DNA from: an uncultured Bacteroidales bacterium
Lineage (GTDB): Bacteria; Bacteroidota; Bacteroidia; Bacteroidales; Bacteroidaceae
Assembly: GCA_902763865.1 (NCBI GenBank)
Contig: CACWTR010000016.1
Span: forward strand, 1 to 64,000
Reading direction: 5' to 3'
DNA: 64,000 bases
The position numbers and the translations under genes were made by a program. Positions 1-64,000 of the stretch are shown here, one piece after another. Each line of letters starts with the position of its first letter. Position 1 is the stretch's first letter. Below the pieces are notes generated by a model. It searched no databases, was not told the origin of the DNA, and worked only from the letters and a program-made list of their open reading frames with translations.

Positions 1-44
1 AGGTCAAGGCCGCCATTGACAGCTATGCTGAGATGTTGAAATGA
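1..44 (+). CDS. C-terminal tail of an upstream gene (partial)
   Basis: The first bases read as an open frame ending in VKAAIDSYAEMLK followed by TGA, and a clear promoter for the next gene lies just downstream. Only 13 residues are visible, so the product cannot be named. The helical, charged composition fits a normal protein C-terminus. Confidence 0.45.
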   Translation, partial: VKAAIDSYAEMLK

Positions 45-103
45 ACCGATTCACGTGCGAACCTGTGTTTTTCTGACTGCTAAAGGATAAAAAGACAGAA
101 TTA

Positions 104-135
104 TTTGGCTGGTGTTCAAGTTTTGTTTAACTTTG
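104..135 (+). promoter_or_regulatory. Bacteroidetes-type promoter for the phosphate transporter gene
   Basis: TTTG at 104-107, a 20-nt spacer, and TAACTTTG at 128-135 match the -33/-7 pattern of the Bacteroidetes primary sigma factor. Transcription would start near 141, leaving a leader of about 55 nt before the ATG. Confidence 0.7.
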
Positions 136-196
136 CAATGACATAAACGACTATTGCCCCATATAATAACCCTCTTAACTCCCCTCCATTCATCTC

Positions 197-1966
197 ATGT
201 CTCTGTTAATAATTTTTAAGTTGCTGGGCTCTTTGGCGTTGCTCATGTTCGGTATGAAATCCATGAGCGAAGCCCTCCAGAAGATGGCCGGCCCACAGTT
301 GCGCCACGTGCTTGGCACGATGACCACGAACCGCATCACGGGTGTCCTCACGGGTATGCTGGTTACGGTGTCCGTACAGTCCTCCACCGCCACTACCGTC
401 ATGACGGTGTCGTTTGTCAACGCCGGTCTGCTGACGCTGGCTCAGGCCATATCCGTCATCATGGGAGCTAATATCGGCACGACGCTGACGGCTTGGATTA
501 TGGCTGTCGGCACAGCCGGCGGGGGCGAAGCCGCATCCTTCGACATCGGCTTCCTCTCCTACATCTGTTTCTTTATCGGCATCATCCTCATCTACATGAA
601 GAAGCATCGCTACGTCGGCGACTTCCTGTTCGGCTTGGGTCTGCTGCTGCTGGGCCTGACCACGCTGAAGGCTACCGGCACGTCGATGGACATGGGCAAC
701 AATCCTGACGTGACAAACTTCTTTATGTCATTCGACCCCGATGCCTTCTCCACGACCATCATCTTCCTGCTTCTGGGCGGTGTGCTCACTTTCTGTGTGC
801 AATCGTCGGCAGCCGTGATGGCTCTCACCATGCTGCTTTGCTCTACGGGGGCCATGCCTATCTATCAGGGTATTGCGCTGGTCATGGGCGAGAACATCGG
901 CACCACCATCACGTCGAACCTGGCAGCGCTTTCGGCCAACACGCAGGCACGCCGTGCAGCCCTCTCCCACATGTTCTTCAACTTCTTTGGAGTATTCTGG
1001 ATTCTGTTCGTGTTCCGTGCTTTCGTAGATGCCGTTTGCGGATTTGTAGGCTACGATGTGGAGATGACGAAGGAATCGGCAGGCGTGGCAGCATTCATGG
1101 CCAATGCCGGAAAGCTGAACTTTGTCCTGGCTGCGTTCCACACTTGTTTCAACGTAGCCAACACGTTCATACTTATCTGGTTCATTCCGCAAATTGAGAA
1201 GCTGGTATGCTGGATTATCAAGCCGAAGAAGGTTGACGAAGAGGAAGACTTCCGCCTGCATTTCATCACGTCCGGCATCATGAAGACTCCCGAACTGTCT
1301 GTGCTCGAAGCCCAGAAGGAGATTCAGGCATTCGCAGCCCGCATGCAGCGAATGTTCGGCATGGTTCAGGATTTGCTCACCCTCTCTTCTACCTCTGTCG
1401 GCAAGAAGAAGAACAACCAGGAGACAGAGTTCAACACCCTATATTCGCGCATTGAGAAGTACGAGAACATCTCCGACAACCTGGAACTCGAGATTGCCAA
1501 CTACCTGGACCAGGTGAGCGATGCACACCTCTCCGACGACACAAAGGCCAAGATACGAGGCATGTTGCGCGAGATTTCCGAGCTGGAGAGCATTGGCGAC
1601 AGCTGCTACAACATGGCCCGCACCATCAGCCGCAAGTATCAGGGGAAGGAGGACCACTTCAACGAGAGGCAATACAACCATCTCCACCAGATGATGGGAC
1701 TCACGGACCAGGCCCTCACAAACATGAACCAGCTGATAAGCGGCAGGAAGGACTCCTTCGACGTGAACCGCAGCTACAACATCGAGCACGAGATAAACAA
1801 CTTCCGCAATCAGCTGAAGTCCCAGAACATCATCGACGTCAACAACCATAAATACACCTATGCCGTCGGCACCATATACATGGACCTCATCAATTCCTGC
1901 GAGAAGCTGGGTGACTACGTGGTCAATGTCGTTGAAGCCCGCTCCGGCACCCGCATGCACAAATGA
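197..1966 (+). CDS. Na+/phosphate cotransporter family protein with PhoU-like C-terminal domain
   Basis: This 589-residue inner-membrane protein should import inorganic phosphate with sodium. Two inverted Na/Pi-cotransporter repeats are visible. Each has the family QSS signature (QSST at 61-64, QSSA at 202-205) and a GxNIGTT loop (90-96 and 231-237). The hydrophobic part ends near residue 345. The remaining roughly 220 residues are helical and charged and resemble the PhoU-like tail found on the YjbB/NptA type. The length fits that type (about 540-600). The ATG follows a good promoter. The gene appears monocistronic, because a palindromic array separates it from the next gene. The exact substrate is inferred from the family. 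Confidence 0.93.
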   Translation: MSLLIIFKLLGSLALLMFGMKSMSEALQKMAGPQLRHVLGTMTTNRITGVLTGMLVTVSVQSSTATTVMTVSFVNAGLLTLAQAISVIMGANIGTTLTAWIMAVGTAGGGEAASFDIGFLSYICFFIGIILIYMKKHRYVGDFLFGLGLLLLGLTTLKATGTSMDMGNNPDVTNFFMSFDPDAFSTTIIFLLLGGVLTFCVQSSAAVMALTMLLCSTGAMPIYQGIALVMGENIGTTITSNLAALSANTQARRAALSHMFFNFFGVFWILFVFRAFVDAVCGFVGYDVEMTKESAGVAAFMANAGKLNFVLAAFHTCFNVANTFILIWFIPQIEKLVCWIIKPKKVDEEEDFRLHFITSGIMKTPELSVLEAQKEIQAFAARMQRMFGMVQDLLTLSSTSVGKKKNNQETEFNTLYSRIEKYENISDNLELEIANYLDQVSDAHLSDDTKAKIRGMLREISELESIGDSCYNMARTISRKYQGKEDHFNERQYNHLHQMMGLTDQALTNMNQLISGRKDSFDVNRSYNIEHEINNFRNQLKSQNIIDVNNHKYTYAVGTIYMDLINSCEKLGDYVVNVVEARSGTRMHK

Positions 1967-2016
1967 AAGAGAGCGCACCAAAATGAGGGATGAGGAAACG
2001 CAACGCGATGCGTCGG

Positions 2017-2082
2017 TTTGTTTCTCGCGAGAAACAACTGTCTTCCTCACGAGGTATAGCCGTTTTCCTCACGAGGAAAAAG
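2017..2082. repeat. 66-bp array of three 22-bp palindromic words (TTTCTCGCGAGAAA / CCTCACGAGG type)
   Basis: Three inverted-repeat centres lie exactly 22 bp apart (2027.5, 2049.5, 2071.5). The first core is TTTCTCGCGAGAAA. The second and third share CCTC-AC-GAGG. The left flank (CAACGCGATGCGTCG) and right flank (CGATACGTCGTGTCGTG) are roughly inverted with respect to each other. The geometry is that of the arrays at 14765, 27497 and 61835, but the words are different. Confidence 0.75.
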
Positions 2083-2198
2083 CCGATACGTCGTGTCGTG
2101 TGTCACGCCTCCCCCTTTTGGACAACTCCCCACTGCCTGTATAAACACAAATAGAAAAAGAATCTGCGAAAGCAAAAACATTGAAATCTAAAACCGAT

Positions 2199-4199
2199 AT
2201 GAGGAAAATCGCACTCTGTGCCCTGCTGACCATCGTAGCCGCAGGATGCACAAGACCCACCCGTAACACATCTGGTTACCCCATCAGTCCCGTGCCGTTC
2301 ACGGCAGTTCAAGTCGCCCCCAACTCCTTCTGGGGCCAACGCCTACAGGCCAGTCGCGACGTCACGATTCCGCTGGCATTCAGCAAGTGCGAGTCAGAAC
2401 ATCGCTATGACAACTTCCTGCAGGCCGCCGAGCACATCAGAGACACATCCAAGGTCATGCCCGTAACGATGGGATTCCCCTTCGACGACACCGACGCGTA
2501 CAAGACGCTGGAAGGCGCAGCCTACCTGATGCAGACGCATCCCAATGCCATGATAGGCGGCAAACCTATTGACCGCTACTGCGACAGCGTGATAAGCATC
2601 ATCGCCTCGGCGCAGGAGCCGGACGGCTACCTCTATACGGCCCGCACCATAAATCCAGAACATCCGCATGCATGGTCGGGCGCAAAACGATGGGTCGCTG
2701 TCGAGGACGGCTCGCACGAGCTGTACAACCTGGGACACCTTTGCGAAGCGGCTGTCGCCCACTACAATGCTACGGGCAAGCGCAACCTGCTGGACATAGC
2801 CATTCGTTTCGCCGATTGCGTATGTCGCGAAGTCGGTCCCAATCCGGGGCAGGCAAACGTCGTGCCCGGACACCAGATAGCCGAGATGGGCTTGGCTAAA
2901 CTCTACATAGCTACCGGCGACCGCAAGTACCTGGAACAGGCCAAGTACTTCCTGGACCAGCGAGGAAAGGTGAATCCCGAATGGGAAAACATCGGGAACG
3001 GAGGCTACCGGGATGCCGAAGGCTACGTTCACCGCACGAACTATTACTCGCAGAGCTATAAGCCCGTGACGGAGCAGGACGAAGCCGTCGGCCATGCCGT
3101 CCGTGCAGGCTACATGTATGCCGGTATGGCTGATGTGGCTGCCCTGACCGGCGACACTGCATACTTCAATGCCATTGACCGCATTGCAGAGAACATTGTC
3201 GGGAAGAAGTACTACATCACGGGCGGCGTGGGTGCCACCGGCGACGGAGAACGCTTTGGCGACAACTACGAGCTGCCCAACCTCACAGCCTATTGCGAGA
3301 CCTGCGCAGCCATAGCACAGGTCTATCTCTTCTACCGCCTCTTCCTGCTGCACGGAGAGAGCAAATACTACGACGTACTGGAGCGTACGCTCTACAACGG
3401 CGTCATCTCCGGCATCTCCATCGACGGCGGACGCTTCTTCTATCCCAATCCCCTTGAATCAAACGGCAGGTACGAGCGTCAGCCCTGGTTCGGATGTGCC
3501 TGCTGCCCTTCCAATGCTGCACGCTTCATCCCCTCGTTGCCACAGTATATCTACGCTACGAAGGATAATGCCCTCTACATTAACCTCTTTGCGAGCAACG
3601 AGATGACAACTAAGGTGAACGGCAAGGATGTCAGCATCAAACAGGAGACCAACTATCCGTGGGACGGCAATGTAGCCGTCACCATCGGGGAAGCCCCTTC
3701 ATCGTTTGCCCTGAAGATACGCATCCCCGGATGGGTGAAGGGCGAAGTCGTGCCAAGCGACCTCTACAGCTACGCCGACGACAGGCAGCCCGGCTACACC
3801 ATCGAGGTGAACGGAGAAGACGCCACCTCCGGCGGCATCCTCGAGGACGGCTACTTCGTCATCGACCGCAAGTGGCAGAAAGGTGACCGCGTGGATATAC
3901 ACTTCAGCATGGAACCGCGAATGGTCCGAGCCAACGAGCAGGTTGAGGCAGACCGCGGCAGAGTGGCCGTAGAGCGCGGACCGCTGGTCTATTGTGCCGA
4001 GTGGCCGGACAATACCTGCAATGTGCTGGACGCAGAGCTTGCAGCGAAGCCGGACTTCACGCTTGGAAAGACAACGATAGCCGGAACGGACATCGTCACC
4101 CTCTCCACCGACAGCCTCACCCTGATTCCCTACTATGCCTGGGCGCATCGCGGCCAGGGAAACATGGCCGTCTGGCTCCATGCTGCTTCGGCACAATGA
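2199..4199 (+). CDS. Glycoside hydrolase family 127 protein (beta-L-arabinofuranosidase), lipoprotein
   Basis: A 666-residue secreted enzyme predicted to remove beta-L-arabinofuranose from plant glycans. I chose the ATG at 2199 because it gives a clean lipoprotein signal (MRKIALCALLTIVAAGC). An upstream in-frame TTG would only add six residues. The GH127 zinc/catalytic set is present: E and C in YCETCA (E367, C369 from this ATG) and the CC of FGCACCPSN (C435, C436). In the characterised enzyme HypBA1 the equivalent residues bind zinc and supply the cysteine nucleophile. An N-terminal alpha-barrel and C-terminal beta-domains fit the usual length. No SusC/SusD pair or other arabinan enzyme is adjacent, so this is not a classic polysaccharide utilisation locus. 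Confidence 0.9.
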   Translation: MRKIALCALLTIVAAGCTRPTRNTSGYPISPVPFTAVQVAPNSFWGQRLQASRDVTIPLAFSKCESEHRYDNFLQAAEHIRDTSKVMPVTMGFPFDDTDAYKTLEGAAYLMQTHPNAMIGGKPIDRYCDSVISIIASAQEPDGYLYTARTINPEHPHAWSGAKRWVAVEDGSHELYNLGHLCEAAVAHYNATGKRNLLDIAIRFADCVCREVGPNPGQANVVPGHQIAEMGLAKLYIATGDRKYLEQAKYFLDQRGKVNPEWENIGNGGYRDAEGYVHRTNYYSQSYKPVTEQDEAVGHAVRAGYMYAGMADVAALTGDTAYFNAIDRIAENIVGKKYYITGGVGATGDGERFGDNYELPNLTAYCETCAAIAQVYLFYRLFLLHGESKYYDVLERTLYNGVISGISIDGGRFFYPNPLESNGRYERQPWFGCACCPSNAARFIPSLPQYIYATKDNALYINLFASNEMTTKVNGKDVSIKQETNYPWDGNVAVTIGEAPSSFALKIRIPGWVKGEVVPSDLYSYADDRQPGYTIEVNGEDATSGGILEDGYFVIDRKWQKGDRVDIHFSMEPRMVRANEQVEADRGRVAVERGPLVYCAEWPDNTCNVLDAELAAKPDFTLGKTTIAGTDIVTLSTDSLTLIPYYAWAHRGQGNMAVWLHAASAQ

Positions 4200-4227
4200 G
4201 CACTTTCCAAAGACTTAAACAACAACT

Positions 4228-5757
4228 ATGAAACGACATAAGGTCCTCCTGCAACTGCTTCTCCTGCTGCTGCCATGTGCTGTGCAGGCAGGCATTCCGG
4301 AAGGGTATTACAAAACTGCTGAAGGCAAGAAGAAGGCAGCGCTGAAAGCTGCCATGCACGACGTGATTGCGCCCCACAAGGCAATAGGGTACAGCAATCT
4401 GTGGCGCTCCTACGAGAGAGTGGATTATCTGGACAAGACGAATTCACAGGGACAACACCAGGTAATGGACTATTACAGCGACGGGATTCATTACTTCACG
4501 GGAAACGGCTCAGCCGTGAGCGGCATGAACAAGGAGCATGTGGCTCCACAAAGTTGGTGGGGGAAAGGAACCAGTATTGCAGTCGGCAGCGACCTCTTTC
4601 AAGTTCTTCCATCCGAGTCGAATGCCAACAGCGCGAAAGGCAACTACCCGCTGGGCAAGGTTACAGGCGAGGTCTCGTACCCCAACTCGGAGTCGGGAGC
4701 CAACTCGCGCATGAAGACGGGAAAGGATGCCAGCGGGAAGATGGTGTTCGAGCCTTGCGACGAATACAAGGGAGACTTCGCACGCATCTTCTTTTATGTG
4801 GCTACGTGCTATCCGGATGTCAATTGGCAAGAGTGTAGCGGTGTGAATGTGTCGTTCAGGAAAGAAGACTATCCGACCCTGAAGGCCGACATCCTGCCGA
4901 TGCTGCTGCAATGGGCAAAGAACGACCCCGTCTGCGAATGGGAAATCACCCGCAACGAAAGAGTCTATGCGGAGCAAGGCAACCGCAACCCCTTCGTTGA
5001 CTTCCCCAGCCTGGCCGAGTACATTTGGGGCGACAGCATCGACTATGCCTTCTCCTTGGATGGCTCGTCTCATGGCGGAGGCCCCGACATCGACCCGACA
5101 CCGCAGTTTGCTACGCTGCTCGACTGCTCGATGAGGTCGGGTCTCGCTCCCTTCTTCGTCCGTACCTACGACGGATGCGACGGTGCCGTCTGGACGAGCA
5201 GCTCACAGTATGGAGCCAAAGCCAATGCCTTCAGCATCCCCGGGAAGGAAGCAGACGAATACCTGATGGTCAACCTCGACCTTACGCACGTTTCGACAGC
5301 GACTCTCACCTTCCAGCATGCCACGGGCTATAACAAGACAGAGCAGGTGAAGGACACATACTTCCAAGTACTTGTCAGCGAGGACTACGACGGAGTACCC
5401 GAGGACGCAACGTGGCAGATGCTCGATGCCGTCTTCCCGCCTCTTCCGGCAGGCGGCGGCTTCACCAGCTTTGTCTCTTCGGGCGACATAAATCTGTCAA
5501 GCTACAGCGGGAAGAACGTCACCTTGGCTTTCCGCTATCTGAGCAACAGCTCTGCATCATACTGCTGGGAAGTGAGGGATGTGAAGGTGACGGCCTACAC
5601 CGTGCCGGACCGTCTGCCCTTCATTGCCGATGACGAAGGCGAATCCGGGAGCAACAAGTGGTCGGATGGCAAATGCTTTGACCTTACGGGCAGGCAAATT
5701 CCCCAAGGCACGAAGGGTATTGTCATCAGAAATGGAAAGAAGATTCTGCAAAAATGA
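4228..5757 (+). CDS. Secreted endonuclease I family nuclease with adhesin-like domain and type IX sorting tail
   Basis: This 509-residue protein has a signal peptide (about 1-21). Next comes an endonuclease I domain (about 25-275) with the family motif SGMNKEHVAPQSWW (E103, H104) and the following SDLF...PSESNAN block, a metal-dependent His fold that cuts DNA or RNA non-specifically. A beta-sandwich of the choice-of-anchor-J/cleaved-adhesin kind follows at about 300-450. The tail CFDLTGRQIPQGTKGIVIRN ending in KKILQK is a typical Por/T9SS sorting signal, so the protein is probably exported to the surface or medium. Its stop overlaps the start of a second nuclease (ATGA), which indicates co-translation. 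Substrate preference cannot be read from sequence. Confidence 0.9.
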   Translation: MKRHKVLLQLLLLLLPCAVQAGIPEGYYKTAEGKKKAALKAAMHDVIAPHKAIGYSNLWRSYERVDYLDKTNSQGQHQVMDYYSDGIHYFTGNGSAVSGMNKEHVAPQSWWGKGTSIAVGSDLFQVLPSESNANSAKGNYPLGKVTGEVSYPNSESGANSRMKTGKDASGKMVFEPCDEYKGDFARIFFYVATCYPDVNWQECSGVNVSFRKEDYPTLKADILPMLLQWAKNDPVCEWEITRNERVYAEQGNRNPFVDFPSLAEYIWGDSIDYAFSLDGSSHGGGPDIDPTPQFATLLDCSMRSGLAPFFVRTYDGCDGAVWTSSSQYGAKANAFSIPGKEADEYLMVNLDLTHVSTATLTFQHATGYNKTEQVKDTYFQVLVSEDYDGVPEDATWQMLDAVFPPLPAGGGFTSFVSSGDINLSSYSGKNVTLAFRYLSNSSASYCWEVRDVKVTAYTVPDRLPFIADDEGESGSNKWSDGKCFDLTGRQIPQGTKGIVIRNGKKILQK

Positions 5758-8204
5758 AGAAGTCGGAAGAAGTTAGCGGAAGGTGTCTCGCACTCCTGAT
5801 TGGGCTCCTGCTGTCTTCGCTCATGTCAGCATCAGCCCAGTCTCTTCTCTCTCAAGGGAGTGGGGCAGGGGAGGAAGCCTTCTACCGTAAGGCGGAAGGA
5901 CTGCGCGGCGTTCAGCTCAAGGCTGCCCTCCACGACCTCATCCAGCCGGGCCGCGTGCTCGACTATGGCGGTGGCGCGGACAAGACCTGGAGCGGCTTCT
6001 GGCTGACAGACCAAATGGAGGACATGCAGGTGCGTGACCGCTATAGCAACACCGTCCGCCATCTCAATCCCGACATGAGTGCCGTTTCAGGCATGAACAT
6101 CGAGCACATCTGGGCCAACAGCTGGTGGGGGCACATAAAGAACAATGCCTATTGCGACCTCTTCAACCTGTATCCCTCCGATGCCACTGCCAACGGGCGC
6201 AAGAGCAACAACCCCATCGGTGTCGTGGATGGCATCGTGAGCTTCGACAACGGCGTGACCAAGGTGGGCAAGAGCAGCAGCTATCGTGCCGACAGCCTTA
6301 TCACCGCCTGGGAGCCTGCCGACCAATGGAAGGGCGACTTCGCGCGTACATATTTCTATATGGCTACTTGCTACAGCCACATGACTTCCCTCTGGACGAC
6401 GACGGAAGGACTGCTGACCGTCGAGCCCGACAGTCCTCTTCTGATGCGCCCCTGGGTTTACAACCTGATGCTGGAGTGGGCTGAGGCTGACCCGCTCGAC
6501 GAGATAGAGCAGGAGCGTTGCGAGGCCATCTATGGCATTCAGGGCAACCGCAACCCCTTCGTCGATTATCCCGAGCTGTGTCAATACATCTGGGGTGACA
6601 AGGCCGGCGAGCAGTTCTACTGTAGCGATGAACATGGGGCCGAGATATTCGTGCCGGCTGCAAGCGAGACAATCGACTTCGGGCTACAGCCCCTTTCGCG
6701 ACCTTTCAGTGCAAAGGTGCAGGTGCGAGGCAGGGGGCTCGGCGAAGGCGCCAGGCTTTCGGTGGCAGACGAGAGCTTCACCCTTGACCGCAGCAACCTT
6801 TCTGCTGAAGAAATCAAGCAAGGTACAGACATAACCGTTTCTGTCTCTGGGGAGCATGCTGGCCCCTACAGCACGATGCTTTTGCTTGAAGGCAGCGGCT
6901 ATGTACAGCAGACACCGCTTCAGCTGGAGTTCGTCGATGGCATTCCGGCCTATGCTGCCACGGACATTGTCTGCTCCGTCAGCAGTCGCCACTTCAATGC
7001 CAACTGGATGAACTACCAGCCGGGAGCCACCTATACCCTCAGCGTTTATACGAAAGATGCAGACGGACAAGCAAAAACCTTCGGCACCTGGACAACGACT
7101 GACACGACCTATCAGGTCAAGAACGTCCTGGCGAGCACCACATATTATTATAAGGTCAGCATCATCGAAGAGGGTCATGAGCCCATCGGCAGCAACGAGG
7201 TGGCGGTCGAGATGCCGGACGTAGCGCCTGTCTTCTCAGTCAGCTCCCTCGACATTGCCTTCTCCGCCACGCCAGGCAAGCCAAGCTCGCCGACACAAGT
7301 CACCGTCACGGCAATTGCTGTGCCGAAGTACGTAACGGAGGTCAAGACAGCCTCACCCTTCGAGCTCAGTACCGACGGAGAAGTCTGGTCAGAGCAGCTG
7401 ACGCTTACGGGGCAAAGTCCATCGTTCCTTGTCCGTTTCGGCGGAGCCGCGGAGGAAGGCGACTATGCCGGAGAAGCTGTTGTCAGCACAGAAGGGCTGG
7501 ACGACAGAATCATTTCCCTTAGTTGCAGCGTGGATGCCTCGAAATCATTCTTCGAGGACTTCGACACCGCTTCGAAAGGCGCATACGCAGCAGCGGAAGT
7601 CACTTGCAGCGCAGCCACATGGGAGATGAGCAACGCCCTGATAGCTGCCGACGACAATGCTGTGAAGGGGAAGTGCGTCCGCATGAAGGGGTACGTCAAG
7701 TCGGGCCAGACCATTACGACACCTGCCCACATCATGATGACGACGGACAAGGTGAACGGATGCGACAGCCTCTGGTTCTATGCCGGCAGTTATGGCAATG
7801 ACACCGGCGTGAAGATGACGGTCAGCTACAGCATCGACGGCGGACAGACATGGACGAGGGTCGTTTCCTCGCTCGCTGTCGGCGCGATGAAGCGTTACGG
7901 ATACAAGATAAACCGCAACGGCAACATCCGCCTCAAGTTCGAGAGTGAGAACACGGGCAACAAGCGCGTCAACATCGACAACGTCCAGATGAGCGATTGG
8001 GCCGACCCGGATGGCATTGAAAAGCCTCACCCCAGACCCCTCTCCGAAGAGAGCGGAGAAACGGTAAATGGTAACTGCTTCGACCTGAGCGGACGCAAAG
8101 TCGTGAACGGCAAGACTTCAAGTCCTATCATCATCAAGCAAGGCAGGAAGGAAGCAAGCCTCACCCCGACCCTCTCCCGTGGGAGAGGGAGAGATAAATG
8201 GTAA
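5754..8204 (+). CDS. Second secreted endonuclease I family nuclease, multidomain, C-terminus replaced by repeat DNA
   Basis: An 816-residue paralogue of the preceding nuclease. The signal peptide covers about 1-29. The nuclease domain covers about 40-285 with SGMNIEHIWANSWWGH (E117, H118). Beta-rich modules follow, including a fibronectin-III-like stretch near 400-490 and an adhesin-type domain near 590-750. The sorting-tail motif NCFDLSGRKVVNG is present, but two copies of a hairpin repeat interrupt the end: one gives HPRPLSEESGE just before the tail, and another gives the final SLTPTLSRGRGRDKW and stop. The usual lysine-ended tail is therefore lost or altered, which may affect export. The start overlaps the upstream stop (ATGA). 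Confidence 0.87.
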   Translation: MKKSEEVSGRCLALLIGLLLSSLMSASAQSLLSQGSGAGEEAFYRKAEGLRGVQLKAALHDLIQPGRVLDYGGGADKTWSGFWLTDQMEDMQVRDRYSNTVRHLNPDMSAVSGMNIEHIWANSWWGHIKNNAYCDLFNLYPSDATANGRKSNNPIGVVDGIVSFDNGVTKVGKSSSYRADSLITAWEPADQWKGDFARTYFYMATCYSHMTSLWTTTEGLLTVEPDSPLLMRPWVYNLMLEWAEADPLDEIEQERCEAIYGIQGNRNPFVDYPELCQYIWGDKAGEQFYCSDEHGAEIFVPAASETIDFGLQPLSRPFSAKVQVRGRGLGEGARLSVADESFTLDRSNLSAEEIKQGTDITVSVSGEHAGPYSTMLLLEGSGYVQQTPLQLEFVDGIPAYAATDIVCSVSSRHFNANWMNYQPGATYTLSVYTKDADGQAKTFGTWTTTDTTYQVKNVLASTTYYYKVSIIEEGHEPIGSNEVAVEMPDVAPVFSVSSLDIAFSATPGKPSSPTQVTVTAIAVPKYVTEVKTASPFELSTDGEVWSEQLTLTGQSPSFLVRFGGAAEEGDYAGEAVVSTEGLDDRIISLSCSVDASKSFFEDFDTASKGAYAAAEVTCSAATWEMSNALIAADDNAVKGKCVRMKGYVKSGQTITTPAHIMMTTDKVNGCDSLWFYAGSYGNDTGVKMTVSYSIDGGQTWTRVVSSLAVGAMKRYGYKINRNGNIRLKFESENTGNKRVNIDNVQMSDWADPDGIEKPHPRPLSEESGETVNGNCFDLSGRKVVNGKTSSPIIIKQGRKEASLTPTLSRGRGRDKW

Positions 8205-8253
8205 AAAGCCTCACCCCGACCCTCTCCCGTGGGAGAGGGAGAGATAAATGGTA
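8022..8253. repeat. Three copies of a CCTCACCCC...GGGAGAGGG hairpin repeat at a gene end
   Basis: The unit is AAGCCTCACCCC, then CCTCTCC(C), a short turn, GGAGAG, and a tail like GATAAATGGTAAA. Copies lie at about 8022-8066 (diverged), 8156-8203 and 8205-8253. The last two are a near-perfect tandem duplication. The first two are inside the nuclease reading frame and the second supplies its stop codon. Confidence 0.8.
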
Positions 8254-8277
8254 AATGATTAAATGTTAAATGCCCCG

Positions 8278-9102
8278 ATGCGTTACTTCATCACCCTCTC
8301 CTACGACGGCACGCGCTATCATGGCTGGCAGATTCAGCCTAATGCCGACAGCGTGCAAGAGCGACTGCAAGAAGCGCTCTCTACGCTCCTGCGTCAGCCC
8401 GTTGAAGTCGTCGGAGCAGGTCGTACCGACACGGGTGTCCATGCCCGCATGATGGTGGCGCACTTCGATTGGGAGGAAGAAGTCACCCCCCAATCTACGG
8501 ACCTTCCCCAGCCCTTCCTTAAACGGAGGGAGCCTTCGCCGGTGTTCTCCCCCTTTAAGGCGGAGTCAGAGAGGGCCTTGGAGTTAGAGAGGTTCTGTGG
8601 TAAGCTCAACAAGCTCTTGCCGCAGGACATTGCCGTGCAGAACATCCGCCCCGTCGCCCCAGACATGCACGCTCGCTTCTCCGCCACCTCGCGCACGTAC
8701 CATTATTATATACATACACGCAAGGACCCCTTCCTGCATTCACATAGCTGGCAGATACCTTATCCGCTCGACTTCGAGCGGATGAACGCGGCTGCAAAGG
8801 TCCTTCTCGAATACCAGGACTTCACCAGCTTCTCGAAGCTGCATACCGATGTCAAGACGAACCTCTGCGACCTTCGCCAGGCACGTTGGGACGAGCTCAG
8901 TCCCGGCAGGTGGCGCTTCACCATCACGGCCAACCGTTTCCTGCGCAACATGGTCCGCGCCATCGTGGGCACCCTTGTCGAAGTAGGTCGGGGCAGGATA
9001 GGCATCGAAGAGCTGCGTCGCATCATCGAAGCCAAGGACCGATGCAGTGCCGGCGAGAGCGTTCCGGCCAAAGGTCTCTTCCTCGTCGATATCAAATACT
9101 GA
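8278..9102 (+). CDS. truA: tRNA pseudouridine(38-40) synthase TruA with an internal insertion
   Basis: A 274-residue enzyme that isomerises uridines 38-40 in tRNA anticodon arms. The ATG at 8278 gives the family start MRYFITLSYDGTRYHGWQIQ. The catalytic aspartate is D51 in GAGRTDTGVHA. The conserved HARFSATSRTYHYYI and NRFLRNMVRAIVGTLVEVGRG blocks are intact. About residues 68-102 (EVTPQSTDLPQPFLKRREPS onward) have no counterpart in ordinary TruA, where a short loop joins the strand after the active site to the next helix. At DNA level this piece is made of short C/T-rich hairpin repeats, and it keeps the frame. The remaining sequence looks functional. Confidence 0.95.
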   Translation: MRYFITLSYDGTRYHGWQIQPNADSVQERLQEALSTLLRQPVEVVGAGRTDTGVHARMMVAHFDWEEEVTPQSTDLPQPFLKRREPSPVFSPFKAESERALELERFCGKLNKLLPQDIAVQNIRPVAPDMHARFSATSRTYHYYIHTRKDPFLHSHSWQIPYPLDFERMNAAAKVLLEYQDFTSFSKLHTDVKTNLCDLRQARWDELSPGRWRFTITANRFLRNMVRAIVGTLVEVGRGRIGIEELRRIIEAKDRCSAGESVPAKGLFLVDIKY

Positions 9103-9179
9103 ACGAACCCTTGACATACCCTCTGGCAAACGCACTTACAAAAAATCACCTTATTATGAACATCTAAAACCAAACAAAC

Positions 9180-12100
9180 ATGAGACGGAAACTCTACTTC
9201 TTCTTCCTCTTGGCCCTGGTTGGGCTGTTTGGAAGCAATTTGCAAGTTTGGGCGCAGGACATTCCTGAACCGACAGCACAGTGGAATTTCAACGACGCAG
9301 ATGACCTGATGGCGCCAAGCAAAGGAAGCCTGAAGATGATTCCTGCCGTATTGGGCACAAGAAGCATTACGACTTCTACCCTCAGCGGAGCCGGAATCGT
9401 ATCTGCTGACGGCCCCGACGCGGGGAACAAGTCCATCTTTGTGCCCAGGGCATCGGCTCTGAAAGTGGAACGTGCAGAAGGTGCACAGGCATCGCGGGCA
9501 TACACCATCCTAATGGATGTGATGGTCGAGGATGCCACTCCCTACGACGGCCTGTTCCAGACAGATCCCAACAACGGCAACGACGGCGACCTCTTCATCC
9601 ACACCAACCAAATCGGCGTGGGTTCCATCGGTGGCTACTACGGCAAGGTGAAGAACAACAGCTGGAACCGCATCGTGGTGGCATACCGCGACGGCCAGAA
9701 CATCATTTATCTGAACGGCAAGAAACTTGTCGCAGCCAATCCAGACAACAACGACCGCTTCAGGATAATGCCTTTCGGCTTCTACCTGTTCTGCGACGAG
9801 GACGGCGAGAAGACCGACACCTACGTCTCTCAGGTTGCCTTCTGGGAAACGCCTCTTACCGATGAGCAGATTGCTGCTTTGGGCGGCTATGCAGAGGAAG
9901 TCAAGAACTTTGAGATTGCCAATGTCAAGGACTTGATGAGCTTTGCCGAATATGTTAATTCCGGCAACGAAGCCAATGCTGTGCTGACAGCCGACATAGC
10001 CCTCACCGAACCTTGGCAGACTCCCATCGGCATCGACGGAGCATCCTTTAATGGCACCTTCGACGGACAGGGACATAAAATTACCGGCTTCCAAGGCACG
10101 GGAGCAGGTAAGTATGGCTTCTTCGGCTTCATCAGCAATGCAACGGTCAAGAACTTCAGCATCGAGGGTACGCTTACCGTTACGGGAGCTACGGGCACGG
10201 GAGCCATCGGCTGGTCCGCTGCCAGTCGCATCTCGAATGTGCACTCATCCCTGAACATTACTGTTACAGAAACCGACGTGCATCATGTGGGCGGCGTGGT
10301 AGGCTCTGCCCAGTACAAGAATCGCATAACGGGCTGCTCCTTCTCCGGTACGCTGTCCGAAACGGCAGGCAACAACGACTGCTTCGGCGGTGTGATTGGC
10401 TACATGGCCGAGGACACCGTACTGTACTGCGCCAACTACGGCACTGTCACCTATGTGGTAGCCAACGGTTCTGTGGGTGGCATAGCGGGGTACCTTAACA
10501 ACACGGGCGGCATGGTTCGCGGCTGTCTGAACACCGGCAAGGTTGCCATCAGCGACGAAGAGACCACACCTGCCTACGGTGGCGCCTTTATCGGTTGGCT
10601 GAGAAGCTTCACGGCTGCTAACATGCAGGGCAACTGCTGGCTTGAAGGCAGCGCTCCCCACGATAACGGCGGAAGCGTGATGCCTGGCACTTATGCCTTC
10701 TCGTCCGACAAGCTGGCTACCGGCGAGGTCTGCTTCATGCTCAATGGCGACCAGTCAGAGATTGGTTGGTTCCAGACGGTGGGTACCGACGAAGCCCCTG
10801 TGCTCGACCCATCTCACGGACAAGTCTTCATGAACGGACGGAAGCACTGCAACGGCGATGTCTATGCAGATGCCACCTATTCCAACACCAAGACCGAGGT
10901 GACGCAGGACGAGCATAACTTCACCGACGGATACTGCTCCTATTGCGACCTCCTCGATAGTAGCTACACCTTGCCGACCAATGCCGACGGCATCTACGAG
11001 GTTGGCAATGTGAACCAGCTCAGGCGGTTTGCCCTCCTGGTGAATCAGGGCAATCTCAAGGCCAAGGCCAAGCTTGTGGCCGACATCGACTTTGCCGACA
11101 TCAAGGCTGTCGACTGGACCTGGTCGCCTATCGGCAACTGGACCGCTACTCCCAACGGCAGTGCTTGCTTCCAGGGACACTTCGACGGACAGGGCCACAT
11201 CATCAAGAACTTCAATGTGAAATCGACCCAGAACTTCTACGGTTTCTTTGGTGTCATCTCAACCGACTGCCTCATCGAGAACTTCAGCATCCACGGAACG
11301 ATAAACACCAACGTTCAATACACCGGCGGCGTTGCTGCATACTCTCGCGACGACCGTCCCGTCATCCGCAACATCCATAGCTTTGTCAACATCAACAACA
11401 CCAGCGCCGGCGGCAGGCAGGGCGGCATCCTGGGCGGTGCACACTCCACCACCTTCAAGACCGTCATCGAGAACTGTATCTATTCCGGCACGCTCGACGG
11501 CAACGATGCAGGCGGCAGCGGCAACTATGGCGGCATCATCGGTTATGTGAACAACAATGGAAGCACCATTGTGGATATCACCAACTGCCTGTTCGACGGC
11601 GCGGTTGTCAACTCGAATGCCGCACCCGGCAGCTGCACCTTCGGCGGCTTCATCGGCTACAGCAACGGCGGTGTCGTAACCATCAAGAACTGCCTGTCCA
11701 TCGGCAAGGTTGAGTCTGCCATCTACGGTCAGTTCTTTGGTGCTGTCAAGAGCGACAAGTCATCCCTTCCCAACAGTTACTACATGGGCGAGATGCTCAA
11801 CGGCTCTGCAAGCACTGTGATGCTCGACGCTACCGAGACAAACGACTTGGAGCTTGAAAGCGGCAAGATTTGCTGGCTGCTGAACGAAGGGGAGTTCTAT
11901 GACGTGGCCTGGCATCAGGTTCTGGGAGAGCAGGCATCGGAGGAAGGTGCTCTGCCGGGACATCCGGTTCCCTATGGCGGCGAAGGCATCGTCTATGAGT
12001 TCGGCGACGAGGACTACAGGAACCTCACCGACGAGGTAGTGTCCGAGTTCATCATCGACATCAGCGCCAAGGAGAAAGACTACATCGACGGCATGACGGC

Positions 12101-14648
12101 TTACCAGGCTCTGCTCGACCAGTTCGCCGAGGCCGTGGATTCATGGTCGGACATCGAGACTCTCGAGGACTTCTTCGCGGCATACCGGACCGCCCTCGAA
12201 CTGAAGGAGCGCATCAAGACCTCCGCAGCCAACTACGAAGCCTACGCGAAAGCGTGCGAGGATGCTGCCAATTACGTAGAGGAGAACGGTCTCGAGGGCG
12301 AATACACCGACTTCCTCACGACTTACCTTGAGGACGACATCGAGCCCAATGCCAGCTACCCCAACGGCACCTACGCCTACATCATGTACAACCTCAACCT
12401 CGACGACAAGGGCATTGCTGCCGAGATTGCCTTCGTGACCCAGATGCTCGAGAACGCCATCGCAGGCGGCCTTACTCCGGGAACCGAGATCACCCGTCTG
12501 CTGGCGAATGCTGCCTTTACCGAAGGCTACGACGGATGGACCGTGGAGTATGACGGCGGCACAGCCTCGGTTGCCGGCATCACGGAAATCATGCCTATTC
12601 CCGAGGGGTACAACAATAAGAGCTTCAACGCCTATCAGACGCTGAACGGACTGCCCAACGGCATTTACAAGCTGGCTGTCAACGGCCTGTTCCGTACCGG
12701 AAACGACATCTACGGCAAGTTCTATGCCGGCCAGCTCTACCTGAACGGCACCGTCAACTATTTCATGTCACCCGGCGAAGACATCATCTCCGACGAGGAT
12801 GCCGAACCCGGCGTGAACTGCATTGGCGAGGGCACGGACGAGCGGTACGACGGCGAGGAAATCACCGGCTGGTCCCCCGGCGGAAGGAACGGATGCTCTG
12901 TCGCCTTCAATGCCGGACGCTACCAGAACTACGTCTGCACGGAGGTCACCGACGGCAAGCTGGCAATCGGCGTGCGCAACCTTGGCACGGGCCTGTCCAG
13001 CGACTGGTTGCCCTTCGGCAATCTGCATCTCTACTACCTCGGCACGGCGGACGAAGCGGACAGCGAACTCACCCAGACGCTCGAAGGCTACGTGGCCCGC
13101 GCCCAGACTATCTTTGACTTCGAATGGACCGAGGACGAGAACTTCCGCATGTACCCCAACATGTCGGAGACGCTGAAGCAGGAGCTGGGCGCTGCCATCG
13201 CTCAGGCCGGGAACCCCGAGAGCAAGATAGCCCTCGTCGGCACCTTCTCCGACCTCTTCAATCAGGTTCATGCTTGCCGCAAGGCATACATCGCTATGCT
13301 CGAGGCAGCCAACAAGCTCTACGACGACATAAACGACCTGCTGGAGCTGGGCATCATTTCCGACGAGGACTACGACCTGTGGGAAGCCAAAGTCACCGAG
13401 GCGCAGGACCATTACATCAATGGCGACGTCACGGCTGACGAGGCACTTGCCATCGTCGAGACGCTCAACAACAACAGCATCATGCCGCAGCCCGTGGATG
13501 GTGTCTATCAGCTGAAGTCAGCCGCCGACCTCGCCTTCTTCTCCCACATCGTCAACAAGGGTGCGCTCGATGCCGATGCCGTCCTCCTGAACGACATCGA
13601 CTTCACGGAGCTGGGCGAGGACTACATCTGGTCAGCCATCGGCAGCTGGGCAACGAGCGGCATTGCCTACAAGGGCCACTTCGACGGTCAGGGCCACACC
13701 ATCTCCAACTTCAAGGCCACGGCCAACCGCAACTTCTTCGGCTTCTTCGGCGTGCTGTCGGAGAATGCGCTTCTCGAGAACTTCACCATCAGCGGAGAAA
13801 TCTTCACCGAGTACCAATACACGGGAGGCGTCTGCGCATATACCCGCGACAACAATGTCACCCTGCGTAACATCCACAGCTATGTCAACATAGTCAATAT
13901 CTATGCGGGCGGCAGACAAGGTGGCGTCGTGGGCGCAGCTATGGACGGCCAGACTCACATCGAGAGGTGCACCTACTCCGGTTTGTTCGACGCCAACGAT
14001 GCAGGCGGCGGCGGCAACTATGGCGGCATCGTGGGTTACACCAACAACAGCACGAATGCCGTGTGCGACATCACCGACTGCCTCTTCGACGGCAAGCTCC
14101 TCAACAGCGCCACGGTTCCGGGCAACTGCACCTTCGGCGGCATGGTGGGCTACACCAACTCTTCCATCGTGACCATCAAGAACTGCCTGTCCGTCGGCAC
14201 GGTGCAGTCTGCCAAGTATGCTCAGTTCTTCGGCGCCCTCAACGGTTCGAACTCCAAGATACTCAACAGCTACTACAAGGGCGACTACGTCAACGGCACG
14301 TCGAGCGGCCAGAAGGCCAATCCCCAGGAAGCCATCGAGGTGACCGACGCGCAGCTGGCAAGCGGCGAGGTCTGCTACAAGCTGAACGGCGACCAGAGCG
14401 AAATCGTATGGCGACAGACGCTTGCCACCGATGCCTATCCCGTCCTCGCGGGCAGCCATCTGCAAGTGTGGTTCACCGACGGAGCCTATTCGAACATCGA
14501 CCCCGACGGCATTCGCGACATCAAGGCCGACCCGTCCGACGGCACCGCCGGACAGCGTCCTGCGATATTCAACCTCGCGGGCCAGCGCCTCGACAGGATG
14601 CAGAAGGGCATCAACATCGTGAACGGCAAGAAGGTTCTTGTTAAGTAA
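9180..14648 (+). CDS. Giant secreted LamG/GLUG-repeat surface protein with type IX sorting tail
   Basis: An 1822-residue protein with a signal peptide ending near VWA (about 25), a concanavalin/LamG-like domain (about 30-235), and a first block of glycine-rich GLUG motifs (about 300-560). A second GLUG block (about 600-900) is closely copied by a third (about 1440-1750). Two acidic helical spacers (about 960-1100 and 1290-1430) flank a beta-rich carbohydrate-binding-like module (about 1105-1290). The end (PAIFNLAGQRLDRMQKGINI, closing in KKVLVK) is a T9SS sorting tail. GLUG and LamG modules occur in bacterial adhesins, so a binding role at the surface is inferred. No enzyme motif is visible. 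A strong terminator follows, so it seems to end its transcript. Confidence 0.85.
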   Translation: MRRKLYFFFLLALVGLFGSNLQVWAQDIPEPTAQWNFNDADDLMAPSKGSLKMIPAVLGTRSITTSTLSGAGIVSADGPDAGNKSIFVPRASALKVERAEGAQASRAYTILMDVMVEDATPYDGLFQTDPNNGNDGDLFIHTNQIGVGSIGGYYGKVKNNSWNRIVVAYRDGQNIIYLNGKKLVAANPDNNDRFRIMPFGFYLFCDEDGEKTDTYVSQVAFWETPLTDEQIAALGGYAEEVKNFEIANVKDLMSFAEYVNSGNEANAVLTADIALTEPWQTPIGIDGASFNGTFDGQGHKITGFQGTGAGKYGFFGFISNATVKNFSIEGTLTVTGATGTGAIGWSAASRISNVHSSLNITVTETDVHHVGGVVGSAQYKNRITGCSFSGTLSETAGNNDCFGGVIGYMAEDTVLYCANYGTVTYVVANGSVGGIAGYLNNTGGMVRGCLNTGKVAISDEETTPAYGGAFIGWLRSFTAANMQGNCWLEGSAPHDNGGSVMPGTYAFSSDKLATGEVCFMLNGDQSEIGWFQTVGTDEAPVLDPSHGQVFMNGRKHCNGDVYADATYSNTKTEVTQDEHNFTDGYCSYCDLLDSSYTLPTNADGIYEVGNVNQLRRFALLVNQGNLKAKAKLVADIDFADIKAVDWTWSPIGNWTATPNGSACFQGHFDGQGHIIKNFNVKSTQNFYGFFGVISTDCLIENFSIHGTINTNVQYTGGVAAYSRDDRPVIRNIHSFVNINNTSAGGRQGGILGGAHSTTFKTVIENCIYSGTLDGNDAGGSGNYGGIIGYVNNNGSTIVDITNCLFDGAVVNSNAAPGSCTFGGFIGYSNGGVVTIKNCLSIGKVESAIYGQFFGAVKSDKSSLPNSYYMGEMLNGSASTVMLDATETNDLELESGKICWLLNEGEFYDVAWHQVLGEQASEEGALPGHPVPYGGEGIVYEFGDEDYRNLTDEVVSEFIIDISAKEKDYIDGMTAYQALLDQFAEAVDSWSDIETLEDFFAAYRTALELKERIKTSAANYEAYAKACEDAANYVEENGLEGEYTDFLTTYLEDDIEPNASYPNGTYAYIMYNLNLDDKGIAAEIAFVTQMLENAIAGGLTPGTEITRLLANAAFTEGYDGWTVEYDGGTASVAGITEIMPIPEGYNNKSFNAYQTLNGLPNGIYKLAVNGLFRTGNDIYGKFYAGQLYLNGTVNYFMSPGEDIISDEDAEPGVNCIGEGTDERYDGEEITGWSPGGRNGCSVAFNAGRYQNYVCTEVTDGKLAIGVRNLGTGLSSDWLPFGNLHLYYLGTADEADSELTQTLEGYVARAQTIFDFEWTEDENFRMYPNMSETLKQELGAAIAQAGNPESKIALVGTFSDLFNQVHACRKAYIAMLEAANKLYDDINDLLELGIISDEDYDLWEAKVTEAQDHYINGDVTADEALAIVETLNNNSIMPQPVDGVYQLKSAADLAFFSHIVNKGALDADAVLLNDIDFTELGEDYIWSAIGSWATSGIAYKGHFDGQGHTISNFKATANRNFFGFFGVLSENALLENFTISGEIFTEYQYTGGVCAYTRDNNVTLRNIHSYVNIVNIYAGGRQGGVVGAAMDGQTHIERCTYSGLFDANDAGGGGNYGGIVGYTNNSTNAVCDITDCLFDGKLLNSATVPGNCTFGGMVGYTNSSIVTIKNCLSVGTVQSAKYAQFFGALNGSNSKILNSYYKGDYVNGTSSGQKANPQEAIEVTDAQLASGEVCYKLNGDQSEIVWRQTLATDAYPVLAGSHLQVWFTDGAYSNIDPDGIRDIKADPSDGTAGQRPAIFNLAGQRLDRMQKGINIVNGKKVLVK

Positions 14649-14668
14649 CTGACCCAGATTCATCGTGT

Positions 14669-14716
14669 GCCCCCTTCCCCGGGATTCCCAAGGAACCCGC
14701 GGAAGGGGGCTTTTTT
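14669..14716 (+). terminator. Intrinsic terminator after the GLUG surface-protein gene
   Basis: GCCCCCTTCC (14669-14678) pairs with GGAAGGGGGC (14701-14710), and a run of six T follows immediately. The loop can pair internally (CCGGG/CCCGC). Confidence 0.88.
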
Positions 14717-14750
14717 GTTTGACTATTATGCCGGCGATGTGTCCGCGGAA

Positions 14751-14846
14751 TCACGTCGTGTTGATTGCTTCATCGCGAACAAGCAATTGCTTCATCGCGA
14801 TGAAGCAATCACTCCATCGCGATGAAGCAACGAACACGTCACGTCG
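14751..14846. repeat. 66-bp array of three 22-bp palindromic words with inverted flanks
   Basis: The core is 14765-14830, three contiguous 22-bp words each made of two 11-bp halves. Word 1 is TTGCTTCATCG then CGAACAAGCAA. Word 2 is TTGCTTCATCG then CGATGAAGCAA, a perfect palindrome. Word 3 is TCACTCCATCG then CGATGAAGCAA. The left flank TCACGTCGTGTTGA and right flank CGAACACGTCACGTCG recur almost unchanged around the array at 61835. It lies between the terminator and the next promoter. Confidence 0.85.
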
Positions 14847-14870
14847 CTGTGCAATTATTCACGCAAAAGC

Positions 14871-14901
14871 TTTGCCGTCTCGCAAAATGGTTGTACCTTT
14901 G
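14871..14901 (+). promoter_or_regulatory. Bacteroidetes-type promoter for the EamA transporter gene
   Basis: TTTG at 14871-14874, a 19-nt spacer and TACCTTTG at 14894-14901. The predicted start near 14907 leaves about 35 nt before the ATG at 14942 and rules out the longer upstream in-frame starts. Confidence 0.72.
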
Positions 14902-14941
14902 CAGCCGTAATTTTCGGACCTTTTCATTTTTCGGGGAGAAG

Positions 14942-15892
14942 ATGTGGTTAACCCTTGCGCTGCTGAGTGCCCTGCTGCTGGGCTTCTATGACGTTGCGAA
15001 GAAGTATGCCCTTCGCGACAATGCCGTCGTGCCCGTGCTGTTCCTCAACACGCTCTTCTGCTCCTTCATCTTCCTGCCGCTGGCCTTCCGCACGCCCTTC
15101 GGCGGATGGGAGGTGCAGCGCTATATCCTGCTCAAGGCCTGCATCGTCTTGAGCAGCTGGCTGCTCGGCTACATCGGCATGAAGCAGTTGCCGCTCACAA
15201 TTGTGGGCCCCATCAATGCCACGCGGCCCGTGATGGTGCTCGTGGGCGCCCTGCTCATCTTCGGCGAGCGGCTGACCCTCCTGCAGTGGGCAGGCGTGCT
15301 GACGGCCATCCTGAGCTTCTGGCTGCTGAGTCGCAGCGGACGGCAGGAAGGCATTGACTTCCGCCACAACCGGTGGATAGCATGCACCGTGGGGGCTGCC
15401 GTCATGGGAGCCGTCAGCGGGCTCTACGACAAGTACCTGATGGCTGAGGACGGCGGCCTGGGACTTCCCCGCCTTACCGTGCAGTGCTGGTACAACTTCT
15501 ACCAGGCTGCGATGATGGGAGCGGTGCTGCTGTGGCATGTCAGGAGCAAGGAGCAAGGAGCAAGGAGCAAGAGAAGGAGCAAGGAGCAAGGAGCAGGAGA
15601 ATACAATCTGGCCCAGCAATCCCCTTGCCCCTCGCCCCTTGCCCCTCGCCCCTCGCCCCTCTTCCGTTGGCGCTGGAGCATCCTGCTCATCAGCGTGCTG
15701 CTGAGCGCGGCGGACTACGTCTATTTCTACAGCCTGTCGCTGGACGGTGCCTTGGTCAGCGTAGTGAGCATGGTGCGGCGGAGCAGCGTCGTGGTCAGCT
15801 TCATGCTCGGTGCCCTGCTCTTCCGCGAGAAGAACCTGCGCAGCAAAGCCATCGACCTCGCCCTCGTCCTGCTCAGCATGCTCCTGCTGTGA
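14942..15892 (+). CDS. EamA/DMT-family transporter with a repeat-derived cytoplasmic or periplasmic loop
   Basis: A 316-residue multi-spanning membrane protein. The start MWLTLALLSALLLGFYDVAK follows a GGGGAGAAG ribosome-binding sequence. About ten hydrophobic segments in two EamA-like halves suggest a drug/metabolite-type exporter; the substrate is unknown. Between the halves, about 40 residues (VRSKEQGARSKRRSKEQGAG through PCPSPLAPRPSPLF) are low-complexity. They are encoded by GGAGCAA repeats followed by CCCCTTGCCCCTCG repeats. The piece lies in a loop and keeps the frame, so the flanking helices are intact. The 3' end converges on the remnant of another gene. Confidence 0.85.
   Translation: MWLTLALLSALLLGFYDVAKKYALRDNAVVPVLFLNTLFCSFIFLPLAFRTPFGGWEVQRYILLKACIVLSSWLLGYIGMKQLPLTIVGPINATRPVMVLVGALLIFGERLTLLQWAGVLTAILSFWLLSRSGRQEGIDFRHNRWIACTVGAAVMGAVSGLYDKYLMAEDGGLGLPRLTVQCWYNFYQAAMMGAVLLWHVRSKEQGARSKRRSKEQGAGEYNLAQQSPCPSPLAPRPSPLFRWRWSILLISVLLSAADYVYFYSLSLDGALVSVVSMVRRSSVVVSFMLGALLFREKNLRSKAIDLALVLLSMLLL
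15541..15662. repeat. GGAGCAA-type and CCCCTTGCCCCTCG-type repeat inside the EamA gene
   Basis: Tandem GGAGCAA units fill about 15543-15598, and CCCCTTG/CCCCTCG units fill about 15623-15662. The same unit types recur at 20114-20147 inside addA and at 28231-28310 between genes. The intervening sequence is about 25 bases. Confidence 0.75.
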
Positions 15893-15908
15893 CTGGGACG
15901 GGAATAAG

Positions 15909-16082
15909 GCCGGGATAGCTTTTATTTTGTCTGCAATCTGAGTCGCGTCCCATCATGACCAGACCGGCATACTGACAATCATCCTTCGAGGCAAAACGCA
16001 CCTTGGCAGTAGCTGTGAAACGGGTGGCGATAGGCTTCCTGCCATCTTGAACGCCAGAGTATCTGACGCCTGGCCAGAGCCA
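15909..16082 (-). pseudogene. Remnant of a GH43-like (beta-xylosidase type) C-terminal domain
   Basis: On the minus strand an open stretch reads WPGVRYSGVQDGRKPIATRF followed by TATAKVRFASKDDCQYAGLV and MMGRD. The pattern of an extended strand, then QYAGLVMMG and D, resembles the beta-sandwich tail (DUF1349 / GH43_C2) of family 43 glycosidases. A TGA stop lies just upstream in the same frame, there is no start codon, and the frame then runs into the convergent EamA gene. I read it as a gene fragment, possibly left by a deletion. Assignment rests on remembered family pattern and needs a profile search. Confidence 0.5.
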
Positions 16083-16100
16083 TCATTGTCGAGTCGCCGG

Positions 16101-17045
16101 TCACTTCTTTCCGGAATGAAGGCGATAGACGGCGCGGCGAATCTCTTCTACGGTGCCGAAGAGCAGATAGTAGTCGTACTCGATGATGCTGTCGCGCTGC
16201 ATGTGGTTCGTGCGGACAGGGGCAATGTACGAGGTGGATTCATCGCCCGCCTCGCCGCTGCGCGAGGGCTTGTAGCGTCCGGCCCAGAAGAACTCGGCGG
16301 TGGGACTATAGACACCGATACCCCAACCGTCATTGCCAACGAAGGCCATCCAGTGTTCTGCCACGTTGTCGTATCTGCCCCATCCGTGAGCGTCCTCTCC
16401 GAAACGCAGTTCCTCCACCTCTACGCTGTCTGCCGGCTCGAAGACAAAAGGTTTGTCACCCCGATAGGCATAGAGATGGCAGAGCGACGATATGGGATAG
16501 ACGGCGGGTATCTCCTGATGGTTGTCGGAGTCGGAGCCGTAGATGGTATCCGTGCGGTGACAGACAAGGCGGCAGCGCACATGCAGGGCATTCGCTTCGA
16601 GCGTGGTCCATTGCTCCATCTCAGCCTCGGCAGGTTGGCCCGCCATATCCCATAGCATGGGGATGCACTTCACGTAGGTGCTCTTCCCGTGCTTGCGGCT
16701 CTCCAGAATCTGTGCGCGGTTGCGCTTGTAGTCGCCTACCTGAATAGGGTTCCAGGGCCAGGGCGTCCAGAAGGGACTCTGTCCTTCTGCCTGGCGGTTG
16801 ATGCTCCGCCCTGCATAGTAAGACTGCTGGATGTAGCGGCCTTCATCGAAGATGTTCACGTAGTTGCGCCCCTCGCCCCTGCGCCCCACGAAGCAGATAG
16901 CTCCGCCGCGTGTGAGGTCTTGCCGGACAATGAGGCTGCGGTTCCTGAGCTCCAGAAAGTCACCTCCACGGGCAGCCTGCACCGTCCCTGCACAAAAGCT
17001 GAGGAAGAGCAGCAGAGCGAGTCGGTGGATGCCTTTCATATCCAT
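16101..17045 (-). CDS. Secreted protein of unknown function (beta-rich, GRYIQQSYYAG motif)
   Basis: A 314-residue protein with a signal peptide (MKGIHRLALLLFLSFCAGTV ending in QA). The mature part is beta-rich. It has a conserved-looking core, RGGAICFVGRRGEGRNYVNI followed by FDEGRYIQQSYYAG, then WPWNPIQVGDY and WWW-poor aromatic-rich strands ending in YYLLFG. I do not recognise a named family. The glycine/aromatic pattern recalls galactose-mutarotase-like carbohydrate-binding folds, but I cannot identify catalytic residues. It is followed closely on the same strand by the remnant of a glycosidase gene and preceded by DUF3256 (37 bp gap), so it may belong to a degraded carbohydrate cluster (inference). 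Confidence 0.7.
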   Translation of the reverse strand: MDMKGIHRLALLLFLSFCAGTVQAARGGDFLELRNRSLIVRQDLTRGGAICFVGRRGEGRNYVNIFDEGRYIQQSYYAGRSINRQAEGQSPFWTPWPWNPIQVGDYKRNRAQILESRKHGKSTYVKCIPMLWDMAGQPAEAEMEQWTTLEANALHVRCRLVCHRTDTIYGSDSDNHQEIPAVYPISSLCHLYAYRGDKPFVFEPADSVEVEELRFGEDAHGWGRYDNVAEHWMAFVGNDGWGIGVYSPTAEFFWAGRYKPSRSGEAGDESTSYIAPVRTNHMQRDSIIEYDYYLLFGTVEEIRRAVYRLHSGKK

Positions 17046-17082
17046 AAAGATGCAAAGCTTTATTTTGTTGGGGACGAAGAAA

Positions 17083-17667
17083 TTATTTGATGCTGAACTT
17101 CAGGCTGTGCAGCTTACCTTCGGCTTTCTTCTGCTGCTCGCGGGTCAGTTCGCTGGTCTGCAATTCGAAGGAGATGCTGTCGCCCTCTTCGGAGAGCGAG
17201 GCCTTGATGAGGGGCAGGGCTTCGAGGGCAAGACGCACGTCCTCGTCGATGTCCCCCTCGAGGAATTCATGGACGGCAGGCTTCCGGGTGGTGGACGTAA
17301 GCTCGTGCCACTCGGCATCGAAGAGGCGGATGCGGCTGTCGGGAGCCGGCCCTGCGAAGGTCTCGACCATGCACAGAGTGCTGTCGGGGAGCAGCCGCAT
17401 CTCGACGGTGCACCGTTGCGAGAGGCGAAGCTGCAGATACCGGTCGGTCAGGGCCAGCAGCTCTGCCCGCTCCTCGAAGCGGTTCTTCACGACGGCGGGC
17501 ATCTTGTTTTCGAAGAAATCTATCTGGTCGAGACGGTTGTTCCGGGTCAGGAGCGGAAAGATGCTGTCCGGCGCTGCGGCATAGACGTCGCGGATGCGCG
17601 TCTGCGAAAACGAAGGCTGCAAGCAGAAGAATGATAGACCGAGAAATATAATAAACCGTGCTGACAT
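17083..17667 (-). CDS. DUF3256 family secreted protein
   Basis: A 194-residue Bacteroidales-specific protein with a signal peptide (about 1-21, ending in SFSQ). The opening of the mature part (IRDVYAAAPDSIFPLLTRNN then RLDQIDF) and the ALTDRYLQLRLS block match what I know of DUF3256. The length is normal for the family (about 190-215). No function is established for the family. The short gap to the gene downstream on the minus strand suggests co-transcription. Upstream, the spacer to the nuclease gene consists almost entirely of ATTAGGG-type repeats. Confidence 0.78.
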   Translation of the reverse strand: MSARFIIFLGLSFFCLQPSFSQTRIRDVYAAAPDSIFPLLTRNNRLDQIDFFENKMPAVVKNRFEERAELLALTDRYLQLRLSQRCTVEMRLLPDSTLCMVETFAGPAPDSRIRLFDAEWHELTSTTRKPAVHEFLEGDIDEDVRLALEALPLIKASLSEEGDSISFELQTSELTREQQKKAEGKLHSLKFSIK

Positions 17668-17675
17668 TGCAATTA

Positions 17676-17724
17676 AATTAGTCTCTAATCCCTAATCTCT
17701 AATCTCTAATCCCTAATCCCTAAG
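17676..17724. repeat. ATTAGGG/ATTAGAG heptamer repeat supplying a stop codon
   Basis: On the minus strand about six copies of TTAGGGA or TTAGAGA stand in tandem. The first copies encode the last residues (LRD) and the TAG stop of the NUC1 nuclease, and the rest fill the spacer before DUF3256. Confidence 0.75.
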
Positions 17725-18702
17725 TTTCCACTTCGTGGGGTCGATGCTTCCCTCCACGGCATCCTCGATCTGGTCGGGCAGGTTGCAGAAGAAGTCGATG
17801 CCAGTGCGCTGCTCCAACTCGTCGATGGTGATGGCATACCTGGAGCTGACGGCTTCGGCGTTCTCCTTGTGGTCCATCCAGAAGGCGATGGCAAAGTAGC
17901 CGCCACTGATGGACTTCATCTTGGCGCTGTATGCAAGGATAGCCATGTAGAAATGGTTCGGGCAGACGAGCTTCCCGCTGTTCCCTGTCATCCGGTATGT
18001 CCCTTCGGAGATGGTTCCGCCCTTGACGATGTAGAGCGTGTCGCGGAAGGTTGAGGTGTCGTAGGTGTCGCGCAGGAAGTTCTCCAGGTTCCACCAGATG
18101 CCCTGTTCGTTGAAGCCCGGCAGCTGCGGATGGATGTTGCTCAGGTAGAACGTCTGTCCGTTGGCTTCCTTCGAGTTGAGGCGGTCGGCACTGCCAAGGA
18201 GATGGCCTCGCTGGTGTCCGCTGCCGCTGTGGTCCGCGAGTGCTGTTCGCACCTCGGCGGGGAGCACGGGGTCCGGCTGGAAGGGGTCGCCCGTGCCGCC
18301 GTAGCCGTTGAAGGTATGACCGTTGCGCCAGTTGTTGCGATTCCAGGCCCTGTTGTTCGACGAGAAGCCATTGTACCACTTGTAGGCAGTCCAGCTACCG
18401 GCCTTGAGGCCGGTGTTGTAGCCAATGCAGTAGTTCAGCGTGCCGTCCGGCAAGGTGTGGACGATGAAAGCATCCGCGCCTCCTGTCTTGAGGGAGGGGA
18501 TTTCGAGCCCGTGCATCGCGCCGTCCCTGACGGAGACGGGCGTAGTAGGCTCCGTATAGAGGGTAAGCGACAGGGTGGCGTTCCTGTTGGTGTTAGCCTG
18601 AGGGGACGTCGTGGCCGAATCGTCGCCACTGCATGCCAGAAGGCAGAAAACAAAAAGAGGTGCAGACAAACGAATGTATCTGCACCTCATGGGATTTAAC
18701 AT
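17713..18702 (-). CDS. DNA/RNA non-specific endonuclease (NUC1 family), lipoprotein
   Basis: A 329-residue exported nuclease. The N-terminus (LFVFCLLACSG) is a lipoprotein signal with the lipobox cysteine near residue 24. MRC at codon 5 is an alternative start. The NUC1 domain fills the second half: HQRGHLLGSAD contains the (D/Q)RGH motif whose histidine activates water, and NIHPQLPGFNEQGIWWNLE carries the metal-binding Asn and conserved N..W..LE. Such enzymes cut single- and double-stranded nucleic acids with Mg2+. It is the third secreted nuclease in 15 kb. The last residues and stop come from a heptamer repeat. Confidence 0.9.
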   Translation of the reverse strand: MLNPMRCRYIRLSAPLFVFCLLACSGDDSATTSPQANTNRNATLSLTLYTEPTTPVSVRDGAMHGLEIPSLKTGGADAFIVHTLPDGTLNYCIGYNTGLKAGSWTAYKWYNGFSSNNRAWNRNNWRNGHTFNGYGGTGDPFQPDPVLPAEVRTALADHSGSGHQRGHLLGSADRLNSKEANGQTFYLSNIHPQLPGFNEQGIWWNLENFLRDTYDTSTFRDTLYIVKGGTISEGTYRMTGNSGKLVCPNHFYMAILAYSAKMKSISGGYFAIAFWMDHKENAEAVSSRYAITIDELEQRTGIDFFCNLPDQIEDAVEGSIDPTKWKLRD

Positions 18703-18717
18703 AGTGTTTTGCTTTTT

Positions 18718-18764
18718 TACTCCCCCTCTCTGCGGAGAAGGGTAGGTGGTGAGGCTAAGGCTTC
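18718..18764. repeat. Diverged CCTCACC...GGGGGAG hairpin repeat between nuclease and rpmE
   Basis: Read on the minus strand this spacer is GCCTCACCACCTACCC then TTCTCCGCAGAGAGGGGGAG, a diverged copy of the repeat found at 8022-8253. Confidence 0.55.
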
Positions 18765-19016
18765 TTATTTCTTCATGCGAGCATAGCGGCTCATGAACTT
18801 ATCAACGCGTCCGGCTGTGTCAACCAGCTTGCTCTTACCGGTGTAGAAGGGGTGAGACGTGCTGCTGATTTCCAGCTTGTAGAGAGGATAAGTCTCGCCT
18901 TCAAACTCGATGGTCTCGGTTGTCTTGGCGGTTGAACGGCTCAGGAACATGTCGCCGTTGCTCATGTCCTTAAACACTACGGGACGATAGTTCTCGGGGT
19001 GAAGTCCTTGTTTCAT
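18765..19016 (-). CDS. rpmE2: 50S ribosomal protein L31 type B
   Basis: An 83-residue ribosomal protein. [20 protein letters not shown], the [20 protein letters not shown] block and KFMSRY are diagnostic of L31. The four zinc-binding cysteines of the type A form are absent, so this is the zinc-independent type B. It has its own strong promoter upstream and is divergent from addA. A hairpin repeat lies after its stop. Confidence 0.97.
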
Positions 19017-19128
19017 TTCTTTTTTCTCCTTTTGTTTTATGCCCCCGAGCTTCCTCCTTCATGTTTCAGGGAAGTAGATAAGGGGCGGATTACTACTTGT
19101 TCGTTGCAATTCTCTGGAAAATGCGCCG

Positions 19129-19159
19129 CAAAGGTACGACATTTTTTTCATTGCACAAA
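19129..19159 (-). promoter_or_regulatory. Bacteroidetes-type promoter for rpmE2
   Basis: On the minus strand TTTG (19156-19159), a 19-nt spacer and TACCTTTG (19129-19136). The predicted start near 19124 gives a leader of about 105 nt, long enough for ribosomal-protein autoregulation, though I see no defined structure. Confidence 0.72.
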
Positions 19160-19196
19160 ATAATTCGTGCAAAATAATCCGAATTATGCCGTTAAG

Positions 19197-19228
19197 CTTG
19201 CAGACTCGTTCTTTTTTTTGTACCTTCG
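19197..19228 (+). promoter_or_regulatory. Probable promoter for addA with a very short leader
   Basis: CTTG (19197-19200), a 20-nt spacer and TACCTTCG (19221-19228) form a one-mismatch version of the -33/-7 pair. It places the start near 19234, only about 12 nt before the ATG at 19246, and makes the earlier in-frame start at 19186 unlikely. An inverted repeat TTGCAC-N10-GTGCAA (19151-19172) lies between the two divergent promoters. Confidence 0.5.
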
Positions 19229-19245
19229 CTGCGAGAAACGACAAG

Positions 19246-22200
19246 ATGGAACCCTTACTCACCATATACAAGGCATCCGCGGGCTCGGGCAAGACTTTCG
19301 CCCTGGCCGTGGAATACATTGCCGGACTGTTGCAGCCTTATGCCGAGAATGAATTCGTGCATACGCTGGCCGTCACCTTCACCAACAAGGCTACGGCAGA
19401 GATGAAGGGCCGCATCCTCGAGACGCTCTATGCCCTGAAGATGGGGCTGGAGGAAGCGGATGACTACATGGATGCCATTATGCGCAGGGGCGAGGGGCGA
19501 GGCAAGCCCCTCACCGAGACGCAGATTCGCCAGCAGGCGGGAAAGGCGCTCACTGCCATCCTGCACGACTACTCGCACTTCCGCGTCGAGACCATCGACT
19601 CGTTCTTCCAAAGCGTCCTTCGGGGCATGGCACGCGAGCTAGGGCTGGCAGCTAACCTGCAAGTGGAGCTCTCCCACGAAGAAGTGATAGACAGCGCCGT
19701 TGACAGCCTCATCAGTGCAATGGACACCAAGCCGGAAGTGAAGCGATGGGTAATGGACTATGTCCGCGAACAGCTGGACAGCGGTGACAAGTGGGACATC
19801 GTCGGGCCGCTCAAGTCCTTCGCCGGAAACATCTTCGGCGAGGAATACCAACAGCGCAGCGACGAAGAGCTGGCCCGCATCAGCGATGCCGAGGTCGTGG
19901 GCGACTTCAAGCGAAAGATGCAAACCATCAGAAGGCGTGCCAAGCAGGAGGTGGAGGCTGCTGCCAACGACATGATAGGCCGGATAGAGGACATCAACAG
20001 GATTAGCTATGGAAAGAACCTCCTCTCGTTCCTCCTGAAGGCAAGGGAGATGGAGAGCGACGGTCCCTCGAAGACTATTCAAGAGCAGGCCGACGGAAGC
20101 AAACCGCTCTACAAGAAGGAGCAAGGAGCAAGGGGCGAGGGGCAAGCGGACAGCGACCTGCAGCAGGCCCTTGCCGACTTCATCGCGCTCTACGCCGGCT
20201 GCAGAAGGGAATACCTCTCCGCCACGCTTGCACTCCGTCACCTCGCTCCGCTCCGACTGCTGGAGTATATCGACGAGAGGGCCCGCGAGATAGAGGGCGA
20301 AGCCGGACGTTTCACGCTAAGTTCCACTCCGGCCTTGCTGAGCAAGATGGTGGAGGGCAGCGATGCGCCCTTCATCTTCGAGAAGATGGGAACTTTCATC
20401 GACAACGTGATGATAGACGAGTTTCAAGACACGAGCCGCATGCAATGGGAGAATTTCAAGAAACTGCTCTTCGAGAAACTTGCATCGGGAGGAAAGGTCC
20501 TGCTCGTGGGCGACATCAAGCAGAGCATCTACCGATGGCGGGGAGGCGACTGGAAAGTTCTTTACGGCATAGAGCATGAACCCGAACTCAAGCGCTTCAA
20601 TCTTCATCCTCTGCCACTCGACACGAACTATCGCAGTCATCAGGTCATTGTCGATTTCAACAACGCCTTCTTTCCTGAAGCCGCCCAAAGACTGGATGCC
20701 CTGATGCCCGATGCACGGATAAACCTGACGAACATCTATGCGGATGTGCGGCAGAAGAAAAAGAAGGAGGACGGAAAAGGGCACGTCCGCATCCAATTAT
20801 ATAAGGAAGAGGACGCCACCCTCTCCGATATGGCAGACCGGATAAGGAGCCTTCAGGTAGCCGGGCTTGAACTCGGCGAGATAGCTATCCTTGTCCGCAC
20901 CAATGCAATGGCCCAACAGCTCATCGAAGGCTTCAGCGAGCAAGCACCGGATATCCGCTTTGTCAGCGACGAAGCCTTCCTGCTCGAAGCCTCTATCTGT
21001 GTGCAGATGATTATTGCGGCAATGCGTATGCTCGTCGATAAGGAACATACGGATGGCATCTCCGAGAAATACCTGATGCTGCATTACCTTCGCGATGTCC
21101 TCGGAAAGCCGAACACTACTGTCCTGAGCGTTGCCCAGCAGAAAGCCGAGGAAGTCCTGCCGGAAGCTTTCACAGCCCATCAAGGAGAGCTGTTGCAACT
21201 GCCCCTCTATCTCCTTGCCGAAAGGCTGTGGCACATCTTCTCCTTGAGCAGCATCCGGGGTGAAGATGTCTATGTGCTGACCTTCTTCGACGAACTGCAA
21301 AACTATCTTCGCGGCACGAATGCGCCCGACATACAGACCTTCCTCAATGCCTGGGACGAACAACTGCGAAGCCGTTCCGTGCCTGGCAGCTCTGCGGCGG
21401 GAGTCCGCATCCTGACCATCCACAAGTCGAAGGGACTGGCTTTCCACACCGTCATGTTGCCCTTCAGCCATTGGCAGATAGAGGCCGACAGGCAGGGCGA
21501 CGTGCTTTGGTGCGAAACCGACATTGCCCCCTATAACGAGCTCGGTGCCTTGCCTATATCCACTTATTCAAAGGACGTAAGGACGTCGGTGTTTGCCCCC
21601 GACTATCAGGAGGAACACCTTGAGCGCCGCGTCGATGCGCTCAACACGCTGTATGTTGCCTTCACCCGTGCCAAGTGCAACCTCTACGTGTGGGGCAAAG
21701 TGAAACCAGCCGAGAAGATAAAGGCGGTTAGCACCGCTGCAGAACTCATCTATCTGTCGCTGAGGAACGACGAGAACGACTTGGACAAAGGAACCTTCCT
21801 GTATGAAGCAGGCAAGCCTCTAATCACTGTCCATGCAAGCTCTTCACAGGAGAGGACCAACCGGCTTTCTGTCAGACATCGCGCGGAAGATGCTATCGAC
21901 GTAAAGGTCATTACCAGAACCCCGACACTCGACTTCCTGCAAAGCAACCAGACAAAAGACTACCTGCAACAGCAGGTGAACGCGGAGAGTGAGGAATGCC
22001 CCATGACTTCTCTCTCGCAACGTGAGATTGGCAAGCGGATGCACGAGGTGCTTAGCCGCATCGATGATGTCAGTCAGCTCGAAGAGGTGCTTGCCGAAAC
22101 CAGACAGGAAGGCATTCTCGGCGAGGATGAAGAGTGGGAAGCCATCGTGTCCCGCATCCGCGAGGGATTCCGCGACCCGCTCGTCGCTTCGTGGTTCAAG

Positions 22201-22467
22201 ACCGGCAATGCCGTCTATAGCGAATGCAGCATTGCCGGCACAAATGCCGAAACGGGACAGCCCGAGGTGTTGCGACCTGACAGGGTAGTGATAAGGGAAG
22301 GCTGCATTACGGTCATCGACTATAAGTTCGGACATCCCAGCCGCCTCTACTCTGAACAGGTCAGGACATACATGAACCTCATGAAGCAGATGTATCCCCG
22401 GCATGAGGTGAAAGGCTACCTCTGGTACATCATGGCAGGGAAGACGATACGGGTTCACAACTCTTAA
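19246..22467 (+). CDS. addA: AddA/RecB-like UvrD-family helicase-nuclease
   Basis: A 1073-residue superfamily 1A helicase for double-strand break repair. The start MEPLLTIYKASAGSGKTFAL gives Walker A at once. Further motifs are IDEFQDTS (Walker B), GDIKQSIYRWRGG, LTIHKSKGLAFHTV and LYVAFTRAKCNLYVW. The C-terminus has a PD-(D/E)XK nuclease motif (RPDRVVIREGCITVIDYKFG). It pairs with the AddB-like gene 88 bp downstream. About residues 290-302 (YKKEQGARGEGQADS) derive from the GGAGCAA repeat, and MRRGEGRGKPLTE near residue 82 may be another small repeat insertion. The stop codon lies in the first unit of a TTAATTCATAATT array. Confidence 0.88.
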   Translation: MEPLLTIYKASAGSGKTFALAVEYIAGLLQPYAENEFVHTLAVTFTNKATAEMKGRILETLYALKMGLEEADDYMDAIMRRGEGRGKPLTETQIRQQAGKALTAILHDYSHFRVETIDSFFQSVLRGMARELGLAANLQVELSHEEVIDSAVDSLISAMDTKPEVKRWVMDYVREQLDSGDKWDIVGPLKSFAGNIFGEEYQQRSDEELARISDAEVVGDFKRKMQTIRRRAKQEVEAAANDMIGRIEDINRISYGKNLLSFLLKAREMESDGPSKTIQEQADGSKPLYKKEQGARGEGQADSDLQQALADFIALYAGCRREYLSATLALRHLAPLRLLEYIDERAREIEGEAGRFTLSSTPALLSKMVEGSDAPFIFEKMGTFIDNVMIDEFQDTSRMQWENFKKLLFEKLASGGKVLLVGDIKQSIYRWRGGDWKVLYGIEHEPELKRFNLHPLPLDTNYRSHQVIVDFNNAFFPEAAQRLDALMPDARINLTNIYADVRQKKKKEDGKGHVRIQLYKEEDATLSDMADRIRSLQVAGLELGEIAILVRTNAMAQQLIEGFSEQAPDIRFVSDEAFLLEASICVQMIIAAMRMLVDKEHTDGISEKYLMLHYLRDVLGKPNTTVLSVAQQKAEEVLPEAFTAHQGELLQLPLYLLAERLWHIFSLSSIRGEDVYVLTFFDELQNYLRGTNAPDIQTFLNAWDEQLRSRSVPGSSAAGVRILTIHKSKGLAFHTVMLPFSHWQIEADRQGDVLWCETDIAPYNELGALPISTYSKDVRTSVFAPDYQEEHLERRVDALNTLYVAFTRAKCNLYVWGKVKPAEKIKAVSTAAELIYLSLRNDENDLDKGTFLYEAGKPLITVHASSSQERTNRLSVRHRAEDAIDVKVITRTPTLDFLQSNQTKDYLQQQVNAESEECPMTSLSQREIGKRMHEVLSRIDDVSQLEEVLAETRQEGILGEDEEWEAIVSRIREGFRDPLVASWFKTGNAVYSECSIAGTNAETGQPEVLRPDRVVIREGCITVIDYKFGHPSRLYSEQVRTYMNLMKQMYPRHEVKGYLWYIMAGKTIRVHNS
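20114..20147. repeat. GGAGCAA repeat insertion inside addA
   Basis: AAGGAGCAAGGAGCAAGG followed by GGCGAGGGGCAAG reads in frame as KKEQGARGEGQ, in the long helical linker after the first helicase motifs. Confidence 0.65.
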
Positions 22468-22537
22468 TTCATAATTCACAATTCTTAATTCATAATTCTT
22501 AATTCATAATTCTTAATTCATAATTCTTAATTCGTGG
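22459..22537. repeat. TTAATTCATAATT tandem array between addA and addB
   Basis: About five degenerate copies of CTTAATTCATAATT with one CACAATT variant. The first TTAATTC unit overlaps the addA stop codon (HNS-stop). A related sequence occurs inside the MBOAT gene at 63054-63083. Confidence 0.8.
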
Positions 22538-22555
22538 ACATAGTTATATGAGGTA

Positions 22556-25456
22556 ATGAAGAGTTTCCTGAACATCATAGCAGCCGATATGCTGTCGTTC
22601 TTCTCGAATGACATGCGCGACGTGACGGTTGTCTTCCCGGGCAAGCGGGCAGGAATGTTCCTGAGCCGTGAGTTTGCCCGGTTGAGCGACAAGTCGGTAT
22701 GGGTGCCGCACTACTGTACGATGGGCGACCTCTTTCAGTGCCTTACGCCCATACAGGTGGCCGACCCCTTGGAGTGTATCTGCCAGTTGCACGCCGTCAT
22801 GCAGGAAGTGCTGGGCGAAGGCTATACCGAAACCCTCGACGAGTTCTGGAGCTGGGGAGAGGTGCTGATGGCCGACTTCGACGACATCGACAAGCACATG
22901 GCTAATGCCAAAGCCATCTTCACCAACATAGCCGATCAGGAAAGACTCAAGAAGCTGGATTACCTGGACGAGCATCAACGCGAAACGCTGCAACGTTTCT
23001 TCGGTCGTTTCTCGTTGGAGAACAGCACACGCCTTCAGGAGAAATTCCTCCACACCTGGAGCCACATGCACGAGATTTACACCAGGCTTCACGACAGGCT
23101 CCTTGCCGAGGGCAAGCTGTGGGAAGGGGCGCTCTTCCGTCATGTTGTCGAGCAGATGCAAAGGGACGAGGGACACATAGGGAAGCTTCTTGAGGGCCGT
23201 CGGGCCGTAGTCTTTGCAGGCTTCAATGTGCTGAACAGCGTGGAGCACGCCATGATGAGCCTCGTACAGCGGGAGAACAAGGCACGTTTCTATTGGGACT
23301 ACGACACCTACTATTGTGACCCGAAGAGTAACTTCGAGGCCGGCTACTTCATGAAGCAGAACCTGCGTGACTTTCCTTGTGCCATCAGCGACACGGAGAT
23401 GTTCGACAACTTCAGCCACCTCAGCGACGTGACCTTCATAGCTTGCTCCACCGACAACGCGGCAGCGCGGTATGCCAATTCCTTTATACACGAAGAATCA
23501 TCGGGCGAGTCGGCATCGGCAGACAAGTCTTCACTGTCCGTGGTCCTCTGCAACGAGGCGTTGATGCTGCCCGTACTGCATGCTATTCCCGAATCGGAAC
23601 GGGAGGTGAACGTCACGATGGGCTTTCCCGTCAGTGACACTCCGGTGTATGGACTCATTCTGTTGCTGCTTCGGTTGCAGACGGAAGGTTACGATGCCGA
23701 GCGCCAGCGCTTCCGTTTCCCCATTGAGCAGGCATTGCGACGGCAGCCCCTTTTCCAGTTGCTTCGGGAGGAGGACTGCTTTGCCTATCGCGGCAATGAT
23801 GCCTTGCAACTGATCGACTACCTGCTTTCACAGGTCCGTCAGCTTGCCTGCCACTATGCAGGGATAGAGGAGCCGAACATCTTTGAGCAGCTCTACAGCG
23901 AGACGGTCTTCCGCATCGACCGTATGCTCTGCCTGCTGAAAGGCTTCCAGCCGCCGGTGCCCCTCCTGCGCCGACTCCTGCGCAATATGATGGCGAGCAC
24001 GAAGATACCGTTCCACAGCGAACCGGACAGAGGTCTGCAGGTGATGGGGATGCTCGAGACGCGTTGCCTGGACTTCGAACACTTGCTGCTGCTCTCGGTG
24101 GAGGAAGGCAACCTGCCGCGAAACACACGGGCCAACTCGTTCATTCCTGAAAGCCTGCGCGATGCATTCGGCATGACGACCCAGCGGCACCGCATCGCCG
24201 TGTATGCTTACTACTTCTATCGCCTCGTGCAGCGCTGCGAACACCTTACGTGCGTCTATAACGAAAGCACCACCGACGGTGTTCAGCACGAGATGTCGCG
24301 CTTCTTGCGCCAAATGCTTGCCGAGACGGACATCCCCATCCGCACGCTTTGGCTTCGCAGCGAGCCGGAACCCCAAGCCGCTTCCCCTCTCGAGGTGCAA
24401 AAGACGCAGGACGTGATGGACCGCTTGCTGCATCGCTACGACCAGAACCTTCCCGACGGAGAACAGCTGACGCTGAGCCCGTCGGCCATCAATACATACG
24501 TGGATTGCCCCATGCAGTTCTACCTGAACAACGTGCTGCGCATCCGTCGTGAGGATGACCCCGAGGAGGGCATTTCGGCCAGCATCATCGGCGACATCTT
24601 CCACGACACAGCCGAGTTCTTCTACGAATGGTTGCGCGGACAGTACCGCACCGACACCGTCACTGCCGACATGCTGTGCGAGCAGAAGTCGGACGGCACC
24701 TACGTCATCCGCGAAACCATCCACCGGCATTTGCAGCTGATGCTCCATGCAGCCTTCGATGTCTGCTGGTTCCATCCGACGGACCGCTTTGACCGCCTGC
24801 CGGAACTTCGCCTCCGCTACAAGATTCTCTCCGGCTCCACCTCAAGGGGAGAGACAAGGAAGTCTCCCTCCAAGAAAGATTTAGAGGGCCTCTACAAGGG
24901 TACCCTTCTCATTGCCCACGATGTGCTGCTGCGTTACCTTCAGCAACTCATCCGCTACGACGCCCGTCATGCACCTTTCCGCATCATTGGGGCTGAACAG
25001 GAGCGGACGATTGAACTCGAGCTGTCAAGCCCTTCGCCCGAGCAGTCCGTCACGCGGCTCAAAGTGGGCGGACGCATTGACCGCATCGATGAAATGGGCG
25101 GGCGGCTGCGCATAGTCGATTACAAGACCGGCTCGCACGAGTCACCCCGGTACCGTCTGCAAATCTGCCTCTATGCCCTGGCCGAGTTGCAGAAGGGAGA
25201 GTCTTCGCTGCCCATCCGTCCTGTGCTTTTCTTCCCCATCAAGGCAGCTGCAGACGACTACGAGCCTTCGCTGACGGTTGACGGCGCTGTGGTCGATGAC
25301 TTTGCTGCCCAGCATGCCGAAACATTCCGGGAAGAGTTGCAGGGCATCGTTTCCGACATCTTCGACCCCTCGAAGCCCTTCACCTGCACCTCGGACACGC
25401 GTATCTGCCAGTACTGCAAGCTGGGACTCATCTGCGGGAAGAACATTGACCATTAA
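22556..25456 (+). CDS. addB: AddB-like PD-(D/E)XK nuclease subunit
   Basis: A 966-residue partner of the upstream helicase. The N-terminal half resembles an inactivated helicase (FPGKRAGMFLSREFARLSDK, without a proper GKT Walker A), as in AddB/RexB. The C-terminal part has the nuclease core LKVGGRIDRIDEMGGRLRIV then DYKTG. Cysteines in YVDCPMQFY and in RICQYCKLGLICGK fit the iron-sulfur staple of AddB nucleases. Codons for STSRGETRKSPSKKDLEGLY (about 761-780) look like a hairpin-repeat insertion just before the nuclease core. Orthology to AddB is by architecture and neighbourhood. Bacteroidetes versions are often annotated only as PD-(D/E)XK nuclease family. Confidence 0.82.
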   Translation: MKSFLNIIAADMLSFFSNDMRDVTVVFPGKRAGMFLSREFARLSDKSVWVPHYCTMGDLFQCLTPIQVADPLECICQLHAVMQEVLGEGYTETLDEFWSWGEVLMADFDDIDKHMANAKAIFTNIADQERLKKLDYLDEHQRETLQRFFGRFSLENSTRLQEKFLHTWSHMHEIYTRLHDRLLAEGKLWEGALFRHVVEQMQRDEGHIGKLLEGRRAVVFAGFNVLNSVEHAMMSLVQRENKARFYWDYDTYYCDPKSNFEAGYFMKQNLRDFPCAISDTEMFDNFSHLSDVTFIACSTDNAAARYANSFIHEESSGESASADKSSLSVVLCNEALMLPVLHAIPESEREVNVTMGFPVSDTPVYGLILLLLRLQTEGYDAERQRFRFPIEQALRRQPLFQLLREEDCFAYRGNDALQLIDYLLSQVRQLACHYAGIEEPNIFEQLYSETVFRIDRMLCLLKGFQPPVPLLRRLLRNMMASTKIPFHSEPDRGLQVMGMLETRCLDFEHLLLLSVEEGNLPRNTRANSFIPESLRDAFGMTTQRHRIAVYAYYFYRLVQRCEHLTCVYNESTTDGVQHEMSRFLRQMLAETDIPIRTLWLRSEPEPQAASPLEVQKTQDVMDRLLHRYDQNLPDGEQLTLSPSAINTYVDCPMQFYLNNVLRIRREDDPEEGISASIIGDIFHDTAEFFYEWLRGQYRTDTVTADMLCEQKSDGTYVIRETIHRHLQLMLHAAFDVCWFHPTDRFDRLPELRLRYKILSGSTSRGETRKSPSKKDLEGLYKGTLLIAHDVLLRYLQQLIRYDARHAPFRIIGAEQERTIELELSSPSPEQSVTRLKVGGRIDRIDEMGGRLRIVDYKTGSHESPRYRLQICLYALAELQKGESSLPIRPVLFFPIKAAADDYEPSLTVDGAVVDDFAAQHAETFREELQGIVSDIFDPSKPFTCTSDTRICQYCKLGLICGKNIDH
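24838..24896. repeat. Hairpin repeat insertion inside addB
   Basis: CCTCAAGGGGAGAGAC, AAGGAA, GTCTCCCTCC, then a GATTTAGAGGG arm. GGGAGAGAC can pair with GTCTCCC. It reads in frame with no stop and resembles the other C/T-rich hairpins in truA and mreC. Confidence 0.55.
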
Positions 25457-25488
25457 ATAACAGAACAACATTAAAACCTACAACAACC

Positions 25489-27474
25489 ATGAACACCAAG
25501 TCATTTCTTATGCTTGTGCTGATGACTGTCCTCGGCATCATGCACGGTGCAGCCCAGCCGCTTTGCATCCCCAGCCCTCAGGAGGCGAAACCGGGCAAGG
25601 GAACCGCAGATGTCAGTAACTTCAGCCGCGTCAGCTACGACCATCCTTCGCTGCAGAACGTTGCTGCCTATTTGAGCAAGGCCTGGAAGGTCACAACCCC
25701 CACTTCCCTGCAAAAGAAAGGCGAGGCAGGTACCATCTTCCTCTCGCTGAAGAATGACAAGCACTTGGGCGGCGAGGGCTACCGTCTTGTTATCAGCCCG
25801 AAAGAGATTGACATCCAAGCCGCAACCGTGCAGGGAGCCTTGTGGGGAGCACAGACGTTGCTCCAGATGAAGGCCGCGCACTTTGCGAAGAACGAAGCCG
25901 GAGTGACGACCAAGGGACTGCTTCCCTGCCTCACCATTACCGACAAGCCCGACTATCCCATTCGCGGCTTCATGCTCGATGCAGCACGCAAGTTCTACCC
26001 CCTGAGCTATCTCTATTCGCTTGTCAACGTGATGTCGTACTACAAGATGAACACCTTGCAGCTGCACCTCAACGACAACGGCTTCAAGGACCAGTTCGAG
26101 AACAGTTGGGACGACACCTATGCCGCCTTCCGCATGGAGAGCGAAGTCTTCCCCGGCCTGACCGCCATCGACGGCAGCTACACGAAGCAGGAGATGCGTC
26201 AGCTCATCCGCTATGCTGGGACGATGGGCGTGGAGATCATCCCGGAGTTCGACGTGCCGGCCCATAGCCTGGCCTTCACGCACTACCGTCCTTCGCTGGC
26301 AGCCAAGAACTACGACGACGCGCACCTCGACCTCGACACCCCGGCCCTCATCCCGTTCCTCGACAGCCTCTATGCCGAGTACCTGGGCGGCCCGGACCCT
26401 GTCTTCGCCGGTCCCCGCTTCCATATCGGCACGGACGAGTACAGCAACCGCGACTCCGCCACCTGCGAGCGTTTCCGCGAACTCATTGTCCACCTCTGCA
26501 ACAAGGTCAAGAGCTACGGCAAGCAGCCCGTCTTCTGGGGCAGCCTGACGCATGCCAAGGGGGTGACGCCCGTCCCCTCCGACGGCGTGCTGATGAGCCT
26601 TTGGTACAATGGCTACGCCGACCCTGTGGAGATGCACAAGCAGGGATTCCACATGATTTCCATTCCCGACGCCTTCATCTACATCGTGCCTGCCGCAGGC
26701 TACTACAATGACTACCTCAACACCCGCTGGCTCTTCAAGAACTGGAAGCCATCGGACATCCGCGACAAGCATTTCCCGCATCAGGACCCGCTCATCGACG
26801 GCGGCATGTTCGCCCTCTGGAACGACTTCATCAAGAACGGCATCTCTGTGGGCGACAGCCACGACCGCATCCTGCCCGCCATGCAAGTAGTCAGCGAGAA
26901 GTGCTGGAACGCGCTTCGCGACACCTCGGAAACGGCTTTCGCCGAGTGGACAAGCCTGGCACGGAAACTCGAGGACGGACCTCTTGCCGACGAGATTGGC
27001 CGCAAGAGCATGATTCAGCAGAAGGAGCTGAAGCCGAAGACGTCGCTCTTCAACGAGGACCCCTCCACGCTTCATTCTCCGTCTGTCCGTCAGTTGGGCT
27101 ATCCCTACACCGTAGAGTTCACCATCGAATGGGCCGACGAGAAGCCCGGCACCGTACTCTGCCGCAGCGAGCGCAGCACCTTCTACCTCTCCGACCCCAT
27201 CCGGGGGATGCTCGGCTTCAGTCGCGACGGCTACCTCTTCCAGTTCAAGTACAAGGGCAAGCCCGGCAAGCGCGAGGCCATCACGCTGAAGGGCGACAAC
27301 CAGGGCATCAGCCTCTTTGCCGACGGACGGCTCGTGGAGCGCCTCAAGCCCGACACCGGCCACCGCACCGACAACAAGAAGAGCACCTACAAGATCATGC
27401 GCACCCTCGTCTTCCCCTTGCAGGAGACGGGCGACTTCCGCAGTCGGATAACGGATTTCAAGGCGTGGAGATGA
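25489..27474 (+). CDS. Glycoside hydrolase family 20 beta-N-acetylhexosaminidase
   Basis: A 661-residue secreted enzyme that removes terminal GlcNAc or GalNAc from glycans. Signal peptide about 1-22. The small N-terminal GH20 alpha/beta domain is at about 28-150, and the catalytic barrel at about 155-480 begins PDYPIRGFMLDAARKFYPL. HLNDNGF lines the substrate pocket. FHIGTDEYSN carries the catalytic Asp-Glu pair (D316 polarises the acetamido group, E317 is the acid). The last 130 or so residues look like a LamG/concanavalin module. The gene stands alone downstream of addB with 32 bp between, and an array of palindromic words follows. Confidence 0.92.
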   Translation: MNTKSFLMLVLMTVLGIMHGAAQPLCIPSPQEAKPGKGTADVSNFSRVSYDHPSLQNVAAYLSKAWKVTTPTSLQKKGEAGTIFLSLKNDKHLGGEGYRLVISPKEIDIQAATVQGALWGAQTLLQMKAAHFAKNEAGVTTKGLLPCLTITDKPDYPIRGFMLDAARKFYPLSYLYSLVNVMSYYKMNTLQLHLNDNGFKDQFENSWDDTYAAFRMESEVFPGLTAIDGSYTKQEMRQLIRYAGTMGVEIIPEFDVPAHSLAFTHYRPSLAAKNYDDAHLDLDTPALIPFLDSLYAEYLGGPDPVFAGPRFHIGTDEYSNRDSATCERFRELIVHLCNKVKSYGKQPVFWGSLTHAKGVTPVPSDGVLMSLWYNGYADPVEMHKQGFHMISIPDAFIYIVPAAGYYNDYLNTRWLFKNWKPSDIRDKHFPHQDPLIDGGMFALWNDFIKNGISVGDSHDRILPAMQVVSEKCWNALRDTSETAFAEWTSLARKLEDGPLADEIGRKSMIQQKELKPKTSLFNEDPSTLHSPSVRQLGYPYTVEFTIEWADEKPGTVLCRSERSTFYLSDPIRGMLGFSRDGYLFQFKYKGKPGKREAITLKGDNQGISLFADGRLVERLKPDTGHRTDNKKSTYKIMRTLVFPLQETGDFRSRITDFKAWR

Positions 27475-27496
27475 CCGGGACGACGCGTCGGGAGCG

Positions 27497-27562
27497 TTGC
27501 ACATACATGTACGTGCAATTGCATCTACATGTATGTGCAATTGCTCCATCGCGATGAAGCAA
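27497..27562. repeat. 66-bp array of three 22-bp palindromic words of mixed type
   Basis: Word 1 is TTGCACATACA then TGTACGTGCAA. Word 2 is TTGCATCTACA then TGTATGTGCAA. Word 3 is TTGCTCCATCG then CGATGAAGCAA. They are contiguous with no spacer. The outer flanks are ACGCGTCGGGAGCG on the left and ACAGGTCATCGTGTCGTG on the right. Word 3 belongs to the class at 14765. Words 1 and 2 match the middle word at 61857. Confidence 0.85.
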
Positions 27563-27638
27563 ACAGGTCATCGTGTCGTGTTGCGTCCCGCGAGGCTTCA
27601 ATGATAGGATTCATACATTAGGAAACAAGAGGAAGAGA

Positions 27639-28226
27639 ATGATACTTTGCATCAACGACCACATAGCCGAGATGAGCGAGGAGCAGACGGAGAGGCTCTT
27701 GGCCTCCCTGCCCGAATGGCGACGGGCTGCGGCACTGAAATTCACTCACCAGCAGGGCCGGCGTGAATGTGCCGCGGGATACGTCGAGCTGCTGCGTGCG
27801 CTGAGGCTCCGCTTCGGCATCGACGGGATGCCTGCCTTCACCTACAACGAGCACGGGAAGCCCTTCCTCGAGGACTGGCCCGACATACACTTCAGCATCA
27901 GCCACTGCAAGGCGGCGGTTGGCTGCCTCGTCAGCCGGCACCCCTGCGGCTTGGACATAGAGCACATCCGGCGGGCAAAGCCCGAACTTGTCCGCTACAC
28001 GATGAGCCCCGAAGAGGCGGAATCCATCTTCGCGGCTTCCTGTCCCGACATCGCCTTCACCCGCCTCTGGACGCAGAAGGAAGCCGTCCTGAAGCTCGAG
28101 GGGACAGGCATCGACGGCAACCTGCATCGCGTGCTCGACCCCGACAGGCTCCGCCGCATCTCCCTGCAGACAACGGTGAACCCCTTCGCGGGCTATGTCC
28201 TGACGACTGCCGTACAGAACCCATAG
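27639..28226 (+). CDS. 4'-phosphopantetheinyl transferase superfamily protein
   Basis: A 195-residue enzyme that moves phosphopantetheine from CoA onto a carrier-protein serine. I chose the ATG at 27639 because an AGGAAGAG ribosome site precedes it and the protein then starts MILCINDHIAEMS. The two family signatures are present: CGLDIEHI (metal-binding Asp and Glu) and FTRLWTQKEAVLKLEG (W-x-x-KE-x-x-x-K). The length and pseudo-dimer layout suggest the Sfp/EntD-like group rather than AcpS. No polyketide or peptide synthase is adjacent, so its carrier may be the fatty-acid ACP. Confidence 0.9.
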   Translation: MILCINDHIAEMSEEQTERLLASLPEWRRAAALKFTHQQGRRECAAGYVELLRALRLRFGIDGMPAFTYNEHGKPFLEDWPDIHFSISHCKAAVGCLVSRHPCGLDIEHIRRAKPELVRYTMSPEEAESIFAASCPDIAFTRLWTQKEAVLKLEGTGIDGNLHRVLDPDRLRRISLQTTVNPFAGYVLTTAVQNP

Positions 28227-28230
28227 TCAT

Positions 28231-28310
28231 CCCCCGCCTCTCTTGCCCCTTGCCCCCTGCCCCTTGCCCCCTAACCCCCGCCCCTTGCCCCCCTTCATCC
28301 CCCCTCAAAA
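28231..28310. repeat. CCCCTTGCCCC-type repeat downstream of the transferase gene
   Basis: Units such as CCCCTTGCCCCCTG and CCCCTTGCCCCCTAAC are repeated about five times. Same family as the C-rich part inside the EamA gene. No gene is visible here. Confidence 0.7.
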
Positions 28311-28362
28311 GCCAAGAATCGTTAAAAAAGGTTCCGCAAGTACTAATTTCTGCATGACAAAC

Positions 28363-28393
28363 TTGGCAGAATGAACAAAAAGTCATACATTTG
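28363..28393 (+). promoter_or_regulatory. Promoter for bamD-rpoZ-DUF4293 with almost no leader
   Basis: TTG (28363-28365), a 20-nt spacer, and TACATTTG at 28386-28393. Transcription should start near 28398-28400, within a few bases of the bamD ATG at 28403. Confidence 0.55.
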
Positions 28394-28402
28394 CAGCTTG
28401 AA

Positions 28403-29362
28403 ATGAGAAATAGCCGACTTTTGTTCTTACTTCCGCTTGCGCTCCGCCTGTCGCGGGGTGCTTTGCTGGCGTTTGTCTGCATGTTGCCCCTCGTCTCGTG
28501 CAACGAATATACCGCCGTCCTGAAAAGTAACGACTACGAGTACAGATACGAGGCAGCCAAGGCCCTCTATGCCGATGGCCACTACCGTCAGGCAGCCGAG
28601 TTGCTCGGCATGTTGCTGGCACCCCTGAAGGGCACGTCATACGGCGAGGAAAGCCTGTACATGTTGGCAGAAAGCAACATGAAGGCAAGAGACTACGAGT
28701 CGGCTGCCATGTTCTTCAAGAAATACTACCAGGCATACCCCAAGGGGCTCTACATGGAACTGTCCCGCTTCAACAGCGGCTATGCCCTCTACAAGCAGAC
28801 GCCGGACATACGCCTTGACCAGACAAGCACGATAGAGGCCATTTCCGAATACCAGAACTTCCTCGACTACTGTCCGGGCACGTCCCTCAAGGGACAGGCC
28901 CACCAAATCATCTACGACATGCAGGACAAGCTCGTCCGGAAGGAATACCTGTCGGCCAAGCTGTACTTTGACCTGGGTACCTACATGAACAACTGCATCT
29001 ACGGTGGCAGCAACTACGCCGCATGCATCGTGACGGCACAGAACGCCCTGAAGGACTACCCCTACGCCTCTCCGCAGCTGCGCGAAGACCTTTCCATCCT
29101 CGTCTTGAGAGCCAAGTACCATCTGGCGCGGCAAAGCGTGGAGGAGAAACGCCTGGAGCGCTTCCGCGATGCCGTCGATGAGTACTATGCCTTCGAGAAC
29201 GACTATCCCGAAAGCAAGTACATGAAGGAAGCCAGCTCCATCTACGAGTACTCGGAGAAAGTCATCGCCCGGAACGGCGGCCTGCCCGACGAAGAATACC
29301 TCGACGGCAAGAAGAAAAGCAAGCAACAAAAACAAGAAAAAGAGAACAAGAAGACGGAATAA
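28403..29362 (+). CDS. bamD: Outer membrane assembly factor BamD, lipoprotein
   Basis: A 319-residue tetratricopeptide lipoprotein of the BAM complex, which inserts beta-barrels into the outer membrane. The signal ends in LPLVSC with the lipidated cysteine near residue 33. The mature start NEYTAVLKSNDYEYRYEAAK and the following TPR blocks (GHYRQAAELL, RDYESAAMFFKKYYQAYPKG, EYQNFLDYCPG) are typical of the Bacteroidetes form. The C-terminus is a lysine/glutamine-rich tail. An earlier TTG start is possible but lies in the promoter. It leads an operon with rpoZ and DUF4293, an arrangement I know from this phylum. Confidence 0.93.
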   Translation: MRNSRLLFLLPLALRLSRGALLAFVCMLPLVSCNEYTAVLKSNDYEYRYEAAKALYADGHYRQAAELLGMLLAPLKGTSYGEESLYMLAESNMKARDYESAAMFFKKYYQAYPKGLYMELSRFNSGYALYKQTPDIRLDQTSTIEAISEYQNFLDYCPGTSLKGQAHQIIYDMQDKLVRKEYLSAKLYFDLGTYMNNCIYGGSNYAACIVTAQNALKDYPYASPQLREDLSILVLRAKYHLARQSVEEKRLERFRDAVDEYYAFENDYPESKYMKEASSIYEYSEKVIARNGGLPDEEYLDGKKKSKQQKQEKENKKTE

Positions 29363-29395
29363 CAGAACGAAATACAATCAAACCAAACGGAAAAT

Positions 29396-29731
29396 ATGGA
29401 TTACAAGAAAACCACAGCACCCACCGACACTGTAAACAGAGATCCTATGAGCCTCTGCGAAGAGACAGGAAACATCTACGAAAGCGTAGTCATCATCGGC
29501 AAGCGAGCAAACCAAATCTCTGCCGACATCAAGCAGGAACTGAGCAAAAAGCTCTCGGAGTTTGCCAGCACGCAGGACAACCTGGACGAAGTCTTCGAGA
29601 ATCGCGAACAGATAGAAATCAGTCGCTACTACGAGAAACTGCCGAAGCCGACACTTATCGCTACGCAGGAGTTCATCGACGGAAAAATTTACTATCGCAA
29701 CCCCAGCAAGGAGACATCCCTGCTCGACTAA
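29396..29731 (+). CDS. rpoZ: DNA-directed RNA polymerase omega subunit, Bacteroidetes type
   Basis: A 111-residue protein whose core ETGNIYESVVIIGKRANQIS fits the omega subunit, which helps fold beta-prime and stabilises RNA polymerase. The Bacteroidetes form is longer than the E. coli protein (91 residues) and is poorly matched to it outside the RANQI helix. It sits 33 bp after bamD and 16 bp before DUF4293, so the three genes are very likely co-transcribed. Confidence 0.9.
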   Translation: MDYKKTTAPTDTVNRDPMSLCEETGNIYESVVIIGKRANQISADIKQELSKKLSEFASTQDNLDEVFENREQIEISRYYEKLPKPTLIATQEFIDGKIYYRNPSKETSLLD

Positions 29732-29747
29732 CACCCGTTCCTCCATC

Positions 29748-30218
29748 ATGCTACAACGCATTCAGACAGTCTATCTGCTTCTGGCCTTCGCGCTCTGCAT
29801 CGTATGCCTCTGCCTGCCCGTCGCACACCTGACGCCTGCCGACTCCTACGGCATGAGCACCATTGATGTCTTCAATCTCTGGATTTCCTGCGAAGGAGCA
29901 CACATCTTCTGGTACTGTCCCGTCATGATGGGCATACTTGTCATTGCAACTGCTCTGATATTCCTCGATGTCTGGCTCTACAGGCAGCGAGCCTTGCAGA
30001 TGCGGCTCTGCACGTTTTCCATGATTCTGCTCGTGGCCTGGTACATCGCCTACGGCGTCATCATCTACATGATGCTCCACACGGGCGATGCACCCGAATC
30101 GTGGCGTCCGCACTGGTCGGCAGCCCTGCCCGCAGCAGCCCTCGTCCTGTGCTACCTCGCATTCCGCGGCATACTGAAGGACGAAATGCTCGTCCGCTCC
30201 CTCGACCGCCTGCGTTGA
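29748..30218 (+). CDS. DUF4293 family four-helix membrane protein
   Basis: A 156-residue inner-membrane protein. The start MLQRIQTVYLLLAFALCIVC with four hydrophobic segments (about 6-24, 55-75, 82-106, 120-138) is characteristic of DUF4293, found beside rpoZ in many Bacteroidetes. Function is unknown. It ends 21 bp from a convergent gene. Confidence 0.85.
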   Translation: MLQRIQTVYLLLAFALCIVCLCLPVAHLTPADSYGMSTIDVFNLWISCEGAHIFWYCPVMMGILVIATALIFLDVWLYRQRALQMRLCTFSMILLVAWYIAYGVIIYMMLHTGDAPESWRPHWSAALPAAALVLCYLAFRGILKDEMLVRSLDRLR

Positions 30219-30239
30219 AGCACGGATTCTGGCGCGCGA

Positions 30240-31154
30240 CTACCGGGCAACAAGTTTGCCGCCGATGATATAAATGCCGCGAGGCAAGTCGCGACTCAAC
30301 GAGGACTTGTTCCTCACGCGGCGACCACTCAGGTCATAGACAGCCTCATCATTCTCTCCTCGATTCGGGGAGAGAATTTTTGTTGCCTGCCCGTCGCTTT
30401 CTGTGGGCGACGCGCCAAGATACTCGGCCTGGACAGTCTCGCGGAAGACATCGACACGAATGTGATAATAGCCTTCCTCGCGAATGCTCCACTTGTTGTC
30501 GGCGCTGCCTCCGGTACAGATTTGTGTGCTCTGAAGGATGTCCTCGTCCTGCGAGAAAGGATGAAGCACCTTGGGCTCCCACGCATTCTGCCCGTTGAAC
30601 TTGAAGCGGCGCGGTTCCCCGAACTCGCTCCGCTCGCGCAGCTCGCCGGTCCAATCCCAAGTGCAGACCTCATTCTCGTCGCGGGTGAAGGGCAGGAACG
30701 TGTATGTCACCCATCCGCATTCCGTTGCACCACCCAAGATGAACAGCTCGTTCCAGGGGCGGAAGAGCTCACCCGTAAGCGTCTTGGAAGCGATGTCGAT
30801 GGTGATGCGATAGACGTCCTCTGTCAGCGGCACCGTCCAGAGGCTTGACGCGGAATCGCGAACCAACGTGAAGGGCGTAGGGTTCGTCACCGCGTAGGCA
30901 TCTTCATAGGTCGGCTTGACATAGCGGACAGATATGCCCTTCGCTTCTTCCATGTTGCGGAAGCAAAGGGAGCCGCCTTCAATGAGCCGGCCTGTGTATT
31001 TGAACTGCCTGTTGGGGAAAGGCGGCGTCAGTTCCTGTATGCCTCCGGGCACAGCCGTGCCGACTGCCCAGAAACGCGTCATGTCCTGAGCCGGACACCA
31101 TTGACAGCTCATCAACGTCAATACAAGCAGTAGCACATTGCGCATATTATACAT
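30240..31154 (-). CDS. SusE/SusF-like starch-binding secreted protein with type IX tail
   Basis: A 304-residue exported protein. The signal peptide is MRNVLLLVLTLMSCQWCPAQ if the ATG at codon 4 is used. The body has two SusE/F-like binding repeats (about 70-130, and about 131-235 with ELFILGGATECGWVTY...RRFKFNGQNAWEPK). The end reads AVYDLSGRRVRN...LPRGIYIIGGKLVAR, a T9SS sorting tail. Just before the tail, TKILSPNRGENDE is encoded by a 27-bp perfect-armed palindrome, probably a repeat insertion. It is the last gene of an operon with GH31, which supports a role in alpha-glucan capture (inference). Confidence 0.78.
   Translation of the reverse strand: MYNMRNVLLLVLTLMSCQWCPAQDMTRFWAVGTAVPGGIQELTPPFPNRQFKYTGRLIEGGSLCFRNMEEAKGISVRYVKPTYEDAYAVTNPTPFTLVRDSASSLWTVPLTEDVYRITIDIASKTLTGELFRPWNELFILGGATECGWVTYTFLPFTRDENEVCTWDWTGELRERSEFGEPRRFKFNGQNAWEPKVLHPFSQDEDILQSTQICTGGSADNKWSIREEGYYHIRVDVFRETVQAEYLGASPTESDGQATKILSPNRGENDEAVYDLSGRRVRNKSSLSRDLPRGIYIIGGKLVAR
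30351..30377. repeat. Hairpin repeat inside the SusE/F-like gene
   Basis: ATTCTCTCC...GGAGAGAAT with CGATTCG at the centre: arms pair fully except one position. It reads in frame as ILSPNRGEN. Confidence 0.6.
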
Positions 31155-31175
31155 TATATATATATATAGTGAGGT

Positions 31176-33695
31176 TTATGGCTTGAGGATTTTGCGAGTC
31201 ATGGTTGCTCTCCCTGCGCGGCAGTTGCAGATGTATTCGCCTCTCGGAAGCGACGACAGGTTGATTCGGTTGCTGTCAGTCCATCTCCCTTCCATGACTT
31301 GGCGTCCCTGCACATCGCAGATGTTCAGCAAGAATGGACCCTTGCACGACACGTCGAGATGCTCGGATGCCGCATTGTAGCGCATCTCAATCTGGTTGCC
31401 TGTCTTGTCTTGAAGAGACGATGCCTGCCCGCTGACATGTATGACGGTCTCGGCGGAGCAGGGCAGGGAGGGGACACGGACTGCAAGGCGGCGCAGTTGC
31501 TCGTCGTAGGTCCATTCGGATGTCTCTACACCTCCGATGCTGACGTTGCTTGGCTCGTCTGTGCAAAAAAGCAAGACTTCCCATGCACGTTCCTTAGGCA
31601 TGCCTTCGTAGCTGCCTTCGCGGGGGTGGATGGTGATTGTTGTGCCATTCGCGTCATGAGTCTGGGTGAATAGGGTAGTGGCATACTCCCCGTCCTGATA
31701 TGCCTCGCTGTCGCCTTGGTCCTCATAGAGTGACCCTTGCCCGTCTGCTCCCGGAATGACCCAAAGGATGAGTGACGAGGGTTCGCTCTTCAGGTGCTGG
31801 AGAGGTGGATTGCAGGGGATTATGCTGCCCGGACGGATGAAATAAGGTATCTCGGACAGGGCATATTGGTCGGTGACGGTGCATTCCCCTTCAAGCATCC
31901 GGTTGCGGCAGACGTCGTACCATTGGCCTTTGGGGAGCCAAGTCTTGCGCTCGCTGGTGTCGTCGCTGCCTGTTGCCGTCGAGACGGGGGAGACAAGGAT
32001 GTCGTCGCCAAAGAAGTATTCATCCTCCACGGAATAGGCTTTGTTCTCTTCCGGCCATTCGTAGTAGAGGGGACGGCAGATGGACACGCCCGTGTCGTAA
32101 GCTTGCCGGGCCGCAGTATATATATAAGGTACGAGCGTGTAACGAAGCTGAAAGGCTTCTCGCTGCAGGTCAAAGTTAGAGAACTTCCAGATGCGTCGCT
32201 CGCAATTGCTTTGACTCGAGCCGTGTGTGCGGAAGATGGGTTGGAAGACACAAAACTGCATCCATCGAAGCACCAGCTCAGGATCTGTGCTTGTGTTGTT
32301 GGACTGCAGGTAGCCTCCTCCGTCGTGGCCCCAGTATCCGAAGCAGACGTTGGCAGCGGTTGCCGTGAAATAACTCTCGAACTGCAAGGTGCCGAAGGTG
32401 GCAAAGGTGTCGCCGGAGAAGCCGATAGGATAGCGGTGGCTTCCCATGCCGCCCCAGCGATGGAAGATGACAGGCCGGCGGTCAGTACGGTTCTGTTTCA
32501 TGTCATTGTAGAAGACATGATTGAGCCAGAACGTCTGACCAAGTCCTTTGATGTAGCTGCTTGTGAGGTCCTGTTGCCAGTCGAGCCACCAGAAATCTAC
32601 GCCCTGCTTTTCGCGCACTCGTATCAAGTTCTGGAAGAAAGTGCGATAGAATGTTGAGTCTTCGAGCTGCCAGGGAACTGTGGTGACGCTGGCATCAAGG
32701 CCCATGTCATTGCGTATCTTGGCGAAGTTCTCGTCGCTGGCCCCTATTCCGTCGGCAGGATGCAGGTTGAGGGCGGTCCTTGTGTTGTGGGAGTGCATCC
32801 AGCTCAGAAGCGAGACAGGGTTTGGGAAGAGCGACTTGTTCCATGTCCAGCCAGTCCAAGAGTTCTGGTGCCAGTCGCAGTCTATCATCAGCACGTCATG
32901 CGGCACAGACTTGCTCTCCATGTCGCGCAACAGTTGCTGAATCTCGCTTTGCGAATAGGCTTGATACTTGCTGTACCAGTATCCGAACATGTACCTGGGC
33001 GGGAGGGGCTGTCGTCCTGCTATGCGCACATAGTCGCCAAGTGCATCCTTATACTGGTGTCCGTAGCCAAAGAAATACCAGTCGATGGCGTTGGCATCGA
33101 CTGGATTGCCTATCCAGGGAATGCCATCCACCTCGCCTTCGAAGGGGAAGGAATGGCTTCCGTCGCCGCGTTCTGTGGAGGGAGACTCGTCGAGCACAGC
33201 CCATCCGTCGCGTGAAAGGAGGCCCTTTTCAAGTGAGACACGGTGAGTGTCGCCGATATCGCCGTCGAGCGTCCGTTGCGTGCCGAGCAGGTTGAGTGCA
33301 TCGTCCTTTCCCGGATACCAGAGGATGTGGCGTCCGTTCATCTGAAAGGTGATGCTCAGGACGGTGCTGTTCTTGTGTTGACGATTGATTCTACTGCCCA
33401 CCTTGTAACGCAGGGTGAGCGAATCGGTGCGGATGGTCAGATAACCGTCCTCCGAGATGCACGAATAAGCGGGAACCGGCAAGCGTCGGTTGACAACGGC
33501 AAAGGTGGCGCGGTCCTCGAAGCGTCCGGTCGAACTGTATTGGATGCGGATGAGTCTCGGGGTCAGAATGGTGAAGCGGGCATTGCCGCTCGTTACGACA
33601 GCTTTTTCCTGAGCCAACGGCTCCCAACTGTCCCTGGCACTTACAGATAGAGAGCAGAGGCAGAAGGCAAGGAGGAAGAGGCCGGGAATCTTCAT
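31176..33695 (-). CDS. Glycoside hydrolase family 31 alpha-glucosidase-type enzyme with type IX tail
   Basis: An 839-residue secreted glycosidase. Signal peptide about 1-20. After an N-terminal beta-sandwich (mutarotase-like) the barrel shows DVLMIDCDWH, the nucleophile motif VDFWWLDWQQD (D372) and the acid/base region HRWGGMGSHRYPIGFSGDT (D429), all GH31 hallmarks. A fucosidase- or malectin-like beta region follows, then a T9SS tail (NICDVQGRQVMEGRW...LPRGEYICNC...). Sugar specificity within GH31 (glucose, xylose, galactose or GalNAc) cannot be fixed by eye; the neighbouring SusE/F-like gene favours alpha-glucan. Its ATG overlaps the DUF1573 stop (ATGA). Confidence 0.9.
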   Translation of the reverse strand: MKIPGLFLLAFCLCSLSVSARDSWEPLAQEKAVVTSGNARFTILTPRLIRIQYSSTGRFEDRATFAVVNRRLPVPAYSCISEDGYLTIRTDSLTLRYKVGSRINRQHKNSTVLSITFQMNGRHILWYPGKDDALNLLGTQRTLDGDIGDTHRVSLEKGLLSRDGWAVLDESPSTERGDGSHSFPFEGEVDGIPWIGNPVDANAIDWYFFGYGHQYKDALGDYVRIAGRQPLPPRYMFGYWYSKYQAYSQSEIQQLLRDMESKSVPHDVLMIDCDWHQNSWTGWTWNKSLFPNPVSLLSWMHSHNTRTALNLHPADGIGASDENFAKIRNDMGLDASVTTVPWQLEDSTFYRTFFQNLIRVREKQGVDFWWLDWQQDLTSSYIKGLGQTFWLNHVFYNDMKQNRTDRRPVIFHRWGGMGSHRYPIGFSGDTFATFGTLQFESYFTATAANVCFGYWGHDGGGYLQSNNTSTDPELVLRWMQFCVFQPIFRTHGSSQSNCERRIWKFSNFDLQREAFQLRYTLVPYIYTAARQAYDTGVSICRPLYYEWPEENKAYSVEDEYFFGDDILVSPVSTATGSDDTSERKTWLPKGQWYDVCRNRMLEGECTVTDQYALSEIPYFIRPGSIIPCNPPLQHLKSEPSSLILWVIPGADGQGSLYEDQGDSEAYQDGEYATTLFTQTHDANGTTITIHPREGSYEGMPKERAWEVLLFCTDEPSNVSIGGVETSEWTYDEQLRRLAVRVPSLPCSAETVIHVSGQASSLQDKTGNQIEMRYNAASEHLDVSCKGPFLLNICDVQGRQVMEGRWTDSNRINLSSLPRGEYICNCRAGRATMTRKILKP

Positions 33696-34135
33696 TCCAT
33701 CATCCCCTCAATGGTCAGGCGAACAACTTCGTTGACGGCGTTGGAACGAATGGTTATTGTCTTCTGGAAATGACCGGGGAACTTGTCTGTACCGTCGTAG
33801 GTGACATCAATCTTTCCCTTCTCGCCCGGCTTGATAGGCTCCTTGGTGTAGGTCGGGACTGTGCAGCCGCAGCTGGCGAAAGCCTGATGGATAATCAGGG
33901 GAGCGGTGCCGGTATTGGTGAAGGGGAAAGAACATTTAACCAAAGGTTCGTTCTTCGAGAATTTGCCAAAGTCGTGGCGAAGCGTGTCGAAAGTGATTTC
34001 TGCATAGTTTTCAGCCTTGGATGTAGCAACGGCTTTGACCTCGCTGACATTGACTTTCTGTTTCTGCGTTTGAGCCTGTGCCGAGAGCAAAGAGCAGTTG
34101 GCAAGGAGTAAGAGGAGAATAATTTTTTTCATCAT
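33692..34135 (-). CDS. DUF1573 domain-containing secreted protein
   Basis: About 147 residues from the start MMKKIILLLLLANCSLLSAQ. Earlier in-frame ATGs at 34153 and 34186 are disfavoured because a -7 promoter element lies at 34166-34173. The mature part has the DUF1573 immunoglobulin-like signature: ITFDTLRHDFGKF, VKCSFPFTNTGTAPLIIHQA, FASCGCTVPTYTKEPIKPGE and GKIDVTYD. DUF1573 proteins are small beta-sandwiches of unknown role, common in Bacteroidetes. Translation is coupled to GH31. Confidence 0.9.
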   Translation of the reverse strand: MMKKIILLLLLANCSLLSAQAQTQKQKVNVSEVKAVATSKAENYAEITFDTLRHDFGKFSKNEPLVKCSFPFTNTGTAPLIIHQAFASCGCTVPTYTKEPIKPGEKGKIDVTYDGTDKFPGHFQKTITIRSNAVNEVVRLTIEGMME

Positions 34136-34165
34136 TCCGTATATTATGTTCATTCTTTTGCTTTG

Positions 34166-34173
34166 CAAAGTTA
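34166..34173 (-). promoter_or_regulatory. -7 element for the DUF1573-GH31-SusE/F operon
   Basis: On the minus strand TAACTTTG, a perfect TAnnTTTG. It puts the transcript start near 34160, upstream of the ATG at 34135 but after the longest possible start codon. I see no clear TTTG at the usual distance. Confidence 0.5.
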
Positions 34174-34247
34174 CGAAAAAGTTCATGGTTCTTGCTACAT
34201 TGTTTATATTTATTTCATTAATCTGCGTGTTTTTTACGATTATTTTG

Positions 34248-34255
34248 TAATTTTG
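34248..34255 (+). promoter_or_regulatory. -7 element for ruvC
   Basis: TAATTTTG matches TAnnTTTG, with only TCTG at the -33 distance. The leader would be about 45 nt. Confidence 0.5.
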
Positions 34256-34305
34256 CAGTCATTTATCTTCAACTACACAAAACATTCAGCCTCCTGAACA
34301 ACCCA

Positions 34306-34863
34306 ATGGAACGTATCATTCTTGGCATAGACCCGGGCACAAACATCATGGGATACGGCGTGTTGCAGGTCGAGGACAAAAAGGCGTCGATGATAGCTTT
34401 GGGCGTTATCGACCTGCGCAAGTTTGCCGACCCGTACCTCAAGCTCGGCCATATTCACGAGCGCGTCTGCAGTATTATCGAAGGCTATCTGCCCGACTGC
34501 ATGGCTATCGAGGCTCCTTTCTTCGGGAAGAACATACAGAGCATGCTCAAGCTGGGGCGTGCACAGGGAGTGGCTATTGCCGCTGCCATCCAGCGGCAGG
34601 TGCCTATCACGGAGTATGCCCCTTCTAAGATAAAGATGGCTATCACCGGTAACGGCAATGCCAGCAAGGAGCAAGTCGCGGACATGCTTCGCAGGATGCT
34701 TCATGTCGAGAAAGAAGAGATGGGCAAGTTCCTTGATGCTTCTGATGCGTTGGGAGCAGCCTATTGTCATTTCCTGCAAATGGGCAAACCTGAGACTGAC
34801 CACAAGTATCACGGTTGGGCTGACTTCGTCAAGAAGAATAAGGAAAGAGTAAAGAACATGTAA
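34306..34863 (+). CDS. ruvC: Crossover junction endodeoxyribonuclease RuvC
   Basis: A 185-residue Holliday-junction resolvase of normal length. The four acidic catalytic residues are visible: D in LGIDPGTNIMGYG (D9), E in CMAIEAPFFGKN, and two D in FLDASDALGAAYCH. It acts with RuvAB in recombination and repair, neither of which is in the window. It is followed at 31 bp by an ABC ATPase gene. Confidence 0.97.
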   Translation: MERIILGIDPGTNIMGYGVLQVEDKKASMIALGVIDLRKFADPYLKLGHIHERVCSIIEGYLPDCMAIEAPFFGKNIQSMLKLGRAQGVAIAAAIQRQVPITEYAPSKIKMAITGNGNASKEQVADMLRRMLHVEKEEMGKFLDASDALGAAYCHFLQMGKPETDHKYHGWADFVKKNKERVKNM

Positions 34864-34894
34864 TACAGAACATGTAATAAAGAAGGAAGAATAC

Positions 34895-36451
34895 ATGAAC
34901 AACCCAGATAATCAGCACGCGATAATCAGAATAGCGGGCGGAGTTGCCCGTCATCCTCTTTGGCGGATGGCAGAGCCTATCAATCTCGAAGTAAAGCAAG
35001 GCGAACAGATAGCCATCGTGGGCGATAATGCGGCGGGGAAGACACGCCTCGTCGAAGTCCTGACCGGACACTATCCCTTGCTGATGAACGAAGTGCAATA
35101 TGACTTCTTTCCCAGCAAGCTGAACCTTGTCAGCGAGAACCTGAAGTACATCTCCTTTCGCGACTCTTACGGCGAACAGGACGGCACCTATTACTATCAG
35201 CAGCGCTGGAACCAGCACGACATAGCCGACGACACCCCGACTGCCGGACAGCTCCTTCAGGACTTCTACCTCAAAGCAGACCAGAACATTGGTCGGAACC
35301 TTACACCCGAGGAGCGCGAACAGGAACAGAGGCTGCGCAATGTTCTCAGGCAGAAGCTTGCCAGCATGTTCCGTCTTGATGAATTAAGCCCGAAGTACAT
35401 CATATCCCTCAGTAGCGGTGAGCTGCGCAAGTTTCAGATGGCAAAGGCCCTCGGCACTAATCCTCGTGTGCTTATCCTGGACAATCCTTTCATCGGACTT
35501 GATGCACCCACCAGGAGCGACTTCCGCCACCTGCTGGAGACGTTGACGCGCGAAACCAGTCTGCTCATCATTCTTGTCCTGAGCAAGCGTGAAGACATAC
35601 CCGACTTCATTACGCATGTCCTCCCCGTCGAAGGCCTGAAACTGTTGCCTAAACTGACGCTTGCTGCATACCGGAAGCAGTATGCAGCAGAGCCGCGCCC
35701 TCTGCCCCGCGAAGATGTGAAGCGGTGGATAACGGAACTGCCCCATCATGACCTTACCTCTACCGGCTTCTATCCATCGGACGGCGGCGAGATACTCTGC
35801 TTCCGCGATGTCTGTATCCGGTATGGCGAACACACCATTCTGAAACCTCTCAACTGGACGGTCCGCGAAGGCGAGCGATGGGCCCTGAGTGGTCCAAACG
35901 GGTCTGGTAAAAGCACGTTGCTCAGCCTGGTCTGTGCCGACAATCCGCAAGCCTATGCATGCAACATTGAGTTGTTCGGTCATCGACGAGGCACGGGAGA
36001 GAGCATCTGGCAAATAAAACATCACATCGGCTACGTCAGCCCCGAGATGCATCGGGCCTATCTGAAGGACATTCCCGCCGTGGACGTAGTGGCAAGTGGA
36101 TTGAACGACTCCGTAGGACTCTACCTGCGCCCGCGTCCTGAGCAACGGCAAACGTGTCTGGACTGGATGCATGTCTTCGGAATAGATGGCGTCAGCAATA
36201 AGTCGTTCATGCAGCTGAGCAGCGGTGAACAGCGACTTTGCCTGCTGGCCCGAGCCTTTGTCAAGGATCCGGAACTGCTCATACTCGACGAACCTTTGCA
36301 CGGCCTTGACGACCGCAACCGATGCCTCGTACGCCAGATAATCGAGCAGTTCTGCCTGCGTCCCCACAAGACTCTCGTAATGGTCACGCACTACGAGGAA
36401 GAGCTGCCCGGCTGCATCACCCATCGCCTCACCCTGACGAAGCAAGGCTGA
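34895..36451 (+). CDS. Tandem ABC ATPase (ModF/PhrA-like), no membrane domain
   Basis: A 518-residue protein with two nucleotide-binding domains and no hydrophobic segments. Domain 1: Walker A GDNAAGKTRLV, signature LSSGELRKFQMAKAL, Walker B LILDNPFIGLD. Domain 2: GPNGSGKSTLL, LSSGEQRLCLLARAF, LLILDEPLHGLD, and the H-loop VMVTHYEEEL. In domain 1 the catalytic glutamate after Walker B is asparagine (DNP instead of DEP), so only site 2 looks fully competent. Layout and length resemble E. coli ModF/PhrA, whose role is unclear. No molybdate transporter genes are near. Confidence 0.82.
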   Translation: MNNPDNQHAIIRIAGGVARHPLWRMAEPINLEVKQGEQIAIVGDNAAGKTRLVEVLTGHYPLLMNEVQYDFFPSKLNLVSENLKYISFRDSYGEQDGTYYYQQRWNQHDIADDTPTAGQLLQDFYLKADQNIGRNLTPEEREQEQRLRNVLRQKLASMFRLDELSPKYIISLSSGELRKFQMAKALGTNPRVLILDNPFIGLDAPTRSDFRHLLETLTRETSLLIILVLSKREDIPDFITHVLPVEGLKLLPKLTLAAYRKQYAAEPRPLPREDVKRWITELPHHDLTSTGFYPSDGGEILCFRDVCIRYGEHTILKPLNWTVREGERWALSGPNGSGKSTLLSLVCADNPQAYACNIELFGHRRGTGESIWQIKHHIGYVSPEMHRAYLKDIPAVDVVASGLNDSVGLYLRPRPEQRQTCLDWMHVFGIDGVSNKSFMQLSSGEQRLCLLARAFVKDPELLILDEPLHGLDDRNRCLVRQIIEQFCLRPHKTLVMVTHYEEELPGCITHRLTLTKQG

Positions 36452-36513
36452 AACCTGTTAAAATGACATGAGTGGATAGGACATAACATAGAAACGGCAA
36501 ATAAGAATCGAAC

Positions 36514-38181
36514 ATGAATAAAATCATCATCACCTTTCTGCTTGCAGTGCTACCTATAACTTGCTGCATTGCCAAAAAGAAGTCAGCAATAAATGCAACG
36601 CTCAGGGGCTACCCATCGGGGGGCATAAATGAATACCACTTCCATGCAGGAAAAGCGGTAGTCAGGGGGCGTTTCACCAATAGGACAGAACGAGGCTTCT
36701 CCACCTTCAATGTGACAGGAACGGACCTCTTTTCCAATCAGGACTTTGTCAGGACAATTAACATCGAGCCCGATGGCTCTTTTCTTGAACTGATTAGTCT
36801 GCCGCATTCTGGATGGGTGTATTTCGATGGTGCAGATATCCCGCCTGCTTTTATTGCTGTTGGCGACACTCTGGAGTTATTGATTGATGACGCAGGGAGC
36901 GAAGCAACAATCTCGGGCAGCGGCGCTACAGGCGAGGTGAACAGCGTCTGGCCACGGCTGGAGACCCAGTTCGCTTCGAAGGAAACACGAACCCCATGGG
37001 AGGGTATGAAACGTGAATTCATGCTGGAGTGGAAGAATCGGAAGGTGAAGGAACTCGACCGAATAGCCAATGCCATAGATGCCGATACAATCGCTGCGCT
37101 GAAAGGTTGTTCAAACTATGCAAAGGACGTGCTGAAAACCAGCCTGCTGGCTATGCCTCTGGAGCAAATGCTGGTGGCGCTGCATCAATGGTGGTGGAGA
37201 ACAAGGAACGAGGATGGAAAGCCAAACCCTGCTCTGACGATTTCCTCAGGTTCGTTCTTCGATTTCCTTTCGGCCAGGCAGTCCTATCTGATGGACAATC
37301 CATTGATGGTCTTTGCAGCCGATGGCGGTGGCGTCATCAACAACATGGAATTCCAGGTACTCAATGCATACTTGTACCTGGCAAACGATATGGAGAGGTG
37401 GAGCAAGACGACCGACTCCGACGAACTGAGCAATTACAAGGAGAACTTCGTCCTGCCGCACGACTACGACCCTGCGCTTCACCGCGAAATGCTTGATTTT
37501 GACAAGGGGCAGTTGGTTTCCGTGGCAGACTATTATAAGATGTGTAGCGACAGCATCTGCTCGCGTTTCGGACTTGACCATACTGGTTTCATGATGCAGC
37601 TTTGTTTGCTTCACCGTGTTCTTGACTTCGACTTTGAGGGCTCTGACGACTGGTTCCTCACTCGCAAGGCAGAGGAACTGGCAGGAGCCATTCCGCAGTT
37701 TACCGCCCCGTCCATCTGTCACCATGCCGTGGACGTTTACCGCCGCTTTGTCATCGAGCGCGAAGGAAGTGCTCGCATGGAAGCCTCGGTTTCCACGCCT
37801 GGCGACTCTCTTTTTCAATCGCTGAAGGACAAATATGCCGGCAACGTCATCTACATGGACTTCTGGGGTATCGGGTGCGGACCTTGTCGCAAGGGGATGC
37901 TTGACCAGCGCACACTCGTTGAACAATATAATGGTGCTCCAGTACGTTTCCTTTACATTTGCAACGAAAAAGACTCGCCCCGAGAACCAAGCGAGAAGTT
38001 CCTATCCGACAATCACATTCAAGGCGAGCACATTTTCCTCTCGCCAGATGAATGGAATCTCCTCACCAACAAGTTTCAGTTCAATGCAATTCCATTCACG
38101 CTTCTTTTAGACCGTAATGGGAATGTCGTAGAGAAGAACGTCCCACCTACAGCAGCAAAACTTGACGAACTTCTTAAATAG
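36514..38181 (+). CDS. Secreted TlpA-like thioredoxin-fold protein with large N-terminal region
   Basis: A 555-residue exported protein. A signal peptide (MNKIIITFLLAVLPITCCIA) is followed by about 400 residues of unassigned sequence (an N-terminal beta-rich part, then helices). The C-terminal thioredoxin domain (about 430-555) carries FWGIGCGPCRKGM, with C455 and C458 as the redox pair, and the cis-proline site NAIPFTLLLDRNGNV. This arrangement is common in Bacteroidetes periplasmic disulfide reductases of the TlpA/AhpC-TSA type. Substrate is unknown. A long intergenic region follows. Confidence 0.8.
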   Translation: MNKIIITFLLAVLPITCCIAKKKSAINATLRGYPSGGINEYHFHAGKAVVRGRFTNRTERGFSTFNVTGTDLFSNQDFVRTINIEPDGSFLELISLPHSGWVYFDGADIPPAFIAVGDTLELLIDDAGSEATISGSGATGEVNSVWPRLETQFASKETRTPWEGMKREFMLEWKNRKVKELDRIANAIDADTIAALKGCSNYAKDVLKTSLLAMPLEQMLVALHQWWWRTRNEDGKPNPALTISSGSFFDFLSARQSYLMDNPLMVFAADGGGVINNMEFQVLNAYLYLANDMERWSKTTDSDELSNYKENFVLPHDYDPALHREMLDFDKGQLVSVADYYKMCSDSICSRFGLDHTGFMMQLCLLHRVLDFDFEGSDDWFLTRKAEELAGAIPQFTAPSICHHAVDVYRRFVIEREGSARMEASVSTPGDSLFQSLKDKYAGNVIYMDFWGIGCGPCRKGMLDQRTLVEQYNGAPVRFLYICNEKDSPREPSEKFLSDNHIQGEHIFLSPDEWNLLTNKFQFNAIPFTLLLDRNGNVVEKNVPPTAAKLDELLK

Positions 38182-38188
38182 AACCCAT

Positions 38189-38332
38189 TTAGATCATAGA
38201 ACAATTAACAAGCAAACTATCATCACTAACGAGAGTCCCTATAATAGCAAATCGGCAAAGCCGAACACAGAACATCGGGTCTTGCCAGTCGCCACGCTCC
38301 TTGATGGTGAAGACTTCATGTGTATTTGCCAT
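38189..38332 (-). CDS. Possible 47-residue small ORF or gene remnant
   Basis: Minus-strand frame starting MANTHEVFTIKERGDWQDPM and ending in NCSMI. The first 18 residues look protein-like, but the rest does not, and I see no promoter or ribosome site. It may be the 5' remnant of a lost gene or chance. Reported because the stretch is otherwise empty. Confidence 0.2.
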   Translation of the reverse strand: MANTHEVFTIKERGDWQDPMFCVRLCRFAIIGTLVSDDSLLVNCSMI

Positions 38333-38892
38333 AGATAATTCTTTACATCATTTAGCTAGGAAATAGGTCCCGGAACAGCCCGCGACCAATACCTTTGTCT
38401 ATAAGGACGTGACGCGGAGGGCAAGACGTCGCGTCGTTCAGCCCAACACGACGCGTCCTTCCGTGTAAAAGAACACAGCCTTTTTTCGCCAAAAATGCTC
38501 TTTATTTTGCCATTGCCCACTTGCTGCTGACACTACTTAAACATCCCTCCAGAAATTCCTTCGCTGTAATCCTTTGATAACCAAGTGACATTCGATTTGA
38601 GCCATTTTTTCTCTCTCCACGTAGAAAAGTGCCATCCAAGCCAAAATCGCGCCTCAGAAGAAGTCCACCAACGAAATCTTCTGACAAAACGCCTGTTTTG
38701 ACATGGGTAATCCCACGATTGCTTCGAATTCAGAAGAAACTACCTGTACAGCGGAGCCCCTTCTGAAGGTTGCTCAACCTGCTTTTAATATCTTACGATT
38801 GAATTCAGTGTTATCAGCCATTTATCTCCTTCTTTTTGCCTTTATCTTCTTTCATCCGCAAGACAAGTAGGGCTTTTTGCACGTTTTTTCTC
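38333..38892. other. Intergenic region without a convincing gene
   Basis: This stretch holds an inverted repeat (AAGGACGTGACGCGG near 38404 against AACACGACGCGTCCTT near 38446) that resembles the flanks of the palindromic word arrays but lacks the words. It also holds two short frames: minus 38502-38687, and plus 38703-38870 with one hydrophobic segment. Neither shows recognisable similarity. The region may contain decayed genes. Confidence 0.4.
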
Positions 38893-38977
38893 ATTTTGTG
38901 CAAAATTTATCGGTACTTTGTTTGGAGTGTACCGAAATTTACTATAACTTTGCACAAAATTAATTAAAATGTGCAAA
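38893..38977 (+). promoter_or_regulatory. Promoter of the acyl-CoA synthetase gene with overlapping operator-like inverted repeats
   Basis: The promoter is TTTG (38921-38924), a 20-nt spacer, TAACTTTG (38945-38952). Three inverted repeats overlap it: ATTTTG-TG-CAAAAT (38893-38906), TCGGTAC-N12-GTACCGA (38910-38935, spanning the -33 box) and TTTGCAC-N15-GTGCAAA (38949-38977, from the -7 box to the leader). These are plausible binding sites for a regulator; none is identified. Confidence 0.6.
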
Positions 38978-38982
38978 CAATA

Positions 38983-40674
38983 ATGAATGAAATTACTCCA
39001 TCCGCTCAAGTGCAGTCGGTTCCCTCATACAACCAAATGATACGTCAAAGCATACAGGACCATTGGTTTCTGGATTCGATGTCGGACTATGGGCTTTTCA
39101 CATTACAATATAAAGATGTAGCGCGCTTAATCGAAAAGCTCCACATCCTATTTGAACAGGCCGGTGTTGAGCCGGGCGACAAAATTGCGCTCTGCGGTCG
39201 CAACCTGAGTCGGTGGGGAGCTGCTTTCTTCAGCATTCTGACCTACGGAGCTGTGGCTGTACCCATCTTGCATGAGTTCCACCCGACGCAGGTACACGAC
39301 ATCGTGAACCACTCCGAGTCGAAGCTCCTTTTCGTGGGCGACAAGGTTTGGCCTAATTTGAATGCAGACGAGATGCCGGACCTGGAAGGCATCATCTCGC
39401 TGACAGACTACAGCCTCTTGGTATGCCGCAACGACAAGCTGGCCTACGCTCGCGAAAACCTCAACCGTCTCTTCGGCGAGAAGTTCCCCAGCCGTTTCCT
39501 GCCGGAACTCCTGAGCTACTATCAGGATCAGCCCGACGAACTGGCCGTGCTGAACTATACCAGCGGAACGACAAGCAACTCAAAGGGCGTGATGATTCCC
39601 TACCGTGCCCTCTGGAGCAACTGTGATTTTGCCTTCCATGTACTTGGCAACGAAATCAAAGCTGGCGACAGAGTACTCAGCATGCTGCCGATGGCACACA
39701 TGTATGGAATGGCATTCGAGTTCGTCTTCGAGTTCGTAGCAGGCGTTCACATCAACTTCCTTACGAAGGTTGCTTCCCCAACCATCCTCATGAGGACCTT
39801 GGCGGAAGTGAAGCCGGTCATCCTGATTGTCGTGCCTCTTATTATAGAAAAGGTAGTGCGCAAGGCTATCTTGCCCAAGATACAAGACCCGAAGGTGAGG
39901 ATGCTGATGAATGTGCCTGTCATCGGTGACCGCATTCGCAAGCGCATCTGCGACGGGCTGACACAAGCTCTCGGCGGCAATTTCTACGAGGTCATCATCG
40001 GCGGTGCTGCGCTCAATCAGGAGATAGAACAACTTCTCCACGAGATTGGCTTCCACTATACGGTCGGCTATGGCGCAACGGAATGCGCTCCCATCATCTC
40101 CTACAACGACTGGAAGGACCAGGTGGTAGGCAGTTGCGGCAGGAATGTCATCCATCAAGAGCTGCGCATCGACAGCCCGGATCCCGAGCGCATTCCCGGC
40201 GAAATCCTGACACGCGGCCTGAACGTCATGCTTGGCTATTACAAGAACGAGGAGGCAACCAAGGCTGCAATCGATGCCGACGGATGGTATCACACCGGCG
40301 ACCTTGGAGTGATGAACCGGCAGGGAGTCCTCTTCATCAAAGGCCGGAGCAAGAACATGCTGCTCGGTGCAAACGGCCAGAACATCTATCCGGAAGAGAT
40401 AGAGGACAAACTCAGCAGCATGACGCTTGTCAGCGAGTGCCTTGTGGTGCAGAAGGACGATAAGCTCGTCGGCCTCGTCTATCCCGACCAAGAGCAAGTC
40501 AAGAAGCTGCGCCTCTCTCCGTCTGACGTCGAGTCCATCATGGAACAGAATCGCAAGGACATCAATCCCACCCTTCCGTCCTATGCTCAGATTTTCAGTA
40601 TCAAGGTGATGGAAAACGAGTTCGAGAAGACTCCGAAGAAGAGTATCAAGCGATTCCTCTACACTAACATTTAG
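38983..40674 (+). CDS. AMP-dependent long-chain acyl-CoA synthetase
   Basis: A 563-residue adenylate-forming enzyme that activates fatty acids to acyl-CoA. The ATG at 38983 gives MNEITPSAQVQSVPSYNQMI; a GTG four codons earlier is possible. The ANL-family motifs are clear: NYTSGTTSNSKGVMIPYRAL (phosphate-binding loop), YGATECAP (motif A5), GWYHTGDLGVMNRQG (A7/A8), and KNMLLGANGQNIYPEEIE with the hinge. The C-terminal catalytic lysine lies in KTPKKSIKRFLY. Such genes serve uptake or recycling of fatty acids. A terminator hairpin overlaps the last codons. Confidence 0.9.
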   Translation: MNEITPSAQVQSVPSYNQMIRQSIQDHWFLDSMSDYGLFTLQYKDVARLIEKLHILFEQAGVEPGDKIALCGRNLSRWGAAFFSILTYGAVAVPILHEFHPTQVHDIVNHSESKLLFVGDKVWPNLNADEMPDLEGIISLTDYSLLVCRNDKLAYARENLNRLFGEKFPSRFLPELLSYYQDQPDELAVLNYTSGTTSNSKGVMIPYRALWSNCDFAFHVLGNEIKAGDRVLSMLPMAHMYGMAFEFVFEFVAGVHINFLTKVASPTILMRTLAEVKPVILIVVPLIIEKVVRKAILPKIQDPKVRMLMNVPVIGDRIRKRICDGLTQALGGNFYEVIIGGAALNQEIEQLLHEIGFHYTVGYGATECAPIISYNDWKDQVVGSCGRNVIHQELRIDSPDPERIPGEILTRGLNVMLGYYKNEEATKAAIDADGWYHTGDLGVMNRQGVLFIKGRSKNMLLGANGQNIYPEEIEDKLSSMTLVSECLVVQKDDKLVGLVYPDQEQVKKLRLSPSDVESIMEQNRKDINPTLPSYAQIFSIKVMENEFEKTPKKSIKRFLYTNI

Positions 40675-40687
40675 AGGAATCGCTTTT
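40648..40687 (+). terminator. Terminator hairpin overlapping the acyl-CoA synthetase stop codon
   Basis: AAGCGATTCCTCTA (40648-40661) pairs perfectly with TAGAGGAATCGCTT (40672-40685) around a 10-nt loop, followed by T-rich sequence. The stem's left arm encodes KRFLY and the right arm starts at the TAG stop. Confidence 0.8.
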
Positions 40688-40726
40688 CCTTTGCTTGCAA
40701 AGTCCGGCTCCGGGTGAGCCCGCCCG

Positions 40727-42025
40727 TCAGAAGACTTCGGGCAGCTGATAGAGTTTGGTGCTGTTGCTGCCCTTGATGAGGACGGTGCAGTTGCTTATGG
40801 GGTTATCCTTCAAAGCCTTCTTGACAGCTTCAACATCGCTGAAGACGTGCATTCCCTTGGCTGCAACCCGCCCGAATTCCGTTCCAACCAGCCAGACTCG
40901 GTCCAACTTCATTTCCTGAAGCTTCTCTACGATGCGTCGATGTTCCTCAAGGCTCTCAGCCCCTAACTCACGCATATCGCCGAGTATCACCATCTTGTGC
41001 TCTGCCTCGAAGAAAGCGAAGTTGGTCAGCGCAGCCGACATGCTCGATGGGTTGGCATTGTAGGCATCTACGATTAGCCTGTTGGTCCCAGCCTGTCGCA
41101 ACTCGCTGCGACTGTTGGTCGGGACGTAGGCAGACAGGGCTTGGTTTATTTGCTCGGGGGCGATGCCGAAATGAAGACCGATGGTGGCGGCTGCACGGAT
41201 GTTGGTAATGTTGTATGCTCCGATGAGATGGGTCCGGACATCGTGCCAAGGCTCATCCACCTCTGCCCGCCATTGTATTCCGACGTAGGGCCCCGTCTCG
41301 CTCACTCGGCCTTCTACGTAGGGCAAGGCATCCTCCCAGATGACAAACCCGCGTTCCGTTGCCATTTGCAACAGGTCATTGTCAAAGGCATTGAGGAAGA
41401 TTTTCTTATTCCTCCGGCGAAGGTCATCGTAGAGCTCCCCTTTCGTCTTCTTCACCCCTTCAAAGCTGCCAAATCCTTCCAGATGTGCTCGTCCCACATT
41501 AGTGATGAGTCCGAAGTCGGCCTGTACAATGCGGCAAAGGTCGGCAATCTCACCCGGGTGGTTCGCTCCGGTCTCTATGACGGCAATGTCATGTTCCTCG
41601 GGGCGGATGCGCAGCAGAGTAAGAGGCACACCGATATGGTTGTTGAGGTTGCCTTCGGTGAACAGAACGCGTTTACCTTCTGAAAGAACTGCTGCTATAA
41701 GCTCTTTGGTAGTTGTCTTGCCATTGGTGCCGGTTATCTGTATAACCGTCCCGCCCCATGTGCGCCGATGAAGGGCAGCCAGTTCCTGCAAGGCAGTCAG
41801 CACGTCGGGGACAAGGATGATGCGGCTGTCCTGTGCTGCCACTTCGGGATTGTCTGCCACAGCCAGCGCACAGCCCTTCTCAAGAGCTTGGAGTGCAAAA
41901 GCGTTGCCGTCGAAGGAGTCGCCCTTTAGGGCAAAGAAGATGCTCCCTTCGGGGCAGTTGCGGCTGTCTGTCGTTACGACTGGATGTTCCGTGTATCTCG
42001 CATATAGTTCTGCTGTTGATGTCAT
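40727..42025 (-). CDS. murF: UDP-N-acetylmuramoyl-tripeptide--D-alanyl-D-alanine ligase
   Basis: A 432-residue Mur ligase that adds D-Ala-D-Ala in peptidoglycan precursor synthesis. Three domains are evident: N-terminal VVTTDSRNCPEGSIFFALKG with GNAFALQALEKGC (UDP-binding), the ATP domain with ITGTNGKTTTKELIAAVL and ETGANHPGEIADLCRI, and the C-terminal domain with VDAYNANPSSMSAAL. It stands alone here, outside the dcw cluster, with its own -7 element (TAACTTTG on the minus strand at 42058-42065). It converges with the acyl-CoA synthetase gene. Confidence 0.96.
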   Translation of the reverse strand: MTSTAELYARYTEHPVVTTDSRNCPEGSIFFALKGDSFDGNAFALQALEKGCALAVADNPEVAAQDSRIILVPDVLTALQELAALHRRTWGGTVIQITGTNGKTTTKELIAAVLSEGKRVLFTEGNLNNHIGVPLTLLRIRPEEHDIAVIETGANHPGEIADLCRIVQADFGLITNVGRAHLEGFGSFEGVKKTKGELYDDLRRRNKKIFLNAFDNDLLQMATERGFVIWEDALPYVEGRVSETGPYVGIQWRAEVDEPWHDVRTHLIGAYNITNIRAAATIGLHFGIAPEQINQALSAYVPTNSRSELRQAGTNRLIVDAYNANPSSMSAALTNFAFFEAEHKMVILGDMRELGAESLEEHRRIVEKLQEMKLDRVWLVGTEFGRVAAKGMHVFSDVEAVKKALKDNPISNCTVLIKGSNSTKLYQLPEVF

Positions 42026-42057
42026 AGCTGCTTAGTGTGTTTATCGTTTTCCTGTGG

Positions 42058-42065
42058 CAAAGTTA
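42058..42065 (-). promoter_or_regulatory. -7 element for murF
   Basis: TAACTTTG on the minus strand, with ATTG at the 19-nt distance (42085-42088) as an imperfect -33. The leader would be about 30 nt. Confidence 0.5.
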
Positions 42066-42167
42066 CGGAAAAAGTTGCAAACGGCAATGTCTTTCGGGAA
42101 GTTTAATGCGACTATGTCACAAATCTTGCGTCTTTGTACTTTTTTGCTAAAAAAAAGTCTTGCTTGC

Positions 42168-42198
42168 TTTGCTGTTTTGGGAAATAAGCTTAACTTTG
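42168..42198 (+). promoter_or_regulatory. Promoter of the carB leader
   Basis: TTTG (42168-42171), a 19-nt spacer and TAACTTTG (42191-42198). Predicted start near 42204, which leaves about 264 nt of leader before the carB ATG. Confidence 0.72.
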
Positions 42199-42217
42199 CA
42201 GCCGAAACGAAAAAACG

Positions 42218-42370
42218 ATGCAGACGAACTGTTACATAATACAGGTCTGGGACGAAGAACCAATGTCGTCTGGCTCCCATGTCAGCCTGTCTCATAAGGA
42301 AAGCCACTTTCGCTGTCACTTTTAGCGATTGTGGCTTTTTCTTTGAATAAAGGTCAGGGGGGAGTCGTGA
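42218..42370 (+). CDS. Possible 50-residue leader ORF upstream of carB
   Basis: The first ATG after the leader promoter opens a frame MQTNCYIIQVWDEEPMSSGS and so on, which runs through both arms of the downstream hairpin and stops after it. Ribosome progress on it would therefore affect hairpin formation. There is no clear ribosome-binding site, and the sequence is not recognisably conserved. Treat it as a hypothesis. Confidence 0.25.
42301..42345 (+). terminator. Intrinsic terminator or attenuator inside the carB leader
   Basis: AAAGCCAC (42301-42308) pairs with GTGGCTTT (42332-42339). The inner arms TCGCT (42311-42315) and AGCGA (42325-42329) pair around a 9-nt loop, with a TT/TT internal loop between. 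TTTTTCTTT follows. It lies about 125 nt before carB and after the only strong promoter I see, so carB expression seems to need read-through. Confidence 0.72.
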
Positions 42371-42467
42371 GAAGTTAAAGGATAACAAGGCCCGTTTCTT
42401 TGCTTTGCAACAGGATGGGCACAGAGAATAAAATAGAAAACAGAAAATACTTAAAAAGTTAATAGCT

Positions 42468-45400
42468 ATGGTGAATCTGAAGAAAGTTCTCGTTTTAGGC
42501 AGCGGTGCGCTGAAGATCGGCCAGGCCGGTGAGTTTGATTACTCTGGCAGCCAGGCGCTCAAGGCACTACGTGAGGAAGGTATCTACTCGGTGCTTGTCA
42601 ACCCCAACGTGGCAACCATCCAAACCAGTGAAGGTATTGCCGACAAGGTTTACTTCTTGCCTATCACTCCTCATTTCATTGAAGAAATCATCAAGAAGGA
42701 GCGTCCCGACGGCATCATGTTGGCATGGGGCGGACAGACAGGCCTGAATGTCGGCACGGCCCTTTATCAGAACGGCGTGCTGGAGAAGTATGGAGTCCGA
42801 GTTCTCGGCACGAGTGTGGAAGCTATTATGAACACGGAGGACCGCGACCTCTTCGTCAAGGAACTGGGAAAGGTTGACCTGAAGGTTCCTACGAGCCATG
42901 CTTGCGAGACGCTCGACGAGGCCATCGCTACGGCACGACGGATTGGCTATCCCATCATGATTCGTTCCGCTTATGCGCTGGGCGGCCTGGGCAGCGGTGT
43001 CTGCCCCGACGAGAAGACGTTCCGCGAGATTGCCGAGAGTGCCTTCACATTTGCGCCTCAGGTGCTTGTGGAGGAGAGCTTGAAGGGCTGGAAGGAGATA
43101 GAGTTCGAGTGCATCCGCGATGCCAACGACCACTGCTTCACCGTGGCCTCGATGGAGAACTTCGACCCCCTCGGCATCCACACGGGCGAGAGCATCGTAG
43201 TGGCTCCCACTTGCTCGCTGAAGGATGAGCAGGTGAAGATGTTGCAGGACATCACCATCAAGTGTGTGCGCCACCTGAACATCGTGGGCGAATGCAACAT
43301 TCAGTTTGCCTTCAATGCGGAGACCAACGACTACCGCATCATCGAGATAAACGCCCGCCTGTCGCGCTCTTCTGCTTTGGCAAGCAAGGCTACCGGCTAT
43401 CCCTTGGCATTCGTTGCTGCCAAAATCGCTTTGGGCTATACGCTCGACCAGATTGGAGAGATGGGCACGACGAACAGTGCCTACGTTGCTCCGTCGCTCG
43501 ACTACCTTATCTGCAAGATACCGCGTTGGGACCTGACAAAGTTCACGGGCGTGAGCCGCAAGATTGGTTCCAGCATGAAGTCCGTGGGCGAGATTATGAG
43601 CATCGGACGCAGCTTCGAGGAAATGCTGCAGAAGGGCCTGAGAATGATTGGTCAGGGCATGCACGGCTTCGTCGGCAACGACCATGTGAAGTTCGACAAC
43701 CTCGACGAGGAACTGTCCAATCCTACCGACCTTCGCATCTTCGCCCTTGCCCAGGCCCTTGAGGAAGGCTATACGGTGGAGCGCATCGAGGAGCTGACGA
43801 AGATTGACCCCTGGTTCATCGAGCGCATGAAGAACATCGTTGACTTCGAGCACAAGTTGCAGACCTACAACAGCCTCGAAGAGGTTCCTGCCGACGTTCT
43901 CCTCAAAGCGAAGGTACTTGGCTTCAGCGATTTCCAGATTGCAAGGTGCGTCATGAAGGTGCATACGGGCAACATGGAGAAGGAGAACCTGGCTGTCCGC
44001 GCCTATCGTAAGAAGCTTGGCATCCTGCCTTCCGTGAAGCGCATCCCGACGGTTGCCAGCGAGCATCCCGACCTCACGAACTACCTCTACATGACCTATG
44101 CTGTCGAAGGACACGACATCAACTTCTACAAGAACGAGAAGTCGGTCATCGTGCTGGGCAGCGGCGCGTACCGCATCGGTTCGAGCGTAGAGTTCGACTG
44201 GTGTTCGGTCAACGCCATACAGACCGCTCGCAAGCTGGGCTACAAGAGCATCATGATCAACTACAATCCAGAGACTGTCTCTACGGACTATGACATGTGC
44301 GACCGCCTGTACTTCGACGAGCTCTCGTTTGAGCGGGTGCTGGACGTTATCGACCTCGAATCGCCGCGCGGCGTGATTGTCTCCACGGGCGGACAGATAC
44401 CCAACAACTTGGCCATGAAGCTCTATCGCCAGAGCGTGCCCATCCTTGGCACCTCGCCCGTGAGCATTGACCGTGCCGAGAATCGCGGCAAGTTCTCGGC
44501 TATGCTTGACAAGCTCGGCATCGACCAGCCCCGCTGGAGTGCCCTGACGAGTATGGACGACGTGAAGAAGTTCATCGATGAGGTCGGCTATCCCGTCCTG
44601 GTACGTCCGTCCTACGTCCTCTCGGGCGCTGCGATGAACGTCTGCTACACGGACGAAGAGCTGGAGCGCTTCCTGCAGATGGCAAGCGAGGTGAGCAAGG
44701 AGTACCCCGTCGTGGTGAGCAAGTTCATGACGGAGACCAACGAGGTGGAGTTCGACGCAGTTGCCCAGAACGGCGAAATCGTGGAGTATGCCATCTCCGA
44801 ACATGTGGAGTATGCCGGCGTGCACTCCGGCGATGCCACGATGGTCTTCCCCGCCCAGCAGTTAAGCTTCGCCACTGCCCGGCAGATAAAGAAGATGAGT
44901 CGCGCCATAGCCAAGGAGCTGAACATCAGCGGCCCATTCAATATCCAGTACCTTGCCAAGGGCAGGGACGTGAAGGTCATCGAATGCAACCTCCGTGCCA
45001 GCCGCTCGTTCCCCTTCGTCAGCAAGGTGCTGAAGCGCAACTTCATCGAGACGGCTACCCGCATCATGCTCGATGCTCCCTACACGAAGCCCGACAAGAG
45101 TGCCTTCGACATCGACCATATCGGCGTGAAGGCAAGTCAATTCTCGTTTGCCCGTCTGCAGAACGCCGACCCAATCCTCGGAGTTGATATGAGCTCGACG
45201 GGCGAAGTGGGTTGCCTTGGCGACAGCTTTGAGGAGGCACTGCTCAACAGCATGATTGCCACAGGCTACAGGATTCCCCGCAAGGACAAGGGCGTGATGA
45301 TAAGCAGTGGTGGCACGAAAGAGAAGGCTCACATGCTCGACGGAGCACTGATGCTGACAAAGGCCGGATACACAATCTATGCGAGCGAGGGCACTGCCAA

Positions 45401-45692
45401 GTACCTGAACGAGAACGGAGCCAAGGCAATCGCCGTCAGCTGGCCCGACGAAGAGAAGCCCGGCATGGAGAACGTAATGCAGATGATTGCCGACCACCGC
45501 TTCGACCTCGTCGTGAACATCCCGAAGAACCGCACGAGCCGTGAGCTGACAAACGGCTACAAGATTCGTCGCGGCGCCATCGACCACAACATTCCGCTCA
45601 TCACAAATGCTCGCCTCGCGAGTGCCTTCATCGAAGCCTTCTGTACGCTTTCCGTCGAAGACCTCAGCATCAAGAGCTGGAACGAGTACTAA
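42468..45692 (+). CDS. carB: Carbamoyl-phosphate synthase large subunit
   Basis: A 1074-residue enzyme making carbamoyl phosphate from glutamine-derived ammonia, bicarbonate and two ATP, for pyrimidines and arginine. Two homologous synthetase halves start LVLGSGALKIGQAGEFDYSG and IVLGSGAYRIGSSVEFDWCS. Each has an ATP-grasp fold with an NxRxSRSSALASKATGYPLA-type block (ARLSRSSALAS, RASRSFPFVSK). The C-terminal MGS-like allosteric domain covers about 930-1074 (GTAKYLNENGAKAIAV). Length is canonical. carA is not adjacent, which is unusual, so the small subunit must be elsewhere. The leader carries an internal terminator. The next gene starts 4 bp after the stop. Confidence 0.97.
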   Translation: MVNLKKVLVLGSGALKIGQAGEFDYSGSQALKALREEGIYSVLVNPNVATIQTSEGIADKVYFLPITPHFIEEIIKKERPDGIMLAWGGQTGLNVGTALYQNGVLEKYGVRVLGTSVEAIMNTEDRDLFVKELGKVDLKVPTSHACETLDEAIATARRIGYPIMIRSAYALGGLGSGVCPDEKTFREIAESAFTFAPQVLVEESLKGWKEIEFECIRDANDHCFTVASMENFDPLGIHTGESIVVAPTCSLKDEQVKMLQDITIKCVRHLNIVGECNIQFAFNAETNDYRIIEINARLSRSSALASKATGYPLAFVAAKIALGYTLDQIGEMGTTNSAYVAPSLDYLICKIPRWDLTKFTGVSRKIGSSMKSVGEIMSIGRSFEEMLQKGLRMIGQGMHGFVGNDHVKFDNLDEELSNPTDLRIFALAQALEEGYTVERIEELTKIDPWFIERMKNIVDFEHKLQTYNSLEEVPADVLLKAKVLGFSDFQIARCVMKVHTGNMEKENLAVRAYRKKLGILPSVKRIPTVASEHPDLTNYLYMTYAVEGHDINFYKNEKSVIVLGSGAYRIGSSVEFDWCSVNAIQTARKLGYKSIMINYNPETVSTDYDMCDRLYFDELSFERVLDVIDLESPRGVIVSTGGQIPNNLAMKLYRQSVPILGTSPVSIDRAENRGKFSAMLDKLGIDQPRWSALTSMDDVKKFIDEVGYPVLVRPSYVLSGAAMNVCYTDEELERFLQMASEVSKEYPVVVSKFMTETNEVEFDAVAQNGEIVEYAISEHVEYAGVHSGDATMVFPAQQLSFATARQIKKMSRAIAKELNISGPFNIQYLAKGRDVKVIECNLRASRSFPFVSKVLKRNFIETATRIMLDAPYTKPDKSAFDIDHIGVKASQFSFARLQNADPILGVDMSSTGEVGCLGDSFEEALLNSMIATGYRIPRKDKGVMISSGGTKEKAHMLDGALMLTKAGYTIYASEGTAKYLNENGAKAIAVSWPDEEKPGMENVMQMIADHRFDLVVNIPKNRTSRELTNGYKIRRGAIDHNIPLITNARLASAFIEAFCTLSVEDLSIKSWNEY

Positions 45693-45696
45693 AATA

Positions 45697-46851
45697 ATGC
45701 ACATCCTGGAGCTCCCTTCTTTCTTCCCGCCTCATGGCGGCCTTTTCTGCCTGGAACAGGCCAAGGCCTTGAAGCAGGCAGGGCACGAGGTTCGCATCGT
45801 GAGCATCGTCGAGTTGAGTGTCACGACGGACCGGTGGCTGTACCTTACGGCGCCTTGGCGAGAGGAGAGAAGGGAGATGGAAGGCATCGAGGTGTCCGTC
45901 CAGTACATGCGGGCTTTGCCGAAAGCCGTCCGCCGCAACGTAAACCGATGGATAACTCTTTGCTGCGAGGCGGTGGAGCGCTATGTGCGTCGCAACGGGA
46001 AGCCCGACATCCTGCACGCCCATTGCTGCAAGAGCGCAGGCATGGCGGCCCGCGAGCTAAGCCGGCGGCTGGGCATTCCCTTCTTCATCACCGAACATAT
46101 CCCCAAGGGACTCTTCGAGCGTGACTTCGGCGAAGGCTGGAAGCGAAACAAGTGGCTGAAAGAAGAGATGCGCGGGGCTTACGAGGCAGCCGACAAGGTA
46201 ATCCCCGTGAGCCGTGAGCTTGTGGATGAACTTGCTCCCTTCTTTGGCCGCGCCTATCGGTATCAGGCCATATCGAACATCATCGACACGGATTTCTACA
46301 GCTACCGCGAGCGGATGCCGCTCCCGGGCCGTCCCTTCCGCTTCTGCTGCCTGGCCGTGGCCGACATCTACCGCAAGGGGTACGACGTGCTGGCCGAGGC
46401 GATGAAGCATTTCGGGAACGACGTGGAGCTGCACATCGCGGGTCAGGGCACCGACAGTCCTGCTCTGCGGCAACTCTTTCTGCACAGCCCGAATGTCCGC
46501 TTCCACGGCAGTCTCGCTGCGGACGACGTGCGCCGACTGCTTTGGGAGAGCGATGCCTTGGTGCTGCCCAGCCGCAGCGAGGTGCAACCTCTTGTACTGC
46601 TCGAAGCCCTCTCCACGGGCATTCCAGCCATCGGCACAGAGTGTGTCGGCCCTTCTGTCCGCCTTGCCGTTGGGTGCCGCTATGTGCCAGTGGGCGATGC
46701 TGAGAAGCTGGCAAAGATGATGTCGGAGGCGATGCACATTGCCCCTTCCCCCGAGTATCACGAAATTGTAGCGCGAATGGCATCTCCTTCGGTCGTCGCC
46801 GAACAGCTGACCGACATCTTCACCTCAGCTGTAAAATTCCCCATTGCCTGA
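45697..46851 (+). CDS. Glycosyltransferase family 4 protein
   Basis: A 384-residue GT-B glycosyltransferase. The ATG at 45697, 4 bp after carB, gives MHILELPSFFPPHGGLFCLE, a typical N-terminal Rossmann start with the GG acceptor loop; any longer form would overlap carB. The C-terminal half has the GT4 donor site: DALVLPSRSEVQPLVLLEAL, with an E-x7-E spacing, and GIPAIGTECVG. A retaining transfer from a sugar nucleotide to a cell-surface polysaccharide or lipid is inferred, perhaps for the export system 2 kb downstream. Coupling to carB is likely only positional. Confidence 0.88.
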   Translation: MHILELPSFFPPHGGLFCLEQAKALKQAGHEVRIVSIVELSVTTDRWLYLTAPWREERREMEGIEVSVQYMRALPKAVRRNVNRWITLCCEAVERYVRRNGKPDILHAHCCKSAGMAARELSRRLGIPFFITEHIPKGLFERDFGEGWKRNKWLKEEMRGAYEAADKVIPVSRELVDELAPFFGRAYRYQAISNIIDTDFYSYRERMPLPGRPFRFCCLAVADIYRKGYDVLAEAMKHFGNDVELHIAGQGTDSPALRQLFLHSPNVRFHGSLAADDVRRLLWESDALVLPSRSEVQPLVLLEALSTGIPAIGTECVGPSVRLAVGCRYVPVGDAEKLAKMMSEAMHIAPSPEYHEIVARMASPSVVAEQLTDIFTSAVKFPIA

Positions 46852-46903
46852 AATGTAATCCTTCGGGGCGCGAAATAAAACCTCGAAGAACGCGTTGAAA
46901 AGT

Positions 46904-46987
46904 TATTTTCAAGCTTTGAAAATCAATTTTCACGTCATGAAAATATATTTTCACGGTTTGAAAATTAATTTTCACGTCATGAAAATA
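46904..46987. repeat. 84-bp array of four 21-bp palindromic words (ATTTTCA-N5-TGAAAAT)
   Basis: Four inverted-repeat centres at 46914, 46935, 46956 and 46977, exactly 21 bp apart. Words 2 and 4 share ATTTTCACGTCATGAAAAT. Word 3 has ATTTTCACGGTTTGAAAAT. Word 1 is TTTTCAAGCTTTGAAAA. Flanks GAACGCGTTGAAAAG and GTTTTCCAACGTGTTTC are inverted copies of each other. It lies between two convergent genes, where a bidirectional terminator might be expected. Confidence 0.8.
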
Positions 46988-47080
46988 GTTTTCCAACGTG
47001 TTTCATAGGCTTTTGTCTGCTGTTTAGGCAACTTTTGTCTACCGTTTCATGGGTATGAATGGCCTTTGCCGGATGGCGTC

Positions 47081-47587
47081 TCAAGGAGTTTTTGTGGAGT
47101 CGCGCTGCCAAATGGGGTCGGGGTAGGTGGCAGCAGGTGTGTAGTTGAGGTCGAGTTCCGGTATCTCCTCCAGGCTGTCCTCTTCGGCTCGGTACGGAAT
47201 CTCGCTGCCGTGATAGGGCGTAATCTCGACGGGATGGAATCCGGCCCGGATGATGTCGAGCTCGCGGGCTGCAGCACGGCTCAAGTCGATGACAAACCGC
47301 TTGGAGTAGGGGCCACGGTCCGTGACACGCACTATGACCGTCCGCCCGTTGATGGGATTGCGCACCTTCAGCCTGGTACCGAAAGGGAATTTCAGGTGTG
47401 CACAGGTCATGCTGTCTTTGTTGTAGATTTCTCCGCTTGCCGTGCGCCGCCCGTGCAACTTGTCGGAGTAGTACGAGGCATTACCCTTGATGACGGGCTC
47501 CTTCTCCTGACCCCGGATTCCGCCGGCAAGGGAGGCAAATATCATCAACGCGAAACAAAGAATCTTCCTGTAGTCATCGTTCTTCAT
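47081..47587 (-). CDS. RlpA-like double-psi beta-barrel protein (septal lytic transglycosylase family)
   Basis: A 168-residue exported protein. A signal peptide of about 26 residues is followed by the RlpA domain: GNASYYSDKLHGRRTASGE, CAHLKFPFGTRLKVRNPING, VTDRGPYSKRFVIDLSRAAA and RELDIIRAGFHPVEI. The D of TDRGPY is the catalytic acid in RlpA transglycosylases acting on peptide-free glycan strands. The SPOR domain of E. coli RlpA is missing; a short tail follows instead, as in many Bacteroidetes forms. It is divergent from the polysaccharide export genes. Confidence 0.9.
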   Translation of the reverse strand: MKNDDYRKILCFALMIFASLAGGIRGQEKEPVIKGNASYYSDKLHGRRTASGEIYNKDSMTCAHLKFPFGTRLKVRNPINGRTVIVRVTDRGPYSKRFVIDLSRAAARELDIIRAGFHPVEITPYHGSEIPYRAEEDSLEEIPELDLNYTPAATYPDPIWQRDSTKTP

Positions 47588-47706
47588 GATTCGATTCGGA
47601 CTTAGGTTTACACGAATTCGGCTGCAAGTTACGTCTTTCTTCGATACAAAACCATGAATAAGACGTTTTTTTTCCCTTAATTAGTGTCTGTTTGCCTTTT
47701 TTTTAC

Positions 47707-47714
47707 TAATTTTG
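47707..47714 (+). promoter_or_regulatory. -7 element for the polysaccharide export genes
   Basis: TAATTTTG fits TAnnTTTG. There is no good TTTG at 19-20 nt. The start near 47720 makes ATG 47733 (or 47739) the likely translation start. Confidence 0.5.
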
Positions 47715-47732
47715 CAGGTAAAAGTGTACATA

Positions 47733-48578
47733 ATGACAATGGAAACGACAAATCATACATCATTCAGGCATCTGCTTCTTGCTGCCTGCTGTATCCTGAG
47801 CCTTGGACTGACCACATCCTGCATTTCGAACAAGAAGATGATTTACCTGCAGGGAGCCACCAAGTCCTATGCTGTCCCCCGTGAGATAACAGACTACACG
47901 GAACTCCACGTGGAGCCGGACGACCAGCTTGCCATCTCCGTTGCCAGCAAGGATGTCGAGTTGCTGATACCCTTCAATAACAACACCCTCATTGGCGGCG
48001 GCAACAATTCGCAGACCGGTACGAACACCGTCAACGTCTCCTCCGGCGTGTCATATTTCCGCGTTGACAAGGACGGCAACATCCAGTTCCCCATCTTCGG
48101 CAAGCTGCATGTGGGCGGCATGACTACCGGTGAGATATCGTCGATGCTGCAGAAACGCATGATAGACGAAGGCTACATCAACGATGCCGTGGTCAACACC
48201 AAAATCATGAGCTTCAAGGTGACGGTGATGGGCGACGTCAAGAATCCCGGCACCCAGACCTATCAGGGCGAGCGCCTGACCATCCTGGAGGCACTCGGCA
48301 AGGCCGGCGACCTGACGAACAGCGCCTACCGCAACAATGTGCTTGTCATCCGCGAAGAGAACGGCATGCGAAAAGCTTATGAAGTCAATCTGCTTGACAA
48401 CCAGGCCGTCTTCAACTCGCCTGCCTACTACCTGCAGCAGAACGATGTCATCTACGTGCAACCCAACAAGAGCCAGCGCGTGAAAGGCAGTACCAGCTAT
48501 ACGTGGCTCTCCGTCGGCAGTACCGTAGTCGGCATCATTGTCAGCATCGTATCCCTCATTGTAGCACTTAAAAAGTAA
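47733..48578 (+). CDS. Polysaccharide export outer-membrane lipoprotein, Wza family
   Basis: About 281 residues. The N-terminus ends in LGLTTSC, a lipobox. The Poly_export (PES) domain begins DYTELHVEPDDQLAISVASK and continues through YFRVDKDGNIQFPIFGKLHV. SLBB-like domains follow (KVTVMGDVKNPGTQTYQGER, AYRNNVLVIREENG). A C-terminal hydrophobic helix (WLSVGSTVVGIIVSIVSLIV) probably spans the outer membrane, as in Wza. It precedes the Wzc-like gene by 13 bp. The pair would form the export conduit and its inner-membrane co-polymerase. Confidence 0.9.
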   Translation: MTMETTNHTSFRHLLLAACCILSLGLTTSCISNKKMIYLQGATKSYAVPREITDYTELHVEPDDQLAISVASKDVELLIPFNNNTLIGGGNNSQTGTNTVNVSSGVSYFRVDKDGNIQFPIFGKLHVGGMTTGEISSMLQKRMIDEGYINDAVVNTKIMSFKVTVMGDVKNPGTQTYQGERLTILEALGKAGDLTNSAYRNNVLVIREENGMRKAYEVNLLDNQAVFNSPAYYLQQNDVIYVQPNKSQRVKGSTSYTWLSVGSTVVGIIVSIVSLIVALKK

Positions 48579-48591
48579 ACGGCAGCATCCT

Positions 48592-49197
48592 ATGGAAGCA
48601 AACAGCAATAATACGGCAACGGGCCGCAATCGTAACCGTAAGAATGCAACAGCAGAGGAAACTCTCACCTTGCGCGACCTCCTGGACACCTTTGTCGCCC
48701 ATTGGGGCTGGTTCCTGCTCTCTGTCATCATCTTCCTGGCCCTGGGCCGACTCTATCTTGCTACGAAGTCCAACGTTTTCCTGCGGCAGGCCGTTATGCT
48801 CGTCAAGGACGACGGCGGGCAGGGAGCACGGCGCTCCAACATCAGCACCGACGCCCTGATGCAGCTCAATGGTGTCCTGGCCGGAGCAAGCGTCAAGAAC
48901 GAAGTCTATATCCTTCACTCCTTCCAGCTTGCTCAGGAAGTTGCCCGCGACCTTCAGCTCGACGTCATGTACAGCGTCCGGTCCGGCCTGCGCAACGTCT
49001 CGCTCTACGATGTGCGCCCCTTCACCGTGCAGTTCCAGACGGATTTCACCGTTCCGGCCAGCTTCAAGCTGACCATCGACGACAGTCGGGGCGGCACGAT
49101 GACAGACATCTGCTACGGTGACCCGATGGAGGAGTCTGACCACACCGAGAAGGTAGAATGGGGCAAGACCAACAGCTCGAAGCCTTTATGGGAATGA
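48592..49197 (+). CDS. N-terminal fragment of a frameshifted Wzc-like chain-length determinant
   Basis: This 201-residue fragment contains the Wzz-type start of a tyrosine autokinase: a basic N-terminus, a first transmembrane helix (about 40-58, WGWFLLSVIIFLALGRLYLA), then periplasmic Wzz sequence up to TIDDSRGGTMTDICYGDP. It ends abruptly in KTNSSKPLWE-stop, where the following frame continues the same protein. One extra T in the TTT at 49185-49187 would join the frames as NSSKPFMGMTVSVQR and give one protein of about 785 residues, the expected size. Confidence 0.85.
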   Translation: MEANSNNTATGRNRNRKNATAEETLTLRDLLDTFVAHWGWFLLSVIIFLALGRLYLATKSNVFLRQAVMLVKDDGGQGARRSNISTDALMQLNGVLAGASVKNEVYILHSFQLAQEVARDLQLDVMYSVRSGLRNVSLYDVRPFTVQFQTDFTVPASFKLTIDDSRGGTMTDICYGDPMEESDHTEKVEWGKTNSSKPLWE

Positions 49198-50948
49198 CGG
49201 TCAGCGTGCAGCGAATCAGCATGGAAGACGCTGCCATCATATTATATAATAAGGTAACGAGCAGCGAGATTGACAAGGAAAGCACCTTGGTCCGCATCAC
49301 CTGCACCGACACCAACATCCAGCGTGCCGACGACATTCTGAACGGCCTGCTCGAAGCCTACAAGCGCAGCATCATCGACGACAAGAACCAGATTGCGAAA
49401 AGTACAGCCGACTTCATCGAAGATCGCATCGGCCTCATCTATTCGGAACTGAACGACGTTGAGGGACAATTGGCTAAGTTCAAGCAGAGCAGCGGAATGG
49501 TGGATGTCAAAGCCAGCAGCGATGCATTCATCTCGCAGATAAGCACCGCCCGACAGCGAACCGTTCAGGCCGAGACTCAGTACTCGATGGTAGAGTATCT
49601 GGTTGACTACCTGTCGAAGAACATCTCCGACAAGGGCCTCATCCCCACGATGGGCGGCATCAGCGACGTTGGTATTGCCTCGCAGATTCAGAACTACAAC
49701 CAGCTGATGCTGCAGCGCAACCGACTGGCTGGGAATACCTCCGAGAACAGTCCCACCATCCATGACATGGACACCAGCCTTTCACAGATGCGAAATGCCG
49801 TGCTTGCATCGCTCAAAGGCTACAGCAACAGCCTAAAGCTGCAAGTCGATAAAGCAAGGAAGGAAGAAGCGGGACTCGTTGGGAACCTGCAGGCTGTGCC
49901 GCAGAAAGAGAAAGAGGTGATTGACATCGCCCGCCAGCAGACCATCAAGCAGACCCTCTACACCTATCTCCTTAACAAACGCGAGGAAACAGCCTTGCAA
50001 CTGGCTATCACCGAGGCAAACATCCGCATCGTGGAGCATCCATTCGGCAGCCGTATGCCCATTGCTCCGCGCACCAAGGTCATCATGTTCATGGCCTTGC
50101 TTGTGGGGCTTATCGTGCCCTTCCTCTTCTTCTGGCTGAAGAAGTACCTGGACACCACGGTCCACGGGCGGCGGGACGTGACGAAGTACACAACCATCCC
50201 CATCCTGGGCGAAGTGCCGCACAGCAAAGGCGGCGTTGGCGACACGGAGATAATCGTGGAGAGTCAGAAGGACGATATCCTTGCAGAGGCATTCCGACTG
50301 ATTCGTTTCAACATGCCTTTCATCAACAAGGATGCACGCGTCATCATGTTTACCAGCACTATGCCGGGCGAGGGTAAGACGTTCATCAGTATGAATCTTG
50401 CCGCCACCATTGGACTGACCGGTAAGAAGGTTGTACTCGTGGATGCCGACATACGCAAGCGGACAAGAAGCCGCCTTGCCTCGCTCGACGGTAAGTACGG
50501 ACTCACCTCGTACCTCGCAGGCAACATTGACGACGTATCCAGCCTGATTGTGACGAAGGATAAAGCCTGCAATCTGGACTTCCTGCCAGCCGGCATCATG
50601 GCCCCCAATCCTGCCGAGTTGCTGATGAGCAACCGGCTGGAACAGTGCGTAGAGGAACTCAAGAAACTCTACGACTACGTCATCATCGACAACGTGCCCG
50701 CTCAGGTCGTGGCAGATGCCGGCATCGTTAATCGCGTAGCTGAGCTGACCATCTACGTACTGCGCGAAACGAAGGTGGACCGTCGCTACCTGCCTGAACT
50801 GGAGCGCCTGCACCAGGAGAAGAAATTCAATCATCTCTGCATTGTCATCAACGACAGCCGTGCCGAGAACAGAAAGTATGGCTACGGATATGGCTACGGC
50901 CCGACAGAGAAGAAGAGCAAGTGGGCAAAGTTCTTCCGCAAGAAGTGA
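49158..50948 (+). CDS. C-terminal fragment of a frameshifted Wzc-like tyrosine kinase
   Basis: This fragment (596 residues from its first ATG) holds the rest of the protein: the periplasmic coiled region (about 50-290), the second transmembrane helix (about 305-328, VIMFMALLVGLIVPFLFFWL), and the cytoplasmic BY-kinase domain. The kinase has Walker A FTSTMPGEGKTFISMNLAAT, Walker A' KVVLVDADIRKRTRSR and Walker B YDYVIIDNVPAQVVADA. The tyrosine cluster RKYGYGYGYGP at the end is the usual autophosphorylation tail. If made alone it would lack the first membrane helix. The ATG at 49158 is merely the first available and may not be used. Confidence 0.85.
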   Translation: MGQDQQLEAFMGMTVSVQRISMEDAAIILYNKVTSSEIDKESTLVRITCTDTNIQRADDILNGLLEAYKRSIIDDKNQIAKSTADFIEDRIGLIYSELNDVEGQLAKFKQSSGMVDVKASSDAFISQISTARQRTVQAETQYSMVEYLVDYLSKNISDKGLIPTMGGISDVGIASQIQNYNQLMLQRNRLAGNTSENSPTIHDMDTSLSQMRNAVLASLKGYSNSLKLQVDKARKEEAGLVGNLQAVPQKEKEVIDIARQQTIKQTLYTYLLNKREETALQLAITEANIRIVEHPFGSRMPIAPRTKVIMFMALLVGLIVPFLFFWLKKYLDTTVHGRRDVTKYTTIPILGEVPHSKGGVGDTEIIVESQKDDILAEAFRLIRFNMPFINKDARVIMFTSTMPGEGKTFISMNLAATIGLTGKKVVLVDADIRKRTRSRLASLDGKYGLTSYLAGNIDDVSSLIVTKDKACNLDFLPAGIMAPNPAELLMSNRLEQCVEELKKLYDYVIIDNVPAQVVADAGIVNRVAELTIYVLRETKVDRRYLPELERLHQEKKFNHLCIVINDSRAENRKYGYGYGYGPTEKKSKWAKFFRKK

Positions 50949-51010
50949 AAGCACCCGTGGACATTCGTTTCGTCCAATAACGAGTCACAGCACTTAGTAT
51001 ATTCTATTTT

Positions 51011-51264
51011 ATAATTATCCAGGGTCGTACCACCAGCACCCTGAAAGGGCAGTAAGCTGTCAGCCCAGGGCATCGCCCTGGGGCAAAGCGTATATCATCC
51101 TTCGCCCTGAAGGGGCAAAAGAATAATGCAGGAAAGTCTTTTGCCCTTTCAAGGCGTGTCTTATGTCACATAGACCACCTAGGGCGATGCCCTGGGCTAT
51201 GGGCTTACTGCCCTTTCAGGGCTGTTGCGAAACTAATGAATGGTGGTACGCCCCAGGATAATCA
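51011..51264. mobile_element. MITE-like long inverted-repeat element
   Basis: The ends are inverted copies: TTATCCAGGGTCGTACCACC on the left, and the reverse complement of the right end reads TTATCCTGGGGCGTACCACC. Further in, CCCTGAAAGGGCAGTAAGC and CCCAGGGCATCGCCCT recur inverted. The middle is a third hairpin (CGCCCTGAAGGGGCAAAAGA against TCTTTTGCCCTTTCAAGGCG). No coding frame is evident. The structure is of a non-autonomous element that folds on itself. I see no target duplication with confidence. Confidence 0.65.
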
Positions 51265-51270
51265 AATTCT

Positions 51271-51314
51271 ATTTTGCCTCACGAGGTGTAAGCGTTTGCC
51301 TCACGAGGCAAATC
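51271..51314. repeat. Two-word palindromic array (CCTCACGAGG type), 22-bp period
   Basis: Inverted-repeat centres at 51281.5 and 51303.5, each CCTC-AC-GAGG, as in the array at 2017. The right flank ACACTCATCGTGTTG matches the flanks of other arrays. A third word may have been lost where the adjoining MITE-like element ends 7 bp away. Confidence 0.7.
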
Positions 51315-51352
51315 CACACTCATCGTGTTGTTGTTGAATTCTCCTCTGTATA

Positions 51353-51399
51353 AAGTGAACCCCAGAAGCTTTTGTATAACTTCCGGGGTTCACTTCTTT
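51353..51399. terminator. Hairpin terminator downstream of the fasciclin gene
   Basis: AAGTGAACCCCAGAAG (51353-51368) pairs with CTTCCGGGGTTCACTT (51380-51395), one mismatch, 11-nt loop. T-rich sequence follows on the plus side, and TTTATAC on the minus side, so it could serve both directions. The fasciclin gene ends about 60 bp away. Confidence 0.7.
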
Positions 51400-51455
51400 T
51401 GGAAACGTCCTATTGATGTTGTGTCTTTATGGATTCGTTTTTCTGACGGTTTCGT

Positions 51456-53579
51456 TTACCAGATGTCCTCTGGTGTTTCCGGGTTGTCGAAGACCTCCTT
51501 TGCGCAGTACTCAAGGTAGTCCATGTAGAAGAAACGCGTGTCGTCGTCCATCACAGTCTTGAACCTGATGTAGTTCGTCACTTCTGGATCCATTCTCTCG
51601 CGGAGGAGGATGCGTCGAGTACAAATGTCCGAATTGCGCATCGGATTGGCGCCTGCACTGCCTGCACTGTACTGCCTGCATCCCTTCATAAAGCCGTTGT
51701 TGCGCAGGCGCTTGTCGATTTCCGAGTTGTAGTCATCGTCACCCGTTTTGTCGGGCTCTCCGCCAATATCGCTCCATACGTTACCGTTCTTTGTGTGGAG
51801 ATAGTTGTCTGCGCCCTGACGCAGATCGAGGGGGATACCCATCGCAGCGAGTTTCTCTTTGTTGCTGCCCCAGTAGAACTGAACCATGCCTCGCTGAGTA
51901 CCACCGTTCTGGATGGCATATCGCAACTCATATATGCCGCGTTTCGGGACGGGCGGTAGGCGCATGATGCAGTCTGTTATGCCGCGGATGGTCATCTCGT
52001 CGCCCTGCATATTTGACCATCCTTTGCCTCGGCCAGTCCAGTAGTTGAACCGGGTTTCGGGTGAGATATCCACATCCTCGAGGTATTTGTACTGTCCATC
52101 GTTGGGGATATAGACATTTGTGTGCTTCTCGTCGGTAATTTCGGAGCAACGGATATCGTTGTTCATAAACTCCGGCCACATGCTTGGAACAGACCAGCGA
52201 ATACGATTTCTTTGCAGGTTGTTGCGCGTGTCATCGCTGTACCACAGTAATTTGTCGATGGGGTAGATGATGCCGTTGCGTATGTCGTTCTCTCCTTTCA
52301 GGTTGGGTTCGCCTACGCGGATGCCCTCATTGGCAGGGTCGCACGACACCTCATGATAGGTGCCGCTACGTCCGTTGTCGAGAATGGGGAAGCGGTTCAG
52401 ATATACGCCGTTACTCTCCCTACTCTCGAAGATCTTCAGGAGACGCCGTTTGCCCATCGTGGTATAGTACTCCATCACAGCCACTCCGGGAGTCTTCTTG
52501 CTGGGCTCGTACTCCAACTCGTTGTAGTGATATACAAGTTTGTCGGTGGGAAGTTTCTCCGGCAGCAGGTGATAGGTGATGAATTGGTATAGCAGATTAT
52601 CCTCGGACTTGTAGTTGTTGTCGCGCTTAGCCTCAGGATATACACCTTGTGCATCCAGATAGCTCACCACATCCTCCATCGTGATGTCTGTCACGCTCTT
52701 TCCAATGGCTTGTGTCCAGAATTCATCAGTTTCAGCAAAGAAGGTAAACCCAAAGTAGCGATGCTCCGGTGTGTGGAAGGTAGCGGTTTCACCTTTCGTC
52801 TCTTCGTTCTTCAGGGGAATCATATCCTTCTGGAATTGCTCTTCATATTTGTCATCGCGCCAAGGAGAGAGTTGGTCGAGCAAACCGCAGGCTTCGACCA
52901 GCTTCGCGGAAACGACGAAATTGCTGTTTTTGTCCGTGATGTATTTTCTCAGCAAGTAGTCCATCGTGTCGTTGCTGGGCGAGATGACGCTGTGCATGGC
53001 GTGGATTACACCGTTGATGCAAAGAATGTCGCGGTTGTTGATGTCAATGAAGCAGTCGTTGATGAGCAGACTGTCGCCATAGTACTGAACAATCAGCTTG
53101 CGGTCGTTCATGTTGGGCAGGGGAATCTCCACGCTGTTGGATGTTGCTGTCTGCGGCGGCAGGGCGTTAATCTGGTACTCGCTGTAGTTGTCGCCACTGT
53201 CAATGATGCTGTTGAAGACGATGACATGCTTGATGGAGTCAAGCTTGCGTTGGCTGGGGAATGCATCCCAGCTTGCTTCCGTAAGGAGACCTTCCTTGAC
53301 CAGCGAGTCGAGGTAGGCTTGGATGGCATCGTTGGTGGGGGCAAAGACTGTGTAGTGACCGCGTGCCGAAAGCAACTGGCTGACGTTTGTCTCGCTCATC
53401 GTGCTGACCAAGACTTCGTTCATCAGCCGGAAGTACTCACTGTACTGGTCGTGCTTGCTCAGATAGCTTGTGATAGTCTCTTCTTTGAATACATAGCGCG
53501 ACGATGTGTCAATGTCTTCCGAGCATCCCGCTATGATGAGAGTAGAGATAGCAATTGCTTGAATTAGATATTTTCTCAT
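51456..53579 (-). CDS. Fasciclin (FAS1) domain surface lipoprotein
   Basis: A 707-residue lipoprotein (MRKYLIQAIAISTLIIAGC). The first FAS1 domain (about 35-205) shows YFRLMNEVLVSTMSETNVSQ, HYTVFAPTNDAIQAYLDSLV and DILCINGVIHAMHSVI. A second, diverged FAS1-like region (about 215-440) precedes a C-terminal beta-rich part (about 480-690) like those seen in Bacteroidetes surface lipoproteins. FAS1 domains mediate adhesion; in this phylum such proteins often accompany SusC/SusD, which are absent here. It has its own promoter, a terminator, and no operon partner. Confidence 0.88.
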   Translation of the reverse strand: MRKYLIQAIAISTLIIAGCSEDIDTSSRYVFKEETITSYLSKHDQYSEYFRLMNEVLVSTMSETNVSQLLSARGHYTVFAPTNDAIQAYLDSLVKEGLLTEASWDAFPSQRKLDSIKHVIVFNSIIDSGDNYSEYQINALPPQTATSNSVEIPLPNMNDRKLIVQYYGDSLLINDCFIDINNRDILCINGVIHAMHSVISPSNDTMDYLLRKYITDKNSNFVVSAKLVEACGLLDQLSPWRDDKYEEQFQKDMIPLKNEETKGETATFHTPEHRYFGFTFFAETDEFWTQAIGKSVTDITMEDVVSYLDAQGVYPEAKRDNNYKSEDNLLYQFITYHLLPEKLPTDKLVYHYNELEYEPSKKTPGVAVMEYYTTMGKRRLLKIFESRESNGVYLNRFPILDNGRSGTYHEVSCDPANEGIRVGEPNLKGENDIRNGIIYPIDKLLWYSDDTRNNLQRNRIRWSVPSMWPEFMNNDIRCSEITDEKHTNVYIPNDGQYKYLEDVDISPETRFNYWTGRGKGWSNMQGDEMTIRGITDCIMRLPPVPKRGIYELRYAIQNGGTQRGMVQFYWGSNKEKLAAMGIPLDLRQGADNYLHTKNGNVWSDIGGEPDKTGDDDYNSEIDKRLRNNGFMKGCRQYSAGSAGANPMRNSDICTRRILLRERMDPEVTNYIRFKTVMDDDTRFFYMDYLEYCAKEVFDNPETPEDIW

Positions 53580-53626
53580 ATCTGATATTTAAGGCTAGTT
53601 AATAGTTTTAGATTAGTTTTATACCG

Positions 53627-53657
53627 CAAAATTACGAATTATTTCATTTCCTTCAAA
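53627..53657 (-). promoter_or_regulatory. Promoter of the fasciclin lipoprotein gene
   Basis: On the minus strand TTTG (53654-53657), 19-nt spacer, TAATTTTG (53627-53634), leaving a leader of about 40 nt. Confidence 0.72.
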
Positions 53658-53713
53658 GAATTATCACCCTTTTTTGCGTGAGAATGCGTGTTTTTCTCTG
53701 TTTCTTCCTCTTT

Positions 53714-55210
53714 TCAGCGTTGTCGTCTGCTTCGTCCGGCATCAATTCTGAGAAAAATGAACAAAAGAATGGTGAATCCCCATAGCGAAGAACCACCATA
53801 GCTGAAGAAGGGTAGCGGGATGCCGATGACGGGTGTCAGGCCGAGTACCATGCCGACATTAATGAAGATGTGGAAGATGAAGATGCTTAACACACAATAG
53901 CCATAAACCCGGCCAAACGTGTAGGGCTGTCTTTCGGCCAGATGCATGAGCCGCAGGATGAGCGACAGGAAGAGAAGAAGCACGACAGCACAGCCGATGA
54001 AGCCTTCCTCCTCCCCGACGGTGCAGAAGATGAAGTCAGTGTCCTGTTCGGGCACGTATTTCAGTTTGGTCTGCGTGCCGTTGAGGAAGCCTTTGCCTTC
54101 CAGTCCGCCGGAGCCGATGGCTATCTTTGCCTGTATGACATTATAGCCGGCACCACGTGGGTCGTCTTCCAACCCGAGCAGAACACGTATGCGCTTCTGC
54201 TGGTGTGGCTCCATAACATTGTTGAGCACAAAATTGGCAGAATAGTGAAAGCCCACACTGCCCAGGGTGAAGAGTGCAATGAGGAAATAGGACAGCGCAC
54301 GGTAGCGCAGCGAAAGGTAGAGCAGATAGATTACAGACGCTCCGCAGACGACGATGATAACCCATACGGCATTGAACGGATAGACGAAGCGGGCAAAGAG
54401 GATGGCGGCGAGCGAAAGCGCCAGGCCAGCCCACAGGGGGAGGCTCAGGTTCCTGCCCTTCTGAGAGCTTGACTGCGGCTTATAGACAAGGAACAGTCCG
54501 ATGGTGAATATCAGGATGAGCAGCATGACGACACCTTGGCCGAGGCTCATCTCCTTGATTCCCCAAAGAGGCTCATCGGCAAAGCGCACTCCTACCACGA
54601 AATAGACGACTGCGGCAATGGCTGTGAAGAGCAGACAGCCGGGCATTCCTTCGCGGTAGAGCATCAGGAAGAGCGCGCTATAGACCAGGGCGGTGCCAGT
54701 CTCCTTTTGCATGATGATGAGTCCCATCGGGATGGCTATCAGTGCGACGCAGATGATGAAGTCGCGCCATTTCCTGATATCGAAGCCGTAAATGCTCATT
54801 ACTTTTGCCAGGCATAGTGATACGCCAAACTTCGCAAATTCGGCAGGCTGTATGCTGAAGCTGCCTACCTTGATCCAGGAGAGTGAACCCTTGATGTCGT
54901 GGGCGAGAAAGGGCGTCACGAACAGCAGGGCAAGAAAACATATATATATAATGTATGAGAGTGACTCGAAGAGCCTGTCGTCTATCATGAGAATGAGAAA
55001 GGCCAGCAGCATGGAGCTGGCTATCCAGACAATCTGCATTCCGCTGCGAGTAGAGAAGTCGAGGATGCTGCCTGCCTGGTCGTAGTCGTAGCAAGCACCG
55101 CACACGCTCATCCATCCCAGTGCCAGCAGCACAAGGTAGATGAAGATGGTGAGCCAATCGACCGATGACCATAGCGATGGCACCTTCTTGGCAGGCTTAG
55201 TTCTTTTCAT
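53714..55210 (-). CDS. rodA: Rod shape-determining protein RodA (SEDS glycosyltransferase)
   Basis: A 498-residue polytopic membrane protein that polymerises peptidoglycan glycan strands during elongation. SEDS hallmarks: LSWIKVGSFSIQPAEFAKFG, IIMQKETGTALVY (the catalytic Asp of E. coli RodA is replaced here by KETGTA, as often seen in this phylum), and GLTPVIGIPLPFFSYGGSSL near the end. It is longer than E. coli RodA (370) because of extra loop and helix sequence around 235-320. Its start overlaps the end of mrdA by 14 bp. Confidence 0.93.
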   Translation of the reverse strand: MKRTKPAKKVPSLWSSVDWLTIFIYLVLLALGWMSVCGACYDYDQAGSILDFSTRSGMQIVWIASSMLLAFLILMIDDRLFESLSYIIYICFLALLFVTPFLAHDIKGSLSWIKVGSFSIQPAEFAKFGVSLCLAKVMSIYGFDIRKWRDFIICVALIAIPMGLIIMQKETGTALVYSALFLMLYREGMPGCLLFTAIAAVVYFVVGVRFADEPLWGIKEMSLGQGVVMLLILIFTIGLFLVYKPQSSSQKGRNLSLPLWAGLALSLAAILFARFVYPFNAVWVIIVVCGASVIYLLYLSLRYRALSYFLIALFTLGSVGFHYSANFVLNNVMEPHQQKRIRVLLGLEDDPRGAGYNVIQAKIAIGSGGLEGKGFLNGTQTKLKYVPEQDTDFIFCTVGEEEGFIGCAVVLLLFLSLILRLMHLAERQPYTFGRVYGYCVLSIFIFHIFINVGMVLGLTPVIGIPLPFFSYGGSSLWGFTILLFIFLRIDAGRSRRQR

Positions 55211-57101
55211 TTTCCGAATTGTCTGTCTTGTATAGGCTCTTCATCTCGAAGCCAGCTGCTTTTGCCTCGCTTGCTTCGGAGAGTTTGCCATTGATGTACT
55301 GTTCCATCATGAGTGCCCCGATGGGGACACCATAGGTTGCTCCCCACGTGCCGTTCTCCACATAGACACAGATGGCAATCTTCGGGTTCTCCCGTGGGGC
55401 AAATCCCATGAAGACGCTGTGGTCCTGGCCGTGCGGGTTTTGGGCCGTGCCTGTCTTGCCGCACACTTCGTAGTCGCTTGTGTTGGCGATTCGGCATGTG
55501 CCGCCCAGTACGGCCTGTCGCATGCCGGCCACGACTGTCTCGTAATGTTCCCGTCCGACACGCGTCCAGTGCTTCTTTGTGTAGAGCGTGTCGAGGGGCA
55601 TCCCCTGAACTTCCTTGACAACGTGCGGGGTGATGTAGTAGCCTCTGTTGGCTATCGTGGCCCCGAGGTTGGCAATCTGCAGAGGGGTGAGGTTGACTTC
55701 TCCCTGCCCGATGCTTATGCTGATGACAGTCAGTCCGCTCCAGCTGCCGCGATAGGCTTTGTCGTATGTAGAGGCGTTTGGAATCATGCCGCGCTTCTCT
55801 CCGGGCAGGTCAATGCCGAGCTTGTAGCCGAATCCCATGCTGACCATGTAGTCTTTCCAGACGGTCATGGCGTCCTGTACGGTCTTGTATTTCTTTCTAT
55901 TGCTGAACATGTGATAAAGGCCCCAGCAGAAGTAGCCATTGCAGGAAGTGGCGATGGCGGGGACGAGCGGCAGTGGCGAGCCGTGTCCGTGACAGCCTAC
56001 CTTCAGTCCCTTGTAGTGAAAGCCGTGGTTGCAGGAAAAGGCTGTTGAGGGTGTGATGATTCCTTCCTGCAGGAAGGTGAGTGCCTGTCCGGTCTTGAAG
56101 GTGGAACCCGGCGGGTATTGTCCCATGATGGCGCGGTTGAGGAGTGGCTTAAGGGGATTCTGTGCCAGCAGCTTCTGGCTCTTTCCTCGCTGCCGGCCTA
56201 TCATGATGCGAGGGTCGTAGGTAGGGCTGGACACCATGCAAAGGACTTCGCCGGTGCTTGGCTCTATGGCTACGATGCTGCCCAGCTTGCCCTTCATGAG
56301 GCGCTCGCCGAGGGCCTGCAATTCAATGTCGATGCTCATCTTCAGGTTTCGTCCCGGAACGGGGGCTACGTCGAACTTGCCATTCTGGTAGCGTCCCTTG
56401 AGCCTGCCCCGAGCGTCGCGCAGAAGAATCTCCATTCCTTTCTCTCCGCGCAGGACGGTTTCATAGGAGCGTTCCACTCCGAGCTTGCCGATGTAGTCGC
56501 CGCTGCGGTAGTAGCTGTCGGCCTCGATGTCCTCCGGCCCGACTTCGCCGATGTCGCCCAGCAGTTGTGCAGCATTCGGGTAGTTATACTGCCGGATGCT
56601 TCGCTTCTGTATGTAGAAACCGGGGAAGCGGAACAGTTTCTCCTGGAATCGACTGAACTCCTCGGTCGAGAGTTGATTCATGAAGAGCTGCTGGGTGTGG
56701 CGGCTGTAGCCGGGATTGCGTCGCGAGTCCTTGATTTCCTCCATGCGCCTTTCGTACCAGTCTCGCGTAATGCCGAGGCTTTCACAGAGGTCGAGTGTAT
56801 CGACGCCTATCTGTTCCGTCATGATAACCATTACGTCGTATGCGGGCTGGTTATAGACGAGCAGTTTGCCGTTACGGTCTGAGATGGCTCCGCGGGCGGG
56901 ATATTGAATGCGCTTGAGGAAAGCGTTGCTGTCGGCACTTATCTTGAAGTCTTCGCTAAGAAGCTGTAGGGTGAAGAGACGCAACAAATAGACAATGATG
57001 ATGAGTGTTGCCGTTCCGCCAATTACGTATTTGCGCTTCTCGAGCTCGTAGCTGGCTTTCTTTGCATCCTTTGCTTCCTGTTTCCCGTCCATAGTTGTCA
57101 C
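55197..57101 (-). CDS. mrdA: Penicillin-binding protein 2 (peptidoglycan transpeptidase)
   Basis: A 634-residue class B PBP, the transpeptidase partner of RodA. One membrane anchor (about 26-44), a dimerisation/pedestal region starting YPARGAISDRNGKLLVYNQP, then the transpeptidase domain. The active-site motifs are PPGSTFK (S333, K336), SCN in IATSCNGYFCW, and KTG in VCGKTGTAQNPHG. The order mreB-mreC-mreD-mrdA-rodA is the classical elongasome operon. Confidence 0.96.
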   Translation of the reverse strand: MTTMDGKQEAKDAKKASYELEKRKYVIGGTATLIIIVYLLRLFTLQLLSEDFKISADSNAFLKRIQYPARGAISDRNGKLLVYNQPAYDVMVIMTEQIGVDTLDLCESLGITRDWYERRMEEIKDSRRNPGYSRHTQQLFMNQLSTEEFSRFQEKLFRFPGFYIQKRSIRQYNYPNAAQLLGDIGEVGPEDIEADSYYRSGDYIGKLGVERSYETVLRGEKGMEILLRDARGRLKGRYQNGKFDVAPVPGRNLKMSIDIELQALGERLMKGKLGSIVAIEPSTGEVLCMVSSPTYDPRIMIGRQRGKSQKLLAQNPLKPLLNRAIMGQYPPGSTFKTGQALTFLQEGIITPSTAFSCNHGFHYKGLKVGCHGHGSPLPLVPAIATSCNGYFCWGLYHMFSNRKKYKTVQDAMTVWKDYMVSMGFGYKLGIDLPGEKRGMIPNASTYDKAYRGSWSGLTVISISIGQGEVNLTPLQIANLGATIANRGYYITPHVVKEVQGMPLDTLYTKKHWTRVGREHYETVVAGMRQAVLGGTCRIANTSDYEVCGKTGTAQNPHGQDHSVFMGFAPRENPKIAICVYVENGTWGATYGVPIGALMMEQYINGKLSEASEAKAAGFEMKSLYKTDNSENEKN

Positions 57102-57102
57102 T

Positions 57103-57609
57103 TTACTTTTGCGGATTGCGGACGTACTCTACCACAGTGGCTACCAGGACCGAGACCACATAGCTCACGCCCAGGCTGATGACTGCATCCTCAATGTGTG
57201 CGTAGGAGAAGCTTTCAAGGGCATAGTAAATGACGTGGTGGATGAGGAAGAGCAGGAGGATGAATCGGAGGTAGTTCCAGCGACCCAGGGTGGAGAAGGA
57301 GGGATGGAGCTCTTCTTCCGAGTCGCGCGGAGCCATCAGCTTCAGCAGGGGCGGCTGAATGAAGGCAATAAAGGTGAGGGCTGCACTGCCGATGCCTGGT
57401 GTGCCGGCGAAGGTGTCAGCCACGAGTCCTGTGCCGAAGCCCCAGAGAAGAGCCGAGATGCGGGATGTGCCCATCGGAAGTGTGACGACGATGAGCGGGC
57501 ACAGCAGGGGTGCCCCGTAGCCCCAGGGATGAACCTGGTCGAGGACGAGCACTTGCAGCATCAGGAGCAGCAATGCCCAAGCCATGCGTTTGAGTGTGGT
57601 AACTATCAT
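57103..57609 (-). CDS. mreD: Rod shape-determining protein MreD
   Basis: A 168-residue protein with about five hydrophobic segments, starting MIVTTLKRMAWALLLLMLQV. It lies between mreC (4-bp overlap) and mrdA (1-bp gap). FGTGLVADTFAGTPGIGSAA is typical of MreD in this phylum. It is an inner-membrane elongasome component. Confidence 0.9.
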   Translation of the reverse strand: MIVTTLKRMAWALLLLMLQVLVLDQVHPWGYGAPLLCPLIVVTLPMGTSRISALLWGFGTGLVADTFAGTPGIGSAALTFIAFIQPPLLKLMAPRDSEEELHPSFSTLGRWNYLRFILLLFLIHHVIYYALESFSYAHIEDAVISLGVSYVVSVLVATVVEYVRNPQK

Positions 57610-58454
57610 TGCGCCAGGAGAGAGTCTAACTCTGCTTTATCGGGGGTATTGATGACGTTGACGTGTCTGAGGTTGCTCAGGTCTGTGCCCAAGAGTATTT
57701 CAAGCTTGTAGGCCAGTCCGTCGTCGCTGTTCGTTATCTTTGCCACTTTCCCCAGGAAGATTCCTGCGGGAAAGACGTTGCTGAAGCCGCTTGTCTCCAC
57801 GATGTCGCCCTTGTGGATTCGTGCGTGTCGGGGTACGTCGTCCATGTAAGCCCGCAGCGGGGAGCCGCCTTTCCATTTCAGGTAGCCGAAGTACTCTGTG
57901 CCGCGCAGCCGGCAGCTGATGCTACTGTGGCTGTTGAGGATGGACATGACGAGGGCATGATGCGAGGTGACTCCACTGACTATGCCCACTACGCCCGTTC
58001 CGCTGACGACGCCCATCTCCGGAGCGACGCCATCTTCACTGCCCACGTCGATGACCAGCATGTTGTCGCGTTTGCGGACGCTGTTGTCAATGATGCGGGC
58101 GGGAATGAAGGACCCTTCATAGCCTTCCCCCAAAGGTGAGTCTTTCTTTGTCGAGTCCTTTTGCTCCAAAGGGGGGGCTGAGATGGCCTGGAGTTTGTGC
58201 CTCAATACGTCGTTTTGCTGTTGCAGGATGGTGTTGCGGCGGACGAGGGCCGCGTTCTCAGCCGGCAGCCTAAGGTACGAGAGCACCTGTGCTTCCCATT
58301 CGTGTACGATGCCGCTCACGGTGTTGGCCTGGGTGAACCAGATGCTGCCCTGATAATGGTTGTACTGGAAAAGCATGAATCCACTGAGCACTTCCAGCAG
58401 GAGGAAGATGGCCCAGTGGACATAGGCTGTTATGCGCTCGATGAAATCGTGCAC
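57606..58454 (-). CDS. mreC: Rod shape-determining protein MreC with a linker insertion
   Basis: A 282-residue protein: a transmembrane helix (about 13-28), a coiled coil (about 60-92), and a beta-domain (about 115-270, IPARIIDNSVRKRDNMLVID then VGSEDG, VVGIVSGVTSHHALVMSILN). MreC links PBP2/RodA to MreB. Between coil and beta-domain, about 20 residues (PPLEQKDSTKKDSPLGEGYE) replace the usual short hinge; the DNA is a C/T-rich inverted repeat read in frame. Four bp overlap with mreD. Confidence 0.93.
   Translation of the reverse strand: MHDFIERITAYVHWAIFLLLEVLSGFMLFQYNHYQGSIWFTQANTVSGIVHEWEAQVLSYLRLPAENAALVRRNTILQQQNDVLRHKLQAISAPPLEQKDSTKKDSPLGEGYEGSFIPARIIDNSVRKRDNMLVIDVGSEDGVAPEMGVVSGTGVVGIVSGVTSHHALVMSILNSHSSISCRLRGTEYFGYLKWKGGSPLRAYMDDVPRHARIHKGDIVETSGFSNVFPAGIFLGKVAKITNSDDGLAYKLEILLGTDLSNLRHVNVINTPDKAELDSLLAQ
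58117..58181. repeat. Hairpin repeat insertion inside mreC
   Basis: On the plus strand CCTTCCCCCAAAGGTGAG, then about 20 bases, then CTCCAAAGGGGGGGCTGAG. Its arms can partly pair. No stop codon is introduced in mreC. Confidence 0.55.
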
Positions 58455-58461
58455 TTCTTTT

Positions 58462-59481
58462 TTACATCAGGAATGCGAAGTTGTTGATGTTCTTCAGTGC
58501 CACTCCTGTGCCTTTTGCCACGCTGTGTAGCGGGTCTTCGGCCACGTGGAACTCGATGTTTATCTTGTCTGTCAGGCGCTTTGCCAGTCCCCTGAGCAGG
58601 GCACCTCCGCCGGTGAGCCAGATGCCGTTCTTTACGATGTCGGCATAGAGCTCTGGCGGTGTCTCTTCGAGGGCGCTGAGCACGGCGGCTTCAATCTTTG
58701 CGATGGTCTTTTCCAGGCAGTGTGCTATCTCCTGATAGCAGACGGGAACTTCCATCGGCAGTGCCGTGATGCGGTTGGGGCCGTGCACGATGTAGTCCTC
58801 CGGTGCATCCTCGCCCAGGTCGGTCAGTGCGGCCCCGACGTGTATCTTGATGCGCTCGGCCATGCGCTCGCTGACCTTGACGTTGTGCTGGCGGCTCATG
58901 TACTCCTGTATGTCGGATGTCAGTTCGTCGCCGGCTATTCGCAGGCTCTTGTCGGCCACGATGCCGCCCAGCGAGATGACGGCTATCTCGGTGCTGCCGC
59001 CGCCTATATCGACTATCATGTTGCCTTCCGGTGCCAGCACGTCGAGTCCGATGCCGATGGCTGCTGCCATTGGCTCGAAGATGAGATAGACTTCGCGCCC
59101 TCCGGCGTGTTCTGCACTGTCGCGCACGGCACGCAGCTCCACTTCGGTGCTGCCGCTGGGTACTCCGATGACCATCTTGAGCGCGGGAGAGAAGAGCCTG
59201 TTGCCCGAGTGGACCATCTTGATGAGTCCCCGCATCATCTGCTCGCAGGCGTTGAAGTCGGCTATCACGCCGTCGCGCAACGGACGGATGGTGCGTATGT
59301 CAGGGTTAGTCTTTTCGTACATCATCTTGGCTTTGTCGCCTACGGCAATCATGCGCTCCGTGCGGCGGTCGAGGGCCACCACGCTCGGCTCATCGACGAC
59401 TATCTTGCCGTCGGCGATGATGATGGTGTTGGCCGTGCCCAGGTCCATCGCTATTTCTTTGTTGAGGGAAAACCAGTTCAT
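58462..59481 (-). CDS. mreB: Rod shape-determining protein MreB
   Basis: A 339-residue actin homologue that guides lateral wall synthesis. The start is NKEIAMDLGTANTIIIADGK. Nucleotide-binding elements include MIVDIGGGSTEIAVISLGGI and IWLTGGGALLRGLAKRL. Length is normal. It follows the IMP cyclohydrolase gene by 12 bp, a linkage I know from other Bacteroidetes. Confidence 0.97.
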   Translation of the reverse strand: MNWFSLNKEIAMDLGTANTIIIADGKIVVDEPSVVALDRRTERMIAVGDKAKMMYEKTNPDIRTIRPLRDGVIADFNACEQMMRGLIKMVHSGNRLFSPALKMVIGVPSGSTEVELRAVRDSAEHAGGREVYLIFEPMAAAIGIGLDVLAPEGNMIVDIGGGSTEIAVISLGGIVADKSLRIAGDELTSDIQEYMSRQHNVKVSERMAERIKIHVGAALTDLGEDAPEDYIVHGPNRITALPMEVPVCYQEIAHCLEKTIAKIEAAVLSALEETPPELYADIVKNGIWLTGGGALLRGLAKRLTDKINIEFHVAEDPLHSVAKGTGVALKNINNFAFLM

Positions 59482-59493
59482 CTTTTTCTTGAA

Positions 59494-60090
59494 TTATTGT
59501 TTTGTAAACCATGCGTGGATGGCTGTGTCGTAGTGGCTGCTGACGCCAAAGGCGCGTGTGGCGAACCATCGGCGGTCGGCCAGCTCGCTCTGTGCGCCTT
59601 GCTTTCGGAGCAGGTCGAGCAGGGGTTGGTATTCTGCCTTCGAGGGCACGATGATGACGTCGCGGAAGTTCTTGGCAGCAGCGCGGATGAGGCTGATGCC
59701 GCCGATGTCTATCTTCTCGATGATGTCTGCTTCGCCGGCACCTGCAGCCACGGTGTCCTCGAAGGGGTAGAGGTCCACGATGACGAGGTCGATGGCGGGG
59801 ATTTCATACTGCTGCATCTGTGCGATGTCGCCTTCGTTCTCGCGACGGCCCAGGATGCCTCCGAAGACTTTCGGGTGCAACGTCTTGACGCGACCGCCCA
59901 GGATGCTGGGATAGGTCGTCACGTCCTCCACCTTGCGGCAGGGGATGCCCAGGCTTTCAATGAACGACTGTGTGCCACCCGTCGAGAGCAGCTCGACGCC
60001 CTCGGCATGAAGGGTACGCAGGATTTCTTCCAGTCCGTCCTTATGGAAGACGGACACCAAAGCACGCTTGATTTTTCTTGTTTCTGCCAT
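59494..60090 (-). CDS. purH: IMP cyclohydrolase (PurH N-terminal domain only)
   Basis: A 198-residue protein that closes FAICAR to IMP in purine synthesis. The ATG at 60090 gives MAETRKIKRALVSVFHKDGL; a longer frame runs into the promoter. Conserved blocks: LLSTGGTQSFIESLGIPCRK, VTTYPSILGGRVKTLHPKVF, LVIVDLYPFEDTV and EKIDIGGISLIRAAAKN. The frame stops cleanly after GVSSHYDTAIHAWFTKQ, so the C-terminal AICAR transformylase domain of ordinary bifunctional PurH (about 510 residues) is absent and must be encoded elsewhere. No remnant of it follows before mreB. Confidence 0.9.
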   Translation of the reverse strand: MAETRKIKRALVSVFHKDGLEEILRTLHAEGVELLSTGGTQSFIESLGIPCRKVEDVTTYPSILGGRVKTLHPKVFGGILGRRENEGDIAQMQQYEIPAIDLVIVDLYPFEDTVAAGAGEADIIEKIDIGGISLIRAAAKNFRDVIIVPSKAEYQPLLDLLRKQGAQSELADRRWFATRAFGVSSHYDTAIHAWFTKQ

Positions 60091-60120
60091 AACTGTATAG
60101 TGATTTGTATTTTGCGCGTG

Positions 60121-60151
60121 CAAAGATACGAAAATAATCTGAATAGTCAAC
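60121..60151 (-). promoter_or_regulatory. Promoter of the purH-mre operon
   Basis: On the minus strand TATCTTTG (60121-60128), with GTTG at 19-nt distance (60148-60151). The leader would be about 25 nt. Confidence 0.6.
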
Positions 60152-60274
60152 GAAAAAGAGGCATGATTTTTGCTTAATGACCTCACTTCTCATCCGGAAG
60201 CCCTTGCCTGCTGAAACAGAAGTACCGGACGGAGGGGAAAAGAGGCCTTCGGAAGGGGAGGGAGGTGCCTTTCT

Positions 60275-61672
60275 TCATCTGTCGGCAGTATGGGCTTCTG
60301 TCGGTGGTATGTAGTGGTAGATGAAGTTCATGATCTCGTCGCGCAACTGGGGGGAATAGTGTGTAGTCGTGTTGATGTCATGGTTGTGGATGCCGTCGGG
60401 ATTGATGATGACTTTCACGTTAGGACTGTGTACTTCGGTGGGACGCGCTGCCGTCCAGGGGTCATCCTTCGAATAGACCAGCAGGATGGGGCAGGTGGTG
60501 TAGGGCAGGAACACGCTGCGGATGTTTTGGATGTTGCTGTTGTCGTAGGTGTCGTAGAGCCATACGTCGTCGGGCTTCAGCTCGCTGATGTTCTCCGTTG
60601 TCTTGCTAAAGTCAAATCCAGCTTCCAGCAACTCATCGTGATAGGCATCGTAGTCGTAGATGTATTGCCCCAGTTGCTTGGCGGTCTGTACCATATAGGG
60701 ATAGAAGGCCTCCTGCTCTTCATCTGAGAATATGGTGGTCATCAGTGTTGAGTCGATGAGTTTGTCTGCCGGACAGTCGATGTCAGGAAACATGCGCTCT
60801 GAAGGCGTGTGGTAGGAGAAAAACTCGAAAAAATACTCGAAGCAGTTAAGGACGTATTCATTGAAGGTCATCCTCCTGCCCTTCATGGCCTCGAATTTCT
60901 CGTTAGCCTGCTGGTAGATGCCGTTTACGCCGTCCTTGACAAACCGTTTCATGAGTGCCCTCATCTGGCTGCGTTCCTCAGGGGTACCGCTGTTGTCCTG
61001 CAGATACCGTCCCACCTCCGGACTGTTGATGGAAGTCATCAGCGGTGAGCAGAAAGCCGTTGTCACATCCATGTCGTCGGGATAGAAATAGCGGTAGAAG
61101 ATGGAGGTCATGCCGTCCTTGCTGGTGCCTGTGCTGAGCCACTTCTGGGGCATGGCTTTCTTCAGCACGGTAAAGATGGCGTGGTGGTCAGCTGCTGCCT
61201 GCTCCATGGTGAGATAGTCCCAGCGTGGGTCGTTCTGAGGCTTGGAGTCGCCGAAGTAGCGGTGCTCAGCTATCACCAGGTTAGCCTGCATGTTATAGGC
61301 AATATCAACGTATGGGGTCTCCCTGAAACGGTTGCCCAAGTCGTAGCCACAGGTATAAAACACCGTGGGGCGGTCTGCACCGACGTAGAACACGTAGGCT
61401 TTCTGGCTGAACGTGGCAGAGGAGCCGAAATGATTGACAGGCTGCGTAAACCGCACCTCATACATCTCCTTGTAGCCGTATGAGTTCTCCGTCAGCTCGA
61501 TGGGCTGGACGCTGGTCACGTTTTGAGCATCGTCCAGACAGACCTTCAGGCTGCTATACTCTATTTGAGGCTTGTTCTCCTCAATGGGATTGTCTTTCTG
61601 GCATGCGGTGAAGACGGACATCACCAGCAGGGCAGTCAGAAAGACATAGAAAAATTTCTTTCTTTTAATCAT
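60275..61672 (-). CDS. S37/PS-10-like serine aminopeptidase, lipoprotein
   Basis: About 465 residues from the ATG at 61672, which gives the lipoprotein signal MIKRKKFFYVFLTALLVMSV then FTAC. The fold is an alpha/beta hydrolase. The nucleophile is in WLSTGTSKDGMTSIFYR (S in TSKDG), the acid in LLVYSKDDPWTAARP, and the histidine in INPDGIHNHDINT. N-terminal features (RFTQPVNHFG, VFYTCGYDLGNRFRETPYVD, VIAEHRYFGDSKP) match the Streptomyces tripeptidyl aminopeptidase family S37 and its S28 relatives. It probably trims peptides outside the inner membrane. Confidence 0.82.
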   Translation of the reverse strand: MIKRKKFFYVFLTALLVMSVFTACQKDNPIEENKPQIEYSSLKVCLDDAQNVTSVQPIELTENSYGYKEMYEVRFTQPVNHFGSSATFSQKAYVFYVGADRPTVFYTCGYDLGNRFRETPYVDIAYNMQANLVIAEHRYFGDSKPQNDPRWDYLTMEQAAADHHAIFTVLKKAMPQKWLSTGTSKDGMTSIFYRYFYPDDMDVTTAFCSPLMTSINSPEVGRYLQDNSGTPEERSQMRALMKRFVKDGVNGIYQQANEKFEAMKGRRMTFNEYVLNCFEYFFEFFSYHTPSERMFPDIDCPADKLIDSTLMTTIFSDEEQEAFYPYMVQTAKQLGQYIYDYDAYHDELLEAGFDFSKTTENISELKPDDVWLYDTYDNSNIQNIRSVFLPYTTCPILLVYSKDDPWTAARPTEVHSPNVKVIINPDGIHNHDINTTTHYSPQLRDEIMNFIYHYIPPTEAHTADR

Positions 61673-61820
61673 AGTGTTGTGTTTGTTTATCGGCTGCAAA
61701 TACAGGATGTGAGCGAAGAGTTATCTGCTCTCCGCAGTGGAATGCACAATCGTGTCGGTTTCTTCCCTGCTTTCTGTCCCCTTCTTGGTCCCCGCTCCTT
61801 GCTTCCTGTTGCTCGGCCTG

Positions 61821-61918
61821 TCACGTCGTTTTGATTGCTTCATCGCGATGGAGTGATTGCACATACATGTACATGCAATTGCTTTATCGCGATGAAGCAA
61901 CGAACACATCGCGTTGTG
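61821..61918. repeat. 66-bp array of three 22-bp palindromic words with inverted flanks
   Basis: The core is 61835-61900: TTGCTTCATCG then CGATGGAGTGA; TTGCACATACA then TGTACATGCAA; TTGCTTTATCG then CGATGAAGCAA. The left flank TCACGTCGTTTTGA and right flank CGAACACATCGCGTTG are almost the same as at 14751. The last flank bases abut the stop codon of the nitroreductase gene. Confidence 0.85.
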
Positions 61919-61919
61919 T

Positions 61920-62567
61920 TCAGTCTTCCTTCGGGTAGCCCACGGGGTTGTTCATGACGGGGAACTGGTCTGCGGTCAGCTTCAGCAGGGCGCTGATACC
62001 TTTGCTGTCCATCGTGGCGCGCGGAACGGTGCAGAGTCCGACTGACTGGCAGTAGAGGTTGACGTTCTCGCTCACGTTGCCAGCATCCACGCATCCCATC
62101 ATCCTGGCACGCTCGTCCTTGCCGCCCATCTTCTCCAGGTCCAAGACCATGACGAGCGAGACGGGGGCCTCGAGGACGAAGTCCTGCGAGAATTCCTTGC
62201 TGCCTGCCACGAGGCTGCGCTGGTCGCCCTTTGCCATCTCCTTCAGGATGTTCTCGACGGGAAGATATTCGTAAACACCCTTCTTCGTGAATACAAAGAG
62301 GCGTATTTCCTTGCGGTTCCGTGCTGTAGGCGAGGTGCGGAAATCGTTGTTGCGGCTTACGCCACAGGCTGCCCAGCACAGGTTGCTCAGCTCCTGCAAG
62401 GAGAGCTCGCGCGAGCTGTAGGTGCGCACGGAATGGCGTGTCCGCAGGGTCTCGACCATGCTGAGTGACTTCTGGTTCATGTCGGCAGCCGGCAGCTTGA
62501 TGTCCTGCGCCGTGGAGGTGCAGCTGGCGAACAGAATCGCTGCTGCGATGGAGAATAACTTCTTCAT
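61920..62567 (-). CDS. SagB/ThcOx-like nitroreductase family lipoprotein
   Basis: A 215-residue flavin-dependent oxidoreductase. The ATG at 62567 gives MKKLFSIAAAILFASCTSTA, a lipoprotein signal; a longer frame would pass through the promoter. The fold signatures are TRHSVRTYSSRELSLQELSN, LCWAACGVSRN, TSPTARNRKEIRLFVFTKKG and VDAGNVSENVNLYCQSVGLC. This group of exported nitroreductase-like proteins is common in Bacteroidales; the substrate is unknown. Confidence 0.85.
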   Translation of the reverse strand: MKKLFSIAAAILFASCTSTAQDIKLPAADMNQKSLSMVETLRTRHSVRTYSSRELSLQELSNLCWAACGVSRNNDFRTSPTARNRKEIRLFVFTKKGVYEYLPVENILKEMAKGDQRSLVAGSKEFSQDFVLEAPVSLVMVLDLEKMGGKDERARMMGCVDAGNVSENVNLYCQSVGLCTVPRATMDSKGISALLKLTADQFPVMNNPVGYPKED

Positions 62568-62611
62568 GATGCAAAATGGTTTTTGAGTAGTGTTAATCTT
62601 GATTCTGCCTG

Positions 62612-62643
62612 CAAATTTACTAATAATCAGGCAAACCACCAAA
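62612..62643 (-). promoter_or_regulatory. Promoter of the nitroreductase gene
   Basis: On the minus strand TTTG (62640-62643), 20-nt spacer, TAAATTTG (62612-62619), directly after the MBOAT stop codon. Confidence 0.65.
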
Positions 62644-62646
62644 TCT

Positions 62647-64000
62647 TCAGAATTGGAAGTAGATAAAAGGCTGCATCTCTGCACTGACGAACTGATAGAT
62701 GACCAGTACGGCCATGATGCAGACGAGGCACATTACCGGCAGCGGCAACGATGCGAAGGCAAGACGGTAGCGACGCTTCCAGTTCTCGGGCAGCCAATGG
62801 ATTATCATGCCAATCAGGAAGAGCAGGAAGACGCTCCGATGGGCGCTCAGGATGGCCCACTCGTTTCCCGACCAGCGCGAGCCGATGCGCGTAACCATCT
62901 CCTGTGCTGTCTGCCAGGCCTGGCGGTTGGCAGTGGCGGGGTCGAGGTTGCTGCCAGAGCGGAAGAAGAGCCGCGTGAAGGTGATGAAGGTGAAGGTGAC
63001 GAGGATGGACCAGGCTCGGTTAAGGAACGGAAGATTCGTCGCTGCCCTTAATGTTGAATTATGAATCGTGAATTGTGAATTGCAAAGGGCTCTTATCCAT
63101 GCGCTTGCTGCAATGAATGCCGTGAAGCAAAGGAGTATGCGCCAGAGGGGAGCGGGCCAGAAGACGCAGAGCGACCAGAAGGCGAGTGCCGCGGCAGACG
63201 TGAAGACGGCGCGGTACAACGGACGTGCGTCGCGCCAGAACTTATAGACAATCATGCCTACTCCGTTGAGTCCGCCCCAGATGAGGAAGTTGAGGCTTGC
63301 CCCGTGCCACAGTCCGCCCAGCAGCATCGTTATCATGCTGTTGAGGTTGGCATAGATTTTCCGCCTGCGGTCGGGACAGCGCCAGGCTGTCAGGATGACG
63401 GCAGCTGCCAGCAGCAGGACGGCGAGAGCCACCCATAGGCTGCCGCTCAGGATGAGGCCGGAGAGCGTGAGGACAGCTATCCACAGGTATGTGCCGAAGC
63501 CGATGCTGCGGTTGCCGCCCAGCGGAATGTAGAGGTAGTTCTGCAGCCATCGGCTGAGGCTGATGTGCCATCGCTTCCAGAAGTTGGAGCAGTTCTCTGC
63601 CTTGTACGGAGAATTGAAGTTGCGTGGCAAGTGGAAGCCCATCAGCAGCGAGAGGCCGATGGCTATGTCGGTGTAGCCTGAGAAGTCGGCATAGACCTGC
63701 AAGGAATAGAGGAAGAGCGCGGCCAGATTCTCAAAGCCGGTGAAGAGCAACGGGTTGGCAAAGACACGGTCTATGAAGTTGAGAGCCAAGTAGTCACTCA
63801 GGACAATCTTCTTGGTGAGGCCCCCGAGAATCATGAAGATGGCGAGCCCGAACATCCTGCGGCTCAGGAAGTAGGGACGGTAGAGCTGAGGAATGAAGTC
63901 GCTGGCCTTGACGATAGGGCCGGCCACGAGCTGCGGGAAGAAGCTGACGTAGAAGCCAAAGTCCAGGATGTTGCGCACCGGTCGGATAAGGCCGCGATAG
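62647..64000 (-). CDS. MBOAT family O-acyltransferase (AlgI-like), partial
   Basis: The 3' part (about 451 codons) of a gene that continues beyond the window; the frame stays open to the edge as YRGLIRPVRNILDFGFYVSF. AlgI-type features: FFPQLVAGPIVKASDFIPQL, the invariant LGGLWHGASLNFLIWGGLNG with the catalytic His, and NYLYIPLGGNRSIGFGTYLW, plus many membrane helices. Such proteins acetylate exported polysaccharides together with an SGNH partner, not seen here. Residues encoded by 63054-63083 (NSQFTIHNST) come from the TTAATTCATAATT-type repeat and sit in a loop between helices. Any start codon near 63978 is internal, not the true start. Confidence 0.92.
   Translation of the reverse strand, partial: YRGLIRPVRNILDFGFYVSFFPQLVAGPIVKASDFIPQLYRPYFLSRRMFGLAIFMILGGLTKKIVLSDYLALNFIDRVFANPLLFTGFENLAALFLYSLQVYADFSGYTDIAIGLSLLMGFHLPRNFNSPYKAENCSNFWKRWHISLSRWLQNYLYIPLGGNRSIGFGTYLWIAVLTLSGLILSGSLWVALAVLLLAAAVILTAWRCPDRRRKIYANLNSMITMLLGGLWHGASLNFLIWGGLNGVGMIVYKFWRDARPLYRAVFTSAAALAFWSLCVFWPAPLWRILLCFTAFIAASAWIRALCNSQFTIHNSTLRAATNLPFLNRAWSILVTFTFITFTRLFFRSGSNLDPATANRQAWQTAQEMVTRIGSRWSGNEWAILSAHRSVFLLFLIGMIIHWLPENWKRRYRLAFASLPLPVMCLVCIMAVLVIYQFVSAEMQPFIYFQF
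63054..63083. repeat. TTGAATTATGAATCGTGAATT repeat inside the MBOAT gene
   Basis: Related to the array at 22459-22537. It translates in frame to SQFTIHNS on the minus strand. Confidence 0.6.

Follow-up and report, generated by a model that had tools for sequence, protein, structure and literature searches.

Short palindromic DNA words, set side by side at a pitch of 21 or 22 bp and grouped in threes or fours, form intergenic arrays that are dispersed through the genome of an uncultured member of the Bacteroidaceae. These arrays are best understood as non-autonomous interspersed palindromic repeats of a MITE- or REP-like kind, the units of which would move by means of an enzyme encoded outside the unit and the cores of which would be kept uniform by recombination; our confidence in this reading is about even. 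The array group has so far been found in one genus-level clade of uncultured Bacteroidaceae and in one genome of a second genus. An initial annotation of the window, the whole 64-kb stretch of DNA analysed here (part of contig 16), had considered its phased palindrome arrays too regular for chance, and this observation is confirmed. The genome comprises 2.91 Mb in 75 contigs and is 84% complete. The unselected sample referred to below covers 783 kb, namely the window and 719 kb of further contig stretches.

The coordinates of the features are collected in Table 1. The core at 14765 does consist of 66 bp in three spacer-free 22-bp words, as annotated, its palindromes being near-perfect and not all perfect, with 9/11, 11/11 and 8/11 complementary half-pairs word by word. 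The arrays at 27497 (10/11, 9/11 and 10/11 pairs) and 61835 (8/11, 9/11 and 10/11 pairs) were correctly assigned to the same design and belong with it to family A, the latter adding a fourth word in its right flank. The array at 2017 was grouped with these three. It has three 22-bp words (10/11, 6/11 and 9/11 pairs), but they belong to another word family. At 46904, a contiguous four-word array with a pitch of 21 bp had been described; word number and pitch are correct, but the words are separated by linkers, and this array represents family B. The proposed two-word array at 51271 shares CCTCACGAGG with that at 2017, but its palindromy (6/11 and 8/11 pairs, mean 0.64) falls below the 99% point of 0.68 for two words in shuffled 120-bp segments, and as an array it is only suggestive. 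The recurring outer flanks, ACGTCGTGTTG-like and its inverse, are real, though degenerate. The 66-bp core of the 14765 array is found in identical form at eight further loci among the 31 A arrays examined, and the core of the 46905 array at two further loci among 28 B arrays. The G+C-rich stem upstream of the 14765 array is not listed by a terminator scan that covers loops of 3-8 only. The window also holds many tandem repeats of 7-bp units with periods of 7, 14 and 21 (at 8245, 15542, 15621, 17685, 20116, 22454, 28231 and 63055), and at 8156-8255 a 50-bp unit with the palindrome CCCTCTCCCGTGGGAGAGGG is present in two exact copies.

Table 1. Arrays, flanking words and associated features (positions refer to the window unless a locus is named).
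Feature	Position	Strand	Description
Family A core	14765..14830	.	66 bp; three contiguous 22-bp near-palindromic words
Left outer word, 14765 array	14743..14764	.	Degenerate; terminal CACGTCGTGTTGA
Right outer word, 14765 array	14831..14852	.	CGAACACGTCACGTCGCTGTGC; degenerate counterpart of the left outer word
G+C-rich inverted repeat followed by TTTTTT	14669..14716	+	Intrinsic-terminator-like in our reading; between the upstream gene and the 14765 array
Family A core	27497..27562	.	Two ACATGT-class words and one CGCG-class word
Left outer word, 27497 array	27475..27496	.	CCGGGACGACGCGTCGGGAGCG; 6/11 pairs
Family A core	61835..61900	.	Word order CGCG, ACATGT, CGCG
Right outer word, 61835 array	61901..61922	.	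CGAACACATCGCGTTGTGTTCA; fourth 22-bp near-palindrome, 9/11 pairs
Family B core	46905..46986	.	Four words of 19 bp (ATTTTCA-N5-TGAAAAT), separated by 2-bp linkers; pitch 21
Left flank of 46905 B core	46877..46904	.	AAAACCTC..AACGCG..AAAAGTT
Right flank of 46905 B core	46987..47046	.	22-bp words of the CGTGTT....GGCTTTT kind, degenerate and weakening with distance from the core
Three-word array of another (third) word kind	2017..2082	.	22-bp words, TTTGTTTCTCGCGAGAAACAAC etc.; outer word 1995-2016
Two weak 22-bp words	51271..51314	.	CCTCACGAGG in common with 2017; palindromy alone not significant
RAYT-size Y1_Tnp gene	L048 1402-1857 (G000:C4; Y1_Tnp match 17736-18074)		

A genome-wide scan for phased palindromes had been named beforehand as the refuting test, and an excess over shuffled sequence is seen in the window, in 441 kb and in 783 kb, so that the claim of a regularity beyond chance stands. 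A strict scan of the window returns nine rows nested in four places (14765, 27497, 46904 and 61835), compared with a mean of 0.18 and a maximum of one in 50 shuffles. Over 441 kb, the distances between palindrome centres peak at 10, 21, 31, 42 and 52 bp and less strongly at 22 and 44 bp; 49 pairs lie 21 bp and 13 pairs 22 bp apart, the shuffle mean (n = 5) being below one in every bin. A word-blind detector finds 47 clusters in the 783 kb, against 1, 4 and 2 in three shuffles, and a loose pattern labels 22 of these as A, 21 as B and four as other. Genome-wide, TTGCTTCATCGCGATGAAGCAA has 135 matches with up to three mismatches (reversed control 0), and the two-word B pattern has 206 with up to two (control 0). 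Short, non-coding, dispersed and present in many copies, the arrays display the general traits of MITEs: strict patterns recover 21 A arrays (17 three-word and four four-word) and 19 B arrays, every one with four words at a 21-bp pitch, in the 783 kb. The strict A pattern drops one further A array with an altered word end, and two of the loosely labelled B clusters consist of other words, besides two degenerate B remnants. By extrapolation, the genome would contain some 70-80 arrays per family, in line with the 206 two-word B matches.

According to a simple gene caller of our own, the 40 strict arrays are intergenic with the following exceptions: one array extends into murB by 39 bp, a second touches a gene with a single base pair, and four B arrays overlap ORF predictions that are short and taken as spurious. 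The gaps that hold family A (n = 21) are co-directional in 11 cases, divergent in nine and convergent in one, none of these being significantly off expectation (divergent, p 0.08). Family B (n = 19) occupies nine convergent gaps, where 2.5 are expected by length (p = 3e-4), in addition to five co-directional and five divergent ones. This bias of family B towards convergent gaps suggests a function or selection beyond simple insertion.

The uniformity of the arrays sits at the level of the half-word and not of the whole core, since most cores are distinct as wholes in the unselected sample, with 20 distinct cores in 21 A arrays (one identical pair) and 17 in 19 B arrays (two pairs). There are 17 distinct half-words among 194 in family A and four among 224 in family B, counts subject to the caveat that the constant part of every word is set by the very pattern used to pick the arrays. 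Identical whole cores are less common in the unselected sample than in an enlarged set, to which 20 loci were added for their resemblance to the window arrays (31 A arrays, ten of them so fetched, and 28 B arrays, nine so fetched). In this set, nine A arrays have one identical 66-bp core and two have another, and B cores are common to three, two and two arrays; the flanks of the nine A arrays and of the three B arrays are dissimilar. Little or no link exists between core and flank similarity. The identity of A flanks is 0.47-0.54 over the first 22 bp in every core-identity class and 0.26-0.30 over the next 22 bp, and the correlation between core and flank identity is 0.10 in family A (38/200 permutations at least as high) and 0.11 in family B (12/200). 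A slight positive trend in B has a Spearman p of 0.02 that is not corrected for shared arrays. The occurrence of like cores in dissimilar flanks suggests additional copying or rewriting of cores separately from their surroundings; recombination confined to the homologous core would suffice to explain the shared cores, and uniformity at the half-word level could also be produced by selection by a DNA-binding protein. Outside the cores, the T-tract of the B flank declines from 2.1 bits at +4-6 through 1.2-1.5 at +26-27 and 1.0-1.4 at +48-49 to 0.2-0.4 at +70-71. In family A, the flank signal is located at +3-13, +31-36 and +53, a weak 22-bp rhythm that decays outward.

Two sites were compared with their orthologues in related genomes. 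At C4:9024-9111, an A array lies between murB and a gene of the MBL fold, and the murB frame (L003 385-1539, G000:C4) reads into the array and thereby gains about a dozen array-encoded residues. The proteins closest to the MBL-fold neighbour, at up to 89% identity, belong to MAGs that carry the labels Bacteroidaceae, Prevotellaceae or Bacteroidales; ruminants are the source of many of these, and the host is thus probably an uncultured gut bacterium of Bacteroidaceae type. Among 139 genomes of the genus searched for this site, 116 matched, and 30 loci were fetched, comprising that of the genome itself and those of 29 relatives with both flanks. As read from the printed gaps, the array is absent in 29/29 relatives compared. 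In 13 of them no more than 11 bp separate the aligned flanks, and some of these, such as G019 and G088, have the two genes overlapping in ATGA. At C7:15840-15921, a B array is situated between convergent genes; it is absent in all 23 comparable relatives (25 searched), and in eight of these no more than 5 bp separate the flanks. In G105, 595 bp lie between the flanks at this site; this gap was read in part, and the array detector found no array there. Since the arrays are absent in all relatives compared and the flanking genes abut or overlap in many, both arrived by insertion, and insertion relative to empty sites is a further trait of MITEs. Flank DNA is also missing in relatives at both sites. 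A synteny comparison queried with 17 arrays of relatives and 44 clusters of the genome itself yielded five comparable rows (four distinct arrays, two of A/B type), and no array was present at the other genome's site in any of these rows. Other relatives carry different hairpin-type insertions at the C7 site, and the convergent-gene junction resembles a hotspot of insertion. The C7-site orthologues L147, L149 and L150 (G074, G052 and G110) contain hairpins built from heptamer-like units (TTAGAGG / CCTCTAA).

The same architecture recurs, with different words, in relatives whose DNA is about 80% identical. The 3 x 22 core occurs in seven of them (G071, G019, G110, G080, G131, G005 and G034), where the words end in TTGC/GCAA or, in part of G034, in TTGA/TCAA. 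B arrays with a pitch of 21 and mostly four words are present in G075, G105, G083, G120 and G074. Among the matches listed, at least 17 of 25 relatives have A-word matches and at least 8 of 25 have B-array matches. The WCATGW-class two-word A pattern, which misses other word classes, is found in 9/399 genomes of the family (own genome included) and in 2/30 genera, with one genome outside the genus; the exact A word has no match in named genomes. Six copies in G075 have 182-334 bp in common (88.0-94.5% identity) and no longer homology around them, which indicates that whole units do spread. The ends of these copies are fuzzy, and the units contain no called gene apart from one 111-bp ORF overlapping one copy. 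No target-site duplication is evident by eye in the G075 copies, and the other relatives are too diverged for any to be read. Terminal inverted repeats with sharp ends were not found, the inward-facing flank words fading outward. Near a contig end of G071 (L113 about 5-250, G071:C5), a palindrome of about 200 bp, by eye nearly perfect, is centred on an A-type array; it may be real or an assembly artefact.

Results on selection for hairpins conflict, and no single rule fits all pairing data. In the genome itself, words 1 to 3 of family A are more palindromic at variable columns than shuffles (0/500 reach the observed value for each word), and 152/168 variable cells of word 2 are complementary, compared with 109.5 in shuffles. 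In five relatives, the two halves of word 2 mostly differ, the complementary variable cells amounting to 0/14, 2/28, 0/8, 5/30 and 10/36. Within-word covariation is weak in family B, where 64, 31, 310 and 9 of 500 shuffles reach the observed value for words 1 to 4. Neighbouring A words and the whole A array pair more than shuffles (1, 0 and 1 of 500 reach the observed value; whole array 349/483 versus 324.4), and A words 1 and 3 pair less (197/315 versus 215.5). For family B, the word pairs 1-2 and 3-4 lie above shuffles (21/500 and 13/500 reach), the pairs 1-3, 2-4, 1-4 and 2-3 lie below, and so does pairing over the whole array (68/247 versus 103.7). In the genome itself, the two flanks that enclose an array complement each other less than do flanks taken from different arrays, both in A (9.95 versus 12.18; 1993/2000 permutations at least as high) and in B (11.95 versus 13.57; 1920/2000). 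Words 1 and 3 match exactly as reverse complements in 14/18 arrays of G071. Five array stretches folded as DNA gave z values of -4.0 to -6.6 with minimum-energy pairs mostly between words and between flanks, and the single-stranded unit is predicted to form one long imperfect hairpin.

Three explanations had been offered initially, namely a repeat spread by a mobilising enzyme, a phased binding platform and tandem RNA hairpins at transcript ends. The mobile repeat provides the best fit, given the array-free orthologous sites, the species-variable copy number and the cores common to unrelated loci. Given the great constancy of the pitch and the continuation of the rhythm into the flanks, the main rival is a phased double-stranded platform in which each word is bound by a dimeric protein, or by paralogues with different half-site preference. 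The dimers would stack every two helical turns and spread into the weaker flank words, making the arrays nucleoid-organising or regulatory sites. This is a real possibility, though we consider it well short of probable. It is in keeping with the 22-bp pitch of family A in all eight species (own and seven relatives) despite different words, with the weak 22-bp periodic signal decaying outward through A and B flanks, with the palindromy of the own-genome A words and with the small vocabulary of half-words. Absence of the arrays at the orthologous sites of the relatives compared would be unusual for regulatory sites, however, and no array position was common with relatives in any comparison; the words diverge strongly between close species, and the halves of word 2 are mostly non-complementary at variable positions in five relatives. 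Transcribed RNA hairpins serving as terminators, stabilisers or processing sites are unlikely as a general explanation and most plausible for family B, given its enrichment between convergent genes. The predicted folds are strong, both terminator-like matches of the region coincide with the 14765 array on the minus strand (2 versus 0.6 in shuffles), and in one case an A array separates murB from the co-directional gene that follows it. Family A nevertheless fits poorly, with 9/21 arrays between divergent and one between convergent genes and with an asymmetric element whose orientation does not follow gene direction (7/11 versus 4/11 in co-directional gaps). Furthermore, the 14765 array is located beyond the terminator-like stem of the upstream gene, folding favours one long hairpin over three word hairpins, and an Rfam scan of the window gave no match at gathering score.

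REP/BIME elements mobilised by a RAYT transposase, a family whose recognition had been named initially as a refuting outcome, are highly improbable on the RAYT and tag features. REP/BIME sequences are GTAG- and CGTC-tagged palindromic repeats that are short, intergenic, high in copy number, paired or clustered and partly without a known transposase (PMC3733652). The arrays resemble them in being short, intergenic, palindromic, lineage-specific and numerous, and the genome encodes a 151-aa Y1_Tnp protein of RAYT size. They differ in their contiguous words at a 21-22 bp pitch and in lacking a consistent tag: GTAG occurs in 3/42 A and 0/38 B flanks at no fixed position and is therefore not a tag, and CGTC is not clearly in excess (A 14/42 versus 18.6 in shuffles, B 8/38 versus 5.3). 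The RAYT-like gene is surrounded by G+C-rich palindromes of its own (GCCCTGAAAGGGC / CCCAGGGC..GCCCTGGG, by inspection) rather than by A or B words, and no A/B array lies near either of the two own-genome Y1_Tnp loci. A palindrome at 51103-51156 of the window is similar to those around this gene. Beside the gene, at L048 about 1050-1215, a tandemly repeated, GGCCATAAGCTCACGAGTCATC-like unit of about 22 bp partly resembles a core-less minisatellite at C5:55964. This core-less 22-bp repeat of the same genome has TTGCACACTTTTCCG ends and palindromic words that resemble the A outer flanks; it differs from family A in having no three-word core and an end motif of its own, which is found at 13 places genome-wide with up to two mismatches (control 0). 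Its loci include C7:7640-7960, C5:55900-56080, C5:46540-46720 and C6:47860-48000 of G000 (L365-L377), and some copies contain TTGGCCAACGACTCACGACG as an internal word of 22 bp, with a run of seven at C7. Such likeness leads to the suggestion that cores insert into an older 22-bp palindromic minisatellite word (CGACGTGTTGG/CCAACACGTCG, split between the two), the flanks being split older arrays, which we judge to have a small chance of being correct. Joined A flanks do resemble words of the core-less repeat: four matches, spread over three loci, score no lower than the real median, compared with 0 in three shuffles. At C7:7700-7880, a run of seven such words can be read, and identical cores stand in dissimilar flanks. 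Yet a looser word search with up to four mismatches gave no excess (42 in the sample versus 46, 36 and 41 in shuffles), no such flank resemblance is seen for family B, relatives lack the flank DNA too at both insertion sites, and the end motif of the core-less repeat is near 0/21 A and 1/19 B arrays.

In the favoured account of a mobile repeat, the unit would be about 110-190 bp long, reaching about 330 bp in one relative, and would have three to four palindromic words as its central core and, on both sides, weaker words that keep a similar pitch of 21-22 bp. Units would reach new sites through an enzyme that they do not encode. After insertion, the flanks would drift and the cores stay uniform within the species, presumably through recombination or template switching between cores; such homogenisation would stop where homology stops and could swap half-words inside palindromes. 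A more far-reaching proposal is a half-word repeat system with near-fixed word number and pitch, in which cores are actively rewritten from species-specific half-words (four in family B), independently of the flanks, by a putative enzyme or recombination route acting at palindrome centres; this we regard as rather doubtful. The mobilising enzyme was not found among 19 PF13366 loci of eight genomes and the two own-genome Y1_Tnp loci, none of which is bounded by A/B arrays, and three patterns gave no match on viral contigs, nor did one A query on plasmids. A GxxExxY (PF13366) partner had been raised by such a gene at the C7 B site of one relative and found no support in these 19 loci; at two of them an array lies on one side, about 1 kb or more away. 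The PF13366 loci are themselves possibly small mobile cassettes with MITE derivatives: self-comparison reveals an inverted repeat on either side of the GxxExxY gene in 11/19, and in the two that were read (L173 1399-1958, G105; L174 1441-1877, G000:C10) the inverted repeats consist of tandem words, AAATAAAGG and ACGGATTTG. The murB gap of G110 contains a gene-free hairpin of words similar to those flanking PF13366 genes.

CRISPR arrays are also built from regular short units with dyad symmetry, but the present arrays have contiguous words with no unique spacers between them. In the titles and abstract openings of the open literature, no published repeat of the same design was recognised, which agrees with the initial statement that no named repeat is of this design; a repeat of the same general kind has nevertheless been described. 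The BrickBuilt MITE of Porphyromonas gingivalis, a member of the Bacteroidales, is intergenic, encloses a minisatellite of spacer-free tandem units of 23 nt and is present in 19 copies (PMC4596501). Its units are direct repeats in variable number, with 18 full repeats in one copy, and its 12-nt ends are close to those of IS5-family elements. BrickBuilt is the closest known kind. The two have in common the bacterial order, a consistently intergenic location, the unit size, the lack of spacers and predicted long stem-loops, as well as leader and tail flanks, restriction to particular species and the lack of a transposase inside the element (PMC4596501). In contrast to BrickBuilt, the arrays have palindromic words, three to four per core, with a small half-word vocabulary; they would number roughly 70-80 per family by extrapolation, and IS5-like ends were not found in them.

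The arrays add a class of repeats with an unusual grammar of three to four words, a pitch of 21-22 bp and a half-word vocabulary. With cores that are alike and flanks that are not, they also offer a naturally occurring example of concerted evolution among bacterial sequences of very short length. The array-free sites and the sets of shared cores make both the enzyme and the protein-coat reading directly testable. If a dedicated enzyme copies or rewrites the cores, gut Bacteroidaceae would possess a DNA-mobilising or DNA-editing activity that is new; were the arrays coated by a protein, they would form a chromosome-scale binding system.
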